In this document: positions 1-64,000 of the stretch, piece after piece
Layout of the letters: every line of letters starts with the position of its first letter
Numbering within the stretch: position 1 is the stretch's first letter
Source: Siphonodentalium dalli
Lineage: Eukaryota; Mollusca; Scaphopoda; Gadilida; Siphonodentaliidae
Assembly: GCA_032622095.1 (NCBI GenBank)
Contig: CP136061.1
Span: forward strand, 88,218,983 to 88,282,982
Length of the DNA stretch: 64,000 bases
Direction: 5' to 3'
Notes under the pieces: generated by a model
What the model was told of the DNA's origin: nothing
What the model saw: the letters and a program-made list of their open reading frames with translations, nothing else
Databases searched by the model: none
Translations under genes and position numbers: made by a program

Positions 1-200
1 CTGCCAACCTTTGACCGTTAAACATACGGTCAGGCCGTAGTATTTTCCACGGTATAAAACCGTTTAAGTAACTGGCAGATCGTAACCAGTAACTGTCAGA
101 CCGTTGTATTTTTTACGGTTCAACACCGTTTAATTAATATCAAGACCGTAACTAATAAAGATCAGACCAATGGTATTGTTCATGGGTGAACACCATTTGT
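1..200. repeat. Degenerate tandem repeat, three units of about 65 bp
   Basis: Three diverged copies start near 1, 72 and 138. Each carries a CAGRCCG-like core followed by a GTATT run and an AACACCGTTTAA-like end. The array may continue to the left of the window. No coding content is visible. Confidence 0.6.
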
Positions 201-917
201 TTGCTCTTAATTTGCTAATTTACCATATAATTAGCCAGGTTCCCATGGTGACAATATGATTTCCCGGTAGGCATTACGATTCATATGTTTTTAAATGGTC
301 GAAACTAGTATTATTCGTAACTGTATAGGTTTCTATAACTTGTACCACAATCCTTTTGTAGATTGATCAATCATATGTTAAAGTAAAGATTATTTGGGCA
401 CTAAATATTATTTGCTCGTTCGGATGTCGTGTTTTAGGAAAGGGAACAACCAATGCTGTTGAAATTTGTGGCGCTAATAGTGTTTTGAATTACATGAAAA
501 TTTACAGTTATAGATTAGATCAATGGTCGGATCCCATGCCGCATGCGAACAAGATTCATGCTATATGTGTCACATCTCCCCGTAAGCGAGACAAACTTAT
601 AGTATGACCAGGGCTGCTGAATAAGGTTTGAGGCCCCCATCAGTACTGGCATGTATTGTAAGATAGTCGGTTAATAAAAATAAATAATGAAATATAAAAT
701 TGCAAGCCCACTGAAATCGTGACGATGGCAGAAAACATTTTTACAATGATAAATTGCTTGTAGCTAAGTACTGCATATTACCTATGCTGTTACATGGTCG
801 AGGTTCCGGGAAACAATATAGATCTATATAAATAACCAATTCACGCTATACGCCAGTGTAGCATACATTTCAATTTATTAAAAACGATCTAGAAAAGGAT
901 TAAATTTTTTTTTTTTA
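201..917. other. No recognisable feature
   Basis: AT-rich unique-looking sequence. I see no convincing reading frame, RNA gene or repeat. Confidence 0.5.
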
Positions 918-1013
918 AATTTAGATTACACCAAACTCGCAGATCGGATTTATCATTTCGAGTTAAAAGTTTAAAGTGATTTGACACACTCTGTTGCAGC
1001 TCACAAGTGCGCT
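918..1013 (-). CDS. Candidate internal exon of an unknown host gene
   Basis: On the minus strand a plausible acceptor (TTGCATCATTCATAG) precedes an open segment that starts at 1013 and reads ERTCELQQSVSNHFKLL and onward for about 30 residues. The residue mix (cysteine, charged and helical residues) and codons look more like coding sequence than the AT-rich surroundings. The 3' limit is unclear: no strong GT donor is present before an A-rich run at about 905-918. No family is recognised. It could be chance, since the frame is short. It has the same strand as the TPR exon at 6.1 kb, so it could belong to the same gene. Confidence 0.25.
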
Positions 1014-1780
1014 CTATGAATGATGCAAACAACATGGTAATTATAATAAAAATGATTTTATGACTCCAGTCATACAATCATATTCATTATGATTATCAAT
1101 TTGTTTTACATCGTTCATAAAGTAAACGAGTGCATTTTGTACTAATACATGGATCAAATCCATTCATTTGTTGCATATACTCTTTTGAGAAGAAGACCGT
1201 CCCATAAATAGCCGGATTTAGTGTATAGTACCCCTTTAAACCACATAGTTTAAACCTTGCTTTTCAGCAATATAATTATCACTAGAATGTGAATATTGTA
1301 CTGGTTATGTTCGTATCGTAATACGATTATCATACTATATTTATAGAAGATAAGTTGATGCAATCATATTAGAAGCGAAACGCAATTTTAATACTACGGA
1401 AATCTGAATGCGAAACCCCACGCTGAAAGCCAACGCGCAGAATGAATCAGTGTTAAATTCCCATTAGTGTGTGTGAGCGTTAAGATAAACAATGTATCGA
1501 TTAAGTCCAGTAACGGAATTTAAACCAGATGAGAGTTATATTTCACCAGTCAATCAGACATTAAGCGGCAATCCAAGCGGTGATGGGCGAATATTAAATT
1601 TCAATAGGTTTTTTATACACTTTCGCAATTCCCTCAGGTTTCATATTCCTTCGCCAGGCAACAGTACTAACGTACTGGGTTGCCGCGGGGTCCACGGGTG
1701 GTTAAAGTGTTGACATGTTTCAAGTTCTAACTGTCTAATTTTAATCTCATCTTTAGGATCATGATATAAACAAAATACAC
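1014..1780. other. Mostly featureless; one short repeat fragment
   Basis: At 1203-1245 a stretch containing GCCGGATTTAGTGTA and CCCCTTTAA resembles 38,260-38,297, so it is probably the end of a TTAA-flanked element. The rest shows nothing I can assign. Confidence 0.4.
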
Positions 1781-1908
1781 ACGTCATTTTTCTGAATATC
1801 AAATATACATGACTCGTGGGATTGATGATTTACCACACTCGCTAAAGCTCGTGAGGTAAATCATCAATCCTACGAGTGGTGTAAATTTGGTATTCAGAAA
1901 CACTACGT
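1781..1908. mobile_element. Short foldback (inverted-repeat) element
   Basis: Two long arms face each other. The inner palindrome pairs CTCGTGGGATTGATGATTTA (1813 onward) with its complement ending near 1877. An outer pair is TTTCTGAATA (1789) with TATTCAGAAA (1891-1900), extended with mismatches to 1781 and 1908. The total length of about 128 bp and near-complete self-complementarity are typical of a miniature foldback element. No target duplication was identified. Confidence 0.6.
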
Positions 1909-2841
1909 TAATAATCCACCGGCAACATTACAAGTCGGACACACTAACCACTGGCGAATCGAACTTCCATTGCTGATGACGAATCTGACCGCAGTGTCGA
2001 TTTAGCCTACAGTGGATATGTAGAGGTTATAACATTTCAATAATTACACAAACCTGATTTACAATAAGCGAAAGCTCTCCGAGCATAGACGGGTGTCATC
2101 AAACACGAGTTTGTCAGGCAACCAGCACGGCAACCATTCTGAAATAAAAGTGGTCAGTCTCTTATCGACTATACTTAATTAGAGTGTGAACAATTAAAGG
2201 ATTTTAGTATAAGATACACCATACTACACTATGTTAATAGACCAAACTCTTTGAAATTGAATCAGTAATTTAATGACCATAGCGAATTCACATTAAACAC
2301 CTTCGATATTTAGTTCAGAAGGTTTAGTTGATGGTCAGAGGCCACACAGATGTGCGCGCGAGCATATATATAAATAACAGAAAATAGATATAATTATATA
2401 TCTGATTATGATAAGTAAATAGTTATATATTTGAACTCAATGATTTACTGATTGAGGGTTTAACGTCGTTTTAGCCGCTAGGCCATATCACTGCCAAGAA
2501 CAGAATCAGGTATCAAAAAAGTTCGTAGCGAAGCAACTGTGTAGATAAATAAGACAGTGGATTAGTTTAAAACAATGAGCTATCTACATATAAAACACCC
2601 AAATGAGAATGTTTACAATGGGAGTCAGGAATGTAAAGTCAAGAACAGACTAGTGAGCAATCATAATATAAAACGAAAAAAGTAGTACAAGAATACATAA
2701 TAAATAGCAAATAAATAGCACGAAATTACCAAGTCAAATTAAAATATGTAAGTAGCTTGTGACATCAGATTTTTCATTGATAAGGTATTTATAATATTTG
2801 ATGAATCGCGCATGAACCTTTATCAATGCGTCAAGCTGACG
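1909..2841. other. No recognisable feature
   Basis: AT-rich sequence with no supported gene. A short hairpin (GTCGGTGGGTGA facing TCACCCAACCGAC) follows at about 2842-2885, at the end of the LINE remnant. Confidence 0.45.
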
Positions 2842-2894
2842 GTCGGTGGGTGAGACAGAATAATATAATTTTTCACCCAACCGACAGCCTCGAT

Positions 2895-3960
2895 TCACAA
2901 ATATTGTTTGGTGGCTGTTAGTGTTAATTGTCTCTCATTAAGCATCTGGTCAAAGTTTGATAGCTCACATATGAACCTCTCTTTCTGAGAGTCGAAACGT
3001 TGGAGAGACTTTTGCGATTTTTGTTCCGAAGCAACAGGCGATTTTTGTTGTGGAGCAACAGCATCAACACGAATAGACTGTGTAGCAGTAACTGGCTTAA
3101 CTTGAGTGGTTTGTTTTGCAGCAACGGGTGATTCTTCAGTAGATGTTTCAATGTCCTGTGATACATGTGATGGCACAAGGATTATATCAGATACTTCAAG
3201 TCATTATTGATACACGAATAATGTTGGTCTGACTGTTGTCTGTCTGAGTGCTGGCATCAACACAACTTTGGCAGACCCGATCGTTGATTATGCGACCTGT
3301 GGAATGGATGGTCGATGTCCAACTATTTTCTTAGCATCTATATATGACATATGCTTCTCAGCTTTACATCGTTGAATCTTGAATTCATAATCTCAATTGG
3401 GATATGAACGATCCATTGCAGCATGTGAACCTTGAGAGATTTAACATTTTTAAAGATTCGTACAATCCTTATGGTCATGACCAGAAATAGAACATCGTGC
3501 ACATATGGTTTATGTCCTTTTCCAATGTTCCTGGCCATGACCATACCCCTGACATTTAAAACATCGCAATTGGTTTGGAACCTGTGTGCTTAAATCCATC
3601 TTCATGTACCATGCTCCCATGGATGCTCGCACCCACTGAAGGTCAAACGGTCAAAGGTCAAAATCTAACTCCCTGTAGTGCTAACAATATCTCTGACACA
3701 GAAGAATAAGCTATATCACCAGTCTCAACACAGCTCTGCTACTGTTCAATGTCTTGTGAGGAGTAATCAACACTGCTGTTTGTGCAATAGATTTTAATTG
3801 CATAAGAACGTTAGCTTGAAATTTTCTTGAATATTCTATCAGAAGATAGCCACTTAGTGGCCCAGTCCTGAATCCTGATCTGTTTGACAAATTTTAATTG
3901 TCCGGCTATGCTTTGTAACGTTTTATCAATCACAAATACAGAAGGTCTCGTGACATTCGG
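2895..3960 (-). pseudogene. Decayed non-LTR retrotransposon (LINE) ORF1 with CCHC zinc knuckles
   Basis: Read on the minus strand, three blocks are in the order expected for the gag-like ORF1 of Jockey/CR1-type LINEs. An N-terminal block near 3,820-3,950 contains FVIDKTLQSIAGQLKFVKQ, which matches the known 'I.K.L..IAG..KSVK.LRSGDLL' pattern. A zinc-knuckle block near 3,440-3,590 reads CFKCQGYGHGQEHW, with the last Cys lost, then CARCSISGHDHKDC, a complete CX2CX4HX4C. A post-knuckle block contains AEKHMSYIDAKKIV and a Gln/Ser/Thr-rich C-terminal tail ends at 2895. Frames change several times between blocks (for example between 3,340 and 3,180) and in-frame stops interrupt the knuckle region. 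It is an inactive copy; ORF2 is not present downstream. Confidence 0.8.
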
Positions 3961-4560
3961 ATCAAAACCAAGTACCAAGGATATACCTCAGCATCAGTGG
4001 AATTTGGGGGTTTGTCAATATTACGTTTTTGGTTATGAGTTGCCATATGAAAAACAGATAATCGACAACTAGCCCAGCAGCTGCCTCGGACTACCCTTCG
4101 CATTATGGTCGGGCCAAAGACTGGTACATAACGGCAGCGGCGAGCAGTTTAGCCACTGCATATAGCAGCCTCCCTGTACCTGCCCACAGCGAGACCAGCG
4201 AGACAGGCGTGAACATTACAAGATTTAAACATTTAACAGCCATGAAGACTAAATGCAAAGAGACATGACACGAAAGAAACAACACACAAGAAAAACAGAC
4301 ACCAGAAACAAACTAGAACAGATGGCAGACGAAACACTGTGCAGAGGCGTGGCTAGCCGATTGATTGACCCGGATCAACTCAACGACTCGTCTTGAAGAG
4401 ATGCAGGAACAAAGAGGATCATGAGATAAGCCGTATCCGCAGGTCGATGCATCACGCGATACAATTGCCCTTGTACTCCACGGCAACAGGATGCCACATT
4501 AGGGAATTCTTACCCTTCGCAGTGGGGCGGTAGGTCCATTGTACCCTGGGCCCAAACGGA
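3961..4560 (-). mobile_element. Likely 5' leader of the same LINE copy
   Basis: This GC-richer stretch lies directly upstream of the ORF1 remnant on the minus strand and ends in the 63-bp GC-rich block at 4492-4554. Its position and composition fit the internal-promoter/5' UTR region of the LINE. No reading frame is supported. The assignment is an inference from adjacency. Confidence 0.45.
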
Positions 4561-4847
4561 GCGACAGACTGATATGAACATGTTATAACTTTCACATATG
4601 CAAGTCAATTTATCAAGAGTCGATATCTGGCCACCAAAACATATTAATAATATCATATATTGGTCCGATCAAATTACTTCATGTTAGAGAAAAAGTAGAA
4701 GGGTGACTTCATGGTGTCAAATCGGACAGGACATCTTTAAAATGATTGTAGTCGACGTGTCTGATTGTACTATATCAAACAGGGTGCCACATTAGGGGAC
4801 TCTTATCCTTCGCAGTGGGGCGGTAGGCCCACTCTACCCCGGGCCCA
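4492..4847 (-). repeat. Two direct copies of a 63-bp GC-rich block
   Basis: The copies at 4492-4554 and 4785-4847 are the same length and agree at roughly 56 of 63 positions by eye. They share TTCGCAGTGGGGCGGTAGG and end in GGGCCCA. Read on the minus strand they would be the first bases of the LINE leader, so the second copy may be another LINE 5' end or an upstream leader monomer. A weaker match (CCCTTCGCATTATGGTCGGG) lies near 4096. The spacer between copies is unrelated to the leader. Confidence 0.65.
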
Positions 4848-5475
4848 CACAGGGTTTCTTTATCTCATTTAATATGATATAAATAATGTATTATAGAGAA
4901 AAGTGATATGTTTTGTATGTATTGATGATAAATAATTGTGTCATATGCATGTAATGTCTGTGTACGCTTTATTGTACACAGCTCGACTGTTCTACATGTA
5001 GGTGACATCCGGGATTATATATAAATATTATACCCACTGTCACCAATACGTTAATTATCAGGGTTCTGATGAACGAGAATCATGGGTTATTACCTGATTA
5101 CAATTATTGAAACAGTTCTCCACCATCAATACTTTCACAAATATCATCCCATATATTACATCTATATTGTACATGTAGATGTATAAATATAAATATATAA
5201 TGTGGCTAATAATGCACGTGTCATACGTACACCATTAACATGGGAAACCACTCTGTTATCATGTATATGATATATCTATATGTCAATCATGATGACGAGT
5301 AATTGAACTATCTATCTCTATTATAGTCATCTATCTGCGGACATAACATCACATAACATCACATAACAGTGATTTTGGCTTTTCTACTTCACGTCTAACC
5401 AGCATTGCCAGCTATTTTCACATAGTGTATAGTTGCATACATATTATAGGAAAAGTCATGGGATGACTTAATCAT
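4848..5475. other. AT-rich stretch with a short ACATAACATC repeat
   Basis: At about 5341-5370 the word ACATAACATC is repeated nearly three times. Otherwise it is AT-rich sequence with no supported gene. Confidence 0.45.
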
Positions 5476-6003
5476 GTCAGGCACATCCTGAATTCCACTA
5501 TTGTAGTGTTATTCCACTATTATAGTGGTATATGGCCATTACCGTTTTGTTAATTTGATAAAAGAGGGATAATCCAAAATCATAATTCACACAAATATTA
5601 TTAAAAATCAGTGTCGCAATAATTCGGTATCATACTTATAGTTTGTCCAGGAGAATGATTAATCATGACGGCACACGATAAGCAACTCAATAAGCATGCA
5701 ATTAGTTGAAATATTGTTATGAAGGAATGATTGAGTCATCCTGCTATTGTCATTTAGAAAGGAATATATTAGTAATATTATAATATTATTGAATATCAAA
5801 GCTGGCGTAAAATATCGCACAACGAATTTTGTCGGAAGACTGTTCATTCGCTGCGATATTGTTAAGAGTGAAATTTGGCTGCGCACTGATATGCAATGTC
5901 TTCTATTCCCTACGCAAATAAAGGAAACATGAATATGTTATAGTCAAATACCACTATAATAGTGGGATATCATTATAATAGTGGAATTCAGGATGTGCCT
6001 GAC
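5476..6003. mobile_element. Non-autonomous DNA element with about 56-bp terminal inverted repeats
   Basis: The left end reads GTCAGGCACATCCTGAATTC at 5476 and its complement closes the element at 6003. The match continues inward about 56 bp through paired CCACTATNRTAGTG palindromes. The interior (about 415 bp) has only short overlapping frames on both strands, so no transposase is encoded. The target duplication is not obvious. It sits about 50 bp from the donor side of the TPR exon, inside its downstream intron. Confidence 0.75.
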
Positions 6004-6053
6004 CTGTTACTTGTTAGGCGTTTGCTTGGTGACATTTTCGAGGCAAGACTAAC

Positions 6054-6161
6054 CTTTGGGAAAGATACAACCTCCAGAGCCCTCGTTAGCTGAGCGATAG
6101 CTTTCTTGTGATTACCTACCCTTTGTAGAGCAACAGCAAGGTGGTAGTGCAGTTCATACAA
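6054..6161 (-). CDS. Internal exon encoding a tetratricopeptide (TPR) repeat
   Basis: A 108-bp (36 codon) open segment on the minus strand begins after a good acceptor (TATTTTCAG ending at 6162) and ends at 6054 before a GTTAGT donor. The translation begins LYELHYHLAVALQRVGN and continues KKAIAQLTRALEVV. This fits the 34-residue TPR consensus: small residues at positions 8 and 20, Gly-Asn at the turn, and Ala-Leu in helix B. TPR units are helical protein-interaction modules. Which TPR gene this belongs to cannot be told from one repeat. It is phase-compatible (length divisible by 3), as usual for exons of repeat proteins. The neighbouring exons are not adjacent; both flanks are transposon-rich, consistent with long introns. 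Confidence 0.7.
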
Positions 6162-6181
6162 CTGAAAATACATTAATTATT

Positions 6182-6226
6182 AACAGCGAGGTGGTAGCAC
6201 AGTTCAAACAACTGCAAATAAATTAC
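6182..6226 (-). repeat. Partial tandem copy of the TPR exon start and its acceptor
   Basis: Positions 6182-6226 repeat 6131-6175 with about eight differences. The copy includes an upstream acceptor (ATTTGCAG) and the first 10 codons of the exon (LFELCYHLAV). Translation then runs into stops before reaching the true exon. It is either an erosion product of local duplication or a decoy 3' splice site. Confidence 0.6.
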
Positions 6227-7149
6227 GATAGATGTGTGGTCTATCTTTCAGGAAAGCACTCACAACAACATTTAAGTGTACAAGAAAACTAAAATGCATG
6301 CATCAGGTCACCCATGAACTATTTAGCATAGAATGATTCAGTTCGGTTGCAGTTTCACAACGTTACAACTGACATACGATTACACAAGACGAGCCTTGGA
6401 TGTGGAACTATGTAAGAGTGAATATTAATGTTCTAAATCACATGTTTCACATTTAGTGGTAATGGGGTCGTACTTTATTAACACGCAAGTAGTGTAATTA
6501 AGTACGGGTAATTAAAAGTAACAAATCGTTTAGTTTCTATCGTATCAGCTGAAAGGGGTGAGCAGATTGCTGGTGATGAATGTTCTCGTTAGCTGCCAAT
6601 ATATTGTGAATATTTGTCCCGTTACGTTTATACACTGTAGCATTGGCGGGCCAGAGTGTGTTGACATGTTAATTGTTTGGTTCATTAATAACAGATCAGC
6701 AGGGATTTGTCGTGATAACGTATACGTGGAAATATGCTACCTAAACGGTTAAATTAACGGTTGATCTATTACACCACCGTGTATAGTCGGTTTAAATAGG
6801 TATAGTATATAGGGACGTGTGCTCAATTTTGGTGTGGACCGATGATCGAAAAAAAAAATCAGAGGTTAATGTCGGCGGGCGGGAGGGCCATTTTTTCAAT
6901 AATTTTTAAAGAAATTGAGCAGTTGCAGCAGCAAAAAAAGGGTGTACAATTGGCAAATGATGAGGGGCGGTGTCACGTGTAACTATGATTGAAATTAGAT
7001 ATGCAATTTGGAGATTATTGGATGAGGGATGTTATATTAAAGGAACGAGAGGGCTTAGTTGTCGAAAATATTCATATTTGTTCCAAACACCGTAAACAGA
7101 AAAATATTAAAACGCATACATTTTGGTTCAAATATACGATCACTATCGC
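6227..7149. other. No recognisable feature
   Basis: AT-rich with one G-rich run near 6869-6885. There is a short frame at 6558-6752 (+) without family features. Nothing is supported. Confidence 0.45.
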
Positions 7150-7615
7150 TTAAAGGTACTCAACCCGATAAAACTCCTCTCAATTACTATTTCAATGGCT
7201 TCGGCGGTCAAAAATATTTGATTCGAGTCGAGGAAGTCACCCATCAAAGCTCAGATTTGTTAGATATCGATTTTAGAAATCTATTATTTTTCATTATCGG
7301 GAATACTATCTGGCCCAGAACTCAGTCAAAATTACCACTTGATTTTAGAGTTATTCATCCTTGTCTGTTTGAATAGATTTGGAGTACACATCCAGAGCAG
7401 ATTACGGCAGTTATTAGTACTCATCTCGAGAACATAACAAATTTGAAAAATCAATATCTAATAACTCTGAGCTTTGTTTGATGGGTTCCTCGACTCGAAT
7501 CAAATATTTTTTACCCCCAAAGCCAAAGAAATAGTAATATAGGACCCTCTGATCGGATTGTTGTTGTTGGAATCTGTTGAGATGGGGACCCTCTTTACGG
7601 GTTGAGTACCTTTAA
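7150..7615 (-). mobile_element. TTAA-flanked MITE, family A, copy 1
   Basis: The element is bounded by TTAA at 7150-7153 and 7612-7615, with termini AGGTACTCAACCCG and CGGGTTGAGTACCT. The interior shares TTCGAGTCGAGGAA, GTAACTCTGAGCTTTGAT-like and CTCCTCAATTACTATTT-like blocks with the copies near 16.4, 34.9, 38.7 and 41.3 kb. No transposase is encoded; the frame at 7059-7376 (+) overlaps the boundary and is not conserved between copies. A TTAA target fits the piggyBac or Kolobok superfamilies. Confidence 0.8.
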
Positions 7616-7649
7616 ACATCATGCTTACATAAAGACCTACTACATTTTA

Positions 7650-7995
7650 CCTAAACAAGAGTCTGATTGTGTTATAGAAGGCAGCACAATGCTACTGGCT
7701 AATCACACACAAATGGTATAAACGCTCTTTATTATTTCCAAATAAGGAATTGAGCAACAAAGAACGCTCTTTATGTTTACCATCATAATATAAAGAAACA
7801 CCAGGAAAGTAACTTTTTATGCTTTGTTTACATAACAATCGTCAAATTTACGACAATAACATACTGTTTATGAGATATTTATCATTTGTATATTAACAAA
7901 GTCTGTCTATATTTGAATATTTTTTTCGTTTGTAGCGGTTTTTGACAGGTGGAAATATGTTCACAGGATACCCACCAAGGCCTTCCGTACCTTTA
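7650..7995 (-). mobile_element. TTAA-type MITE, family B, copy 1 (partial, inverted)
   Basis: It matches the reverse complement of the elements at 43,256 and 53,376: CTAATCACACACAAATG, ATAAACGCTCTTTATTATTTCC, CATACTGTTTATG and GGCGGTTTTTGAC-like blocks occur in order. The left end is eroded and abuts family A copy 1. The right end reads CCTTCCGTACCTTTA. Confidence 0.7.
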
Positions 7996-8294
7996 CGGTA
8001 TACTGCAACTTTTTTCTTTTCAATAGCAGAATACAGAATGCTATTAAGAAGTGACAGAAAACAAAGAACATTTTTTTTAATTATAAGTATTGAGCAGTAA
8101 GAAATATTTGAGTCGAGGAAACCAGTAACGAAAGGCGATATTAACATGATTTCTGTCAGAGAATAATTGTTTACGTTCCAATGAATATTAAAATGTACTG
8201 AAAACAAACTGCTAATGGGTGCCAGACTTTCATAAACACAAATTATGTATTAATGGTGTAACGACATATTTCGTTCTTTAATGTCTCAAAAAAG

Positions 8295-8530
8295 AGGGGG
8301 TGGTGATGTTTGGATCTCTAGTTTAACGACATTTTTCGGTCTTTGTAGTTTAATGACATTTTTCGGTCTTTATAATATCTCAAGATATAGGGGGGTATTT
8401 GGATCTCTAGTTTAACGACATTTTTCGGTCTTTATAGTTTAACGACATTTTCGGTCTTTAATATCTCAAGATACAGGGGCCCTTAGGGGGGTATTTGGAT
8501 CTCTAGTTTAACGACATTTTTCGGTCTTTG
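8295..8530. repeat. Tandem repeat of TTTAACGACATTTTTCGG units
   Basis: The word TTTAACGACATTTTTCGG recurs five times, grouped into a longer unit of roughly 90-110 bp that also carries ATCTCAAGATA, a G-run and TATTTGGATCTCTAG. Frames crossing it are repeat artefacts. Confidence 0.75.
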
Positions 8531-8624
8531 ATAGCAAAATGGAAGAAGTACATCTTTGGAAAGATGTGGTGGCCCTAAAAAGGAAAGTTGTTTGGTGGTC
8601 TTGAAATACAGTTTTTCTGAACAG

Positions 8625-8960
8625 TCTTCCTTGATTAAAGTGATGTGAAACACTCCGACAGACACCGGGCAGAGTGATCAAATAGAAATTAAGAATAATC
8701 TTTCTCAAAGTAGTTATTTGTTACGAATATTAATTCAAATGGATGATACACAACGTCATTCTTATATATTAGTTAAATGCAATGACCCTCGATGGCGAAA
8801 TCATTTTTGTTTAATTATAGCCGATAGTTGCGCCCCGAATCGAGATGTAAATATTTACAATTTGGGGTAGTTCAGACGATGTTCTCTATGAAGTGGTGTG
8901 GTAGATTTCTTTGGAAATTTTCAGTGATGTTAGTAGAATGATAACATTCTCCAGGTTGGC
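8625..8960 (+). repeat. Dispersed repeat, family N, copy 1
   Basis: This segment is homologous, in opposite orientation, to 44,632-44,955. Shared stretches include the AAAGTGATGTGAAACACTCC end, TTAATACATAAGAATGACG-like, and the ATTTTCRGTGATGTTAGTAG end. The similarity is clearly diverged. No coding capacity was recognised. Confidence 0.6.
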
Positions 8961-9489
8961 AAAGTGCCTGAGCACTAACTTATCAATTTCTCGCACCCGA
9001 AAAAGTCCATAACATGTCTTTAAGCATATATATAAATCTCCGAAAACAAAAATTCTAAAGCATTAAACGATTTGCTATATTTCCAGGGCATATATTTCAT
9101 CTGATTTTGCTTTTTGCTGATATATACTTTTTCAAGAGAATCCAGGGTAATTTTTGAGAATATTTACGAGAATCTAGATTTGGATTCTCGCCGAAATATA
9201 AGCCCAGTGTGCCTGAAGTGTGCCTAAATGGCATAAATTGTACCGTGGTTCCCATGTTCGCCAAAGTGGCATAAATTTATTTCAGGATAATCATACTAAT
9301 AGGCATTCATTTATATCACTGATATCAGGACAAAAAATAGCCATTTCCATTGCATGGAACAGAAAAGAGCGTTATTGTTTATCGGTGTTGTTTTTGGAAG
9401 TGGTGGTAGTTCAATTTTATACGTTTCGACCCCCAATAAGTATTTCCGAACAAATGAATTATTAACAAGCGTGACATGACATCATTGAC
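8961..9489. other. No recognisable feature
   Basis: AT-rich sequence with GAGAATCYAG-like words near 9138-9190, but no gene that can be supported. Confidence 0.4.
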
Positions 9490-9723
9490 GAAGATAATTA
9501 ACACCGATCTACGAGAAGTAGCCAAATACCTTAAGGTAATTGACAGTCTTTCGGCTGCTATTATCTGATTATTGATAATCTCATGTTGGTATCCTGCTTC
9601 TCTATAGGAATCAGATTGCATTTCTAGAGTCGGGGAGCGAGTACACCGTGGAATGCTAAAGGTGAAGGTAACTGAAGAATGACCTTCACCTGATACATGC
9701 GACACGTTATTAAAGGATGACAT
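9490..9723 (-). pseudogene. PIF/Harbinger transposase fragment (HARBI1-like)
   Basis: The minus-strand frame at 9379-9723 contains IIAAERLSITLRYLATSR, the conserved 'I...ERL.VTLRFLATG' block found N-terminal to the DDE nuclease domain of Harbinger transposases. The DDE catalytic parts are absent and the frame runs into unrelated sequence beyond the motif (below about 9,490). It is a lone scrap of a dead DNA transposon, with no inverted repeats seen around it. Confidence 0.65.
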
Positions 9724-10194
9724 CCCGTTTATTTGATTTGTACATAATATCTAAATGACTAAATTTAGCAATCGCAGAAAATGGCAACACGCCAACTACT
9801 AGAGTAACACAACAAAGGATTATTGAAATCTCCGATTATACAAATAAACTTCGCAGGTGCGGTGGATATTTGCAGACCTGATCTTAACCATCGTGTTATC
9901 AACACAAAATAGACTATTATTTATCAAATGACATCGCCATCATAAATTAAATAAATGAAACAAGTCAATACAAATTTCTCTGTCTGGACTGATAATAGGG
10001 ATTTTAGGTGAAAATGTCATATTCAAGTACAATGTTTATAGTTAGTCTCATATGAAAGATTATGAATCGCAGATCACAAAACTTTTTACAGAACAAAAAA
10101 ATTCCATCTAGTTTCCTAGTTATGGTTAATCGAAGGTCGAAAAACCACTGATATTTTTTGTCACGTGGGCCTCAGTGCATTATGACTAAATAGG
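9724..10194. other. No recognisable feature
   Basis: AT-rich unique-looking sequence with no supported reading frame. Confidence 0.4.
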
Positions 10195-10560
10195 CTGAAG
10201 AGGAACGGCCCCAAAATGGGTGTTTTTGGGTACTTTTTCGGAATAAATTTTGCTTTAATTTTGCATAACTTAACAAATATTTGACGGATTATGGTGAAAT
10301 TTGGTACCATACCTTCGGGATAGATTTTCACATATGTCAAGGTTTTCGCGAACATCACACCATGTGAACTTGCCTAATTTGCATCTAATTTGCATATTAT
10401 ATATCTAGTTGCCGAGACTAATGAGCTGGAAATTTAATGTGAAAGCAAACAAATACCACAATAATGAATGTAATATGGGTCTATTTCGATGATAAGGGGG
10501 CATTTTTGATCTTTAAACAATAATTTGTCCATTATAATACCAAATTTATGTATGAATGAA
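10195..10560. repeat. Repeat F, copy 1
   Basis: About 330 bp shared almost word for word with 11,745-12,062 and 12,072-12,440: AATTTTGCATAACTTAA, TTCGGGATAGATTTTCACAT, GCGAACATCACACCATGTGA, CTAATTTGCATATTATATAT and GTATGAATRA. It is a satellite-like unit flanking the array of repeat E. Confidence 0.85.
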
Positions 10561-10682
10561 AGTGTCAATGACACTGTAGCTCAAATTGGAAAGGGAATAA
10601 TTTAATGTATTACAGTCAATGGAGCGATTATGAATGTGGAAAGTTGAATGTATAATACTAGTTTATAGACATGAAGAGAAAA

Positions 10683-11640
10683 GTAAAATCCAAGATGGCT
10701 GCTGACGGCCATGTCTTCGGCCGAATGACCCCAAAATGATTGTATCCCATCCGCATGTCATCGTTAACATCCATGACAAATTTTATGACGATCAGACTAA
10801 AGGTACGACCTGTAGCCCATGCTAAAGAATTTAGTCATACAAAGAGTAAAATCCAAGATGGCTGCTGGCGGCCATGCTTTTTGGACAAATGACCCCAAAA
10901 TGACTCGTTCCCATCTACATGTCATTGCTAACATCCATGACAAATTTTATGATGATCAGACTAAAGGTACGACCTGTAGCCCGTGCTAAAGAATTTAGTC
11001 ATACAAAGAGTAAAATCCAAGATGGCTGCAGCGGTCATGTTTTTTGGCCGAATGACCCCAAAATTAATCGTTCCCATCTACATGTCAATATTAACATCCA
11101 TGATAAATTTTATGATGATCAGACGAACAGTACAACCTGTAGCCTGTGCTAATGGATTGAATTTTGAAATCAAAGATGGCCACTGGCGGCCATGTTTTTC
11201 ATCCAAATGACCCCAAAATGACTCGTTCCCATCTAGATTCCAATTTCAACAGCCACGAAAAATTTCATGATGATCAGACTCAAGGTACGACCTGTAGTCC
11301 GTGCTAAAGGATTTAGTCATACAAAGAGTAAAATCCAAGATGGCTTCTGGTGGCCATGTTTTTTTTGGCCAAATGACCCCAACATTACTCGTTCCCATCT
11401 ACATGTCAATATTAACATCCATGACAAATTTCATGACAATAAGACGAACGGTACAGCCTGTAGCCCGTGATAATGGATTGAATTTTGAAATCCAAGATGG
11501 CCACTGGCGGCCATATTTTTTTTCCGAATGACCCCAAAATGACTCGTTCCCATCTACATGTCAATGTCAACATCCAGGACAAATTTCATAATAATCGGAC
11601 AAAGGTACGAACTGTAGCCCGTGCTAAAGGAAATTGTTGA
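10683..11640. repeat. Tandem array of repeat E, six units of about 160 bp
   Basis: Units start near 10683, 10845, 11009, 11161, 11325 and 11481, each with CCAAGATGGC, AATGACCCCAAAATGA, CGTTCCCATCTACATGTCA and TGATGATCAGACT. Two subtypes occur (AAAGAGTAAAATCC and TTGAATTTTGAAATC starts), and they alternate in the right half. The array ends in a GACGCATCACGCACACACGG segment and CAATAGCTCAA, a combination I associate with repeats in molluscan genomes. The overlapping 60-77 aa frames are periodic artefacts of the array. Confidence 0.85.
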
Positions 11641-11744
11641 CGCATCACGCACACACGGACGACGGATACCAAGCCATGGCAATAGCTCAAACTTTACAAA
11701 GTAAAGTTGAGCTAATAAGTAATAATAGATATGCAAATTAAGCC

Positions 11745-12440
11745 ACGCCCACTTTTTCGCAATAAATTTTGCTTTAATTTTGCATAACTTAAAAAATATT
11801 TGACGGATTAAGCTGAAATTTGGTACATATCTTCGGGATAGATTTTCACATATGCCAAGGTCATCGCGAACATCACACCATGTGATCTTATCTAATTTGC
11901 ATATTATATATCTAGTTACCGAGACTAATGAGCTGGAAATTTAATGTGAAAGCAAACAAATACCACAATAATGAAGGTAATATGGGTCTATTTCGATGAT
12001 AAGGGGTGATCTTTATTCTTTAAACAATAATTTGACCATTATAATACCAAATTTATGTATGAATAAGTAAAAATGGATATGCAAATTTGGCCACGCCCAC
12101 TTTTTCACAATAAAGTTTGTTTTAAGTTTGCATAACTTAAAAAATATTTGACGGATTAAGCTGAAATTAGGTACATATCTTCGGGATAGATTTTCACATA
12201 TGCCAAGGTCATCGCGAACATCACACCATGTGACCTTATCTAATTTGCATCTAATTTGCATATTATATATCTAGTTACCGAGACTAATGAGATGGAAAAT
12301 TAATGTGAAAGCAAACAAATACCATAATAATGAAGGTAATATGGGTCTATTTCGATGCAAAAAGGTCATTTATGATCTTTAACCAATAATTTGTCCATTA
12401 TGATTATCATACCAAATTTATCTATGAATAATTAATAATA
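11745..12440. repeat. Repeat F, copies 2 and 3 in tandem
   Basis: Two further units (11,745-12,062 and 12,072-12,440) in direct orientation, joined by GATATGCAAATTWGGCCACG. With copy 1 they bracket the repeat E array, giving the order F, E times six, F, F. Confidence 0.85.
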
Positions 12441-13555
12441 GATATGCAAATTAGGCCAAGAAACAACTACATGTACATGTATAGTTAGGTTTACTATATG
12501 CTAATAGTATCAGGAGACTTTTGAACCATTTTCAGAGACATTGATAAAAACCAATGACATTTATGAGTTATACCTACTTGTAGTCTATGCTTATGAACTA
12601 TGGAACAATATGGTTTACATATAATAGTGCTGTGTTTAATTAATAATTAATCAACTATATTGAATAATCATGACAGCCCTACCATTTGAAGTTTATTTGG
12701 AAAAAATTTCTGTCTGGCTGACAGATATAAGTAAACCATGAAGAGACGCTCGCCATCTCTGGTTCAACCATTTTCCTGCCCATTGGCAGTTATTGTACTT
12801 GCATATGTTCTGCCCCGTAAATTCTTCAAACATCCCATTGGGCCCAAAAACATCTCCCACCAGACCTCAGCGACTGGGTCCACTGCCGTGAGGCCAACCA
12901 ACCCAGTCCAAAGGCAGTGTATACTCCGCACGAGGCCTGGTGCCTGGCTGGTGGGACCAGCATAGTATGTAATATAATTGGTGTGTCGTGACATGGCCTG
13001 TCGACTGATAAAACATTGGATCTCGCTTCCATCAACCTCTCGATATATAAAAGTCATATCTTCAAAATTTGAAAACAATAGCCAATAATATTTAGTGTGA
13101 TTTTAAATGATAATTTCTTCATATTTGACAGGATTGTGTAAAAGATGTAGCTGAAGGCACTGGAAATTAATTATTCATTTAACGCAGTGAATTATTTGGC
13201 CAGGAATATAAAGCTGGGATTATACTGAAATAATTACATTCACTTCATTCTCTATAGACGTACAAGTATTTTGTCATTGATTTATAAAATGCTATCAAAT
13301 GTATTTAAGTAGGATAATTACAGAAGGTCAGAAGTGAACTTACAAAGTTCCAAATATTTAAAATTTAATGATATTTCCAGCTTAAATGCACTGTGATGTA
13401 ATTATAAATAATGATCTTTGTTTCCTAATGTAATAACACAGTTTAAAGGCATCATGTGGATTACAAAATGTTAAGTGTAAAAGTACATGTAACTGTTAGA
13501 GCATATGTTAGGATACAATAATTTATATGCATGTGGCAGGATAATGAGCGTATCT
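12441..13555. other. Unassigned; short GC-richer island at 12,738-12,965
   Basis: Frames overlap on both strands of the island (76 codons + at 12,738; 104 codons - at 12,764), containing partial inverted words CCCACCAG and CTGGTGGG. Neither frame shows a family motif or good splice sites. The remainder is AT-rich and empty. Confidence 0.35.
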
Positions 13556-14399
13556 GGAGATGTCGGCCCGCGCGAAGACGGCCCCATATGAAGACGGCCC
13601 CATTAATGTAGATGGGCAGACAGTATTGTCATGCGTCTGACAAATATATATCATATATAGAGGATCTCACATGAGTTCCTATTTTATACGGAATTTATCA
13701 ACCGAGTTCACTAAATTCGATTTGAGCCGAGGTTTACCGAGGCTCAAATAGAATTTAGAGGACGAGGTTGATAAATTACGTATAAAATAGGACGAGTGTG
13801 AGATACCTTTTATCACATGATCAAATAAACCCGAAGCAACGCGAAATATTCATCGAAAAGAACAATCATAAACTACAGCGATCGCAAGTTATTTGAAGAA
13901 CGCCGTGACGTCATCGCACGCGCTGATATTAAACGTGTCTATTACCGATAATTATGAAACTGCTTTTATGGCCAAATTATGTGATAAATATATTTATAAA
14001 AAACAATGATATACCGGTATATAGTTGCCTACAGACAATGAAAGAAAGCTGGTAAGTACTGTTGATTGCTGCTTAGCGAATGAAGCCATTAGTTCAAATA
14101 ATTAACGTATGGAAGCTGTATAGAGACAGAGATTTGACAACAAGCCAGCTACTCCATAGGGTCGCCGAGATTTCGGCACCCATATATAACTGACAACACA
14201 TTGACAGTGACAACGACGACGTTTGAATTTATTGTTAATTGTATTAATATAATCTTGTCATTATTATTATTAGTTTCATATTTCATATCATCATATAAAT
14301 TAAAAAACGATTTAAAACAATGTTTCTGTTATATATGGGGCCGACTTCGTGCGGGGCCGTCATCGTATGGGGCCAACTTCGCACGGGCCGACTTCTCCT
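13556..14399. mobile_element. Inverted-repeat element Q with GGCCCCAT motifs, hosting element G copy 1
   Basis: The left end (13,556-13,605) has GTCGGCCCGCGCGAAG then GACGGCCCCATATG. The right end (14,331-14,399) is its inverse with GGGGCCGACTTCG and CGCACGGGCCGACTTC. The arms contain several GGCCCCAT/ATGGGGCC words. The interior is interrupted by element G at 13,657-13,989. No transposase is present. Confidence 0.65.
13657..13989 (+). mobile_element. Element G, copy 1, with a 105-bp central palindrome
   Basis: It is nearly identical, in the opposite orientation, to 18,123-18,455. At 13,681-13,795 it holds a long palindrome from ATTTTATACGGAATTTATCA to its complement, with centre GAGCCGAGGTTTACCGAGG. 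The right half has CGATCGCAAGTTATTTGAAG and GACGTCATCGCACGCGC. Ends are short (GGATCTCACATGAG; TTATGTGATAAAT). It is non-coding and nested in element Q. Confidence 0.75.
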
Positions 14400-14947
14400 G
14401 TATTCATAAAGAGCCCTGCAGTTAGAGAAGGTTGACTCTAACACATCAGCGACTGATAGTGATACATGTTTTATATCAGTCACTGATTTTGCCAGTAGTA
14501 CCAACCCAAATTAACAACTCACTACAGGACATGTTTAAATAAAAAAAAACACCTCAACTCAAGAATAAGGTAAAGGTATTATTCCAGATTCTTATATAAA
14601 TCATAATCCCTATGTAAAAATGTCATTCTAATTAAAAATAAGTTAGGCCTAGCCCTAGAAGTAGTACACACTTATCAAGCCACACTCAATGGCACTTGTC
14701 AGATGTTGATTTTGTTTTTTCTTAAAAATTTCAATTTACTTTCATTTTCAACTTGCAATTGAATTGTGCAAAGATTGGGTTAACTTAAATACATTTCTGA
14801 CTGAAGTTTTACTGCCATTAGCCGATGATTAGGAATGAATAAATACTCGAGAAAAACAATTAATCAATATCCACCAGCGTCATCTGTATCTGTAGTTGTT
14901 ACGTCCTAGTGACCAAAGCTGGCTTTTACAGGACGGTGTGAGGAGCG
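14400..14947. other. No recognisable feature
   Basis: AT-rich; a short inverted repeat around CAGTCACTGAT-like words lies at 14,440-14,490. No gene is supported. Confidence 0.4.
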
Positions 14948-15001
14948 CTATTTTTGTTCTCCCAGAGCCGCCTTGAATGTTTCTAGGTCGGCGGCATTGA
15001 C
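14948..15001 (-). CDS. Weak candidate terminal exon
   Basis: In a small GC-richer patch, the minus strand reads NAADLETFKAALGEQK followed by a TAG stop (14,948-14,950), after an AG at ACAACAGCACAG. The peptide is protein-like, but the polypyrimidine tract is poor and no polyadenylation signal was found downstream. No family is recognised; it may be chance. Confidence 0.2.
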   Translation of the reverse strand, partial: VNAADLETFKAALGEQK

Positions 15002-15361
15002 TGTGCTGTTGTCATAGTACACAAACACGCACAGTTGTTAACGTTTCTTCTTATAAATTTGCATTTGTTTACAAACAACGCCGAGTCAAAACGGGGAATT
15101 CCCTGCCATTCCAATGTTCGACTCCAACCAAGTTGACCTACTCATTTTCACGCGATAACAGCCGCTGAGCGAAGTTATTTTAGCTGACAAAACTATTAAA
15201 CATCGGAATAATAATGGATGCAACCTCATCAACTTATCATTACGCATGCATACAGTGCCTTATTTGCCTAAAATACGACAGCAAATCATTGCACCGACAC
15301 AAGAGAATGGAATAACAGTGATAATAAAAATGGCGACGTCTTCATGAAATTCTATCATTTC

Positions 15362-15406
15362 TGCGCATGCGCAAGAAAATTCCAAATAAGGAGTTGCCAT
15401 ATAAGG
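15362..15406. promoter_or_regulatory. NRF1-type palindrome plus two CArG boxes (module 1)
   Basis: TGCGCATGCGCA at 15,362-15,373 is the NRF1 consensus palindrome. It is followed by CCAAATAAGG (15,382-15,391) and CCATATAAGG (15,397-15,406), both fitting the serum-response-factor CArG consensus CC(A/T)6GG, with starts 15 bp apart. No adjacent transcript can be shown. Confidence 0.45.
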
Positions 15407-15648
15407 AAACTGCAATCTCAATAATTACCAAGCAATTAAAGTCTCTACAAATTTTGTTTCATGATCGAACTGCGGACCTGATAATTATCGAAATATGTAG
15501 TCGAAATAATTTTTAATTAGTTAATCACACGATTTAGATATCAACACACTCTTAAAGACGCAATACACCGCTATCTAATGTCGTTATTTAACTGGGTCGG
15601 TGTTTGTTGTTCATTGCTTCGTTTTTAGGAAAACCATTGTATCTGTTT

Positions 15649-15694
15649 TGCGCATGCGCAAGTCACTTTCCATATTTGGAATTTCCATATATGG
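15649..15694. promoter_or_regulatory. NRF1-type palindrome plus two CArG boxes (module 2)
   Basis: TGCGCATGCGCA at 15,649-15,660 is followed by CCATATTTGG (15,670-15,679) and CCATATATGG (15,685-15,694), again 15 bp apart. The order and orientation are the same as in module 1, 287 bp away. It is either a duplicated regulatory module or part of an unrecognised repeat. Confidence 0.45.
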
Positions 15695-15699
15695 GATTT

Positions 15700-16427
15700 G
15701 TGTTATACCTCAATACCGATCGATACCGATCAAGCTACGACATATAACCACGCAATTATCTTAGCATAAAAATAAGATATATTGTAATTTATGCAACTAC
15801 GACCCTGGTAACCCTGATAACTAATAAAAAATACCGGCCAATTCATTTTAAGATCGTTATTTCACTTTGCTTTAAGCATAAATACACTCTTAAACGCACA
15901 TAAACGACCCATTGGCGTTAAAATTAAATATACTCGGTATTTATTATATTAGTTTTTTATTGCTCAGTATAGAGTTAGACCCTTGACACCTGTCAATATA
16001 TTTGGGCTGAATTCATATGATGCGGTATTATTCCTCGAAATAAACAACAAAGCAGTCGTTACTTCGAAATGTCGTTTGGGCTAACATTTACACAAATCCT
16101 TCGCGTGTTCTCCTCAATTGGCACATAGGTTCTCAGTCGACACACAGGTTATCCCAGAAAGTGGTGTGAAATAAACACCCAAGGTTTTGGTGAAATGAAG
16201 CTCCTTCTGCTGCACAGATAAATACACAAGCCTTGAAATAACTGGCCTGGCATGGTCATTTACAGCCTGTAAATTACAGGTTGAAACGCAGTGAAATCGA
16301 TGCCGAAATTATTTTGTTCCTACCGTTGTGACAGACCCTAATTTAGTTGTTGATTGATCACATAAATGCCAAAAGAAGCTATGGAAGCACTTAGATGAAT
16401 TTGGGGATCTGAAATCATATGATAATG
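15700..16427. other. No recognisable feature
   Basis: AT-rich; no gene or repeat that I can support before the next MITE. Confidence 0.4.
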
Positions 16428-16867
16428 TTGAAGGTATACACAATCCGATTCGATGGTCCCCATATAATCAGATTCCAACAACAACAGCAACAAAAATAAC
16501 AACAACAACAACAATAACAACAACAACACATATCTTGAAATGTCGCTTCAGTCATCAGAATCGATTAATTGCCAAAGAATAATGCTAAGCACTGTCAATT
16601 ATAGTATAACATTGACCAGAAAATGTTATATATCACTATGTTGTTCAACGCAATTTGGTATTACAGTATGCGATCGGAATTCGTCGACCATTTTCCAGGC
16701 CGACAAAATAATCCAGGTGCTGAAAAATCACATATGTCACAAATCGATATCTGATCACTCTGAGCTTTGATGGGTGGGTTCCTCGACTCGAATCATATAT
16801 TTTACCCCCCCCCAGAAGCCAACGAAATAGTATTTTAGAAGCGTTAATTTGGATTATGTATCTTTAA
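16428..16867 (+). mobile_element. TTAA-type MITE, family A, copy 2
   Basis: The left end AGGTATACACAATCCGATTCG follows TTGA (a diverged TTAA); the right end ATGTATCT is followed by TTAA at 16,864-16,867. The interior GGTTCCTCGACTCGAATCA and AATCGATTAATTGCC match the 38.7 kb copy. A CAA/TAA-rich microsatellite occupies 16,475-16,530. The frame at 16,540-16,770 is not conserved as protein between copies. Confidence 0.8.
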
Positions 16868-17122
16868 GCTTTTCATGTTTATGAGAATTCAATTAATCAG
16901 TGGCATGGTTCAGTTGTGTAATATATACAGGAATGAGTTAAATGTTATTGAAGAATGATGACACTTTTAGCATATTGGGTATTTACATGTAGTAGTTGCG
17001 AAATCTGTAATGCATGATACTTAATTATCTTGGACCTTTATTAAATAATTGAGGAGTCGTGGGTGGATCAATGATGATCACATTCATCGTAAATTCAACA
17101 AGAGTACTTATAGCATGAAATA

Positions 17123-17954
17123 TATGGGAGGCCCTTTTCACATTTATTATTTATTTGCGCTTAAGCGCAAATATTTACGCTTAAGCGCAAATATTTGCGC
17201 TTAAGCGCAAATAACCTCTATCATTTGCGCTTAAGCACAAATCATTTTCGCTTAAGCGCAAATACAAATTAATATTCATTGATTCCCCCCTGAATTAATT
17301 TTAAATGGCACAGGCCTAAACACATCACTCAAGTCTATATTGGCCCACCATATGAGGGAAGCAATCCCCCAGTAACCCCTAGATCCCTTTTATGACATGG
17401 AAATGGTATAGATCTGTGCAGGATATGTCTCATTTATAAAATATACTTGATCTCTGTGATGGAGACACACATTCTTGGGGACAGGGATGCTGATAATATG
17501 AAAATAGGGTTTTTCCCCCTATTTCAAGTCAATAAGTACACCATATGGAGGAAGCAAGCCCCCCGGTAACCCCTAATTCCCTTTTTATGGCCATGGAAAT
17601 GGTATATATCTGTGCAGGAGATATCTCTTTAAAAAATATACTAGAGCTCTTGGAGTGAGACACCAATTCCTGGGACACCAGGGACAGAGATGCTGATATG
17701 CATATGGAAATCTATGTTTTTTCTTCAACTTCGAGTCTGTATGGGGCTATTACTATGGGCCCATTATAATATACTATGAGATGGACTCAATCATTCACAA
17801 TCAGAGGGAAGGAAGGGAGTGTTAGGTATTTGCGCTTAAGCGCAAATGATTTGCGCTTAAGCGCAAATAAATTGATAGACACATATTTGCGCTTAAGCGC
17901 AAATATTTGCGCTTAAGCGCAAATAAATAATAAATGTGAAAAGGGCCTCCCATA
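17123..17954 (+). mobile_element. Element D, copy 1: palindrome-array transposon with 6-bp target duplication
   Basis: The termini TATGGGAGGCCC and GGGCCTCCCATA continue inward for about 40 bp of near-perfect inverted repeat. Each end carries an array of the palindrome TTTGCGCTTAAGCGCAAA (five copies left, four right, some degenerate). The element is flanked by GAAATA on both sides (17,117-17,122 and 17,955-17,960), a clean 6-bp duplication. The centre contains two tandem copies of about 190 bp sharing ATGGAAATGGTATAKATCTG. There is no coding capacity. Termini beginning TAY and 6-bp duplications are, from memory, reported for the IS3EU superfamily; this is a suggestion only. Confidence 0.85.
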
Positions 17955-18122
17955 GAAATAAGCCTTGCTAATTTACCCAAAGAGGATGGTATTATGCCCC
18001 GTAGTCTATCTGATAAATTATTTGTATAATGATATTTGTTATGGGGGAAACAGGAAGACAGCCCGGTAGGGCTATGTTCCCCCCAGCAATATACTGAATT
18101 ATTCTAGTTATATGTTAATTTA

Positions 18123-18455
18123 TTTTATCACATAATTTGGCCATAAAAGCAGTTCCATAACTATCGGTAATAGACACGTTTAATATCAGCGCGTGCGATG
18201 ACGTCACGGCGTTCTTCAAATAACTTGCGATCGCTGTAGTTTATGATTGTTCTTTTCGATGAATATTTCACGTTGCTTCGGGTTTATTTGATCATGTGAT
18301 AAAAGGTATCTCACACTCGTCCTATTTTATACGTAATTTATCAACCTCGTCCTCTAAATTCTATTTGAGCCTCGGTAAACCTCGGCTCAAATCGAATTTA
18401 GTGAACTCGGTTGATAAATTCCGTATAAAATAGAAACTCATGTGAGATCCTCTAT
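18123..18455 (-). mobile_element. Element G, copy 2
   Basis: Reverse-complement counterpart of 13,657-13,989, with the same central palindrome and the same GACGTCACGGCGTTC segment. The two differ at only a few positions by eye, so both are fairly young. This copy is not inside element Q. Confidence 0.8.
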
Positions 18456-18576
18456 GTACTATTCATATGTGTATTGTAAATAAAAATATCCTATTCTATC
18501 CTAGTCTAGTGGTGAAGGTAGAGTTGGTCGTGAACGGGAACAATGAAGAGTCCAGAAGGTTTGATATTTTTATATT

Positions 18577-18942
18577 TTAACCCTTTACCCAACAGAACGG
18601 CCCTGTGCCAATGCATTCTCTTATATATGCGAGTCGACCATAGGTCGCCTCGCATATATAAGAGAATGCATTGGCTTAACACATATTAATTGTTAAAAAA
18701 TGTAAGAAAAAACATTTTAGGCCAATGCATTCTCTTATATATGCGAGGCGACCTATGGTCGACTCGTATATATAAGAGAATGCATTGGCACAGGGCATAA
18801 CTGTAACCATCACAATGTGGTCAATGAGCTGGTTCCAATGATATCCATATTTGTATGGTTCTATTGAGACAGAGCCAAGATAATTTAGGCTGTTGCAGCT
18901 TTATTTGGCCGGTTTTGGCCGGTTTGTTGGGTAAAGGGTTAA
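18577..18942 (+). mobile_element. piggyBac-like hairpin MITE, family C, copy 1
   Basis: TTAA flanks both ends; the termini are CCCTTTACCCAACA and TGTTGGGTAAAGGG. CCC/GGG ends at a TTAA target are the piggyBac hallmark. Inside are two 33-bp-arm hairpins built from GCCAATGCATTCTC and GCGAGTCGACC, loop ATA; the second is the inverted copy of the first. The right half carries three-fold TTGGCCGG-type words. Non-coding. Confidence 0.85.
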
Positions 18943-19116
18943 ATAAGTTTCTGCCGATAAGCACAGTAGATAGATGCACAGAGGAGATGTTTGTTCGGTG
19001 GTCTAAGCGGGAGTGTCTCTATAATTCTGGACGCGAGTAGTAATTCAAACGGTGAAGGTAGAGTTGGTCGTGAACGGGAACAATGAAGAGTCCAGAAGGT
19101 TTGATATTTTTATATT

Positions 19117-19469
19117 TTAACCCTTTACCCAACAGAACGGCCCTGTGCCAATGCATTCTCTTATATATGCGAGTCGACCATAGGTCGCCTCGCATATATA
19201 AGAGAATGCATTGGCTTAACACATATTAATTGTTAAAAAATGTAAGAAAAAATTAAAAAACATTTTAGGCCAATGCATTCTCTATGGTCGACTCGCATAT
19301 ATAAGAGAATGCATTGGCACAGGGCATAACTGTAACCATCACAATGTGGTCAATGAGCTGGTTCCAATGATATCCATATTTGTATGGTTTTATTGAGACA
19401 GCCAAGATAATTTAGGCTGTTGCAGCTTTATTTGGCCGGTTTTGGCCGGTTTGTTGGGTAAAGGGTTAA
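19117..19469 (+). mobile_element. piggyBac-like hairpin MITE, family C, copy 2
   Basis: This is the copy in the second duplication unit. The first hairpin is intact. The second hairpin has lost most of its left arm, running from CATTCTC straight into TATGGTCGACTCGC, so only one hairpin remains. TTAA lies at both ends. Confidence 0.85.
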
Positions 19470-19707
19470 ATAAGTCTCTGCCGAGAAGCACAATAGGTGG
19501 ATGGACAGAGGTGTTGGTTGTTCAGTGGTCTGAGCGGGAGTGTCTCGATATTTCTGGACACGAGTAGTTATTCTAACCATTGGTGTATCATGCGTCCACA
19601 TAAGGTCTAAATATCATGGCACCCTTGTCTATGCCGTGTACAATACTATTGTTTACTATAGGATGATACTGGTTTATCCTCCGTCACGTATACAATGGTT
19701 GCTACCA

Positions 19708-19736
19708 CGCGACCTGAGTTCCAATCTGTCCTAAGT
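19708..19736 (+). repeat. Left member of a 29-bp perfect inverted repeat
   Basis: CGCGACCTGAGTTCCAATCT and the following nine bases recur, exactly inverted, at 26,681-26,709. Related words (AACTTAGGACAACTCAG at 20,050; GTTGTCCCAAGTAC at 20,135; GAGTTGTCCTACC at 20,334) lie just to the right. Confidence 0.7.
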
Positions 19737-20446
19737 GCACTTTTTATGATTTTGAGTTAATCGATTTTCAAAGTTTGAATTGCCGTCACGACTTAAATGT
19801 ATGGTTTACAGTGGAAAACGTCACATCGTTGGATTCCTTAATGTCTTAGCTATTAAATTTTATCAAGACATATCCCCACAATTCTGTTATATCTCTTAAG
19901 TTTTGAGAAATGTAGACCCAGGGTGTGATATTTAGCACTTAGATCACAATAGAACTAAATATTTGTTGTTGAACACGCAAATGACAGTTCAGACCTTAAC
20001 CCTATTTTAGGGCAAGGTTATCCCATGTTCCGAAAAATATGTCATTTTGGAACTTAGGACAACTCAGAATTAAACTATAAACTCTATTCACCAGAATAAC
20101 AAATTGATTTTCGACACTTTTGGAAGCCCCAGTTGTCCCAAGTACACTACTTTGGTCATGTTGGTTTCCAATATGATGTAATTTAAATGAGTACCAACAT
20201 CACTGTAAATACAATACCACTCGAGAGATGGACTTTACATATCCTGCAGACCATAATAATGTATTGCGCTAGCAATTGGTACTATATTAGTTCACGCATA
20301 GTCACCAAATTTGTATAATTTACCAGATGTACGGAGTTGTCCTACCTGCGTATTGGAAATTGGCAATATATAAGTGTCAGGTGTAATATGAACTCAATTT
20401 ATCACCCCATTCATTAAAGTTGGTCTTTTGACACACTCGTTTCAGC
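19737..20446. other. Stretch with several GTCCTAAGT-like words
   Basis: AT-rich; the repeated GAGTTGTCCYAAGT-like words noted at 20,050, 20,135 and 20,334 are the only structure. No coding signal. Confidence 0.4.
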
Positions 20447-20824
20447 TGCTATGCTAATATTTGGATGCGATCAATGTGTTCGTCAATGAACACCATGTTA
20501 GTAGCTTCCAGCCACACGACCTCAAACAATAGCGTGAACACCTATATGGTTACCATAGCGCAATCCATGCACGTTGCCAATAAGGACAGGTGGCCAAATG
20601 ATCCAGAAGTGTTAACTCACTCAATCTGCTGTGATACGGGCGTCCCTGTTTGGATCAATGGCAATTTGAACACGGACAGCTTGTTGCAGCTATGATTGTT
20701 CGAAAGAGCACATGCGTTGGTCTTGTTTGGCCATTCGTGCTTGCATGTCTATTGGCTGGCATATGCTTCAGCATTGGATATGCATGTACACCTTGGTATG
20801 CGCATCTACTAACTAAGCTGGAGT
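20447..20824 (+). CDS. Exon-like segment with a hydrophobic helix, interrupted by a LINE
   Basis: A strong acceptor (CACTCGTTTCAG) precedes 20,447. One frame runs to 20,694 and includes HVANKDRWPNDPEVLTHS. A second, overlapping frame from about 20,640 reads EHGQLVAAMIVRKSTCVG and then a roughly 22-residue apolar stretch (LVWPFVLACLLAGICFSI), a plausible membrane helix, to a stop at the LINE insertion point. The two parts are in different frames, so this is either a broken gene or two unrelated frames. No family is recognised. Confidence 0.25.
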
Positions 20825-20825
20825 A

Positions 20826-22279
20826 GAAAGAAGTATTATCTGCATATGCCCTGTTATCTCAAGAGCCCAAATCAGCCGAGAACTATATGAGCCAACCAAT
20901 CTTTCATAATCTCCACATTAAGATACAACATCAGGTCTTGTTCATTAATGATATCTTAAAACAGGATGGCACTTTTATGAATAGTAGACATTCAGAACAT
21001 GTACGGACTGAAGGTCAATTACCTAACTCTTCAAGGGGTGATAACCTCAATACCTTCATTGTGGAAAAAAGAAATAAATAATGTGAACAGCAAATTAAAT
21101 GATATTAAAACAGTAAACTTTTACAAGATATTCGACAAGTAGAAAAACTGAACAAATATCTATACTGGAAATATATTAATACCATTGCAACAAGCAAGCC
21201 ATGCGGGCAATTTGGATGGAACAGAAAGTTAAATCTAGACCAGCCTGACTGGGGTGAAATATACCAAAGGCCATTTAAAATTTCAAAAAATACAAAATTA
21301 CAAGCCTTCCAATTCCAAATTAATCACAATATCATAGTTACAAATATATTTCTAGAAAAATGCAAAATTATAACATCTAACTTGTGTTCATTTTGTGATA
21401 AAGAAATAGAGAGCACAGAACATCTACTAGTCAACTGTCCCGAAGTAAAACCATTATGGGAATTTTTTTCAAATATACTAAAGCTGTATTGTGATCTGGA
21501 GTACTCACTAAAAACGAAAGATATCATATTTGGAATTAAAACAATGACAAATCCTTTGCCGATAAACAATATCATATTATTGATAAAGCGTTACATACAT
21601 GTAACCAGATGTATGAACAAAGTCTTAAGCATTGAATCTGCATGTCATTTCTTAAAGCAAGAGTACCAAACAGAAACACTAGCAACCAAATGGAATATGT
21701 CTTTGAATAGAAACATAGGGACAAAAATGGGACAGTGTCCTTACAGTTATGTCCTTATAGTAAATTTATAAATAAAAAATAAACTGTCAAAAAAAAAAGG
21801 AGAATAGAAAAAAAGGATTGCAAAAAAAGAGCTATCACAAATAGAATCCACATAAAGCCAGAACTCTACAAGACCCATATCCTTCTCACCTAAACAGCAT
21901 TATACAGTCGAAAACATTATCTCAGAAATGTAGGGATATGTATATGTCCATATGTATTTGTATATATATATGCATATATATATGTATATATATAAGGGTA
22001 TATATATGTGCATGGATATGTGTACGTATGTATGTAAATGAATGACACACTTTTTAGTAGCTTCGTGACTGTAAAAGAAGCAACAATGCCTTCCAACTGA
22101 ACTAATTCCAACAACTTGGCATTGATTAGTAGTAATACTAAGAAACATACATGTATATGATCCATTTTCAATTGAATTTCTTTTGCAGAAAATATATGTA
22201 TGTTAATATTTGAATGTAAATTGTAACAAAAAAAAGGAATAAATTATAAAAAAAAAAAAAAAAACTAAAAAAAAAAAAA
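20826..22279 (+). mobile_element. 5'-truncated L1/Tx1-like LINE insertion with poly(A) and 15-bp target duplication
   Basis: The C-terminal part of ORF2 is readable: EPKSAENYMSQPIFHNLHIK, then (21,180-21,771) the post-RT region with QPDWGEIYQRPFKISKNTKL and the zinc-binding tail LCSFCDKEIESTEHLLVNC. This matches the 'C.FC...E...EHL...C' ending of L1/Tx1-group ORF2. A frame change lies near 21,080 and there are stops between. The 3' UTR has AT-repeat and A-rich blocks and ends in a long interrupted poly(A). AACTAAGCTGGAGTA flanks both sides (20,811-20,825 and 22,280-22,294), a perfect target duplication implying a recent insertion. Reverse transcriptase palm and endonuclease are missing by 5' truncation. 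Confidence 0.9.
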
Positions 22280-22330
22280 AACTAAGCTGGAGTAAGAATC
22301 TATCTTCAAATTTACCTTTTTTTGTCTAGA

Positions 22331-22930
22331 TCAACCAGGGATGTTACCTGTAATTTTCTCATACAGTTTGTTCGATGCGAGAGGGTCATTGTTTGTAAGA
22401 TAAGATAAGTTTAATAGGCAAAACATCCTTATAAGGACAGTATGCAAACATAATAATATATAGTTGTACATTGAACAATGTAATAAATGATATAATAAAT
22501 AATAGATGGTAATATATAACCATTTAAGTAAAGCTGAATGTGCATAGGGTTGTCTCGTCTTCATTTATTCATTGCTTATGAGGCGATGCTCATCGCGTGC
22601 GGAAAATTCTTTTCGGATTATATGACATATTGAAGTGCATGAATTTGAAATATTGTTGGATAGGATTTTGACAAGCTGTTCAGTTTGTGTCATGTTTTCA
22701 AAGTCTGGGAACTGTGTCTTCATAAGAGTTATTAGTTCGAGCCGCGGTGTGTGGTAAGCACTACATTCCAATGGGAAGTGTTTTTCATCTTCAATAGCAT
22801 CATCGGAACAAAATATACATAGTCTTTGTTCCAATGCCGTCGGTGGTTGGGTGTGGCGTCCCTTTTCAATAGCCAGTTTATGATTACTTATACTTATATG
22901 TTGTTTGTTGATTCGACAGTTCATTCTATA
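22331..22930 (-). pseudogene. 3' end of a second LINE (ORF2 zinc-binding tail and 3' UTR)
   Basis: The frame at 22,565-22,924 reads SISNHKLAIEKGRH and LCIFCSDDAIEDEKHFPLEC with AYHTPRLELI. This is the ending 'S.H.L.IE.GRY..R.C..C...IEDE.HFL..C..Y...R' shared by many CR1/RTE-like LINE ORF2s. A short CTTATCTTATC repeat in the trailing part (about 22,388-22,405) fits the microsatellite-like 3' ends of such LINEs. Upstream sequence is decayed: a stop lies three codons before the first Met. Confidence 0.75.
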
Positions 22931-25560
22931 TTAGTACGGTGTTCATTTACGTTCCGAAATTCAAGTTGCCGGGTCCCGAAAGTGTGATGATCAGGTTGGC
23001 TGTGTATATTGTTTGTGTACCAATGTTGATACTCTATTGTAAGGAACAGGAATGGGCTGTTGATCGCACATTGAAGGTAGTGAAATACCTGTTTCACATT
23101 GATTGATGTTGTGAATCGTTTTGACCTCTCCATATAGTGACGATCCGCGCCCTTCCGGGGTGCCTACTGCTGCTGTTATGTGGTACATGTGCTCCCGTGG
23201 CCTGTTAATGGGAACGTGACTTCGTAGAGAACTGTCGATGGGGACCTTACAAAATTAGCATCCGACGTGTCGGACGTGGGGTCCTCATATTGCGGCGAAC
23301 ATACCCATGCTTGGACTGATTAATGTCATGGACAGTTGATGGTATTATAATGAATGAATGGCGTCTGGGTGAAGCGCTGTATGTTCGATGCAAGGTGGTG
23401 GTGTGCTTTAATTGACTGATTTCATGTTATTGCTGCAACATTTAAGCAAGTATATGGTTAAAATTGTAATCCGTGCATTAGTTTCCAGCCGATGAGCAAT
23501 TGGTGGAGTCAGGCGTTTGGAAACGTGCTTGCATTGAATCATGGCGCGGAGACATCGCTGTGCGATGTATGCGGTTGATGCTGTGGATCATTGTGGACAC
23601 TTCACATGCATCTGATATACAACATACGCGTAGAACGCCTACCGGAAACAGCCATATAATTTCAAGATGACCAGATACTATATGCGCATGTAACAGTGTT
23701 GAATATTTGCTAACTCGGGACGCTGTATGTTGCTGTTTTTGTGCTGCTGACAGCGATCTCCCAACTTATTGCGGTTTTAGGTGAAGTTTAAATACCATGC
23801 ACAAGGAAAGCTATTCATAGAAATGTGTCTCCTTGAACAACACGGACACTGATAACGGAAAGGAACAAAACATCTATGTTATTATGCCTGTCTTGTGTTC
23901 AACGTCTGCAAAGCTCCGCAGTATTAAATAGTCCATGTGTCGCGTGCTGTTTTTCTTTTGGTGGGTCTAAATAGCTATTCTCTGCAAGTGTCTTTGGGGC
24001 GGTCGGCAATGCAGCGTATAAGTGAGCTAGAATGTTACATGTATTTCGTGATCTCTTATTGAATTATCACAATGATTATAAGAGTGTATGCTATTCCACC
24101 ATGTTGTTACATATACATACATGGCGCGTATGTCGGTTTCTTATCTGCGGAATCGAGTGTTTTCGGTAAGCTGATGCGCCGCTCAATGTGGGCATATATG
24201 CTGGATTTTATGGTGATAGTTCACGTTTGGTACCCGAGCGCCTCGTGCGATTAACCAATGAACGCTGACGTATGCATCCTTTGCGTTGTGCGCTGAAGTG
24301 TCCCTGAACAAGTCCACTACCGTGCGTTTTAGCAACCAACATTTTACTTGCCAATAAACGTTGTAAGTATTATGGAATAAAGCAGGCGCCAATATTGCAC
24401 AAAAATGTTTTCCCGTGAGTGTATCGTGTTGTGGCCTTTGTAATGTGGTTCAGAGTCTCAGAGCGGAATTTTGTTTCCGTAGAATGTGTTTGCTATTCGT
24501 TAAAACCAACGTACAAGCCATAGGTGGCATGTGTCTTTTTAGCAAGTGTATATTGTTGGGTCATATCGATGTGCCAAGCTGTGCAGCTGTCTGCAGTGTT
24601 GTAACATAGTTGCCGTGTACTACTGTTTCTGAGTTGTGGATGCATCGGTCGAATGTACTTGCTGTCTCCAGAACCTGTGGTGGATGTGTTTCGAGACATC
24701 CAATCCAGTCATCATATCCGTCCATATCTTATTCTAACACGAATTGTGACATTGTGTAACTTTACATGAGCCAGCAATAATCCATCGTCCTCCTTGTACA
24801 CGAACATTTGTTGGCATCGATGGTCACGGTATATATATATGCATGCTATGGCCAGTTTCAGTTCGGCTGTTCAAGTGGACCTTTAGATTCGTTGTTGGTG
24901 CTGTCCTGTGATTGTGTTAAGAGTTCATTCTTGCATTCTGAATAGATTTGTACATCCATGAGTAAGATGTGGTGCTGGTTCCGTGTGCTCCATTCTGTCG
25001 ATTGTCTATCACATGCGTGGCGCTTATGTAGTGCATGTGAGTGTTGTAGGTTTTCCTTTGAGCTATCCAATTGCCGATGTACCGCATATCACGGAGCTGC
25101 ATGGATATTGTAGCACCGTCTGTTGCTTTCTTCTGTAGACGGAACTGGGGTGGATGAAGCTTGGATGGAGTTGCCTACCGGAATTATGTAATGACTTAAT
25201 ATTAACATGGGTGGAGCGAGTGGTGTATGTTGGTGATGAAGATCAAGTTGATGTATGTGCGCGTTTGCTGATGGTTTCTGTATTTACGATACTTTATTCT
25301 GATGTGCATGGTGTGGTGGATCAACCTGTGATCTATCGGCTGATGTGCCTTGTATGGACAGTCAAAATATAACGTCGTCGGGGAAGGGTGGCGTTGGTGT
25401 GCTACATGCATAGCAGTCTTCACTCAATGGCTGATCAAGTGGAGTGGCTATGCTGGGTGGTAGTTGATTGCTGAAGTTGACGTTCCTGTTGGGACGACTG
25501 AATTTATTGAATTCCTTGAAAATGATCGGTCAGTAATTGGGGCTATGAATAAAAGTATGC
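22931..25560. other. Compositionally distinct, unassigned stretch
   Basis: Less AT-rich than its flanks, with many TGTG/GCG words. Minus-strand frames with few stops occur (24,183-24,392; 24,493-24,699; 24,858-25,102), one containing RDMRYIGNWIAQRKTYNTHM, faintly like the RT thumb 'KYLG..ID..L.W..H'. It may be the decayed body of the LINE whose tail is at 22.6 kb, but no YADD or endonuclease motif was found. No host gene is recognised. Confidence 0.35.
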
Positions 25561-26680
25561 TGTCCAGCACACACGATAACTTCTAATTATCTGAATTATA
25601 TATCCACAACTGTGGCGCCCAAGATGATCTGTTGTATTTCCAAAACTGGGTGGATAAACTGGACACCAGAAAGTCTTTGATAGAGTATATGCATGTGCGT
25701 GTACGTGTAGTTCTGGAGAGTTTCATATGTGTGATTCAATTGCTCGAAATAGATCTCATGGACATAGCCACAGACGGCTAAAGGATATATACCGTCAAGG
25801 CAACAGCATTAAGTCTCGTGAATATATGTGTGTTGAATGTAATTCAACGATAAATTCGCTCTAATATCGAAAATCATAAGGGTGTCGAAAAGTAACAAAT
25901 CCGTATTAACGGGGTACTGTTCGTGGAGTGGATACCGCATAACATTAACCATATGTACGTCCTTATTTGTAAATGAAAGTGGTGTATGTCCTAGAAGCGG
26001 GAATGAAAATATCTAAAATATCATACCAATGCAAACATTCAGAACATTATACATGCACAGTGATACCTGACTGAAATATTAGGCATGTTGGGACTACATG
26101 TACTTATACCATCGAAAGACTAATGATTTATATACATGTATGTCAAAAATAATTAACCAGTCACTGCATGAATAATAAAGAATAGTAACATATTAAAACT
26201 GATATGAACCTTGTTTGGGAAACGGATTATAGCCCAAGCCACTGGGTGGTTATTCATACACTCAATTACTGTATTGCATTACGAAGGTTGGAGAAGTTTT
26301 ATATGAACCTATCTAAATTGTTTAAATATGATAAGGTATCAGCTTCGATGATATTTTAGATCCTTATTGTTCCATGTGGCAAGAAGACTCATATACGTAG
26401 AATGATTGAGACATTTCCAATATTGAAATAGAACAAGATAGAACTAAGAAATTATATCTACTTGAGTTATAGACCACTATGGGTTCAGTCCCCAATGTGC
26501 ATGAAAGCAGATGTAACAAGTCAGTTCTCAACACAACTCACTTTAGCGTACTTCGGACAATAAATAACCGTGTTTTACGGCGTTATTGTTAGAGATACCG
26601 CTTCGGTGTTGCGACCATATTGTAGAGAATTTAATTCCGGTTCCAACGGTACCACAACGGACGTTTCGTACCACTATGGT
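25561..26680. other. No recognisable feature
   Basis: AT-rich sequence; no supported gene. A small palindrome (GTACCACTATGGTAC) at about 26,668-26,682 lies beside the inverted repeat member. Confidence 0.4.
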
Positions 26681-26709
26681 ACTTAGGACAGATTGGAACT
26701 CAGGTCGCG
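26681..26709 (-). repeat. Right member of the 29-bp perfect inverted repeat
   Basis: Exact reverse complement of 19,708-19,736. Beyond it, AACCAATT resembles the inverted AATGGTT flank of the left copy. Confidence 0.7.
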
Positions 26710-26920
26710 ACCAGTCATAACCAATTAAAATATGATCTTGTTAATTATGATTGTGTGTTCTTATACTATATCATTTACATCTTCCACATACTGTACTCAT
26801 CTATACAATTAACCCTATCATTTTAATCACTGGATAAATGAAGTTTATCCTAGATCCGGGAACACATATGACAATAACTATTCTATCTTATGTACTATCG
26901 GACAATTACTGCAAGCTTAC

Positions 26921-27061
26921 CAGTGTGTTATAGGATTCTGGAGGTTCATAATCATCGGGTAGGTGGCTGCGATTAATCACCCACAACATCTTGGTGTATA
27001 AGTCCACAACCTTCAAGCGAGAAAGTTTAAAATGGTCTATACGATTTAATGGACACAAATG
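26921..27061 (-). CDS. Candidate internal exon, 47 codons, unknown family
   Basis: The minus-strand acceptor TTTACTCACAG ends at 27,062 and a strong donor (CTG then GTAAGC) follows 26,921. The 141 bp between them are open, phase 0 at both ends, and read HLCPLNRIDHFKLSRLKVV, then DLYTKMLWVINRSHLPDD and YEPPESYNTL. The composition is strongly protein-like. The same frame stays open further upstream (to 27,250), so an alternative acceptor (ATTGCAG near 27,100) is possible. I do not recognise the protein. With the candidates at 28.1-28.9 kb it may form one minus-strand gene. Confidence 0.45.
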
Positions 27062-28123
27062 CTGTGAGTAAATGTTGTGATGAATATCTGCAATATTGCA
27101 TTCACGAGTGTAATGTTTAAAGTATAATATAAAAAACAACATCAATGCAATCGAATGCCATTTGAATACGATCAAGACAGAGAGCTTTTTGGTGCACTGC
27201 CTGTTCTGTGATAATATTAGTTTTCCTACTATTATTTTATATGTTAGCAATTGCAGCGTTGAGGTTGCAAAGCGTATGAATCATTAACCTTTTCTGTACT
27301 AAATTGATTCTCCCATGGATTCAGTCATAAACGTATAGATTGGAAGGGTCTATAATTCAGTTGGTAATATAAAGTTCAGGAAATAAAAGTAGGTCGTTTG
27401 TTGACCTTTCTGGAACTCATGCAGGATCATGCAGTGGATGAGCTAGATATCTGTTTCAGGAGTTACTGTAGTTATAGATGCACGAGTGAAAGGGATTATG
27501 GACATTTTGCGAACATCTAAATTAACTAAATGGTTGAGGAGTGTTTGGCGTTAAAAAGTGGGACCGATTGACCTATTTAGTAGTTTACTTGTTAATTACA
27601 ATATAAATATGAGTTTTTAACGATCGATGAATGTGCATTGTGAATTTCCACAACTCATGTACCAGTTTTTTCCGTCATACGTTTATATTATACTGTTTTA
27701 AACAAATTATAATTCAAAATCGCTTTGTTGGTGACGTAGGTGCCTGGCCCTACAGTAGAGACGTGATTTGTGAACATATCCTACGCAAATACACACATAA
27801 TCGACCTATAATGTGAAATAGGTACATAATGTGATTATTTGATTCTGAAAAAAAAAGCAAATCATGTTATTTCGTATTATGCCGCAGGCCACAGTGAAAA
27901 GTGCGTACACATGAAAAGTCGTGAGTTGATTCATTTGCGTCATTGTCCGCACATAATATGCTTAGAGTCGCCTCATTATGAGGATAATGTGACTAAAACG
28001 CTCTCACATTCAGCATATTATCGACTCAGAATGATTATCTACCTAAAACAAGTTCTATTATAAGCAAATAATGTGTGAGTTTTCTGGAGAACAGGCTAGA
28101 TTTGTGGTAATACATGTTCTAAC
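27062..28123. other. Probable intron; nothing assigned
   Basis: AT-rich sequence between exon candidates. A plus-strand frame near 27,375-27,500 (TFLELMQDHAVDELDICF) looks protein-like but has no clear splice sites or strand agreement. Confidence 0.35.
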
Positions 28124-28234
28124 CTTGGTCCATCGTTTCCTCCGTTCGTTTAACATCGCGGATCTGAGCAGAGTGTTTGCCGCGAGGTGCAGCTGGTCCA
28201 GTGAACTGAAGTCCCATTTCTCGCCATAAACCAT
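28124..28234 (-). CDS. Candidate exon, 37 codons, possible start exon
   Basis: From an ATG in good context (GCGATGG, 28,234) the minus strand reads MVYGEKWDFSSLDQLHLA and ANTLLRSAMLNERRKRWTK, then a GTTAGA donor after 28,124. GC-rich third positions (CTG, CTC, GCG, CAC) contrast with the AT-rich flanks. The frame upstream of the ATG contains a stop within about six codons. A competing frame at 28,150-28,395 also stays open. Further upstream (28,396-28,462) an acceptor GATGGCAG and a GTATGT donor bracket another short open segment with DSGATYMC. Family unknown. Confidence 0.35.
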
Positions 28235-28689
28235 CGCGTCCTAATTTCTATGTAGACGATCCCAGTATCTGTCTTTATTTTCGAGGCTAAAATGTGACTC
28301 AGCATTGGACCACTGCTGCCTGTTTTTTCATTTCCCGATATTTTGCCTGTAAAAACAAACCTATAACATAGATCGAATAAGAGACATACGCACATATAAG
28401 TGGCTCCACTGTCGCCTATTTCGTCGCAAACTCCAGGCAGAGTTATGTCCCATCGCTCCGCTGAGATACCACTGCCATCATGACATTAATTGGTAAGGAA
28501 TTCTTACATGTTTTTTGTTCTTATGTTTTAGGATTAAAATTGTCTATGTCTGGTTCATATTGTTCTTATCAATACCGAAAGAATTACCATTATGGCAAAC
28601 TTAGAAAAAAATTTGGTGGTCAAAACAAGATAATAGGTGACTAAATAGTAGTAAATACAGTTCCGCGACGATATGTAAAAATATATTTA

Positions 28690-28847
28690 TCGTCTGCAAA
28701 GTACACTCATTGTGACAGTGATATATCGCAGCGATAGCGTAGAGGGCGCTGTATGGAGTTTGATTTCGTCGCTGTAAAAGATTGGAGGACACTTTGTCGT
28801 CAATGAATTCACAGAGGTTAGGTATGCACAATTCATAAAATCTCTGC
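28690..28847 (-). CDS. Candidate exon, unknown family
   Basis: The acceptor ACTCTGTGCAG precedes 28,847. The frame reads QRFYELCIPNLCEFIDDK and VSSNLLQRRNQTPYSALY, then AIAAIYHCHNECTLQ. It is cysteine-containing, helical-looking and protein-like. The 3' boundary is unclear: no strong GT near 28,690. It is the same strand as the 28.1 and 26.9 kb candidates and upstream of them. Confidence 0.35.
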
Positions 28848-28920
28848 CTGCACAGAGTTCAAAGCTCATTCGGTTATTAGTAGATAGCTTATTCATCTGC
28901 GCTACTAATCATGCCACGAT

Positions 28921-29332
28921 TCTCTACTCTGGCTAACGCCCGTAGTGATCATATTCCACCAGTACAAAACCTGGGAACTTTTTGAAGTTTTGACAGGGAA
29001 CATTTATTAGCTTTATTATTAGCTGTTCCTTAATAATATACGTCACTGCGGGTGAAGGTCCCAACTCAAAATTGCATGTTTTCTGTGACTTTTGTGAGCC
29101 GATATCGCAATAAACCCAGGAGAAATTCCATAATTGCAAGCGAAGCAAAGCAAAATCGCTCAATAATTCACTTAAATAATGAATTTTCGAACGGATAATA
29201 ACGAAGAAACGAAGAAATATATTCCCCGCGTTATTTTTTCGACCTTATAAGGTTCCCTGTCAAAACTTCAAAAAGTTCCCAGGTTTTGTACTGGTGGTAT
29301 ATGATCTGTACGGGCGTTAGCCAGAGTAGAGA
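28921..29332. mobile_element. MITE-like element H with about 80-bp inverted repeats
   Basis: The left arm begins TCTCTACTCTGGCTAACGCC and extends to ACAGGGAAC near 29,001; the right arm (29,252-29,332) is its complement with few differences. The interior of about 250 bp is non-coding. No target duplication is evident. Confidence 0.8.
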
Positions 29333-30764
29333 TTCATGACATGATCTACTTCGCTACAAGTCTCGTATGCTATATACACGCTGGACATGCACACAACATC
29401 TAAACGGTTTGACCATGTACGTGTAGGCGAAATCACCACGAGAGTCATGCGACCTCCGCTAAAAATGGCAACAGCCGCAACACATGTTACAAGTTACACG
29501 TACGCGTGTCTGATTAAAACCAACAAAATATACTGCACACATTGTGAATAATTCCTGTTATGCATGGTAGGGATGACAAATTTCAGGAGAATGCAATTTC
29601 TGAATAATCATGAATATTTCTTCTCTCATTTTGACACTTCAAGTGATTTTTTTCCGAATGTACGCCCAACACCGAAATATGTACGCCGGACACCGATGAA
29701 TTGACTGAATGTGTTGAGCTATCGAAACCAGTGCTGCTCATTTTCATATTGAACTAGAATGCACTCACTGGAGCTACCTATACTTGTGCCCATCACACAT
29801 TTGACATGTTTTGTTTTGTCTTACCAACACCACTTTGAAGTTCCCGTCTATTGCATCTGTCTCCAATCTTCATTTCTCACCACGAGGAACAATTATGAGA
29901 ATGGTCACAACAACTCCTCCATTTAGGGAAGGAGGATGCCCGACCTTCCCAGTCTCTTTGAAAAGCCGACAAAATTATATATCGGATGTACGTCTTTAGC
30001 AAACTCCATGCAGGGTTTACCTCCCTTGATGACTCGGTAATACCGCTGCTACCGGCGACATTTCACTCACATTTGGTGGACTTTCGCGAAATTAAGATAT
30101 ATACTAAGCGAACAGAACAACATGCTGCTCTTGTTAAGCACACACAACATAGAAAAAAAATTGTATAAATTTTGAACCTTAAGTTTGAAAAGTCCCACTA
30201 AAACCGAAGAACTATATTTCGAAACGGTGTGATTCGGTTCTCCGATTATTTTATCAGCACAAAAGTCAAAACGCACATGGACGACAATGTCACGACAACA
30301 CGCATGGCAAGTCAGGCACAAGAGTTCTAATTTGCTCCAAATTTGACGAGTTGCTTGCGAAAATCGTCAACAAAACTACCGATCTGATCCTCCATTCTGT
30401 CATTAAGTTTTTAGTGCGGGAATTGTTCTCAAAACACATAGGAAATTAACCTTTGGGGCGATCGGGTTTCGCCATTTTATTCGGAAAACCCCGCGCTAAA
30501 TATAGAAACGTAAACTAGTACCCAGCCGGTGACAGAGTCAGAAAGGAAGTATGACTGGTGCGCTCTGGTAGAGATTGCGTCTTTAGAACTCTCTATTAAA
30601 TTATGCTCTGTTTTGAAGGGATTCCCCCCATTTCATTGGAGAGCGCGGCGCAGACTATTGGTTTATGGCATAACCGATCACTTCACAGATCTGAGTACAA
30701 TGACGCGTTGACAATTTCCCCACGCATTGTCAAACTCAACTATTGTTGGAAAACTGAACACAGG
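29333..30764. other. No recognisable feature
   Basis: Short overlapping frames (29,811-29,999; 29,986-30,321; 30,529-30,711) on both strands without motifs. Nothing supportable. Confidence 0.4.
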
Positions 30765-31336
30765 CGATATATCCAGGGGGGTCGGAAAAAAATTTGCAGG
30801 CACGTATGCTGATTTTTGACTTTCGACCCTTGTTGTCACCCACCCACCCCCGCGTCCAAATTTGTTTCCGTTTTCGGTAGTTTTTTCCGACCATTTTTTG
30901 ACACCCACCCCCTTTTAACACTAACACAGAGATTTGCGGGGGGAATTTCACTGTAAACAGTTGTATATGAATTTCTGTGCATACTATTAGTCATGGATGT
31001 GAACATTGACATGTATACAGGAACAAGTCATTTTGGGGTTATTCGTTCAAAAAAAACATGGCTGCCAGCAGCCATCTTGGATTTCAAAATTCAATCCATT
31101 ATCATGGGCTATAGGCTATACTGTTTGTCTGATCATCATGACATTTGTCATTTATGTTAATATTGACATATAGATGTGTTTTAAGCCAAAAACTCATTGC
31201 AAAAACAATCGAAAAGACTTGCAGGAAAAATATTTTTGAGTTGCGGAAAAAATTGTTTGTTGGTCCTATCGACCACCCACCCACCCCGGCATACGTGCCC
31301 GGAAAAAACTGTTTTCCACCCCCCCCTGATATATCG
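30765..31336. mobile_element. Inverted-repeat element T carrying one repeat-E unit
   Basis: The ends pair CGATATATCCAGGGGGGTCG with its near-complement at about 31,318-31,336, followed inward by GCAGGCACGTATGC facing GCATACGTGCCCGG and by C-rich CACCCACCCACCCC blocks. The centre (about 30,990-31,175) is a repeat-E unit in reverse orientation: CATTTTGGGGTTATTCG, GCAGCCATCTTGGATTTC, TCTGATCATCATGAC. Non-coding. Confidence 0.7.
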
Positions 31337-32651
31337 ATAATTAATTTTACTCATCGCGATATTGGAGACATCGCCTTCTAGTTTTTATAAGTCAACAATA
31401 TTCATGAATGATTTTTTATTCTTTCGCATCTTGTTTATAACTATTTCTAAATACTATACGATTCTCACAAACATTTACTACGCCAGGAATGCAATCCATA
31501 TTTGGAAACGGTTTATTACGTGATGTTGGGAATGCCGCGTCGTCGTAGAAATAAAATAAAATATAATGGACACTTCTAGAGAAGTACAATCGTTAGGATA
31601 TTCGTCGGCCCCAATGAATCAAATCAAAATGTCCAAGTCCAGGAAAACCAATTTGCAACCCTAATTAATTTGGTCAACCATTTCTTTACTAAATACGCAC
31701 TGCCGAGTAGTTATCCCTTGGGAAATGGTCAGATAATAAATTCAACAATTGACCATAGACCGTTTGTTGAACTTATTATCTGAACATTTTCCTCCAAAAT
31801 TTCTTTCCAAAAAGCTCATTATAGATCACATAAGTTATTAGTTCCCCTTTAAGTCATCTGATGTAAAAAAGTAAGTAAGTAATGCGTTATTCTCGGCCAT
31901 TGTTCATGGTACGTGTGAAGATGCACCTATCTCATGACTTTCCCTGGTCAGGTGACTCACCTGAACAAATTTTCCTGCATAAGGATAACTTTTTATTGCT
32001 CATATTTACCCATTTAATCGTATGAGGTCAACGGCATCTCTCGCGTGACACTCTACGGATCAATTTATCCCCCGTGTTTCAATGTTCACTGACCAGATTG
32101 CAACCATTCTGTGTATATAATTAATTATTTAATTAAGTTAATTATTAGTGCCCTTTTGAGACATCTGATGTCAACGGGACCTCTCTATAATAAGATTCCC
32201 CGGGTCAAATTACCCATATCTACACATTTTCAGCTCCGATGGTCCAATCGTTTGGTCGCCTCTAGCCAAAATGTCATATGAAGGAAGATTAACGATTCAG
32301 ACTGCATAACAAATTAATGATGGAATATAGCATGAATCGGCATAACTTCAGTAACGGGCGGCCTATCACTACCATTTTTCGGCAACGTGCTCAGTGTTAT
32401 AACGGGCATCGATAATGACTGAGGAATAATTCTAACTTGACGACGACCTTCATGTCCCCAAAGGTGAACATCTACCAAATATAAAGAGATTATTTTGAAG
32501 ATAGCTCACGTTATCATTTAGACAACGCAAAAAAATATGACCCGTGTTTCCTAAACTGTAAACCATTTACCAGCTATCCAGAAATTATGTTTAATATTGA
32601 TTATGATTAAATTATAATCAGGACAGCCTAACGATAAAGGTGGATTATCTC
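31337..32651. other. Two weak direct repeats, otherwise nothing
   Basis: TTAGTTCCCCTTTAAGTCAT (about 31,840) and TTAGTGCCCTTTTGAGACAT (about 32,140), each followed by CTGATGT, suggest a diverged 300-bp tandem pair. No gene. Confidence 0.4.
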
Positions 32652-33178
32652 TTAAAGGTGGATTATCTCTTTGTAAACATGTATTATATAGTTACCGGGG
32701 TATAAAATATTAGATCTGAATCGAAGACTCATCTCAGGAAATGCTTCTATCGATTAATATTAATTTTATTTCGAATATTTTCTTTTCTAAAAAGGTGTGG
32801 TTGTTTAGCTAACGAACAATAGTGGTTACTGTTAAGACAGACCATAAATTTTATTGTGTAATATTGTCACTAATAAACGTGAATTTTACTCATTATCGCT
32901 TATAACTATATGGAATAAAACAATACAACCAATCAATCTGAGACATTTGACGTTCGGTATGTAGCCATAGGAATAGCCTAATGCTCTATATCGCAATATG
33001 GTATCACCCGAATGGTCTGTTCTAAAAATAGACAAATAAACAGTCCCAATAAAATATTCGAAATAAAATCAATATTAATTGATAGAAGCCTTTCCGGACA
33101 GGGGTCTTCAGTTCATATTTATTATTTTATACACACGCAACTATTTCAAATTTGTTATTTAAAGAGATAATCCATTTT
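32652..33178. mobile_element. Element O with about 140-bp diverged inverted repeats
   Basis: The ends TTAAAGGTGGATTATCTCTT and AAGAGATAATCCATTTTTTAA face each other, and inner arms pair CTTCTATCGATTAATATTAA with its complement near 33,075. A TTAA is present at or near each end. The unpaired middle is non-coding. Confidence 0.65.
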
Positions 33179-33187
33179 TTAATCATT

Positions 33188-33610
33188 TCGGAGTCGAAAA
33201 GGGACATAACTCCGCCAAAACTCATCCAGCCATGACAATTTTCGTTTTTTCAAATGTAAACCATATACAAAATATCAATAAACTATGTTGACTATTGCTC
33301 AAGTTATCATCGGACAAACTAAAACTTAAGATTTCTAATTCGAAAAGAGCGACAACTCCGTCAATCATCGGGCCATGACCATAATCGAACAGAAGATTTG
33401 TCTTCTCAAATGTGAATCACAAATCGAATATCAAGACATTTGGTTGGACAATATTTCTCAAGTTATCACTCGGGGAAAAAACGCGATTTCTAAGCTGAAA
33501 AAAGAGCATAACACCATAACAAATCAACGGACCGTGACAAAATTAGAACTTGACCTGTGAATTATTAAGCGTCAACCACATATCATGCAATCCCCATGGA
33601 ATTATGATTA
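33188..33610. repeat. Tandem repeat, three diverged units of about 145 bp
   Basis: Each unit contains TCGAAAAGRGCGACAACTCC-like, CCATGAC, TCAAATGTRAAYCA and CTCAAGTTATCA words. Frames across it (33,375-33,560) are by-products. The unit resembles the 40.3 kb array in its 'GGGCATAACTC' word. Confidence 0.7.
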
Positions 33611-34878
33611 ATATTGGCAATGTTATGACGCGGACACACGGATTGACACATGTTGATTACAATAATCCTGTACGATTGTTTTCGGAGGACAAAAAAAAAG
33701 AAATGCCGATTAACAAACTTGGTATTAAAAGGAAGCTTAGCATCTATTTCACAATATAAAAGTATATATTCGAGCGAAGCGGCTATGTTGTGCATATACA
33801 GAGCGGTTAACCCACCCATGCGAACGTACCACGGGAAATGGAAAGTTTCCTTCGACATCAATGTTTAGAATAAGATTTCCTCCATGCATATGCTGGCAAA
33901 CATCGCTTGAATGTGTATTAAATGATGCAGCGGAAGCTTATTTATGGAATCATATTACGGCCACTTGCTAATGGCGCTTTCGGCGCACTTTATGTCGCTT
34001 TGGGCGCGATGCGCCGAAAGCGCCGAAAGCGACAAAATGTGCGCCATTAGCGTTGTTTCGGCGCGCGCCGAAAGCGATAAAATATGCGCCAATACGGCGC
34101 ACTTTTTGTCGCTTTCGGCGCGATGCGCCGAAAGCGACAAAAAGTGCGCCATTAGCGCATTCGGCGCGGTGCGCCATTAGTGCATTCGGCGCGGTGCGCC
34201 ATTAGAGCATTCGGCGCGGTGCGCCATTAGCGCATTCGGCGCGGTGCGCCATTAGCGCATTCGGCGCGGTGCGCCATTAGCGTGGTGCGCCGAAAGCGAC
34301 AAAATATGCGCCATTAGCGCATGTACAATTAAGTATGTGATCACACCAGCAGGGGTGCCGGAAGAGGGGGGGGGGGGGGCAGCTGATCCCCTGCCCTTGA
34401 CCAAGGGGGCAGGACTTGCCCTTTTTCTGGAGACAGAAAATGCTGTGTTTAATCTCGTGTTTGTATAGCAAAATGTGACTTTTTTGGTCCAAATACCACC
34501 AATTTCACAAGGAATATTAATTTTTTGTCAATTTTATCAAAAAACGGCCATAAAAACCGACAAATACCTTTAAAATAGGGATTTTTGCCACAATGAATTT
34601 ATGGTTGTTTTTCCGAGTTTGCGGAGAAAATGCCCCTTTTTTTGCAGAAAAGTGCCCTTTTTGTAGGCTCTCACCCCCTGCCCTTGGATGCTTCCGGCGC
34701 CCCTGCACCTCAGTGCAGATCGGACATGGCCATATGTACAATGTATAGGCATATGTATCAATTTTAAAAGGGAGGACCTGAATTTTGCTGTAGATAGACC
34801 TCTAAATGCTATAATTTGTCATTATTCAGATTTAAAATTATTGTGGCCGCGTGGTCCTGGTCCCTCCTTTGTGGGCAG

Positions 34879-35134
34879 TTAAAGGTGCTCAATCCGATCA
34901 GACGGTCCTAAGTTACTGGACAATTTGATGGATAACTCTAAAATCTAATACGGACATATTTTGTTGAACAAATAAAAAGTTTTGAGAAAATTGATACCAT
35001 ACATGTAGTTGGTAGTGGTTATCGTTATTTTGTAGAAATGCATAGATTGTGATAATTTACGTGTATTTTGAAGAAATATTGTTGTATCTTGGTGGTATGC
35101 ATGGGGACCGTCTGATCGGATTAAGTACATTTGA
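34879..35134 (-). mobile_element. TTAA-type MITE, family A, copy 3 (short, nested in element I)
   Basis: Starts TTAAAGGTGCTCAATCCG and ends CGGATTAAGTACAT plus TTGA. GATGGATAACTCTAAAA is shared with copy 5. At 256 bp it is an internally deleted copy. Confidence 0.75.
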
Positions 35135-35700
35135 AAGCTGATCATTTATTTTTAAATCTAGGCCTGCATTTGCCTAGGGCTGTATCCCGAGGTGACAGTT
35201 CTGAAAATATCGACCTGCAGAAAGTTTGGCAATTGGTTTTACGTGAATGTTTGGGGTCCATTTGGACATTCCAAGGTGATCTCCGATTCTGTCCGACAAG
35301 GTGGTCTCCGATTCTGCCCGACAAGGTGGTATCCGACTCTGTTTCACGAGATTTCATGGCGATGGTTCTCCTGGCGCAGGACGAATTTACAGAGAAGGTA
35401 TCCATATCCCGTTCCGGTCTTTTATCAAATTGTTCTCCCCATTTCATTGGGAGACTGATAAATTGTACTTTTAATATTTGAGAGTGTGATATTGATGTTC
35501 TCACTTGTTTCGCCAAAAAGATCCAGCCTGCATTTACCTGAATTTACTAGACTTTCTTTTTTACTACCATTATTTTATATACCCAATAATGGGTGCTCCT
35601 CACCTAAAGGAGGGAATTCCACAACAAGCAAGAAAGCATCTTGACTGTATTAGTAACAACACAGGAACCGTTGCTGAGTTACCATCGTAAGATTGGGAAC
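35135..35700. other. Protein-like segment in the core of element I
   Basis: Overlapping frames run on both strands (35,131-35,481 +; 35,142-35,516 -). A later plus-strand piece reads GIPQQARKHLDCISNNTG and ends at ACCATC before GTAAGA, a good donor. A 22-bp unit with TCYGATTCTGYCCGACAAGG is repeated nearly three times at 35,280-35,345. Possibly captured host exons, but no family is recognised. From 35,700 to 36,200 nothing is seen. Confidence 0.25.
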
Positions 35701-37008
35701 TATATATCTGTATATAAGTGCCTTTATTATTAAAATTTTGTTTGAAATTAATTGCAATATTTGTACATGTTGATATTTCACTAATGCAGGTATTGGCAAT
35801 ATCTGGGATTGAATAGGACAAGTGGTTTTTTTGTGTGCTGTCTTTTGTACAGTGCCATCCTCCTTCCCCAAGCCCACCCACCCTCAGTTTATCATTTCTT
35901 GTACGTTTTGCGAAGTTGTGGTGTAAATCTTAAAATGCCGGTTATTTCGTAAAAGTAATATTTAACGAAATAACGGGCATCTTCGAGTTATTTCTCACTT
36001 CAAAACATAAACATTGTATCAAATCCCATACCATGCCCGTTAATCACTCTAGTCATTCTTTTATCTCACTGTGGGCAGTAAATCCCAGATGTGGGTGTCA
36101 GTAAACTAAATCACACATCGGGCTATAACAGTCACAGTTTTCCATACCAGGGGTAGTCTAATTAAAAGTAGTCAATTTATAAGTTATTCATGTAACGACC
36201 AATGCCGTGACACTGACAGAAAAATTAATATTCCTTGTGAAATTGGTGGTATTTGGACCAAAAAAGTCACATTTTGCTATAAAAACACGAGATTAAACAC
36301 AGCATTTTCTGTCTCCAGAAAAAGGGCAAGTCCTGCCCCCTTGGTCAAGGGCAGACGATCAGCTGCCCCCTCTGCCCCCTCTTCCGGCACCCCCTGCTGG
36401 TGTGATCACATACTTAATTGTACATGCGCTAATGGCGCATATTTTGTCGCTTTCGGCGCACCAGGCTAATGGCGCACCGCGCCGAATGCGCTAATGGCGC
36501 ACCGTGCCGAATGCGCTAATGGCGCACCGCGCCGAATGCACTAATGGCGCACCGCGCCGAATGCTGTATCGGTGCATATTTTGTCGCTTTCGGCGCACCG
36601 CGCCGAAAGCGCCGAAAGCGACAAAAAGTGCGCCGTAACGGCGCATATTTTGTCGCTTTCGGCGCACCGCGCCGAAAGCGCCGAAAGCGACAAAAAGTGC
36701 GCCGTAACGGCGCGTATTTTGTCGCTTTCGGCGCTTTCGGCGCGCGCCGAAATAACGCTAATGGTGCACATTTTGTCGCTTTCGGCGCACCGCGCCGAAA
36801 GCGCCGAAAGCGCCGAAAGCGCCGAAAGCGCCGAAAGCGCCGAAAGCGACAAATAGTGCGCCGTTACGGCGCACTTTTTGTCGCTTTCGGCGCTTTCGGC
36901 GCGTTACTAATGGCGCACTTTTTGTCGCTTTCGGCGCTTTCGGCGCGATGCGCCGAAAGCGCCGAAAGCGCCATTAGCAAGTGGCCGTAATAGGATTCCA
37001 TACTTATT

Positions 37009-37776
37009 GGTACAACGAACGCGCGAACTTTGCATATCGACGCTGATGAAAAAATCTAAAATAGCCTTGGTGTTTACAATAAGAATATCCGCAGATGTAT
37101 TCGATATCATTGAGTATATCTTGTTTACAAATGCAGGAATAGACACAATGAATGTATGTTTTTGACAAATATTTCCATTACTTGGTGAATACTTGTGACA
37201 GAAATTCACCACAATAGCGAGAGCTCCGCTTTCCTTGTAAATTTAGAACTGCCGATTGCAGCCATTTTAGCGTTTCAATTAAAGTCGGCTGCATATATAA
37301 TGAGACATACATCGAGTTATCGAATGTAGCTCTGCACAATATACTAAACTGATAATGAAACTACAACATTGATGTTCTAACGTAGTAATCTGTGTGTCGA
37401 ATTTTGAAAATTTCCGAATATTTAAACCAAAGAAATTTGACACTTGATAAATAGCTCATTGATAAATTTCACATTGAAACGATAATTAAGTGACGTGTTA
37501 TAAATTCGCTATATATTGTGACTTATAACATGTATAGAGAACACAAAATAGACCGAGCTTCCCGAAACGAACACATATTGTTTTGCCGTCAATTTAGAAA
37601 TTAAACTTATTGAATAACAACGAATACAACGTCAGAGAAATTTATTGGGTACTGTACACAAAATTCGCCCATTTATGGGACCATCTCCTTTAATACTCAA
37701 CAGAATATATACAACAAATGAAGGAATATGAGCCATAGTTTAGTGCAAATTACACCCCTGTGCTCTATCGTCGACG
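37009..37776. other. No recognisable feature
   Basis: AT-rich, no supported gene; GGTACTGTACACAAAATTCG near 37,650 echoes other TTAA-element ends. Confidence 0.35.
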
Positions 37777-38206
37777 TTAACCCTTTACCCAACAGAACGG
37801 CCCCGTGCCAATGCATTCTCTTATATATGCGAGTCGACCATAGGTCGCCTCGCATATATAAGAGAATGTATTGGCTTAACACATTAAAAATTATAAAATT
37901 GTTAAAGAATGTAAGAAAAAATGGTAAAAAGTGTTAAAAACAGATTTTTTTTAGGCCAATGCATTCTCTTATATATGCGAGGCGACCTATGGTCGACTCG
38001 CGTATATAAGAGAATGCATTGGCACAGGGCATAACTGTAACCATCACAATGTGGTCAATGTATAAGCAATCAGTAGGTAATGTGGTCAATGAACCGCTTC
38101 CAATGATATCCATATTTGTATGGTTTATTGAGACAGACCCAAGATAATTTAGGCTGTTGCAGCTTTATTTGGTCGTTTTTGGCCGGTTTGTTGGTTAAAG
38201 GGTTAA
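37777..38206 (+). mobile_element. piggyBac-like hairpin MITE, family C, copy 3
   Basis: TTAA plus CCCTTTACCCAACA at the left; the right end is TTGGTTAAAGGG plus TTAA. Both hairpins are present, spaced by a GTTAAAGAATGTAAGAAA linker longer than in copies 1-2. A short internal duplication of AATGTGGTCAATG lies near 38,048-38,090. Confidence 0.85.
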
Positions 38207-38665
38207 TTAATGACGCGAAATCCATGGCTCAAATTCATTTATCTGTTGAGTATAAAAGGATATATTGCCGGATTTAGTGTACAGTCCCCCTTTAAGGCAA
38301 AAATAAAAACAAATTGACGCTAAACCTGCATTACAATATCTCTGCACATTATAATTTATCTTGCTCGACCTACTCACCCTCACGAACATTATAAACATAC
38401 ACTGTGTCATACGCGAATATGACACTAGTTCACTGTGCATTGTGGTATATACCGCGTATACTATCGATATGCATTATTATGATATTATGGCACGCAGCCA
38501 GTTTATTTAATATTTAATGCAGTGTGACATATTTATTTCTCGTCCCAAACGACCCGTCATCCCGGCATCAATTGATTAGAAATTCAACATGTTTTATCGT
38601 CCCCGTTCCAGGCTCGGCGTTGAATGGCTTTCAAGGGGACGATATATCAGCATCGGTGCGTGTCG
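38207..38665. other. No recognisable gene
   Basis: Contains a GCCGGATTTAGTGTACAG fragment (38,270) shared with 1,215. Otherwise empty. Confidence 0.35.
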
Positions 38666-39144
38666 TTAAAGGTACTCAATCCGATTCGATGGTCTCCATA
38701 TAATCAGATTACAACAACAACAACAACACCACCACCACCAACAACACCATTTTTAGAAATTCCGCTTCAGTTATCAGAATCGATTAATTGCCTAAAAATA
38801 ACGCAAACCACTGTAAACTATAGTATAACATTACCCGAAACGTGTCATTTATCAACATGTTGTTTAACGAAATATGGCCTAATTATCAACACAAAGCCTC
38901 TTGATGTTAGAGTTATCCATTTTTATCCGCAATTTGGTTCCAGACCGTCGGCTCGTCGACTTTTTTTTTACTGGGCCACTAATATATATAGGTCTCGATG
39001 GTGAAAAACAATAGATTTCATAAATCGATATCTAATAATTCTGAGCTTTAGGTGGGTTCCTCGACTCGGATAAAATATTTGTTTAATCCCCGAATCCACA
39101 ATAAATAGTAATTGAGGGGCGTTTGATCGCATTATGCATCTTTA
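38666..39144 (+). mobile_element. TTAA-type MITE, family A, copy 4
   Basis: The left end TTAAAGGTACTCAATCCG is complete; the right end is TTATGCATC plus TTTA. It carries a CAACAACAAC/CACCACCACC microsatellite at 38,712-38,752. The 126-codon frame across it (38,624-39,004) is not conserved between copies and is considered non-coding. Confidence 0.85.
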
Positions 39145-39307
39145 CAGCAAAGCAATTTTCAGGACGCACATTTGACAATAGACACCAGTACATAGAGATG
39201 TAATTTCTCATTGCGTCCCATTCCGGCGATCACGCGGTAGATAGATAAATACACGAAATACATACACCCCGAAAAGTCATAGAATCCATAGAAATTTATG
39301 AGCGGTT

Positions 39308-39727
39308 TTAACCCTTTACCCAACAGAAGGGCCCTGTGCCAATGCATTCTCTTATATATGCGAGTCGACCATAGGTCGCCTCGCATATATAAGAGAATGC
39401 ATTGGGTTAACACATTAAAAATTATAAAATTGTTAAAGAATGTAAGAAAAAATGGTAAAAAGTGTTTTAAAAAGTTTTTTGTTAGGCCAATGCATTCTCT
39501 TATATATGCGAGGCGACCTATGGTCGACTCGCATATATAATAGAATGCATTGACACAGGGCATAACTGTAACCATCACAATGTGGTCAATGAGCCGGTTC
39601 CAATGATATCCATATTTGTATGGTTTGATTGAGACAGACCCAAGATAATTTAGGCTGTTGCAGCTTTATTTGGCGGTTTTTGGCCGGTTTTGGCCGGTTT
39701 TGGCCGGTTTGTTGGGTAAAGGGTTAA
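39308..39727 (+). mobile_element. piggyBac-like hairpin MITE, family C, copy 4
   Basis: Complete termini at TTAA targets, both hairpins present, and TTGGCCGG-type words in triplicate near the right end (39,675-39,715). Confidence 0.85.
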
Positions 39728-39775
39728 AGATGCCTCGTCCGATTTGACTACATATGAGCAAGCCTTGAAATGGTG

Positions 39776-40095
39776 TGTCTGACAATTGCAGAATGAGGAG
39801 CCCAGAGGGTGAATTTAGTGATGTTACCCTGCACATCAGCTAGCATTACATAATTCACCCTCTGGGGACCTCATTATGCTTAGGCCTCACTGCTATGGGA
39901 GACATAGACTCAGACTGAAGTTCCCAAATGGTGAATATTTTGATGTAAACGCATTTGGGAACCTCGACAATGCAATGTATCGTCTGCCAATTTGGGAATA
40001 TAGAGAAAGTAAACTAAAACGGGCTAGCCAAATCACCAAATTCACTCTCTGGGAATCTCATTCTGCTTAGGCCTAAACTGTTATGGGATACCTAG
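39776..40095. repeat. Inverted and direct copies of a TTCACCCTCTGGG repeat
   Basis: An inverted pair (AGAGGGTGAATTTA at 39,800; AATTCACCCTCTGGGG at 39,852) forms a hairpin. The right arm and following GCTTAGGCCT segment recur at 40,038-40,095 (AATTCACTCTCTGGGAATCT). Non-coding. Confidence 0.65.
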
Positions 40096-40254
40096 GATCA
40101 GATTGAAGTTCCCCAGTTCAAGATTGTGATGTTCACCCATTAGTCACCTAAATTATGAATTTTATCTTCTGAAAATTAGGGGATATAGAAACTGAACAGA
40201 AGGGAACAAGAGCACGCCGTCGGGGCGTGGCATAATACGCCCGTTTCTGGAGTA

Positions 40255-40645
40255 GAGTGTGGCATGTAGACAGAACCCATATTTGAACTTGATATGTATA
40301 CCAAATTTGGTTCAGTTCACTCGATTCGATCTAAAGTTATCATCTGGAACCGCATATCAGGTAAAATCTAAGTCGAAAAAGGGGCATACCTCAGTCAAAA
40401 TCGTGCGGGCGAAACCCATATTCGAACTTGATCTGTATTTGGGGGTGATAAACTAATATACCAAATTTGGTTCAGATCACTTGATTCAATCTAAAGCTAT
40501 CTTCCTGAAGCAGCAAATCAGGTAAAATCTAAGTAGAAAAAGGGCATAACTCAGTCAAAATCATGCGGACGAAACCCATATTCGAACTTGATCTGTATTT
40601 TTGTGTGGTAAACTAACATATCAAATTTGGTTCAGTTCACTCGAC
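40255..40645. repeat. Tandem repeat, about two and a half units of 165 bp
   Basis: Units share GAACTTGATCTGTAT, ACCAAATTTGGTTCAG, AATCTAAAG and AAAAAGGGCATAACTCAG. This repeat style is common in molluscan genomes, from general knowledge. Confidence 0.8.
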
Positions 40646-41292
40646 TTTCAAAAGAGGAAGCTACGACACGTATTATTGTCAAAATAATTTCAATGATCGC
40701 CTTGTATAAAGAGCTTTCATGCTTCTTCCGCCCAAAAACAGTGGATTTTCACGATGAAGCTGAATGCCAGCATGTTTTTCATTATCGTTTCTCTGATTAT
40801 TTGGCGTCAAATCGGACCGCGAAACTTTGAACTTTCCGCACTTAAATGATATAAACGCTCTTTAATATTACCATAGCAAGATCACGACAGCACATAATGA
40901 TCTTTAATGTTTCGTGTCGAACAAAAAAGCTGACCAGATAGATAACTAGGCTTTATCTGGAGATTACGAGTAGCTGTGGATAAATTTCTTATTCGCAGAG
41001 ATAGCATTTTGCACGCATGTTCCCGCATCGATGCCCGGTACAGATTCGCTTTAACGTATACGAGGGTATTTCAACTGAAATTTTGGTTGGGTCTCTTATG
41101 CATGCCTCTCTCTCTGGGGCACTACGACTATTAGTTAAATTCTCTTATTTTGTGGGTGGGTTTGAGGGGAACAATCTTTAAAAACACTTCTTCAGATATC
41201 TCAGTTATTTCGTTCATTAATCCTAAGATAAATCTTAATAACACTTCTTACAATCCTCGATTAATCCTATGATCAAAGTTAATATACCTTAA
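40646..41292. other. No recognisable gene
   Basis: An isolated ATAAACGCTCTTTAATATTACC at 40,851 recalls the interior of family B. A mild CTTAATAACACTTCTT-like direct repeat lies near 41,185-41,250. Confidence 0.35.
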
Positions 41293-41875
41293 TATAAAGA
41301 TGCATAATCCGCCCCTTAATTACTATTTATTTGGTTGGGGGGGGGGGGGGTAACAAATAGTTGATTCGAGTCGATTAACCCACCTATCAAAGCTCAGAGT
41401 TACTAGATATCGATTTTTGAAATCAAATAATTTTCACCATCGAGACTTTTAGTGGCCCAGTAAAAAGCCGACGGTCTCGGACCAAATTGCAGATGAAGAT
41501 GGATAACTCTAAAAAATAGGCTTTGTGTTGATAATAAGTCCAAATCTCGTCAAACAACATGTTGATAAATAACACGTTTCGGGCAATTTTATACTATAGT
41601 TGACAGTCGTTAGCATTATTTTGGTTAATTAATCGGTTCTGAGAATTGAAGCGCATTTCGAAAAATTTCGAATTTTTTTTTGGATTGATTTTGTATTTGT
41701 ACAATAACAAAAGATATAACAACAAAATTATGAACAAGTATATGATAAGTATTGTACAGGAGCAGCATGACCATGGTTGGTCGTCTTCCTGCTGCCCCGG
41801 AATGATATATATACATAAGGATTATCTTATCTTGTGATTATATGGGGACCATCGAATCGGATTGAGTACCTTTAA
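41293..41875 (-). mobile_element. TTAA-type MITE, family A, copy 5 (longest)
   Basis: The right end CGGATTGAGTACCT plus TTAA is intact; the left end TATAAAGATGCATAATCCG is diverged. A G-run at 41,337-41,350 matches the C/G-run position in other copies. Frames on either strand are interrupted. Confidence 0.85.
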
Positions 41876-43255
41876 TATAGTGATCCTGCGCGCGTGTCCC
41901 GTGGTTGGGATTATATATTAAACAATATCTAATCACCCATCCGATTTTGTATGTTACTTATGCAATATATCACATATTAAAGAGTGGCTTAATATGTAGA
42001 CATCCGAATGCATCTCTCTTGCTGCACCCTTATATCTAAACCCCTATTGTGATCTAGTTAATTACGTTTTATTTGGTAGCGACTGAAGGCGCAGGATAAA
42101 TTTACAGAGTTTACGACACACAAACAATACCTATATCGGGCGAACGTGAAGATACCAATCGAATTTCCTCATCTAATCCATTTGATTGGATATTCTTACT
42201 TCCGCGATGATGCCTATCCATCCGTACGACCACATATACATTCAGCTTGAGCATCGCACAGTATAAAAAATATTCAATCACGGTCTATTATAAAGAGCGT
42301 TTATGCTTTTATTTCCATAAACGTCACACCACAAAGAGCGTTCTTAATTTCGATCTGTTTTCTCATTTTCAATGTAAACTGATGGATATTTTTTTGAGGA
42401 TTTTCGCCATACGAATAGTGGTGATTTCAAGTATTTTCTCAAGTTTATTTTTGTCCGGTAAGCTGAAAAGTAGCTGGTGAAATTGTGACTAATTTCATGT
42501 CAAATCATCTTCAGAATGTGCATACTATACAGTTATGGAAATAACTTTACCGTCAACAACTTTACGCGTTGCCACAACCGTTATACAATAAATCAATAAG
42601 TACCTACCTTTCTTAACGTCATTAACTCCGACTCGTGAAAATTTATATCGCTAACATATCAGGTGCAATGAAAGGCCGTCAGGACATTTAAGATATCACA
42701 AAGTTTACAGTCGGTAGCGTATCTATATATCTCGCTCCACCCTTATATGTAGACCGCCGCGCGCTGTAGTTAATTACCTCTATTTAAACTTAAACGACTG
42801 TATCCACTATTTGGCATTGAATCCACTCAATGGCTAGTAACTTCAAAATACTTATTGACATATATCGCCAATTGTTTGGCCGTGTGTTGGCGATATAATG
42901 GGCCATGCCAGTGTTCAATGGGACAGGGAATCAATTCGAGTCTCGACTGCATCGCACAAGACGAGCGACACAGAACAACAATACTCCATTAACATGGTGC
43001 TTGGGGAACGACACAAATGCATCGATTCGGACGCATGTATTGTGCGTGAAACAGTAAGTTATGTTCTAATGGGAACTTGGCACAATGGGATATGGGTGAC
43101 AATAGATTAACACATTATGATCCATAGTTAAAGACCTACTACTTGAATACATGGACAAAACGGCTGCATCCGCATTGAAAAGACTACCCTAACGACTATT
43201 CACGGAAAAAACCTTTTTTTATATAGTGAATAACATAACAAAGGGTGACAATATA
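41876..43255. other. No supported gene; scattered AAAGAGCGTT words
   Basis: AAAGAGCG occurs at 42,292 and 42,334. A plus-strand frame at 42,898-43,110 ends near a GTAAGT-type donor (43,052) but shows no family motif. Confidence 0.35.
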
Positions 43256-43821
43256 TTAAAGATACGGGCGGCATTGGGTGGGTATGCTGTTAAAATATTC
43301 ACCTCCGTCAAAAACCGCCATAAACAGAAGGAATAGTAAGATACAGACATATTTTGTTCTTATGGCAATCAGAAATATGACATAAACAGTATGTTATTGT
43401 CAATTTCCCCCCTTTGTTATGTAAACAAAAGCAAAAAACGTTATTTACTGGCCTTTGTTTAGATCCGGATATGGTAAATATAAAGAGCGTTATTTGTTAC
43501 TGTTTTCCTGATATGGAAATAACATAGAGCGTTTATATCATTTGTGTGTGATTAACCAATAGAATTGCGCGGTGTTATGTAAACAGAAGCAAAACTTCTG
43601 TAACACGAACAGGCTCTTGTTTACGCACACCATGCATCGTACGTCTGGACGACAATATACTATTTACGCGCTGATTATGTTAGGCATATGTACAAAACTA
43701 TATATATTTTAATATTCCTTCTGTATGTATTCGGAACTGTATATATTTTGGTGTTCCTTCTGTTGGTGGCGATTTGAACAAATATAAATATTTCTGCAAC
43801 GAACGCCGCCCGTGCCTTTAA
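43256..43821 (+). mobile_element. TTAA-flanked MITE, family B, copy 2
   Basis: TTAA plus AGATACGGGCGGCATTGG at the left; CGAACGCCGCCCGTGCCT plus TTAA at the right. The interior contains AAAGAGCGTTATTTGTTACT and CATAGAGCGTTTATATCA. Its right TTAA (43,818-43,821) is also the left TTAA of family C copy 5. Non-coding. Confidence 0.85.
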
Positions 43822-44218
43822 CCCTTTACCCAACAAACCGGCCAAAACCGGCCAAATAAAGCTTCAACAGCCTAAAATATCTTCGGTCTGTCTCAATAGA
43901 ACCATACAAATATGGATATCATTGGAACCGGCTCCTTGACCACATTGTGATGGTTATAGTTATGCCCTGTGCCAATGCATTCTCTTATATATGCGAGTCG
44001 ACCATAGGTCGCCTCGCATATATAAGAGAATGCATTGGCCTAAACAAAATATTTTTTTTAACACTTTTTACCATTTTTTCTTACATTCTTTAACAATTTT
44101 ATAATTTTTAATGTGTTAAGCCAATGCATTCTCTTATATATGCGAGGCGACCTATGGTCGACTCGCATATATAAGAGAATGCATTGGCACAGGGCCCTTC
44201 TGTTGGATAAAGGCTTAA
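43818..44218 (-). mobile_element. piggyBac-like hairpin MITE, family C, copy 5 (inverted)
   Basis: Reverse orientation: TTGGCCGG-type words are next to the left TTAA, both hairpins present, and the right end TCTGTTGGATAAAGGC plus TTAA is slightly diverged. It abuts family B copy 2 at one shared TTAA. Confidence 0.85.
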
Positions 44219-44631
44219 CACATTATGATTCATGGTTAAATATCCCCATCAGTATATTTACCACCGAAACAGCTCTATATATGGGCCTAAATGCTGGTTA
44301 TTAAAACAACCCTATAATGGGACTATTTCAATATAAAATAATCACACGTTGTGTTTAATTTTACGACAACAAGCTGGAAAATAACACGAATAAACCAACT
44401 CGCGACTTACCAATACGCTCTTTATAATGTGTTTTCATTGTGGCCCGCGCCATCCAACGGAATACTGGGTTTTAGTCCATTATTGGCGTATTTCCTAATC
44501 AAATCAGTCCAATATGAACATATGCGAATATTTAGGTAAAATGTGAACCTATTAAAGAGACATATTATGTACTTGTTCGGGTTCGTGAAGCTGATAAGTT
44601 AGTATGCAGGCGCTATGCCAACTGAAGGAAT

Positions 44632-44955
44632 ATAACATTCTACTAACATCACCGAAAATTTGAAGCATATCGACCGTGCCACTCCATAGAAAACATCGTC
44701 AGAACTACGCTCAATTGTAAATATTTACTACTCGATTCGGGACGCTTCTATCAGCGATAAACTAACGAAAACGATTTCTCCATCGAGATCGATTCACTGC
44801 ATGCATTTAATTAATACATAAGAATGACGATGTGTGCCTGTGTGTGCTGTGAATTTTGATACACTATTTGTAAAAAATACTACTTTGAACAAGATTATTC
44901 TCCATTTCTGTTTGATCACCATACCGGAGTGTTTCACATCACTTCAACACGAGGA
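44632..44955 (-). repeat. Dispersed repeat, family N, copy 2
   Basis: Diverged reverse-complement counterpart of 8,625-8,960. The short frame at 44,834-45,049 lies across its end and has no support. Confidence 0.6.
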
Positions 44956-46680
44956 TAAGTTGGAACTGAACGTTCCGTCATATTGGTTACTTATTCGAGG
45001 GATGATATCACAATACATCCTCACGCAAATGGGTTCACACTGGACCTAAATATTCACAAAGGGTCACATTGGACTTATTTGAGTCTGAAATTAGCCCATA
45101 GTGCATGGACTTATACCAGTTATTCAGTTGGATGGCGCGGGTCCCAGTGAAAACACCTTAGAGCCATATCGTTTAGGTCCATATAGAGCGTATCTGAGTT
45201 TTCAAATAATGCCAATATGAGTCTATTCACGCAATTATAAAATATCATCACTCTTCTTCGCGGAAAAGACTGTTTAGAATGTAATCTATTCATCTGACGA
45301 TTGAGAGCCGGTTATGTTCGTAGCATCCATGTGTGATAAATGTTTCTGGTACTTACATCTTTTAATCTTGAATTCGTAACCCAAAACATCGAATCAGGAC
45401 TATTTGAAAACTCTGAGGTTTCGAACAATCACAGAAGAAAACAAGAACAGGAATAGTAATAACACCGTGTCCATATGCGTGATTGATTTACATTTACACT
45501 TTGTCTGGCCACGACCAGTGTGTATTTTTGTTGTTGTGATATGTCCGGCATGTGGACACACCCTGGTGCCCACGACCCAGCCCCCAAATATGGGTTAAAT
45601 ATTCCAACCGCCTAATCTGTAACTGGACACGATAGCCGTGGTTTAGTATTTACTGAACAGCGTGTGGGGAATATATGCATATGTTTTGGGGACGAGGAAT
45701 TATTTGCCATATTGTTTTCCGCCGATGTTGCCTGTAAATACGAATATTGAATACAGCCCGGTTGATACATTAATGACATGGGTTTTACGTTTCAAACACC
45801 AATGGTACTTGCAACAGAAACATGCCTCCTGGTCTGAATATGACCCGTTCAGATGTAACATAACATAGACAAGTTTACTTTTCCACCAATTTGGAAACAA
45901 CATTTGATATTTCTGAAGGTTATCACGTTCATATATTGCAAATAAAGCGGTCCTTCATGGCGATCTTGTTCAACAGGAACTGCATAATTAAGTTAGACAC
46001 ACAGGAGGGATTCTCATTCTGGACATGACTATTCTTTGTTTATCAATGATCAGACAATTTATCGGAAGATGCAAAATCTGAACTAATTTTGTACGACGAG
46101 CGCTATCTTTTTCTGAATCTCATCTTCTTTGCGTTATTGGACACTAGTCAATGAAAGCGGCAATGGTGATTTAGGGTATGGAAAAATTCACTCTGTGTTA
46201 TCACGGCCGTCTTCTGTGGGTCGAAGCTATTGTACAGCAATTTTACATTGTATATATAACAGATTAATGGAGACACTGACTCAGAATCAAAATCATTGCT
46301 TCAAATGTGGTTGCTTCAGCGAGTGTGAACAAATTATCATACCTTATCGAAGTGGTCATGTATTTATCGGATGGCACAATGGGATGTTCCTTATCTCATA
46401 TCTAGCTTTAAAATCGGTCCCAATTTTTGCCCAATCAAGTCGGGGTGTGAACCCACATCAACCTCGTCTAGCCCAGAATTTGATAATGGTATCCACGACA
46501 TATCCACGTCACATGTACCATCATATCTGGTAGCCCTTGGAATAATATTCATTGAGAAAGATTGACCTTCTATTGTCGGGTTTATGTAATTTCATATTGA
46601 TTATGTCAAATGTAACTGGCAAAAATAACAAGCAGGCATAAAATGTATTACTCTTACTCGGTTCTTCGTTTTAAACAATC
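44956..46680. other. Unassigned; one 134-codon frame at 46,129-46,533 (+)
   Basis: The frame includes HCFKCGCFSECEQIIIPY and GWHNGMFLISYLAL but matches no family I know. A second, overlapping frame (46,371-46,565) is equally protein-like. No splice or promoter context decides. The rest of the stretch is empty. Confidence 0.25.
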
Positions 46681-47560
46681 CTGTTCATCAGTAAATACCT
46701 CGCTCAAATTGCCACCTATTTCAAGGGACACGAATTATTTGAGCACGAATGCTCGTGAATGCAAGATTCGTCAACAATAAGCTCCATTCTGGTTGCAATT
46801 TTAAATAGAATTGCGCATCATGATGTCCTGGAGTAACATGATACAATGAATATAATACTTTGGGTTGTGTGAGACATTAGATGGCGGCAATGACATATTT
46901 CACCATTTATTCTGGCCACCGTATTGGCAGCCATCTTGGGGCTAGTAAGCAATTTTGTAATCCAAAAACGACATTGAATTATCGTACACACCAAACATCT
47001 CCACCACGCTACATTCTGCGCTTTATGGCTTCCGAGAAGATGACAAAAATGGCTTTAGGTTATTTTTGGAGAAAAATACCTAAACTTTATAAAAAATTTG
47101 TGCCAGGAGGTGCATTGTATACTATTTTCACTTTATTGTTCGAGTTTGTAGATCGGGATATATACCTTAAACTATAGTTAGCAGTTCATCAACGACGGCT
47201 TTATTAGTTAAGCTATTAAGCAAGTAATTGTGCGTTCTTACATATTTCCCTATGTCCACTTATATTGCGGCTGCCATATTGGCAGCCATTTTGGGTTAGT
47301 ATGTCATTTTTTAATCCAAGGTGGTATGACATTGCCGTATACACCAATTATCTCCACCCTTACTAATTCTTTTCTGTTTTGCCTTCCAGAAAATAAAAAA
47401 ATGCGTTTTATATAATTTTTTAAGAAAAATTCTAAAATTTATTAAAATTTCGGGTCTGGGGGTATGGTATGGGGGTACATTATATATTGTTTCTACGTTA
47501 ATGATCGAGTTTGTAGACAGAAACTTATATATTATTATATTCTTTAGCAGACTTTAAACG
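46681..47560 (+). repeat. Repeat K, locus 1: two tandem units of about 360 bp plus leader
   Basis: Units share CATATTGGCAGCCATYTTGG, AAATTATCGTACAC-like, TCGAGTTTGTAGA and ATTRTGCGTTCTTAC, starting near 46,880 and 47,235. The leader (46,690-46,860) and both units are homologous to 62,541-63,300. Confidence 0.8.
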
Positions 47561-48307
47561 GCCGTTGTGTTAATTACGCCTATTGACATGTAACCGTGAG
47601 TTATATGTGCCATATACCATGCACAGCATGGCGCATCTTAACTTTAGGGGAGGGTTGATTTCTCTGCCTCTGATAAAAAATAATGCGACCTGCAGCGATA
47701 AGTTATATATCAAAATATAGCCAATTGACAGTAGTTTCCCGTGGTATAAAACAATGCGGCATACCCATCTTACTTTATGATTTAAAAGAAACGAAAGACA
47801 ACGCTTTGCGTTAATCGTCATATTTGTCTCACCCAAAATATTATTTGACGTCACATGACTGCAATTCCGATATTCAATGGTTACATGTATTACCCTACTC
47901 TGGTTATCGCCCCACTTTCAGGTTTCAAAATTGGACGAATATTTCTTCTCAAAATGTGTGAAAATACTCTGTCAAAAATGTCGGCTTTATTTAAAAAATG
48001 ACCGATTTTTTCATCGGGTGCCTCAAGAAAACTACGCGGCAAGAAAAAAGTCCGGCTATCTGACAAATCCAACATACGGATTCCCAAAGTTTAGTATTTA
48101 TGCTAACCAACAATGTAGGTCTCATAAATTCCCTCTCGAGGCGACACCTATGTCATATTTGCCTGGCCTAATATGCTTGGTTGGGTGGTGTTCTGTCGTG
48201 ACACATAAACAATCTTGTTGTTTAAGTATACTTTTTAAATGTATCTGTGTTATTTTGACTCATTATTCTTTTCTCTGTAGAATGATCCTCTTTTGTGAAT
48301 TTATTGT
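47561..48307. other. No supported gene
   Basis: A 144-codon plus-strand frame (47,877-48,311) includes RFFHRVPQENYAARKKSG, weakly reminiscent of a THAP finger, but lacks the C2CH pattern. Left unassigned. Confidence 0.3.
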
Positions 48308-48850
48308 CTAGATATTCGGCATAAAATGTTGCGAAATGATCCGACACATCGGAAAGAATGATGCCATGCCAGTGTCGACACCGAAAACGATGTTGTTGCT
48401 TAAAATATGATCAATTAATGTCGCCGAGTGGTCATTTATTCGCGTAGGACGTTCAATTACAGGTAAGAAGCCATTTCCAAACATGTTTTCGACGAAGTTA
48501 TTTGTTTTCGTAAGTGCATGGAATTTTTGCAAGTCAATATTTTAATCTCCTATGAGATATGCCTTCGTCCCTCTATATGTCGTTTAAATGCTGTACGACG
48601 TTTGTTGTTTTAGCTATAAAAGTATCTAGATCTGACAAGGGGGCTTCATTTGGTCTATAGATAGAACCTACTACATATGAGGAGTGTCCCGAGTCTATTT
48701 CGATAAATAGCGCTTCAATGATATGATGAATAAATATGGTTAGATCCTCACGAATTTTAAAAGATATGTTTTCTTTTATGAACATCCCAAACACAACCAT
48801 GTCCGTCGTCACCCGGTCGGGATTTAAATTGAAATGGATGATATCCTAAC
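48308..48850 (-). pseudogene. LINE ORF2 endonuclease-domain fragment (CR1/L2-like)
   Basis: The minus-strand frame 48,573-48,812 reads FIKENISFKIREDLT, IEALFIEIDSGHSSYVVG and SIYRPNEAPLSDLDTF. The next frame (48,308-48,532) reads LQKFHALTKTNNFVENM, GFLPVIERPTRINDHSAT and LIDHILSNN. These are the 'E.LFIEI', 'G.IYRPP', 'GDFNIDLLK' and 'PTRI...SATLIDNI' blocks of the apurinic-like endonuclease of CR1/L2-type LINEs. The GDFN catalytic block is eroded and there is a frame change between 48,573 and 48,532. The RT domain is not attached. Confidence 0.8.
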
Positions 48851-49208
48851 CCCTAACTCCTGATATCCTAACTCCTAAAATGTATTTTCTGCGGTAGATC
48901 CTGTCACACTAATGGTAGATAAATGTGTTAGATACACAATGTGTTTGTGACGATTCATGTATCGCGACTTGGCTAATTTTCGTATCCATATAGCGACTCG
49001 GCTATTGTGTATATAACACATTTTTATATGTTGAACTGAAAAGATGTGATATCACGTTGTGCGTTCGATAGGGAATATACATCATGTTGAAGTCGCGTAA
49101 AATAGCGAAATTCATAAAATTATATACTTTCGGCCTGTTTTCAGGGAAAAACTTGACAAAAATTCACCAAAAGCTATTCTTATTGATTGTTCATACTAAT
49201 ATGCTCTT
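48851..49208. other. No recognisable feature
   Basis: Short CTAACTCCT and GCGACTYGGCTA direct words; no gene. Confidence 0.4.
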
Positions 49209-50598
49209 CCCAGATAGCATGACATGGTTGGGCCAACTTTGGCACAACCACCCTCAAAATGGTTGGGCCAACGTTGGGCCAACGTAATTTTGCTCATTGG
49301 GTCAACGTTGGGCCAAGTATTGGGCCTACCGTAGTACGGTGGGCCAACCTTGGACGACATATACAGAGCGTTGGCCCAACGTTGGGCCTACGTTGATTTC
49401 AAAACCACATGGTTGGCATAACTTTGGCCCAACATTGGAATCTAAACCCATTGGTTGGCATAACGTTGACCCAACGGAGGGACAACGTTGGAACCTCAAA
49501 CTAAATTGGTTGGCATAACGTTGGGGAATTCTATATATATATATTTGTTTTGGCATCCAATAATCCGTTCATAATTCAGTTACCACCGTCGACCACCATG
49601 TCAATATATGATGTAAGTTTGTGAGAAACTATTATGCATATCAGTGATGTAAGTATTCTCCGCTATAACTTATAATGTACGCCGTCCAAATATTCAGAAC
49701 TTTGCGATTCCGCGAGAAAAATATTGAGGAAATATAATTAGTTCAATTTTACACAAAAGAGTAGTTTCTCACAAACCTAAACATACCTCGGATAGCGACC
49801 GATGACCGATAGTGGCATCTAAAGAACGAACAAATCCTTGAATTTCAAATTAAAGAAACTGAATCTTTTATTTGCAAAAAACCAATGTCAGCAGCAACAC
49901 TGAACGAGAACCAGAACAAAGCACGCAAAAAAAAGAGCAGACGCCTGATTCGTTGTGCGCGCGCGTAGAGTTTGACGTTAGAGCTATCGACGTCATTTAC
50001 GTTGGCATTACAACGTTGGTCCAACGATATACCAACCGACACCATCCAGCGTATTTTATGACATATCGTTGGTTGCATATATTGTGTAAGCAATGATTGT
50101 ACATATATGTTTACGGAACATAAAGTATCGGCATATATCGTTGAGATGTATCACATGTACGCTATATGTAATTGGACTGCATTGAAGCTGTTAGCGTTGG
50201 CCTAACTTTGGACCAACGTTATAATTCCAACTGTTGCATGGGAGGAATACCTTAATTGGGATCAACCAAGGGCCAACAACGTAAACCCAACCAATGTGAT
50301 GTGCACAGTAAATTCCATTTTCATGTTGGCGTTGGCCCAATATTGCTATGGGTCAACGTTATAATTCCAACGGTTGGGAGGAATACGTTGGGCCAACCAA
50401 GGGCCAACCATGCCAATCCAACCAATTTACTGAAGATAATTCCGTTGGCATGTTCGCGTTGGCCCAATGTTGGGCCAACGTTACATTTCCAACGGCTGGG
50501 AGAAATACGTTGGGCCAACAACGTCAACCCAACCAAACCTAATGCCAAGCGTGCCGATATTATGCCAACGTTGGCCCAACGTAGTCATGCTATCTGGG
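49209..50598. mobile_element. Element L: TTGGGCCAACG-array transposon
   Basis: The termini CCCAGATAGCATGAC and GTCATGCTATCTGGG are inverted. Each end carries arrays of GTTGGGCCAAC-type words (49,228-49,525 and 50,190-50,585), many palindromic as pairs. The middle (49,530-50,190) is different in composition, with a hairpin TTTGTGAGAAACTA (49,619) facing TAGTTTCTCACAAA (49,764). No transposase is present; frames in the arrays are periodic artefacts. No target duplication was found. Confidence 0.8.
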
Positions 50599-50984
50599 AT
50601 ATATATAGTATCACCGAAATTAAAAACAACAGTACTTATACTTTAAAAATTCAACTTGGCAACAGTATGTACAAACGTACGACAATGTACATATACAATC
50701 ACGGGTTACCCTTAGGTGGTGGGGCATCCTTGTGAAACAATGTGTCGATCGTATGATTCGTGTCATTAGTAATTTTCAGCAAAACACAGTTTACGATACA
50801 TTATCCGCATCGGAGTAGTCTATAGTGTGATTGTGCTAAATATTTAAGTTCCAGTGACAAGTTGTTTATGAATTTGTTCATCACCATTGAACAACAATGT
50901 CTTTTGTATTATCCCAGCTATAGGATAATTATATAACCCGTAAATGTAATTGAGCCAATATAACAATAACATGATTTTTGATGG

Positions 50985-51448
50985 CGTTATGGTTTATAAA
51001 CGGCGCGGCATGAATGATTAACAGCCCAAGGGCCTATTAGCGGCCCGGTGGCTGTTAATCATTCCAGAGGGCCGTTAATAAACCATAATGCCCGATACGA
51101 TCATGTGATTACTATTATTACCACATATTTGGACATTTGACCCAGTGGAATATGAAGTAGATTAAGAGAGTGATTTTCCAAGAACATATCACTAAAAACC
51201 AGCATTGAAGACGAGTGACAAACGATGAGAGTTTGACAGCTAAAGTTATTTATACACGTTTACGATTGAGACAATAATTCAACCATATAGCGTGATTTCC
51301 AATCATAAAACCAGTGTGAGGAAAATATGGTAAGTCTGATGTTGAATCGACGTGTCGCGTGATAATATACGATATCTAACTTCCGGTCAGTTGCCGGGCC
51401 GCGGGCCGATAATGAACAGAGCTTTTCGTTATCGGCCCCGCGGCCCGG
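50985..51448. repeat. Two GC-rich hairpins about 300 bp apart
   Basis: Hairpin 1 (50,985-51,091) pairs GTTATGGTTTATAAACGGC and GAATGATTAACAGCC with their complements. Hairpin 2 (51,394-51,448) pairs CCGGGCCGCGGGCCGATAA with its complement. Both contain GGCCCGG-type words that stand out in AT-rich surroundings. Probably one element; outer ends not resolved. Confidence 0.55.
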
Positions 51449-53375
51449 TGTTTTGGTAACAATGCGCTATTTGGAATGCCCCGAAAAACGTTATCAAGAG
51501 GTACCCAGAGAACGCACTATAAAGTGGTAATAATACATGTAAAGTAAGTATACTTACAATATCTACGACATTCACTATAATTATATTATCTCAGTGTCAT
51601 CACCTTGGGCAGAACAACGCGAATCGCACAACATTTCTACCCTATGCCTGACTAGCTGGCATTCAACGTGACACACACGTGGTTTGTTAGTTAGCTAATT
51701 GGGGTTTAATATCACTTTCTACAACTAAGTTCATATCGTGATAATGGAGGAGGCTTACATTCAGGCTACGGCGTTCGTGTATTACTCCTCACACTTGTAC
51801 ATTAGATGACTTATATACGTGGTCCTAATATTTACTCCATGCTGGAACATGTCCAATTTCTTAGACTATAAACATGTGCTACCATGCTCACATTGGAACC
51901 GCGCTTAGGGCATGCCCTTGATATGACAAACTTTAAAAAAATATTTTTATTTCTTTTTGTTATAATTTGTCATAATGTAATATATAATCAATATAAAAAA
52001 AAACAATAGCGTCACAGTGCACAGTTGCTCTTATCCTAACTATATAGGTAGATGTGTGATCTTTATAGTTAGTAGCTGTTATTTTCCTATACTATTGATA
52101 CACTAGTATGCATTTTTTTTCAGTCTATAAATCTAACTAGCTATATATATTCTTCCAAGAAGTTAATTATTGTTTCAATCAAAAAACCAAAACATATTTA
52201 TGGAAACTATGATTAAAATATATTTTTATAGGACAATATTTAACTTTTATAAACTTCTTGATAGAAAAGGTGTGAACTGCAGTCCTTGATGGGATTCATG
52301 TTTGTTTTTGTATTGGACCTTAATCAATTAAGTTCTTGAACAATCATCGGAAATAAGTATTCGGTTGATATGACAAACTTCACAGAAACACGATCGCGCG
52401 TCGACTGGCCCTTGAGTGAAGGGAACACAAATCTCAGAAATATAGTTGTAAGTAATCTGTATCTTGAGATGAATTTCTGAAGCAGCACTAATAGTTGTCG
52501 TTGCAAGTTGTAATGTGTTCAGTTGCCTGCCAAGAACATCAGTGTTGACATTATTAAAATATTATGAAATTATCAAAGACAAAATTCCATTTGATGTGCA
52601 CAATATTTAGTCATACCATGTGATCGTGCAATGCACTTGCATACTGTTTGGGTTCAACGTGCCTGTATTGTCCACCACAAATAATTCTACTACAGCAGAT
52701 CGTCTTGATCAATATATTATATAAACAGGTTATCGGTGCAGTTATGGACAAGGATAGTTTCTCTTACTCTAAATGTCAATAGAGAAGCCATGTGTGTACA
52801 GCATTGGGGTATGTACATGTATCATGTGTTACAAGAAAACCAATGTCAGAAATGGTAACGCGCTCAAGATAATATAGTATATACCCATGATTGTAATTAT
52901 AGAATATAAAATATATTGGTTTCGCGAATGACCAACTCAGAATTCCGTCAAAATAACAATAACAACCAGCACATAATTAACGAACCGGTCGTCTCCGACC
53001 ACAACCCACAGTGGGCTGCAGAACGAAAAATGTCTATTCAAGTTGAAATATAAGACTTACAAATTATCTTTCTTTCTTTTATTTCTAATTGACATAGCTT
53101 GTCAAAAACCAAAAATCAACAATATTGACATAATAATGTAAAGGACAATAAACGAAATTGAAATTCCCAACTACATCTTTCACCGGACTCCGCCTCCGGT
53201 TCGCGGTTCGACTTTAAATCCTCCCAAAAATTCCCATTATCTATAAATAAAACGCCCACCGAACCATAGCTATCTAGAATCTCTAAGACAGTATACACGC
53301 GGTGCGCGTAATAACCAGCTGTATATTGAGAAGTATCTAGAATGAGAACTCAATGAACATATGCATTGCAAGAAA
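51449..53375. other. No supported gene
   Basis: AT-rich. A 60-codon minus-strand frame at 53,116-53,298 (containing FIDNGNFWEDLKSNREPE) is locally GC-rich and protein-like but unassigned; the rest is empty. Confidence 0.3.
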
Positions 53376-53898
53376 TTAAAGATACGGGCGGCGTTGGCGG
53401 TGGGTATGCTGTTAAAATATTCACCTCAGTCAAAACCGCCATAAATAGAAGGAATAGTAAGATATAGACAGACTTTGTTCGTATGTGAATCAGAAATATG
53501 GCATAAACAGTATGCTATTGTCAACCCCCCCCCTTTGTTTTGTAAACAAAAGCAAAAAAAGTTATCATGGCTTTTGTTTAGATCCGGATATGATAAACAT
53601 AAAGAGCGTTATTTGTTACTCTTTTCCTGATATGGAAATAATAAAGAGCGTTTATATCATTTGTGTGTGATTAACCAATAGAATTGCGCTGTGTTATGTA
53701 AACAGAAGCACAACAAATGTAACACGAGCAGGTTCTTGTTTACGTACACCATCGTACGTATTGACGACAATATTATATTTACGCTCTGAATATGTTTGGC
53801 ATATGAGCGGAACTGTATATATTTTGGTGTTCCTTCTGTTGATGGCGATTTGAACAAATATAAATATTCCTGCAACCAACGCCGCCCGTGGCCTTTAA
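53376..53898 (+). mobile_element. TTAA-flanked MITE, family B, copy 3
   Basis: TTAA plus AGATACGGGCGGCGTTGG at the left; CAACGCCGCCCGTGGCCT plus TTAA at the right. The interior is closely similar to copy 2, including both AAAGAGCG words. Non-coding. Confidence 0.85.
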
Positions 53899-54570
53899 AG
53901 TGATGTGAAACGTAAATTGAACCTCACAATTGAGTTCCCTGCGTTATTCTGTGGAAAGACTGAATAAAATAACCCCCATACATGAAATGCCCCAACCAGA
54001 TATCAGTTTGTACTAATTATACGGCCACGTAACTAACTATTTACTTTCCCTCAATCGGGACGAATAATTCCGCTGTAAACGCGAAATAAATACACTAACG
54101 AGTTGTCGTTTGCAGTCGCGGAAACACCCGAACACTTCCGACTTGGTCGGGATTGAGTCGGCTTTCGTTCTCAGAAAATAGCTTCCGTGGAGGGAGGCCG
54201 TTTGCTGGAATAGCGTAACATCAGCTTAATAAAACGAAAAACAAGCGGTATAGTCAATTCGAATGGGAGGGATATAAAAGGAATTATTGCCTGAAATCAC
54301 CAACGGAAGAACATTGACCGAGTTATGAAAGAATTATAATCAAAGTGGTCATGGTCGAGCAATGAACAACGGTAACAGTTGAAAATGTTACTATTTATAG
54401 AAATTTGTAATCGTTGCAGATCGTTGACCGATTTTATGATCGATATACAGCATGTACAGTCTCGCGCAGAAAGAGTTGTCTTACATGTGTATTTCAAACT
54501 GTTTAATTACCTGTGCAATGCTACATGTGTGCCATATTGCTATTCACTATTCTAGTACAGACCGTATTTG
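53899..54570. other. No recognisable feature
   Basis: AT-rich; AAAGTGATGTGAAACGT at 53,898 is a fragment of the repeat N end. Nothing else. Confidence 0.35.
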
Positions 54571-54801
54571 TTTGGGACAGCGATGGTGATATAGATATCC
54601 ATATGGAATTATGTTTTCTTCAATTTTTGAGTTTATATAGGCCCAAATAAATATACCATAAGATGGACTCAATCATTGACAGTTAAAATTGGATGGAAGT
54701 AAAGAAGTGTTGTGTATTTGCACTAAGTAAGCGCAATTGCTTTATGCTTAAGCGCAAATATTTGTATGCAAATAAATAATAAATGTAAAAAAGACTCCCA
54801 T
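54571..54801 (+). mobile_element. Element D, copy 2 (right-end fragment)
   Basis: Corresponds to the last 250 bp of copy 1: AGATGGACTCAATCATT, degenerate GCTTAAGCGCAAAT palindromes and AATAAATAATAAATGTAAAA, ending ACTCCCATG. The left part is missing. Confidence 0.7.
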
Positions 54802-55278
54802 GTGATTTGCTCTAAACTCAAATTAACTCAGGCCTTAAAACATTACTCAAACATAGGTGGGGACTCCACCCAGATCCCATACTAAGATGGATATTCAGAC
54901 TGAGGAAACCAGTTGGAGATAGGTACATGTATTTGCTTAAGCATAATTCATTTCAATTACGCTTAAGTGTAAATGAAATCCACTTAAGCGTAAATGAGTT
55001 GCGCTTAACCGTAATTCATATACACTCCCATTGAACTCCACATACTCAAGCTGAAATGGATGCAACCACATTACTAATGCCAGTAAGTTAACATACATCA
55101 GATTATACAAATATACATATAAGGTAAGACAGCCGATGAAATTATTGCTCTTAATATAATTCCAATGTATTATGATAACACATAAGTCAATTATGCTTAA
55201 GCGTAAATTATTACATTAAGCGTAACTGATTTATGCTTAAGCGTAAATTATTTACGCTTAAATGCAATTAGTTAATAT
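54802..55278. repeat. Scattered degenerate GCTTAAGCGTAAAT palindromes
   Basis: At least eight variants (TTGCTTAAGCATAATT, ACGCTTAAGTGTAAAT, ATGCTTAAGCGTAAAT and others) lie at 54,933-55,010 and 55,190-55,262 between two element D copies. They probably derive from the arrays of a further, decayed copy. Confidence 0.65.
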
Positions 55279-56005
55279 AAAATGTGAAAATGAATCATTT
55301 GCGCTTAAGCGCAAGTATATGTCTATCAATATATTTGCGCTTAAGCGCAAATACCTAACACTCCCTTACTTCCCTCTGATTGTGAATGATAGAGTCCATC
55401 TCATAGTATATTATCATGGACCCATAGTAGTAGCCCCATATATAATACTGAAACATTGAAGAAAAAATATTTCCATATGCATATATCAGCATCTCTGTCC
55501 CTGGTGTCACAAGAATTGGTGCCTCACTCCCAGAGCTCTAGTATATTTTATTAAAGGGACATCTCCTACACAGATATATATACCATTTCCATGGCCATAA
55601 ATATGGAATTCGGGGTTACTGGGGACTCACTTCCCTCATATGGTGTACTTATTGACTTGAAATTGGGGAAAACCCCAATTTTCATATTATCAGCGTCCCT
55701 GTCCCCAAGAATTTGTGTCTCCATCCCAGAGATCTAGTATATTTTATAAAAGAGATATATCCTGCACATATCTCTATACCATTTCCATGGGCATAAAAGA
55801 GATATTGGGGTTACTGGGGGGGGGGGTGCTTCCCTCATATGGTGGGTCTGTGCCATTTAAAATTAATTCAGGGGGGTGATATCAATGCATATTAATTTTT
55901 ATTTGCGCAAATGATTTACACTGAAGCGCAAATGATAGATGTTATTTTGCCAAATATTTGCGCTTGATCGTAAATGAATAATAAATGTGAAATGGGTATC
56001 CCATA
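55279..56005 (-). mobile_element. Element D, copy 3 (inverted)
   Basis: Nearly full length in reverse orientation: palindromes, CCTAACACTCCCTTACTTCC, both internal tandem units, then palindromes and AATAATAAATGTGAAATGGG with terminal CCCATA at 56,005. The left terminus is not intact. Confidence 0.8.
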
Positions 56006-56585
56006 CTTGAAATGCCGTATCTATATGCTATAGCGCGTATATCCTACAGGTCTGGGTGAACCACCGATCAATCAATAACAGCCCGATCGGGCTAAAGTAG
56101 ACCGATCAGGCTAAAATAGACCGATCGTTCTTTCACAGCCATTTTGAATCTTTGATAAAGGGAGTAGGCCTACTCTAAATTGTTCTTTCAAGTGAAATAG
56201 GCCTCCCATACATGAAACGCCTTATCTATATACTATAGCGCGCACACCCTAAAGGTCTGGGTGAACCACCGATCAATCAATAATAGCCCGATCGGGCTAA
56301 AATAGACCGATCGGTCTTTCACAGCCAGCATGAATCTTGGATAAAGGGAGTAGGCCTACTATAAATTGTTCTTTCAAGTGAAATAGGCCTCCCATACATA
56401 AAACGCCTTATCTATATCCTATAGTGCGCATATCCTACAGGTCTGGGTGAACCACCGATCAATCAATAATAGCCCGATCAGACTAAAATATACCGATCGG
56501 GCTAAAATAATCCCATCGGTCTTTCACAGCCAGCATGAATCTTGGATAAAGGGAGTAGGCCTACTCTAAATTGTTCTTTCAAGTT
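55989..56585. repeat. Three tandem units of about 190-205 bp starting with an element D-like end
   Basis: Each unit runs from GTGAAATAGGCCTCCCATAC through GGTCTGGGTGAACCACCGAT, CCCGATCGGGCTAAAATAGA and AGGGAGTAGGCCTACT to TTCTTTCAAG. The first unit overlaps the terminus of element D copy 3. Internal GATCGG words vary in number between units. Confidence 0.85.
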
Positions 56586-57541
56586 ACAACCATTTTTTTG
56601 TAAAACAAATTATTCTGATTCATTTTGAAACTAATGAAAGACAATTTTAAAACTAATGAAAGACAATGTTTTTTTTTTGCTGGTATATTCATCATAAATT
56701 TGAACAAATCTTCAAGCAAACAAAATTTCAATATTCAAGAAATCTCTTACAACAGTGTCAGAAAGACCAATCGATCTAGCTCAGCACGATTGGTCTATTG
56801 TGATGTCAAATATTATTGAAATATTGCTTATAATTTTCATTTACAGAAGTCAATAATTCGCATGCAGATAACTTCACCTTGTATTCGGCCAAATATGTTG
56901 ACGTTAGATTAGAAGGCAGAATTCCCAGATTTGTTTATTATTGGTGAACCTGGATAATTTCGGAGGTGTGTCAATCGTCTTTTGCACACTGTGAATACGT
57001 ACTCATTCTCTCCTAAATTTGCAAAAATCCATATATATATAAATATATATACAGAGTGTGAAAACGTTGTTAGTTGCCAAATAATTGTCGACATTTTAAT
57101 TAGAAAACTTGAATGCAAAAACTATGATAGGCCCCCTATTATTGTTTATTTTTTTTCTCTTTTTGTTGAATCTACTTTCGTTATCGACATGCCGGCCTTT
57201 GTTTTGGTTGTTCTCCCAGTCGGGGGTGCCAGCCGATCGTCGTTATTCGGGTGGTTCCGATTTCCTCCGAATATAATTCCACGAGACTCCGCGCGCTGAT
57301 TCGCTCCGAAAATGTGTTAGTATCTGAGAAGATTTCTTACTCTGATCGCAGTTTTCAACAATTTAATACAGGGCGAGTACCGCACTAATAATATGCCACA
57401 TTGGGGTTTTCTTTCTAGTTTTGTATGACCTTTCTTGTGGTATATCGGGCACAGTTCTGTCTGACATCAAATATATGCCCACCGGGAGTGAAGCTAATGA
57501 CTTTAAGACATTGACTGTCCTATCCGCCTATCAGCATAATT
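56586..57541. other. No recognisable feature
   Basis: AT-rich with a duplicated AACTAATGAAAGACAATTTT near 56,630 and a TATATA run near 57,030. No supported gene. Confidence 0.4.
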
Positions 57542-57912
57542 ATGTCTGACTACGAAAGTTTTTCGAATAAAATTCAATCACTTCAAAAGTGTTACCTTAG
57601 GAATAATTATATAGACCTTGATAACCAAATATACGGTAATAAATCCTGCCACAAGCATGCAATGTACGCGAAAAATCGCAATCGTCAATTTAATGCCAGT
57701 ATCATAATCAACCTCATGCATGGTTGGTAGGAATTATGACAGCTGTTGTACGAGTTACTCTAAGTTGCAAATTTTCTGAACTAGAAAAACAACACTATCC
57801 GGACAAAATGATAGAGGATGGCATAGAACGCGCAAGGGCCATTCCCATCGCGGATCTACGCGCAGAAATATCACCAAAACATAACCAAATATACGGTAAT
57901 AAATACCGGTAA
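57542..57912 (+). pseudogene. Possible retroelement fragment (reverse-transcriptase C-terminal pattern)
   Basis: The plus-strand frame at 57,724-57,912 contains HYPDKMIEDGIERARAIP followed by ADLRAE, similar to the 'YP..LI..GI..A..IPR..LR' block found after the RT palm in Penelope-like and some LINE proteins. The preceding frame (57,542-57,730) overlaps it in another phase. AAATATACGGTAATAAAT recurs at 57,625, 57,885 and 57,912. The evidence is short and weak. Confidence 0.3.
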
Positions 57913-58025
57913 CAAATATACGGTAATAAATACCGCCAATTTATCAGTATGGTACTCTATGTATTCATTCATGATTTGACTAATCGTATGACACTGGTCG
58001 GCGGCGGACCCGGCCACCGGCGGGG

Positions 58026-58216
58026 TCTTATTTTTGAAGTTTTTGAAATTTTTGAAGTTTTTTGAAGTTTTTGAAATTTTTGAAATTTTTGAAGTTTTTG
58101 AAATTTTTGAAGTTTTTTGAAATTTTTGAAGTTTTTTGAAATTTTTGAAGTTTTGCGTTTTTGGGAATATTTTAGTACAACCAATTTTAGACCCAAAGAT
58201 TCTATTTTTAGATGCA
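58026..58216. repeat. TTTTTGAAG low-complexity tract plus 47-bp shared segment, copy 1
   Basis: About 130 bp of TTTTTGAAGTTTTTGAAA-type repeats is followed by GAATATTTTAGTACAACCAA and TTTTAGACCC (58,170-58,216). The same arrangement, same orientation, recurs at 60,645-60,838. Confidence 0.8.
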
Positions 58217-58296
58217 ATAATCGATTTTTATAAGAGGCGATAAACTTTCTAAAATAAAATGCAGAAAAAAGAGTGACTTGTACATTTTGAAGAAAC

Positions 58297-59370
58297 ATGT
58301 CGATCCCGTATATTCCAGCAGATCTTGAAATGTGGAGAAAACATTTCAGAGATATGGTTGATGGGAAGTTAATACCAGATAATCAGGGTCGATACTTTAT
58401 CGACAGAACTAAATAGTGATAGTGAAGAAGACGTTCTAAAACCACATATTAACGTGGTGACACCCCTCGCTCAAGCGATTGAAATGGCTAAGGCCGAAGT
58501 TGCAGCAAATAAGTTGACAAACACACGTAAAGCGTCCAAACAAACCAACAAGAGAGTTGGAGGTTTGTCTAATAATAAGAAGAAAATGAAAAGACCAGTG
58601 TCATACGATTAGCCAAATCATGAATGAATACATAGAGTACCATACTGATAAATTGGCATTAATTGAATCACCGGCGGTCAAATATCTATACCCTAGCCCC
58701 GGGACGAACGTACTCTTAGCGCGACGGTTGTATACCACACCTTATTCTCTCTTTTTATCACTACTTATAAGAGTGATGGTTCTTCCAATAATTCGCGATA
58801 ATGCACGGGTGTGATTTATGTGGCATTATTTTATCGACGAACTACAATCTACAAAGACATAAACAGATTAAACACGGAGTTATGTCCGAGACAAAACCAA
58901 CTCTCTTCGGAGAAGATACCGATGAATCTGACGAAGCGGGTCTAGATTCAGATGAAGATGAACGGGGAACGCTATCAGATTCAGAAGATGGTAATGTCGT
59001 CGGTAGTAGAACGGTATTCGGTCTTAAGAAAGCTGCGCGATGTGTCAACGAGATGGACACATTCAAAAGTATGATGAAACGCGTCACCAATGATGTGAAA
59101 GAAGAAGAGAGCATTTCGGGAGATGAGAGCATGTCGGGAAAAGAGGATACCATCGACACAGAGTTTGCTCTGTTTCTCAAAAGTTATAGACGATTAATAG
59201 AATACCAGTATCGATTGAAAACATCACGCATACATACCATGATCATGAAGAAAATGGTCAAACTGACCAAACACGGATATAATAATGAATGGGCTGCAGA
59301 TGAAGCGATGAGAAAATTCAAGAAACTCTTAGAAGTAAATCTAACGGTCGAAGATTCAGACAATGATTAA
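58297..59370 (+). pseudogene. Fossil fragment of a large virus-like element, possibly Polinton/Maverick
   Basis: Two parts lie in the same direction. The first, near 58,297-58,600, begins MSIPYIPADLEMWRKHF and has a lysine-rich tail, a style of short protein I associate with Polinton-type elements. The second (58,801-59,370, 189 codons, open) has one C2H2 finger (CDLCGIILSTNYNLQRHK), an acidic middle and a helical C-terminal part. No capsid, polymerase, integrase or terminal repeats were seen, so this is an isolated, broken remnant; the first part looks damaged (at least one or two breaks). The family call is tentative; a host-derived or other mobile C2H2 gene is the alternative. Age unknown, not very old given the open second part. 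Confidence 0.4.
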
Positions 59371-60600
59371 ATTTCAATAAACTTCATCAACATGTTATTC
59401 TCGTCTTCGTTATATATCTATAAGTGGGGAGGGGGTTTCACCAATATTACATCACGTCCCTTACCGCGTGTCACTTTAACATTCCACACCGTGCGTGTAT
59501 TATCCCCCTTTAATTATGTCATAGCATTGGTACATAGAAGACTGTATAACACTATGCCTATGTCAAGGTTCAATTCATTCGTGTAGTAATTTCGTATATG
59601 TTCAACGCTCTTCATTCGTGCGCTTGTATTGTTAACATTCATTCATAATGAGTGTCCCTTTAGATCGATAAATAAGTTAAAGGTCATTACATTCCACAGT
59701 CAAATCTATTGGTGATCGAATTTGATAACTATTTTATTGGAACAACTAAGAGTATTATTCACGTGAGATCAATGAGTCCAATCATTATAAATAATATATT
59801 GCAGGCATCGGAGGATACCCGATTGCCACATTTAGTGATCACGTGATAAACTGATAAAATGTCCAAAGCGTAAGTATGAATGTGGGGCGATAAGTGGTTA
59901 TTACGTAATGTTGTTATAACAATGACACCGAAGCAATTTCTATCATTGAGTGACCTGGACGTATTATGTATGCATGTTTTGGATAACTAATTATCGTGTT
60001 AATGCTAACAATGACACAGTTTATCAACCTTAATTGATACTAACCAGTTAAACAACTAATTCTGCTCAGACATTAAATCGATATGTTTTCTGAATGGCAT
60101 ATAACTGTGAACGGGAATATAATAGGATTCATTTGGTAAAGCAAGGTGTGAAAGACACATTGTTACCCACAATGTCGTGTGTGATTACGTGTACATAATA
60201 TGTTCCATCGAATATGACAATTCATTCTGGGGGGTTGTCCGCTCGTGATTCAACATAGTACATCTCAATACTTCCAATAATTCACGATAATACACACCTG
60301 TCATATACTCAATAACTTCATCTGGGATAGAGAGTGTAAAGAATAAACGCTCTTTATTATTTATGTAAGAGTAATGGTGTCTATTTTCAGGTATGACAAT
60401 TATATATGTATGAACTGCGTCTGATAAACACTGGAATGTATGCATTCATACCGATGGTCACAATGTCCAATAAAGCTATTTCTAAACATCGATTAATAAT
60501 TTCATGAAAAATATTTGAACAAAAAAAATAACGAAAGATATTACGCGCAAATAATTTAACATTCGACATTTTTTAATATCGAGATTCTCAGAAACCGAAA
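59371..60600. other. No recognisable feature
   Basis: AT-rich; AATAAACGCTCTTTATTATTT at 60,343 recalls family B. A minus-strand frame at 60,185-60,445 has no motif. Confidence 0.4.
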
Positions 60601-60644
60601 ACTCGTTATAAATTTTTTATTTAAACTTTTTTTTTAGAGAAATA

Positions 60645-60838
60645 ATTTTGGGGGTTTTGAAATTTTTTCTTTTGGAAGTTTTGGGGTTTTGAAATTTTTT
60701 GGAAGTTTTGGGTTTTGAAATTTTTTGGAAAAATAATTTTTGGAAGTTTTGAATTTTTTTTTGGGTTTTGATATTTTGGAAGTTTTGAGAATATTTTAGT
60801 ACAACCAATTTTAGACCCCAAGGATTCTATTTTTAGAT
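60645..60838. repeat. TTTTGGAAG low-complexity tract plus 47-bp shared segment, copy 2
   Basis: A TTTTTGGAAGTTTTGGG-type tract is followed by GAATATTTTAGTACAACCAA and TTTTAGACCC (60,789-60,838). Direct copy of 58,026-58,216. Confidence 0.8.
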
Positions 60839-60840
60839 GT

Positions 60841-61381
60841 GAAGTCAACGAGACGGCTATTCTTCTTACAACTTCCCTTGAACTTTGAAATTCCTCAATG
60901 TCCGTTACATCAATTGCTGTTTCTGAGAGGATATATCTATTGAGTCCAAACCTCAAATTCTGAAACGTATTGGGCTTGAAAAGTTCTCCATTTTTAGTTC
61001 GAATAGAGGCGTAACATTTCTCAACTTTGCATTCATCTCTGGTTTTGATAAACATTTCAAGTCCGTATTTGTTCCGTTTCCGATCAGAAAGTCATCAAAC
61101 ATACGTTTGCTGCTTGTGATACATCTCTTCGTGCTTTTACTGTCTTTTTCGTCTATAAGTTTCGAAATATCATCGGGTGAAACATCCGCGAATCGCTTCG
61201 ATTTGACACCGGCATCCATGATGTTTACTTTGGAGAATGCGGAAGTCGTCTGAATCGTGACGTTTTGGGTTACCGGTTTGAATGTCACGGTCAAATACGT
61301 CATAAAATTTCGTTCGGGTGCTTCCGTGAACATTCGGCTCTTTCGGTCGGAGCGGTAAACATTGCAAAAAATGGTGACCAT
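60841..61381 (-). pseudogene. Crypton-type tyrosine recombinase N-terminal fragment (KIAA1958/ZMYM-like)
   Basis: The minus-strand frame 60,953-61,381 contains KRFADVSPDDISKLIDEKD and SKSTKRCITSSKRMFDDFL. The second frame from 61,055 contains YASIRTKNGELFKPNTFQ, NLRFGLNRYILSE and IDVTDIEEFQSS. Together these are the N-terminal core-binding blocks ('RF.D.S...L..EKDSKNT...' and 'R..NGE.Y...S...IRFGL.RH') seen in Crypton recombinases and vertebrate proteins derived from them. The frame changes within 60,953-61,055 and the catalytic domain with its Arg and Tyr is absent, so it is inactive. The fragment ends abruptly at the 47-bp repeat. Confidence 0.7.
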
Positions 61382-61915
61382 GTGGGTGGAATTATATTGC
61401 TTTAATCATGAACGCCCATAATCAAAATATGGTATGTTTTCAGACATCAGACCTGCTGGCATCAGCAGGTCACTAACCGCATTATTTTTGGACTTATCTA
61501 GAAAGTTATTATACGCTTCCTGGTATCAACCTGTGTATGGCATGTATACAAATAATTGAAATTGTCGTCCTTTTCATTTTGGTGTCATAATGAGCTAAGA
61601 CTTACACTGGGATACCAAAAAGTCCAAAATGTATCAGTCTACATGATAAAACTCCATTCCAATACTCCGATATATATGCTGTTTTCTGAATGTACAGCCT
61701 TCCAGAAGTAATCCTACCTACTCATCAGCATAGGAAGATATGGGATAACAGTTTCTGTCCATATTTGGGGTGCCTCGTCTTACAAGCAGGTGTTCAGTCA
61801 CTTCTGGAAATCACGAGTGCACATGGAGTGACACAAGACTCCAGTACCATAATATACAGAGTAACATACAATCGAAATATATAGGGACATAGTTTGATAG
61901 TTTTATGTGATTTAC
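61382..61915. other. No supported gene
   Basis: A 64-codon plus-strand frame at 61,690-61,884 has no motif. A short CTGCTGGCATCAGCAG palindrome lies at 61,452-61,467. Confidence 0.35.
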
Positions 61916-61986
61916 CACATCGCTGGTATTTTCGTTGTTATAAATGTCGATTAGAGTCTTGACTTTGATTTGCAACTTATCGATTG
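61916..61986 (-). CDS. Candidate internal exon, coiled-coil-like
   Basis: Minus strand: the acceptor TTGCTTGTACTAG precedes 61,986 and a GTAAAT donor follows 61,916. The 71 bp read IDKLQIKVKTLIDIYNN then ENTSDV, a heptad-like helical peptide. It starts in split phase (needs one base from the preceding exon) and ends in phase 0. A GC-richer open stretch just upstream (62,022-62,231) may hold another exon. Family unknown. Confidence 0.3.
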
Positions 61987-62540
61987 CTAGTACAAGCAAA
62001 TACCTCCCACCCGTTAAGCAGCTAACAAACTACAAGAGGAAAATCAATCCGGTTTCCATCTCCTTGTGTGGGAGATATGTGTAATGGAAAATAATCCGGT
62101 AAATGTTTGAATAAAAAATTCAACGAGTCTATTGCGTGATGATGAAACTGAACGAACCTGTATGATGCGACGGTTTGATAATTTGCTGGATATGTCCTCT
62201 TGTGGACTGGGCAGCAATTGCTATTGGTCAATGAAATCCATTTACACTTACTTTTAGAACGGTATACATGAGACCCAATGTATCAGTAGCTCCGCTCTTG
62301 TGACCACGCCTCGTTGATAGAGGGTAACTAACGATTCGCATCAACATGAGTTATTTGATGAGATATGTATCCGAATTGGTTAATTGGTTAATTCTGTTAT
62401 TCGCGGTCGCATTTTGTTACAAATAGCCATAGGGAGTGCCAAGTATACTTAAATGTCATGTTAGATTTAATGTAGCATACACAATTCCCTTATTCTTTTC
62501 GCAAAGATAGTCAGACAGCCATCTGCCTTAAATCAAACAT
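61987..62540. other. Unassigned
   Basis: Several minus-strand frames overlap at 62,022-62,231; none is decisive. GGTTAATTGGTTAATTCTG is a small duplication at 62,379. Otherwise empty. Confidence 0.35.
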
Positions 62541-63300
62541 GTTTATTGTGAAATAATTTGCACGACATGCCACCGATTTTGAAGAACAAATCTTACTTGA
62601 GCGCGAATGAATACAAAATTTGTCGATCCTCTCACTCGTGGGTACCAATCTAGTTGTCATTTTAATAGAACTGACCAATGTTACGTCCTAGTATTGCAAA
62701 ATGTTATGAATATAATAGGACTATTGGTTTTATAATTAACCATTCATCTACTGATGGATTCTCCCACTCAGTTATCAAAGTATAAGACATTTCATTGCGA
62801 TGGTGGTGTTAATTGCGGCATGACAGATTTTACAATTTCCATACATATACCGGCCACCGTATTGGCAGCCATCTTGGGGTTAATATGTCACATAGTAACC
62901 GCCGACGGCATGAAATTATCGTACATACAAATTATATCCACCCACGCAACATTATTGTCTTTGTGCATTTCGAGAAGATGACAAAAATAGGTTTTCGATT
63001 AGTTTTGGACTAAACTAATTAAATATTTAATAAAACGTTGGGACCAGGATGTGCTTTGTGAACCTGTTTCACTTAAATTTTCTAGTCGATGGATCGGGAG
63101 ATATATATTACATAAAACTGTAGCAGTTTATCAACGGCCGTTGTGTTAGTTAAGTCATTTTGGCAAGTAATCGTGCGTTCTTACAAATTTCACAATTCCC
63201 ACCAATATACCGGCTCCATATTGGCAGCCATCTTGGGTTATTAGGCCAGTTTTTAAACCAAGACGGAACGAAATTACCGTATACACTAATTATCTCCTGT
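62541..63300 (+). repeat. Repeat K, locus 2: leader and two tandem units
   Basis: Homologous over its length and in the same orientation to 46,690-47,560. Shared words include CGTATTGGCAGCCATCTTGG, TTATCGTACA and AAGTAATCGTGCGTTCTTAC. The two plus-strand frames here have no protein features. Confidence 0.8.
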
Positions 63301-63419
63301 GAGGTAATGAACACATAGATATAGTAGGTACAAGTCTTTATTATGTTATATTTACATACCCCTAATATCTCTTCCGATTTCCCCATAGCGTTACGGTAGA
63401 CACGCCCCCTTATTCAATG

Positions 63420-63483
63420 CGTTCATAAACCTATGAACGTAACGTGACGTCACTTCCAATGTCGTTCATAGGTTTATGAACAC
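63420..63483. repeat. Short hairpin
   Basis: GTTCATAAACCTATGAAC and GTTCATAGGTTTATGAAC face each other around a CGTGACGTCACTTCC loop containing a perfect CRE-like palindrome TGACGTCA. Each arm is itself largely palindromic. Confidence 0.7.
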
Positions 63484-63719
63484 ATTGGTCCCGGAAATCA
63501 CCGGGGATTGTCGGACATTACCGACTGCTTGAGTATCTAGTCAGCCAATACGCCAAGGATTTGATAGCAAACAATATGTAATCGAGGTTCGAAAGATCAC
63601 GATTGGATGGCTAGTGGCATCTAATCGCGAGCACGGGTGGCACGAGATGTTCGATTGACTATCATAATGTTGGTTATCATATAATCCCATATCCCATAAT
63701 ATGTCAAATATAGCGAATT

Positions 63720-63985
63720 ATCGAAATATGAAATACAACGAAAAAGCGAAATATGAAAATACAGCGAAATAGTACGAAAAATCGAAATAGGAAAATACAA
63801 CGGAATAGCGAAATAGGGCGAAATATAGATCGAAATATAGAAATAGGAAATTATTTTTATAAACGAAATAACGGAGATATTTGAAAAAGTGTTTTTGACA
63901 AAATAACGGACATATTTGGAGAAGTGTTTTAAAGAGCGTAAGTATATAAATATAAATAATAAACAGCGGATTCAACGTGGTCATG
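63720..63985. repeat. Low-complexity CGAAATA-rich tract
   Basis: Degenerate repeats of CGAAATAKGAAAATACARCG. The 88-codon minus-strand frame (Phe/Tyr-rich) is an artefact of composition. Confidence 0.7.
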
Positions 63986-64000
63986 GGTTTTGACCGCGAT

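Follow-up and report, generated by a model that had tools for sequence, protein, structure and literature searches.

Introduction

IS3EU is a little-studied eukaryotic superfamily of transposons related to the bacterial IS3 and IS481 elements. According to the sections available of two reports, its members have TA..TA ends and a target site duplication (TSD) of usually 6 bp (PMC10045372), and those of rust fungi carry TAYGG..CCRTA ends (PMC12730594). Subterminal tandem arrays find no mention in the portions of the IS3EU literature examined, although they may exist in print. Long inverted ends with tandem repeats inside are, in the accessible text, a feature of Tetris and DAIBAM, non-autonomous foldback elements of Drosophila virilis, where a short relative sharing the tips is also described; the repeats in the terminal inverted repeats (TIRs) of Tetris are about 220 bp long (PMC4079207). 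Among bacterial elements, the parts of the literature at hand describe, for IS2 of the IS3 family, junctions with a 1- or 2-bp spacer in a ratio of 90:10 (PMC3299598) and, for IS30, the joining of ends of two different copies and insertion beside its own ends (PMC9333248). The composite-like eukaryotic transposons of KolobokP form multimers with changes in their flanks, which the authors of that work, as far as its available text goes, compare with the copy-out of IS3 and IS256; they differ from the elements considered here in superfamily and in end structure.

Here we describe a 3,060-bp element within the window, by which we mean the whole 64-kb stretch of DNA that was analysed (Table 1). 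It is one copy of a real, very young and abundant transposon family, and its termini, TSD length and architecture place it probably in IS3EU, from which it differs in that five frames of this copy encode no recognised transposase. The family is thus of a known kind, and its end architecture recurs in sister families. It shares with Tetris and DAIBAM the long inverted ends with tandem repeats, the lack of autonomy and the existence of short relatives with common tips, whereas its units measure 9–69 bp, are partly self-complementary and lie within ends and TSDs of the IS3EU type. It may share with IS2 and IS30 abutted ends with a short spacer and the joining of two different copies, although here these are genomic remains only and the TSD is 6 bp. 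A very young family in a chromosome-scale genome, arrays at five to six of the eight transposase loci sampled and the traces of ends abutted over 1 bp allow two points to be tested, namely whether such arrays govern the specificity and regulation of a transposase and whether IS3 copy-out survived in eukaryotes.

Table 1. Positions in the window of the two IS3EU-type elements and of their parts
Feature	Position	Strand	Remarks
Non-autonomous IS3EU-type element, whole	33943..37002	.	3,060 bp; from termini, TSD, genome copies and window scan
TSD copy CTTATT, left	33937..33942	.	6 bp
TSD copy CTTATT, right	37003..37008	.	6 bp
Left TIR, TATGGAATC...	33943..33986	+	98% complementary to right TIR
Right TIR, ...GATTCCATA	36959..37002	-	98% complementary to left TIR
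Left subterminal array, units GCGCCGAAA(GCGACAAAA) and GTGCGCCATTAGCGCATTCGGCGCG	33974..34321	.	outer limits by eye
Left array, tandem 25-bp part, unit GTGCGCCATTAGCGCATTCGGCGCG	34144-34282		within left subterminal array
Left inverted arm, inner non-array part	34322..34525	+	34352-34525 97% complementary to 36220-36393
Core between arms	34526..36219	.	5 tested frames without Pfam match
Right inverted arm, inner non-array part	36220..36423	-	complementarity to left arm
Right subterminal array	36424..36978	.	outer limits by eye
Right array, 25-bp part, complement of GTGCGCCATTAGCGCATTCGGCGCG	36465-36564		within right subterminal array
Right array, 69-bp higher-order unit	36566-36734		within right subterminal array
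Right array, (GCGCCGAAA)6.3	36792-36848		within right subterminal array; TRF
Second IS3EU-type element, TATGGGAGGCCC ends	17123..17954	.	832 bp; TSD GAAATA at 17117-17122 and 17955-17960

The element and its arrays

A sequence-only reading of this DNA had proposed a 3.06-kb transposon with an intact 6-bp duplication and inverted arms of about 590 and 800 bp. The proposal holds: the TSD pair is perfect (6/6), and the arms measure about 583 bp on the left and 783 bp on the right. The outer 44 nt of the two ends are 98% complementary, and the termini, TATGG..CCATA, carry both the TA..TA ends of IS3EU and the TAYGG..CCRTA signature described for rust fungi, while the long inverted ends with tandem repeats inside have the structure of a foldback element. 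When the window was scanned for an exact 6-bp TSD, TAYGG..CCRTA termini and a TIR match of at least 10/16, two places emerged, this element and the one at 17123–17954, with TIR identities of 15/16 and 16/16; in a Markov-simulated control at the same threshold, 3 of 20 windows contained one match.

The arrays had been described as built from a unit of 9–18 bp. Periods of 9 and 18 bp are indeed present, but they stand beside others, autocorrelation giving 25, 50, 9 and 75 bp on the left and 9, 69, 18 and 25 bp on the right. The run said to occupy only the right arm, at 36,790–36,850, was recovered by TRF as a tandem array of GCGCCGAAA, the like of which was not found in the left arm. Across family loci of 2.7–4.0 kb (one of them compound), the copy number of GCGCCGAAA or its complement ranges from 14 to 49. 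A comparison of CpG among array units was set aside, being confounded by the overlap of the 9-mer and the 18-mer.

Five frames of 94–133 aa from the core and the inner arms gave no Pfam match; frames within the arrays reach 156 aa, and the Pfam search took in those of the core and inner arms.

Copy number, target site duplications and age

In the genome searched, 2.23 Gb in nine contigs, the terminal 22-mer occurs at up to two mismatches 1339 times in forward and 1353 times in reverse orientation, and not once in a reversed control. The two arms occur together elsewhere, as the sequence-only reading expected of a genuine element: among the matches listed, at least seven besides the window copy start in the left arm and extend at least as far as query position 3066, while others fall only slightly short of this. 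Family members range in size from 114 bp to more than 3 kb and have the ends and the units in common at all sizes.

For the TSDs we compared 35 loci, namely 20 long copies, 14 loci on C1 and C2 chosen by exact pairs of termini, and the window copy. Both ends are present in 33 of these, the two loci with one recognised end (L016, L026) standing outside the TSD counts and the compound loci L013, L023, L060 and L064 being kept within them. An exact 6-bp TSD flanks 17 of the 33, all 17 different, and a further 4 of the 33 match at 5/6 in register, in keeping with the 6 bp usual in IS3EU and with the expectation that other copies would bear other 6-bp duplications. Five more have a TSD with 4–5 extra bases on one side, at 6/6 (L011, L058, L062) or at 5/6 (L017, L019), and in 7 of the 33 end pairs (L013, L014, L015, L023, L056, L060, L064) none was found at any offset tried. 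The cores of 16 copies differ by just 0.2–0.9% from the majority sequence that these copies themselves form (16 of 21 long loci, with L013, L023, L026, L027 and L028 left out), so the burst of the family is recent, and age therefore hardly explains the missing TSDs.

Matching empty sites for the CTTATT flanks had also been named as support for the boundaries, and one paralogous site was found, at C4:176892418-176892587, where positions 33–192 of the joined flanks, with the junction at 123, align at 73% identity; other places match one of the joined flanks, or both as separate pieces. One copy (L059) has inserted in array sequence, with ATATTT duplicated.

IS3EU-like transposases in the genome

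The sequence-only reading had hoped for a larger, transposase-bearing relative; no copy encoding a transposase between the family's own ends was found among the first 100 termini listed or at seven loci with matches to the Pfam rva_4 model. At these seven loci, a search for the family TIR near the rva_4 genes at up to six mismatches gave nothing convincing: L070 has nearby only a diverged 282-bp family copy, and the TIR matches at L067 and L051 look like chance.

The rva_4 model, which we take to be a marker of IS3EU transposases, gave 126 scored matches in the genome, fragments counted apart. When four rva_4 proteins were compared with NCBIfam models, two matched that of IS3 (L067 at 4.7e-8, L070 at 4.6e-7) and all four that of IS481 (2.2e-5 to 7.9e-4), in both cases below the curated cut-offs; such weak matches to bacterial models, together with the termini, suggest the link between rva_4 and IS3EU. 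Across seven aligned rva_4 frames, D192 and E233 (L070 numbering) are invariant and a WHxD motif is present in six, being absent from L049, and these would be the catalytic residues. An AlphaFold model built from alignment A1 is poor in the catalytic part, with a mean pLDDT of 51.7.

An approach through the IS481 profile was abandoned as a source of transposases, five of the six loci inspected (out of 20) containing retroelement polyprotein frames (L030, L031, L033, L034, L037) that are presumably of the Gypsy type. L035 has no such frame, and its + strand translation contains stops; near its integrase-like match lies a frame at 105–1331 (−), which by eye, and from its motif, resembles an OTU-type protease.

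Arrays at the transposase loci

Eight rva_4 loci (L049, L050, L051, L066–L070) had been sampled before arrays were looked for. Five of the eight (L050, L066, L067, L069, L070) have a tandem array with a score above 800 some 70–370 bp upstream of the transposase frame, the distance in L050 being measured from an adjoining N-terminal-like frame. The TRF period is 20–23 in four of these, and the period of 43 in L066 is a pair of 21.5-mers. L068 has weaker, palindromic 22-bp arrays on both sides, and L049 and L051 have no comparable tandem array. The units are unrelated between loci, each having its own; they are clearly self-complementary in three of the six array-bearing loci, and those of L050 and L069 are not palindromic. 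Other tandem arrays are present too in L050 and L067 (periods of 37, 390 and 73 bp). No array of period 18–25 scoring 500 or more was found in the 64-kb window or in the 20 loci retrieved with the IS481 profile.

In five of the six array-bearing loci (L066–L070, not L050), TAYGG is found at most about 40 bp beyond the outer edge of the array, the point being marked in L068–L070 by the 5-base motif. At L066 the match of three long copies also ends at this point, and the flank of L072 differs there; at L067 the point coincides with the border of a 73-bp satellite, of which 33 copies (1–2412) stop exactly at the TATGG end of the IS3EU-like element. A right end for L067 guessed at 6201 falls inside an apparent coding exon, and a pattern search for right end and flank gave no fitting place.

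What the arrays may do

We consider it likely that the element represents a young, high-copy, non-autonomous IS3EU-type family moved in trans by a DDE transposase, and that its arrays are multi-site binding regions for that enzyme. A transposase made elsewhere in the genome, perhaps one of the rva_4 kind, would recognise the TATGG..CCATA ends, move the element and leave 6-bp TSDs. The arrays probably bind its N-terminal helical part, so that many protomers would be loaded near the ends, and where an array lies upstream of the gene, as at the transposase loci, it might also act as an operator. From the families sampled, array copy number would change fast while the termini stay fixed, giving rise to related families with units of their own. 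An array that loads transposase or serves as operator fits the observations because the spacing is close to two helical turns, self-complementary units are present at three of six loci as well as in the window's second element, and the arrays lie between end and gene; the proposal that transposase binds at many sites gains from the arrays at IS3EU-like transposase loci.

It is also possible, though rather unlikely in our view, that the arrays have no function and are minisatellites that grow by slippage or unequal exchange while riding in the ends, as in foldback elements. The varying copy number of GCGCCGAAA, the duplicated array parts suggested in the 832-bp family and, in the available text, the 220-bp tandem repeats in the Tetris TIRs (PMC4079207) speak for this reading. 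However, several families whose units are unrelated have their arrays in the same place, 5′ of the transposase gene, the period of the arrays is near 20–23 bp in five of eight loci, and self-complementarity is found in three of six loci as well as in the second element. Furthermore, a 522-bp member of the family (L055) consists almost purely of array and has an exact 6-bp TSD, which likewise speaks against a lack of function.

Abutted ends and the route of transposition

A search for junctions of exact arms with spacers of 0–20 bp returned six places, with spacers of 1, 1, 1, 1, 12 and 12 bp and none of 6 bp. Those of 1 bp belong to three independent loci (C1, counted twice by recombination, C2 and C6), with C, A and T as spacer bases. 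At C1:252526393-252535245 (L023, L073), three copies abut one another over 1-bp spacers, and the middle copy, e2, is a recombinant hybrid of its two neighbours. The two junctions of the second family, at C3:199357636 and C9:46336693, share one 12-bp spacer. In the five copies with an offset TSD, the bases outside one end are GTATG, GTAT and CATAC where the TSD is 6/6 and ATAT and CTATG where it is 5/6.

These traces bring to mind an IS3-like copy-out and paste-in, in which joined ends with a 1-bp spacer, as a circle or a tandem dimer, would integrate. The 1-bp spacers at three independent loci and the N+TAT(G) outside one end in four of the five offset copies, as if a second TIR followed a 1-bp spacer, are consistent with this route, and both recall IS2 spacers (PMC3299598) and IS30 end-joining (PMC9333248) as far as the sections available describe them. 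Nevertheless, we regard the route as unlikely for the IS3EU elements of this genome. The loci are few and are genomic remains only; the C1 junction is not a simple dimer insertion, because the two elements that it joins are different, with 88.6% identity over 553 bp, and no TSD is seen in the outer flanks; the second family has the 12-bp spacer; and CATAC does not fit N+TAT. The two offset cases at 5/6 (L017, L019) are weak alone, about one chance match at this level being expected over the offsets tried by our own estimate, and L009 and L010 also match at 5/6 at other offsets. Tandem insertion followed by deletion would be an alternative. More unlikely still, in our estimation, is a fuller scheme that couples IS3-like abutted ends and a 1-bp spacer to a private array in each family, made up of binding sites of about 21 bp that are often palindromic and lie next to the ends; this array would load the transposase and also repress its gene, and its fast turnover would split specificity between sister families.

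Superfamily placement and the second element of the window

Polinton/Maverick elements are large and carry polymerase and capsid genes. That the element belongs to them or to another superfamily with 6-bp TSDs is very improbable, for although the available text gives Polintons a TSD of 6 bp (PMC10045372), the element is just 3 kb long, its five frames have neither a recognised gene nor a Pfam match, and its ends are TA..TA as in IS3EU; the IS3EU placement agrees, in addition, with the IS3/IS481-related transposases in the genome.

The second element bears arrays of the palindromic 20-mer ATTTGCGCTTAAGCGCAAAT in both arms and has the same plan as the array-bearing rva_4 loci. At least 22 other full-length matches at 89–96% are found among the matches listed, and match patterns at some of these loci suggest duplicated parts of the array. 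Elsewhere in the window, a tandem array with a period of 155/321 bp and a score of 1296 occupies 10682–11631.
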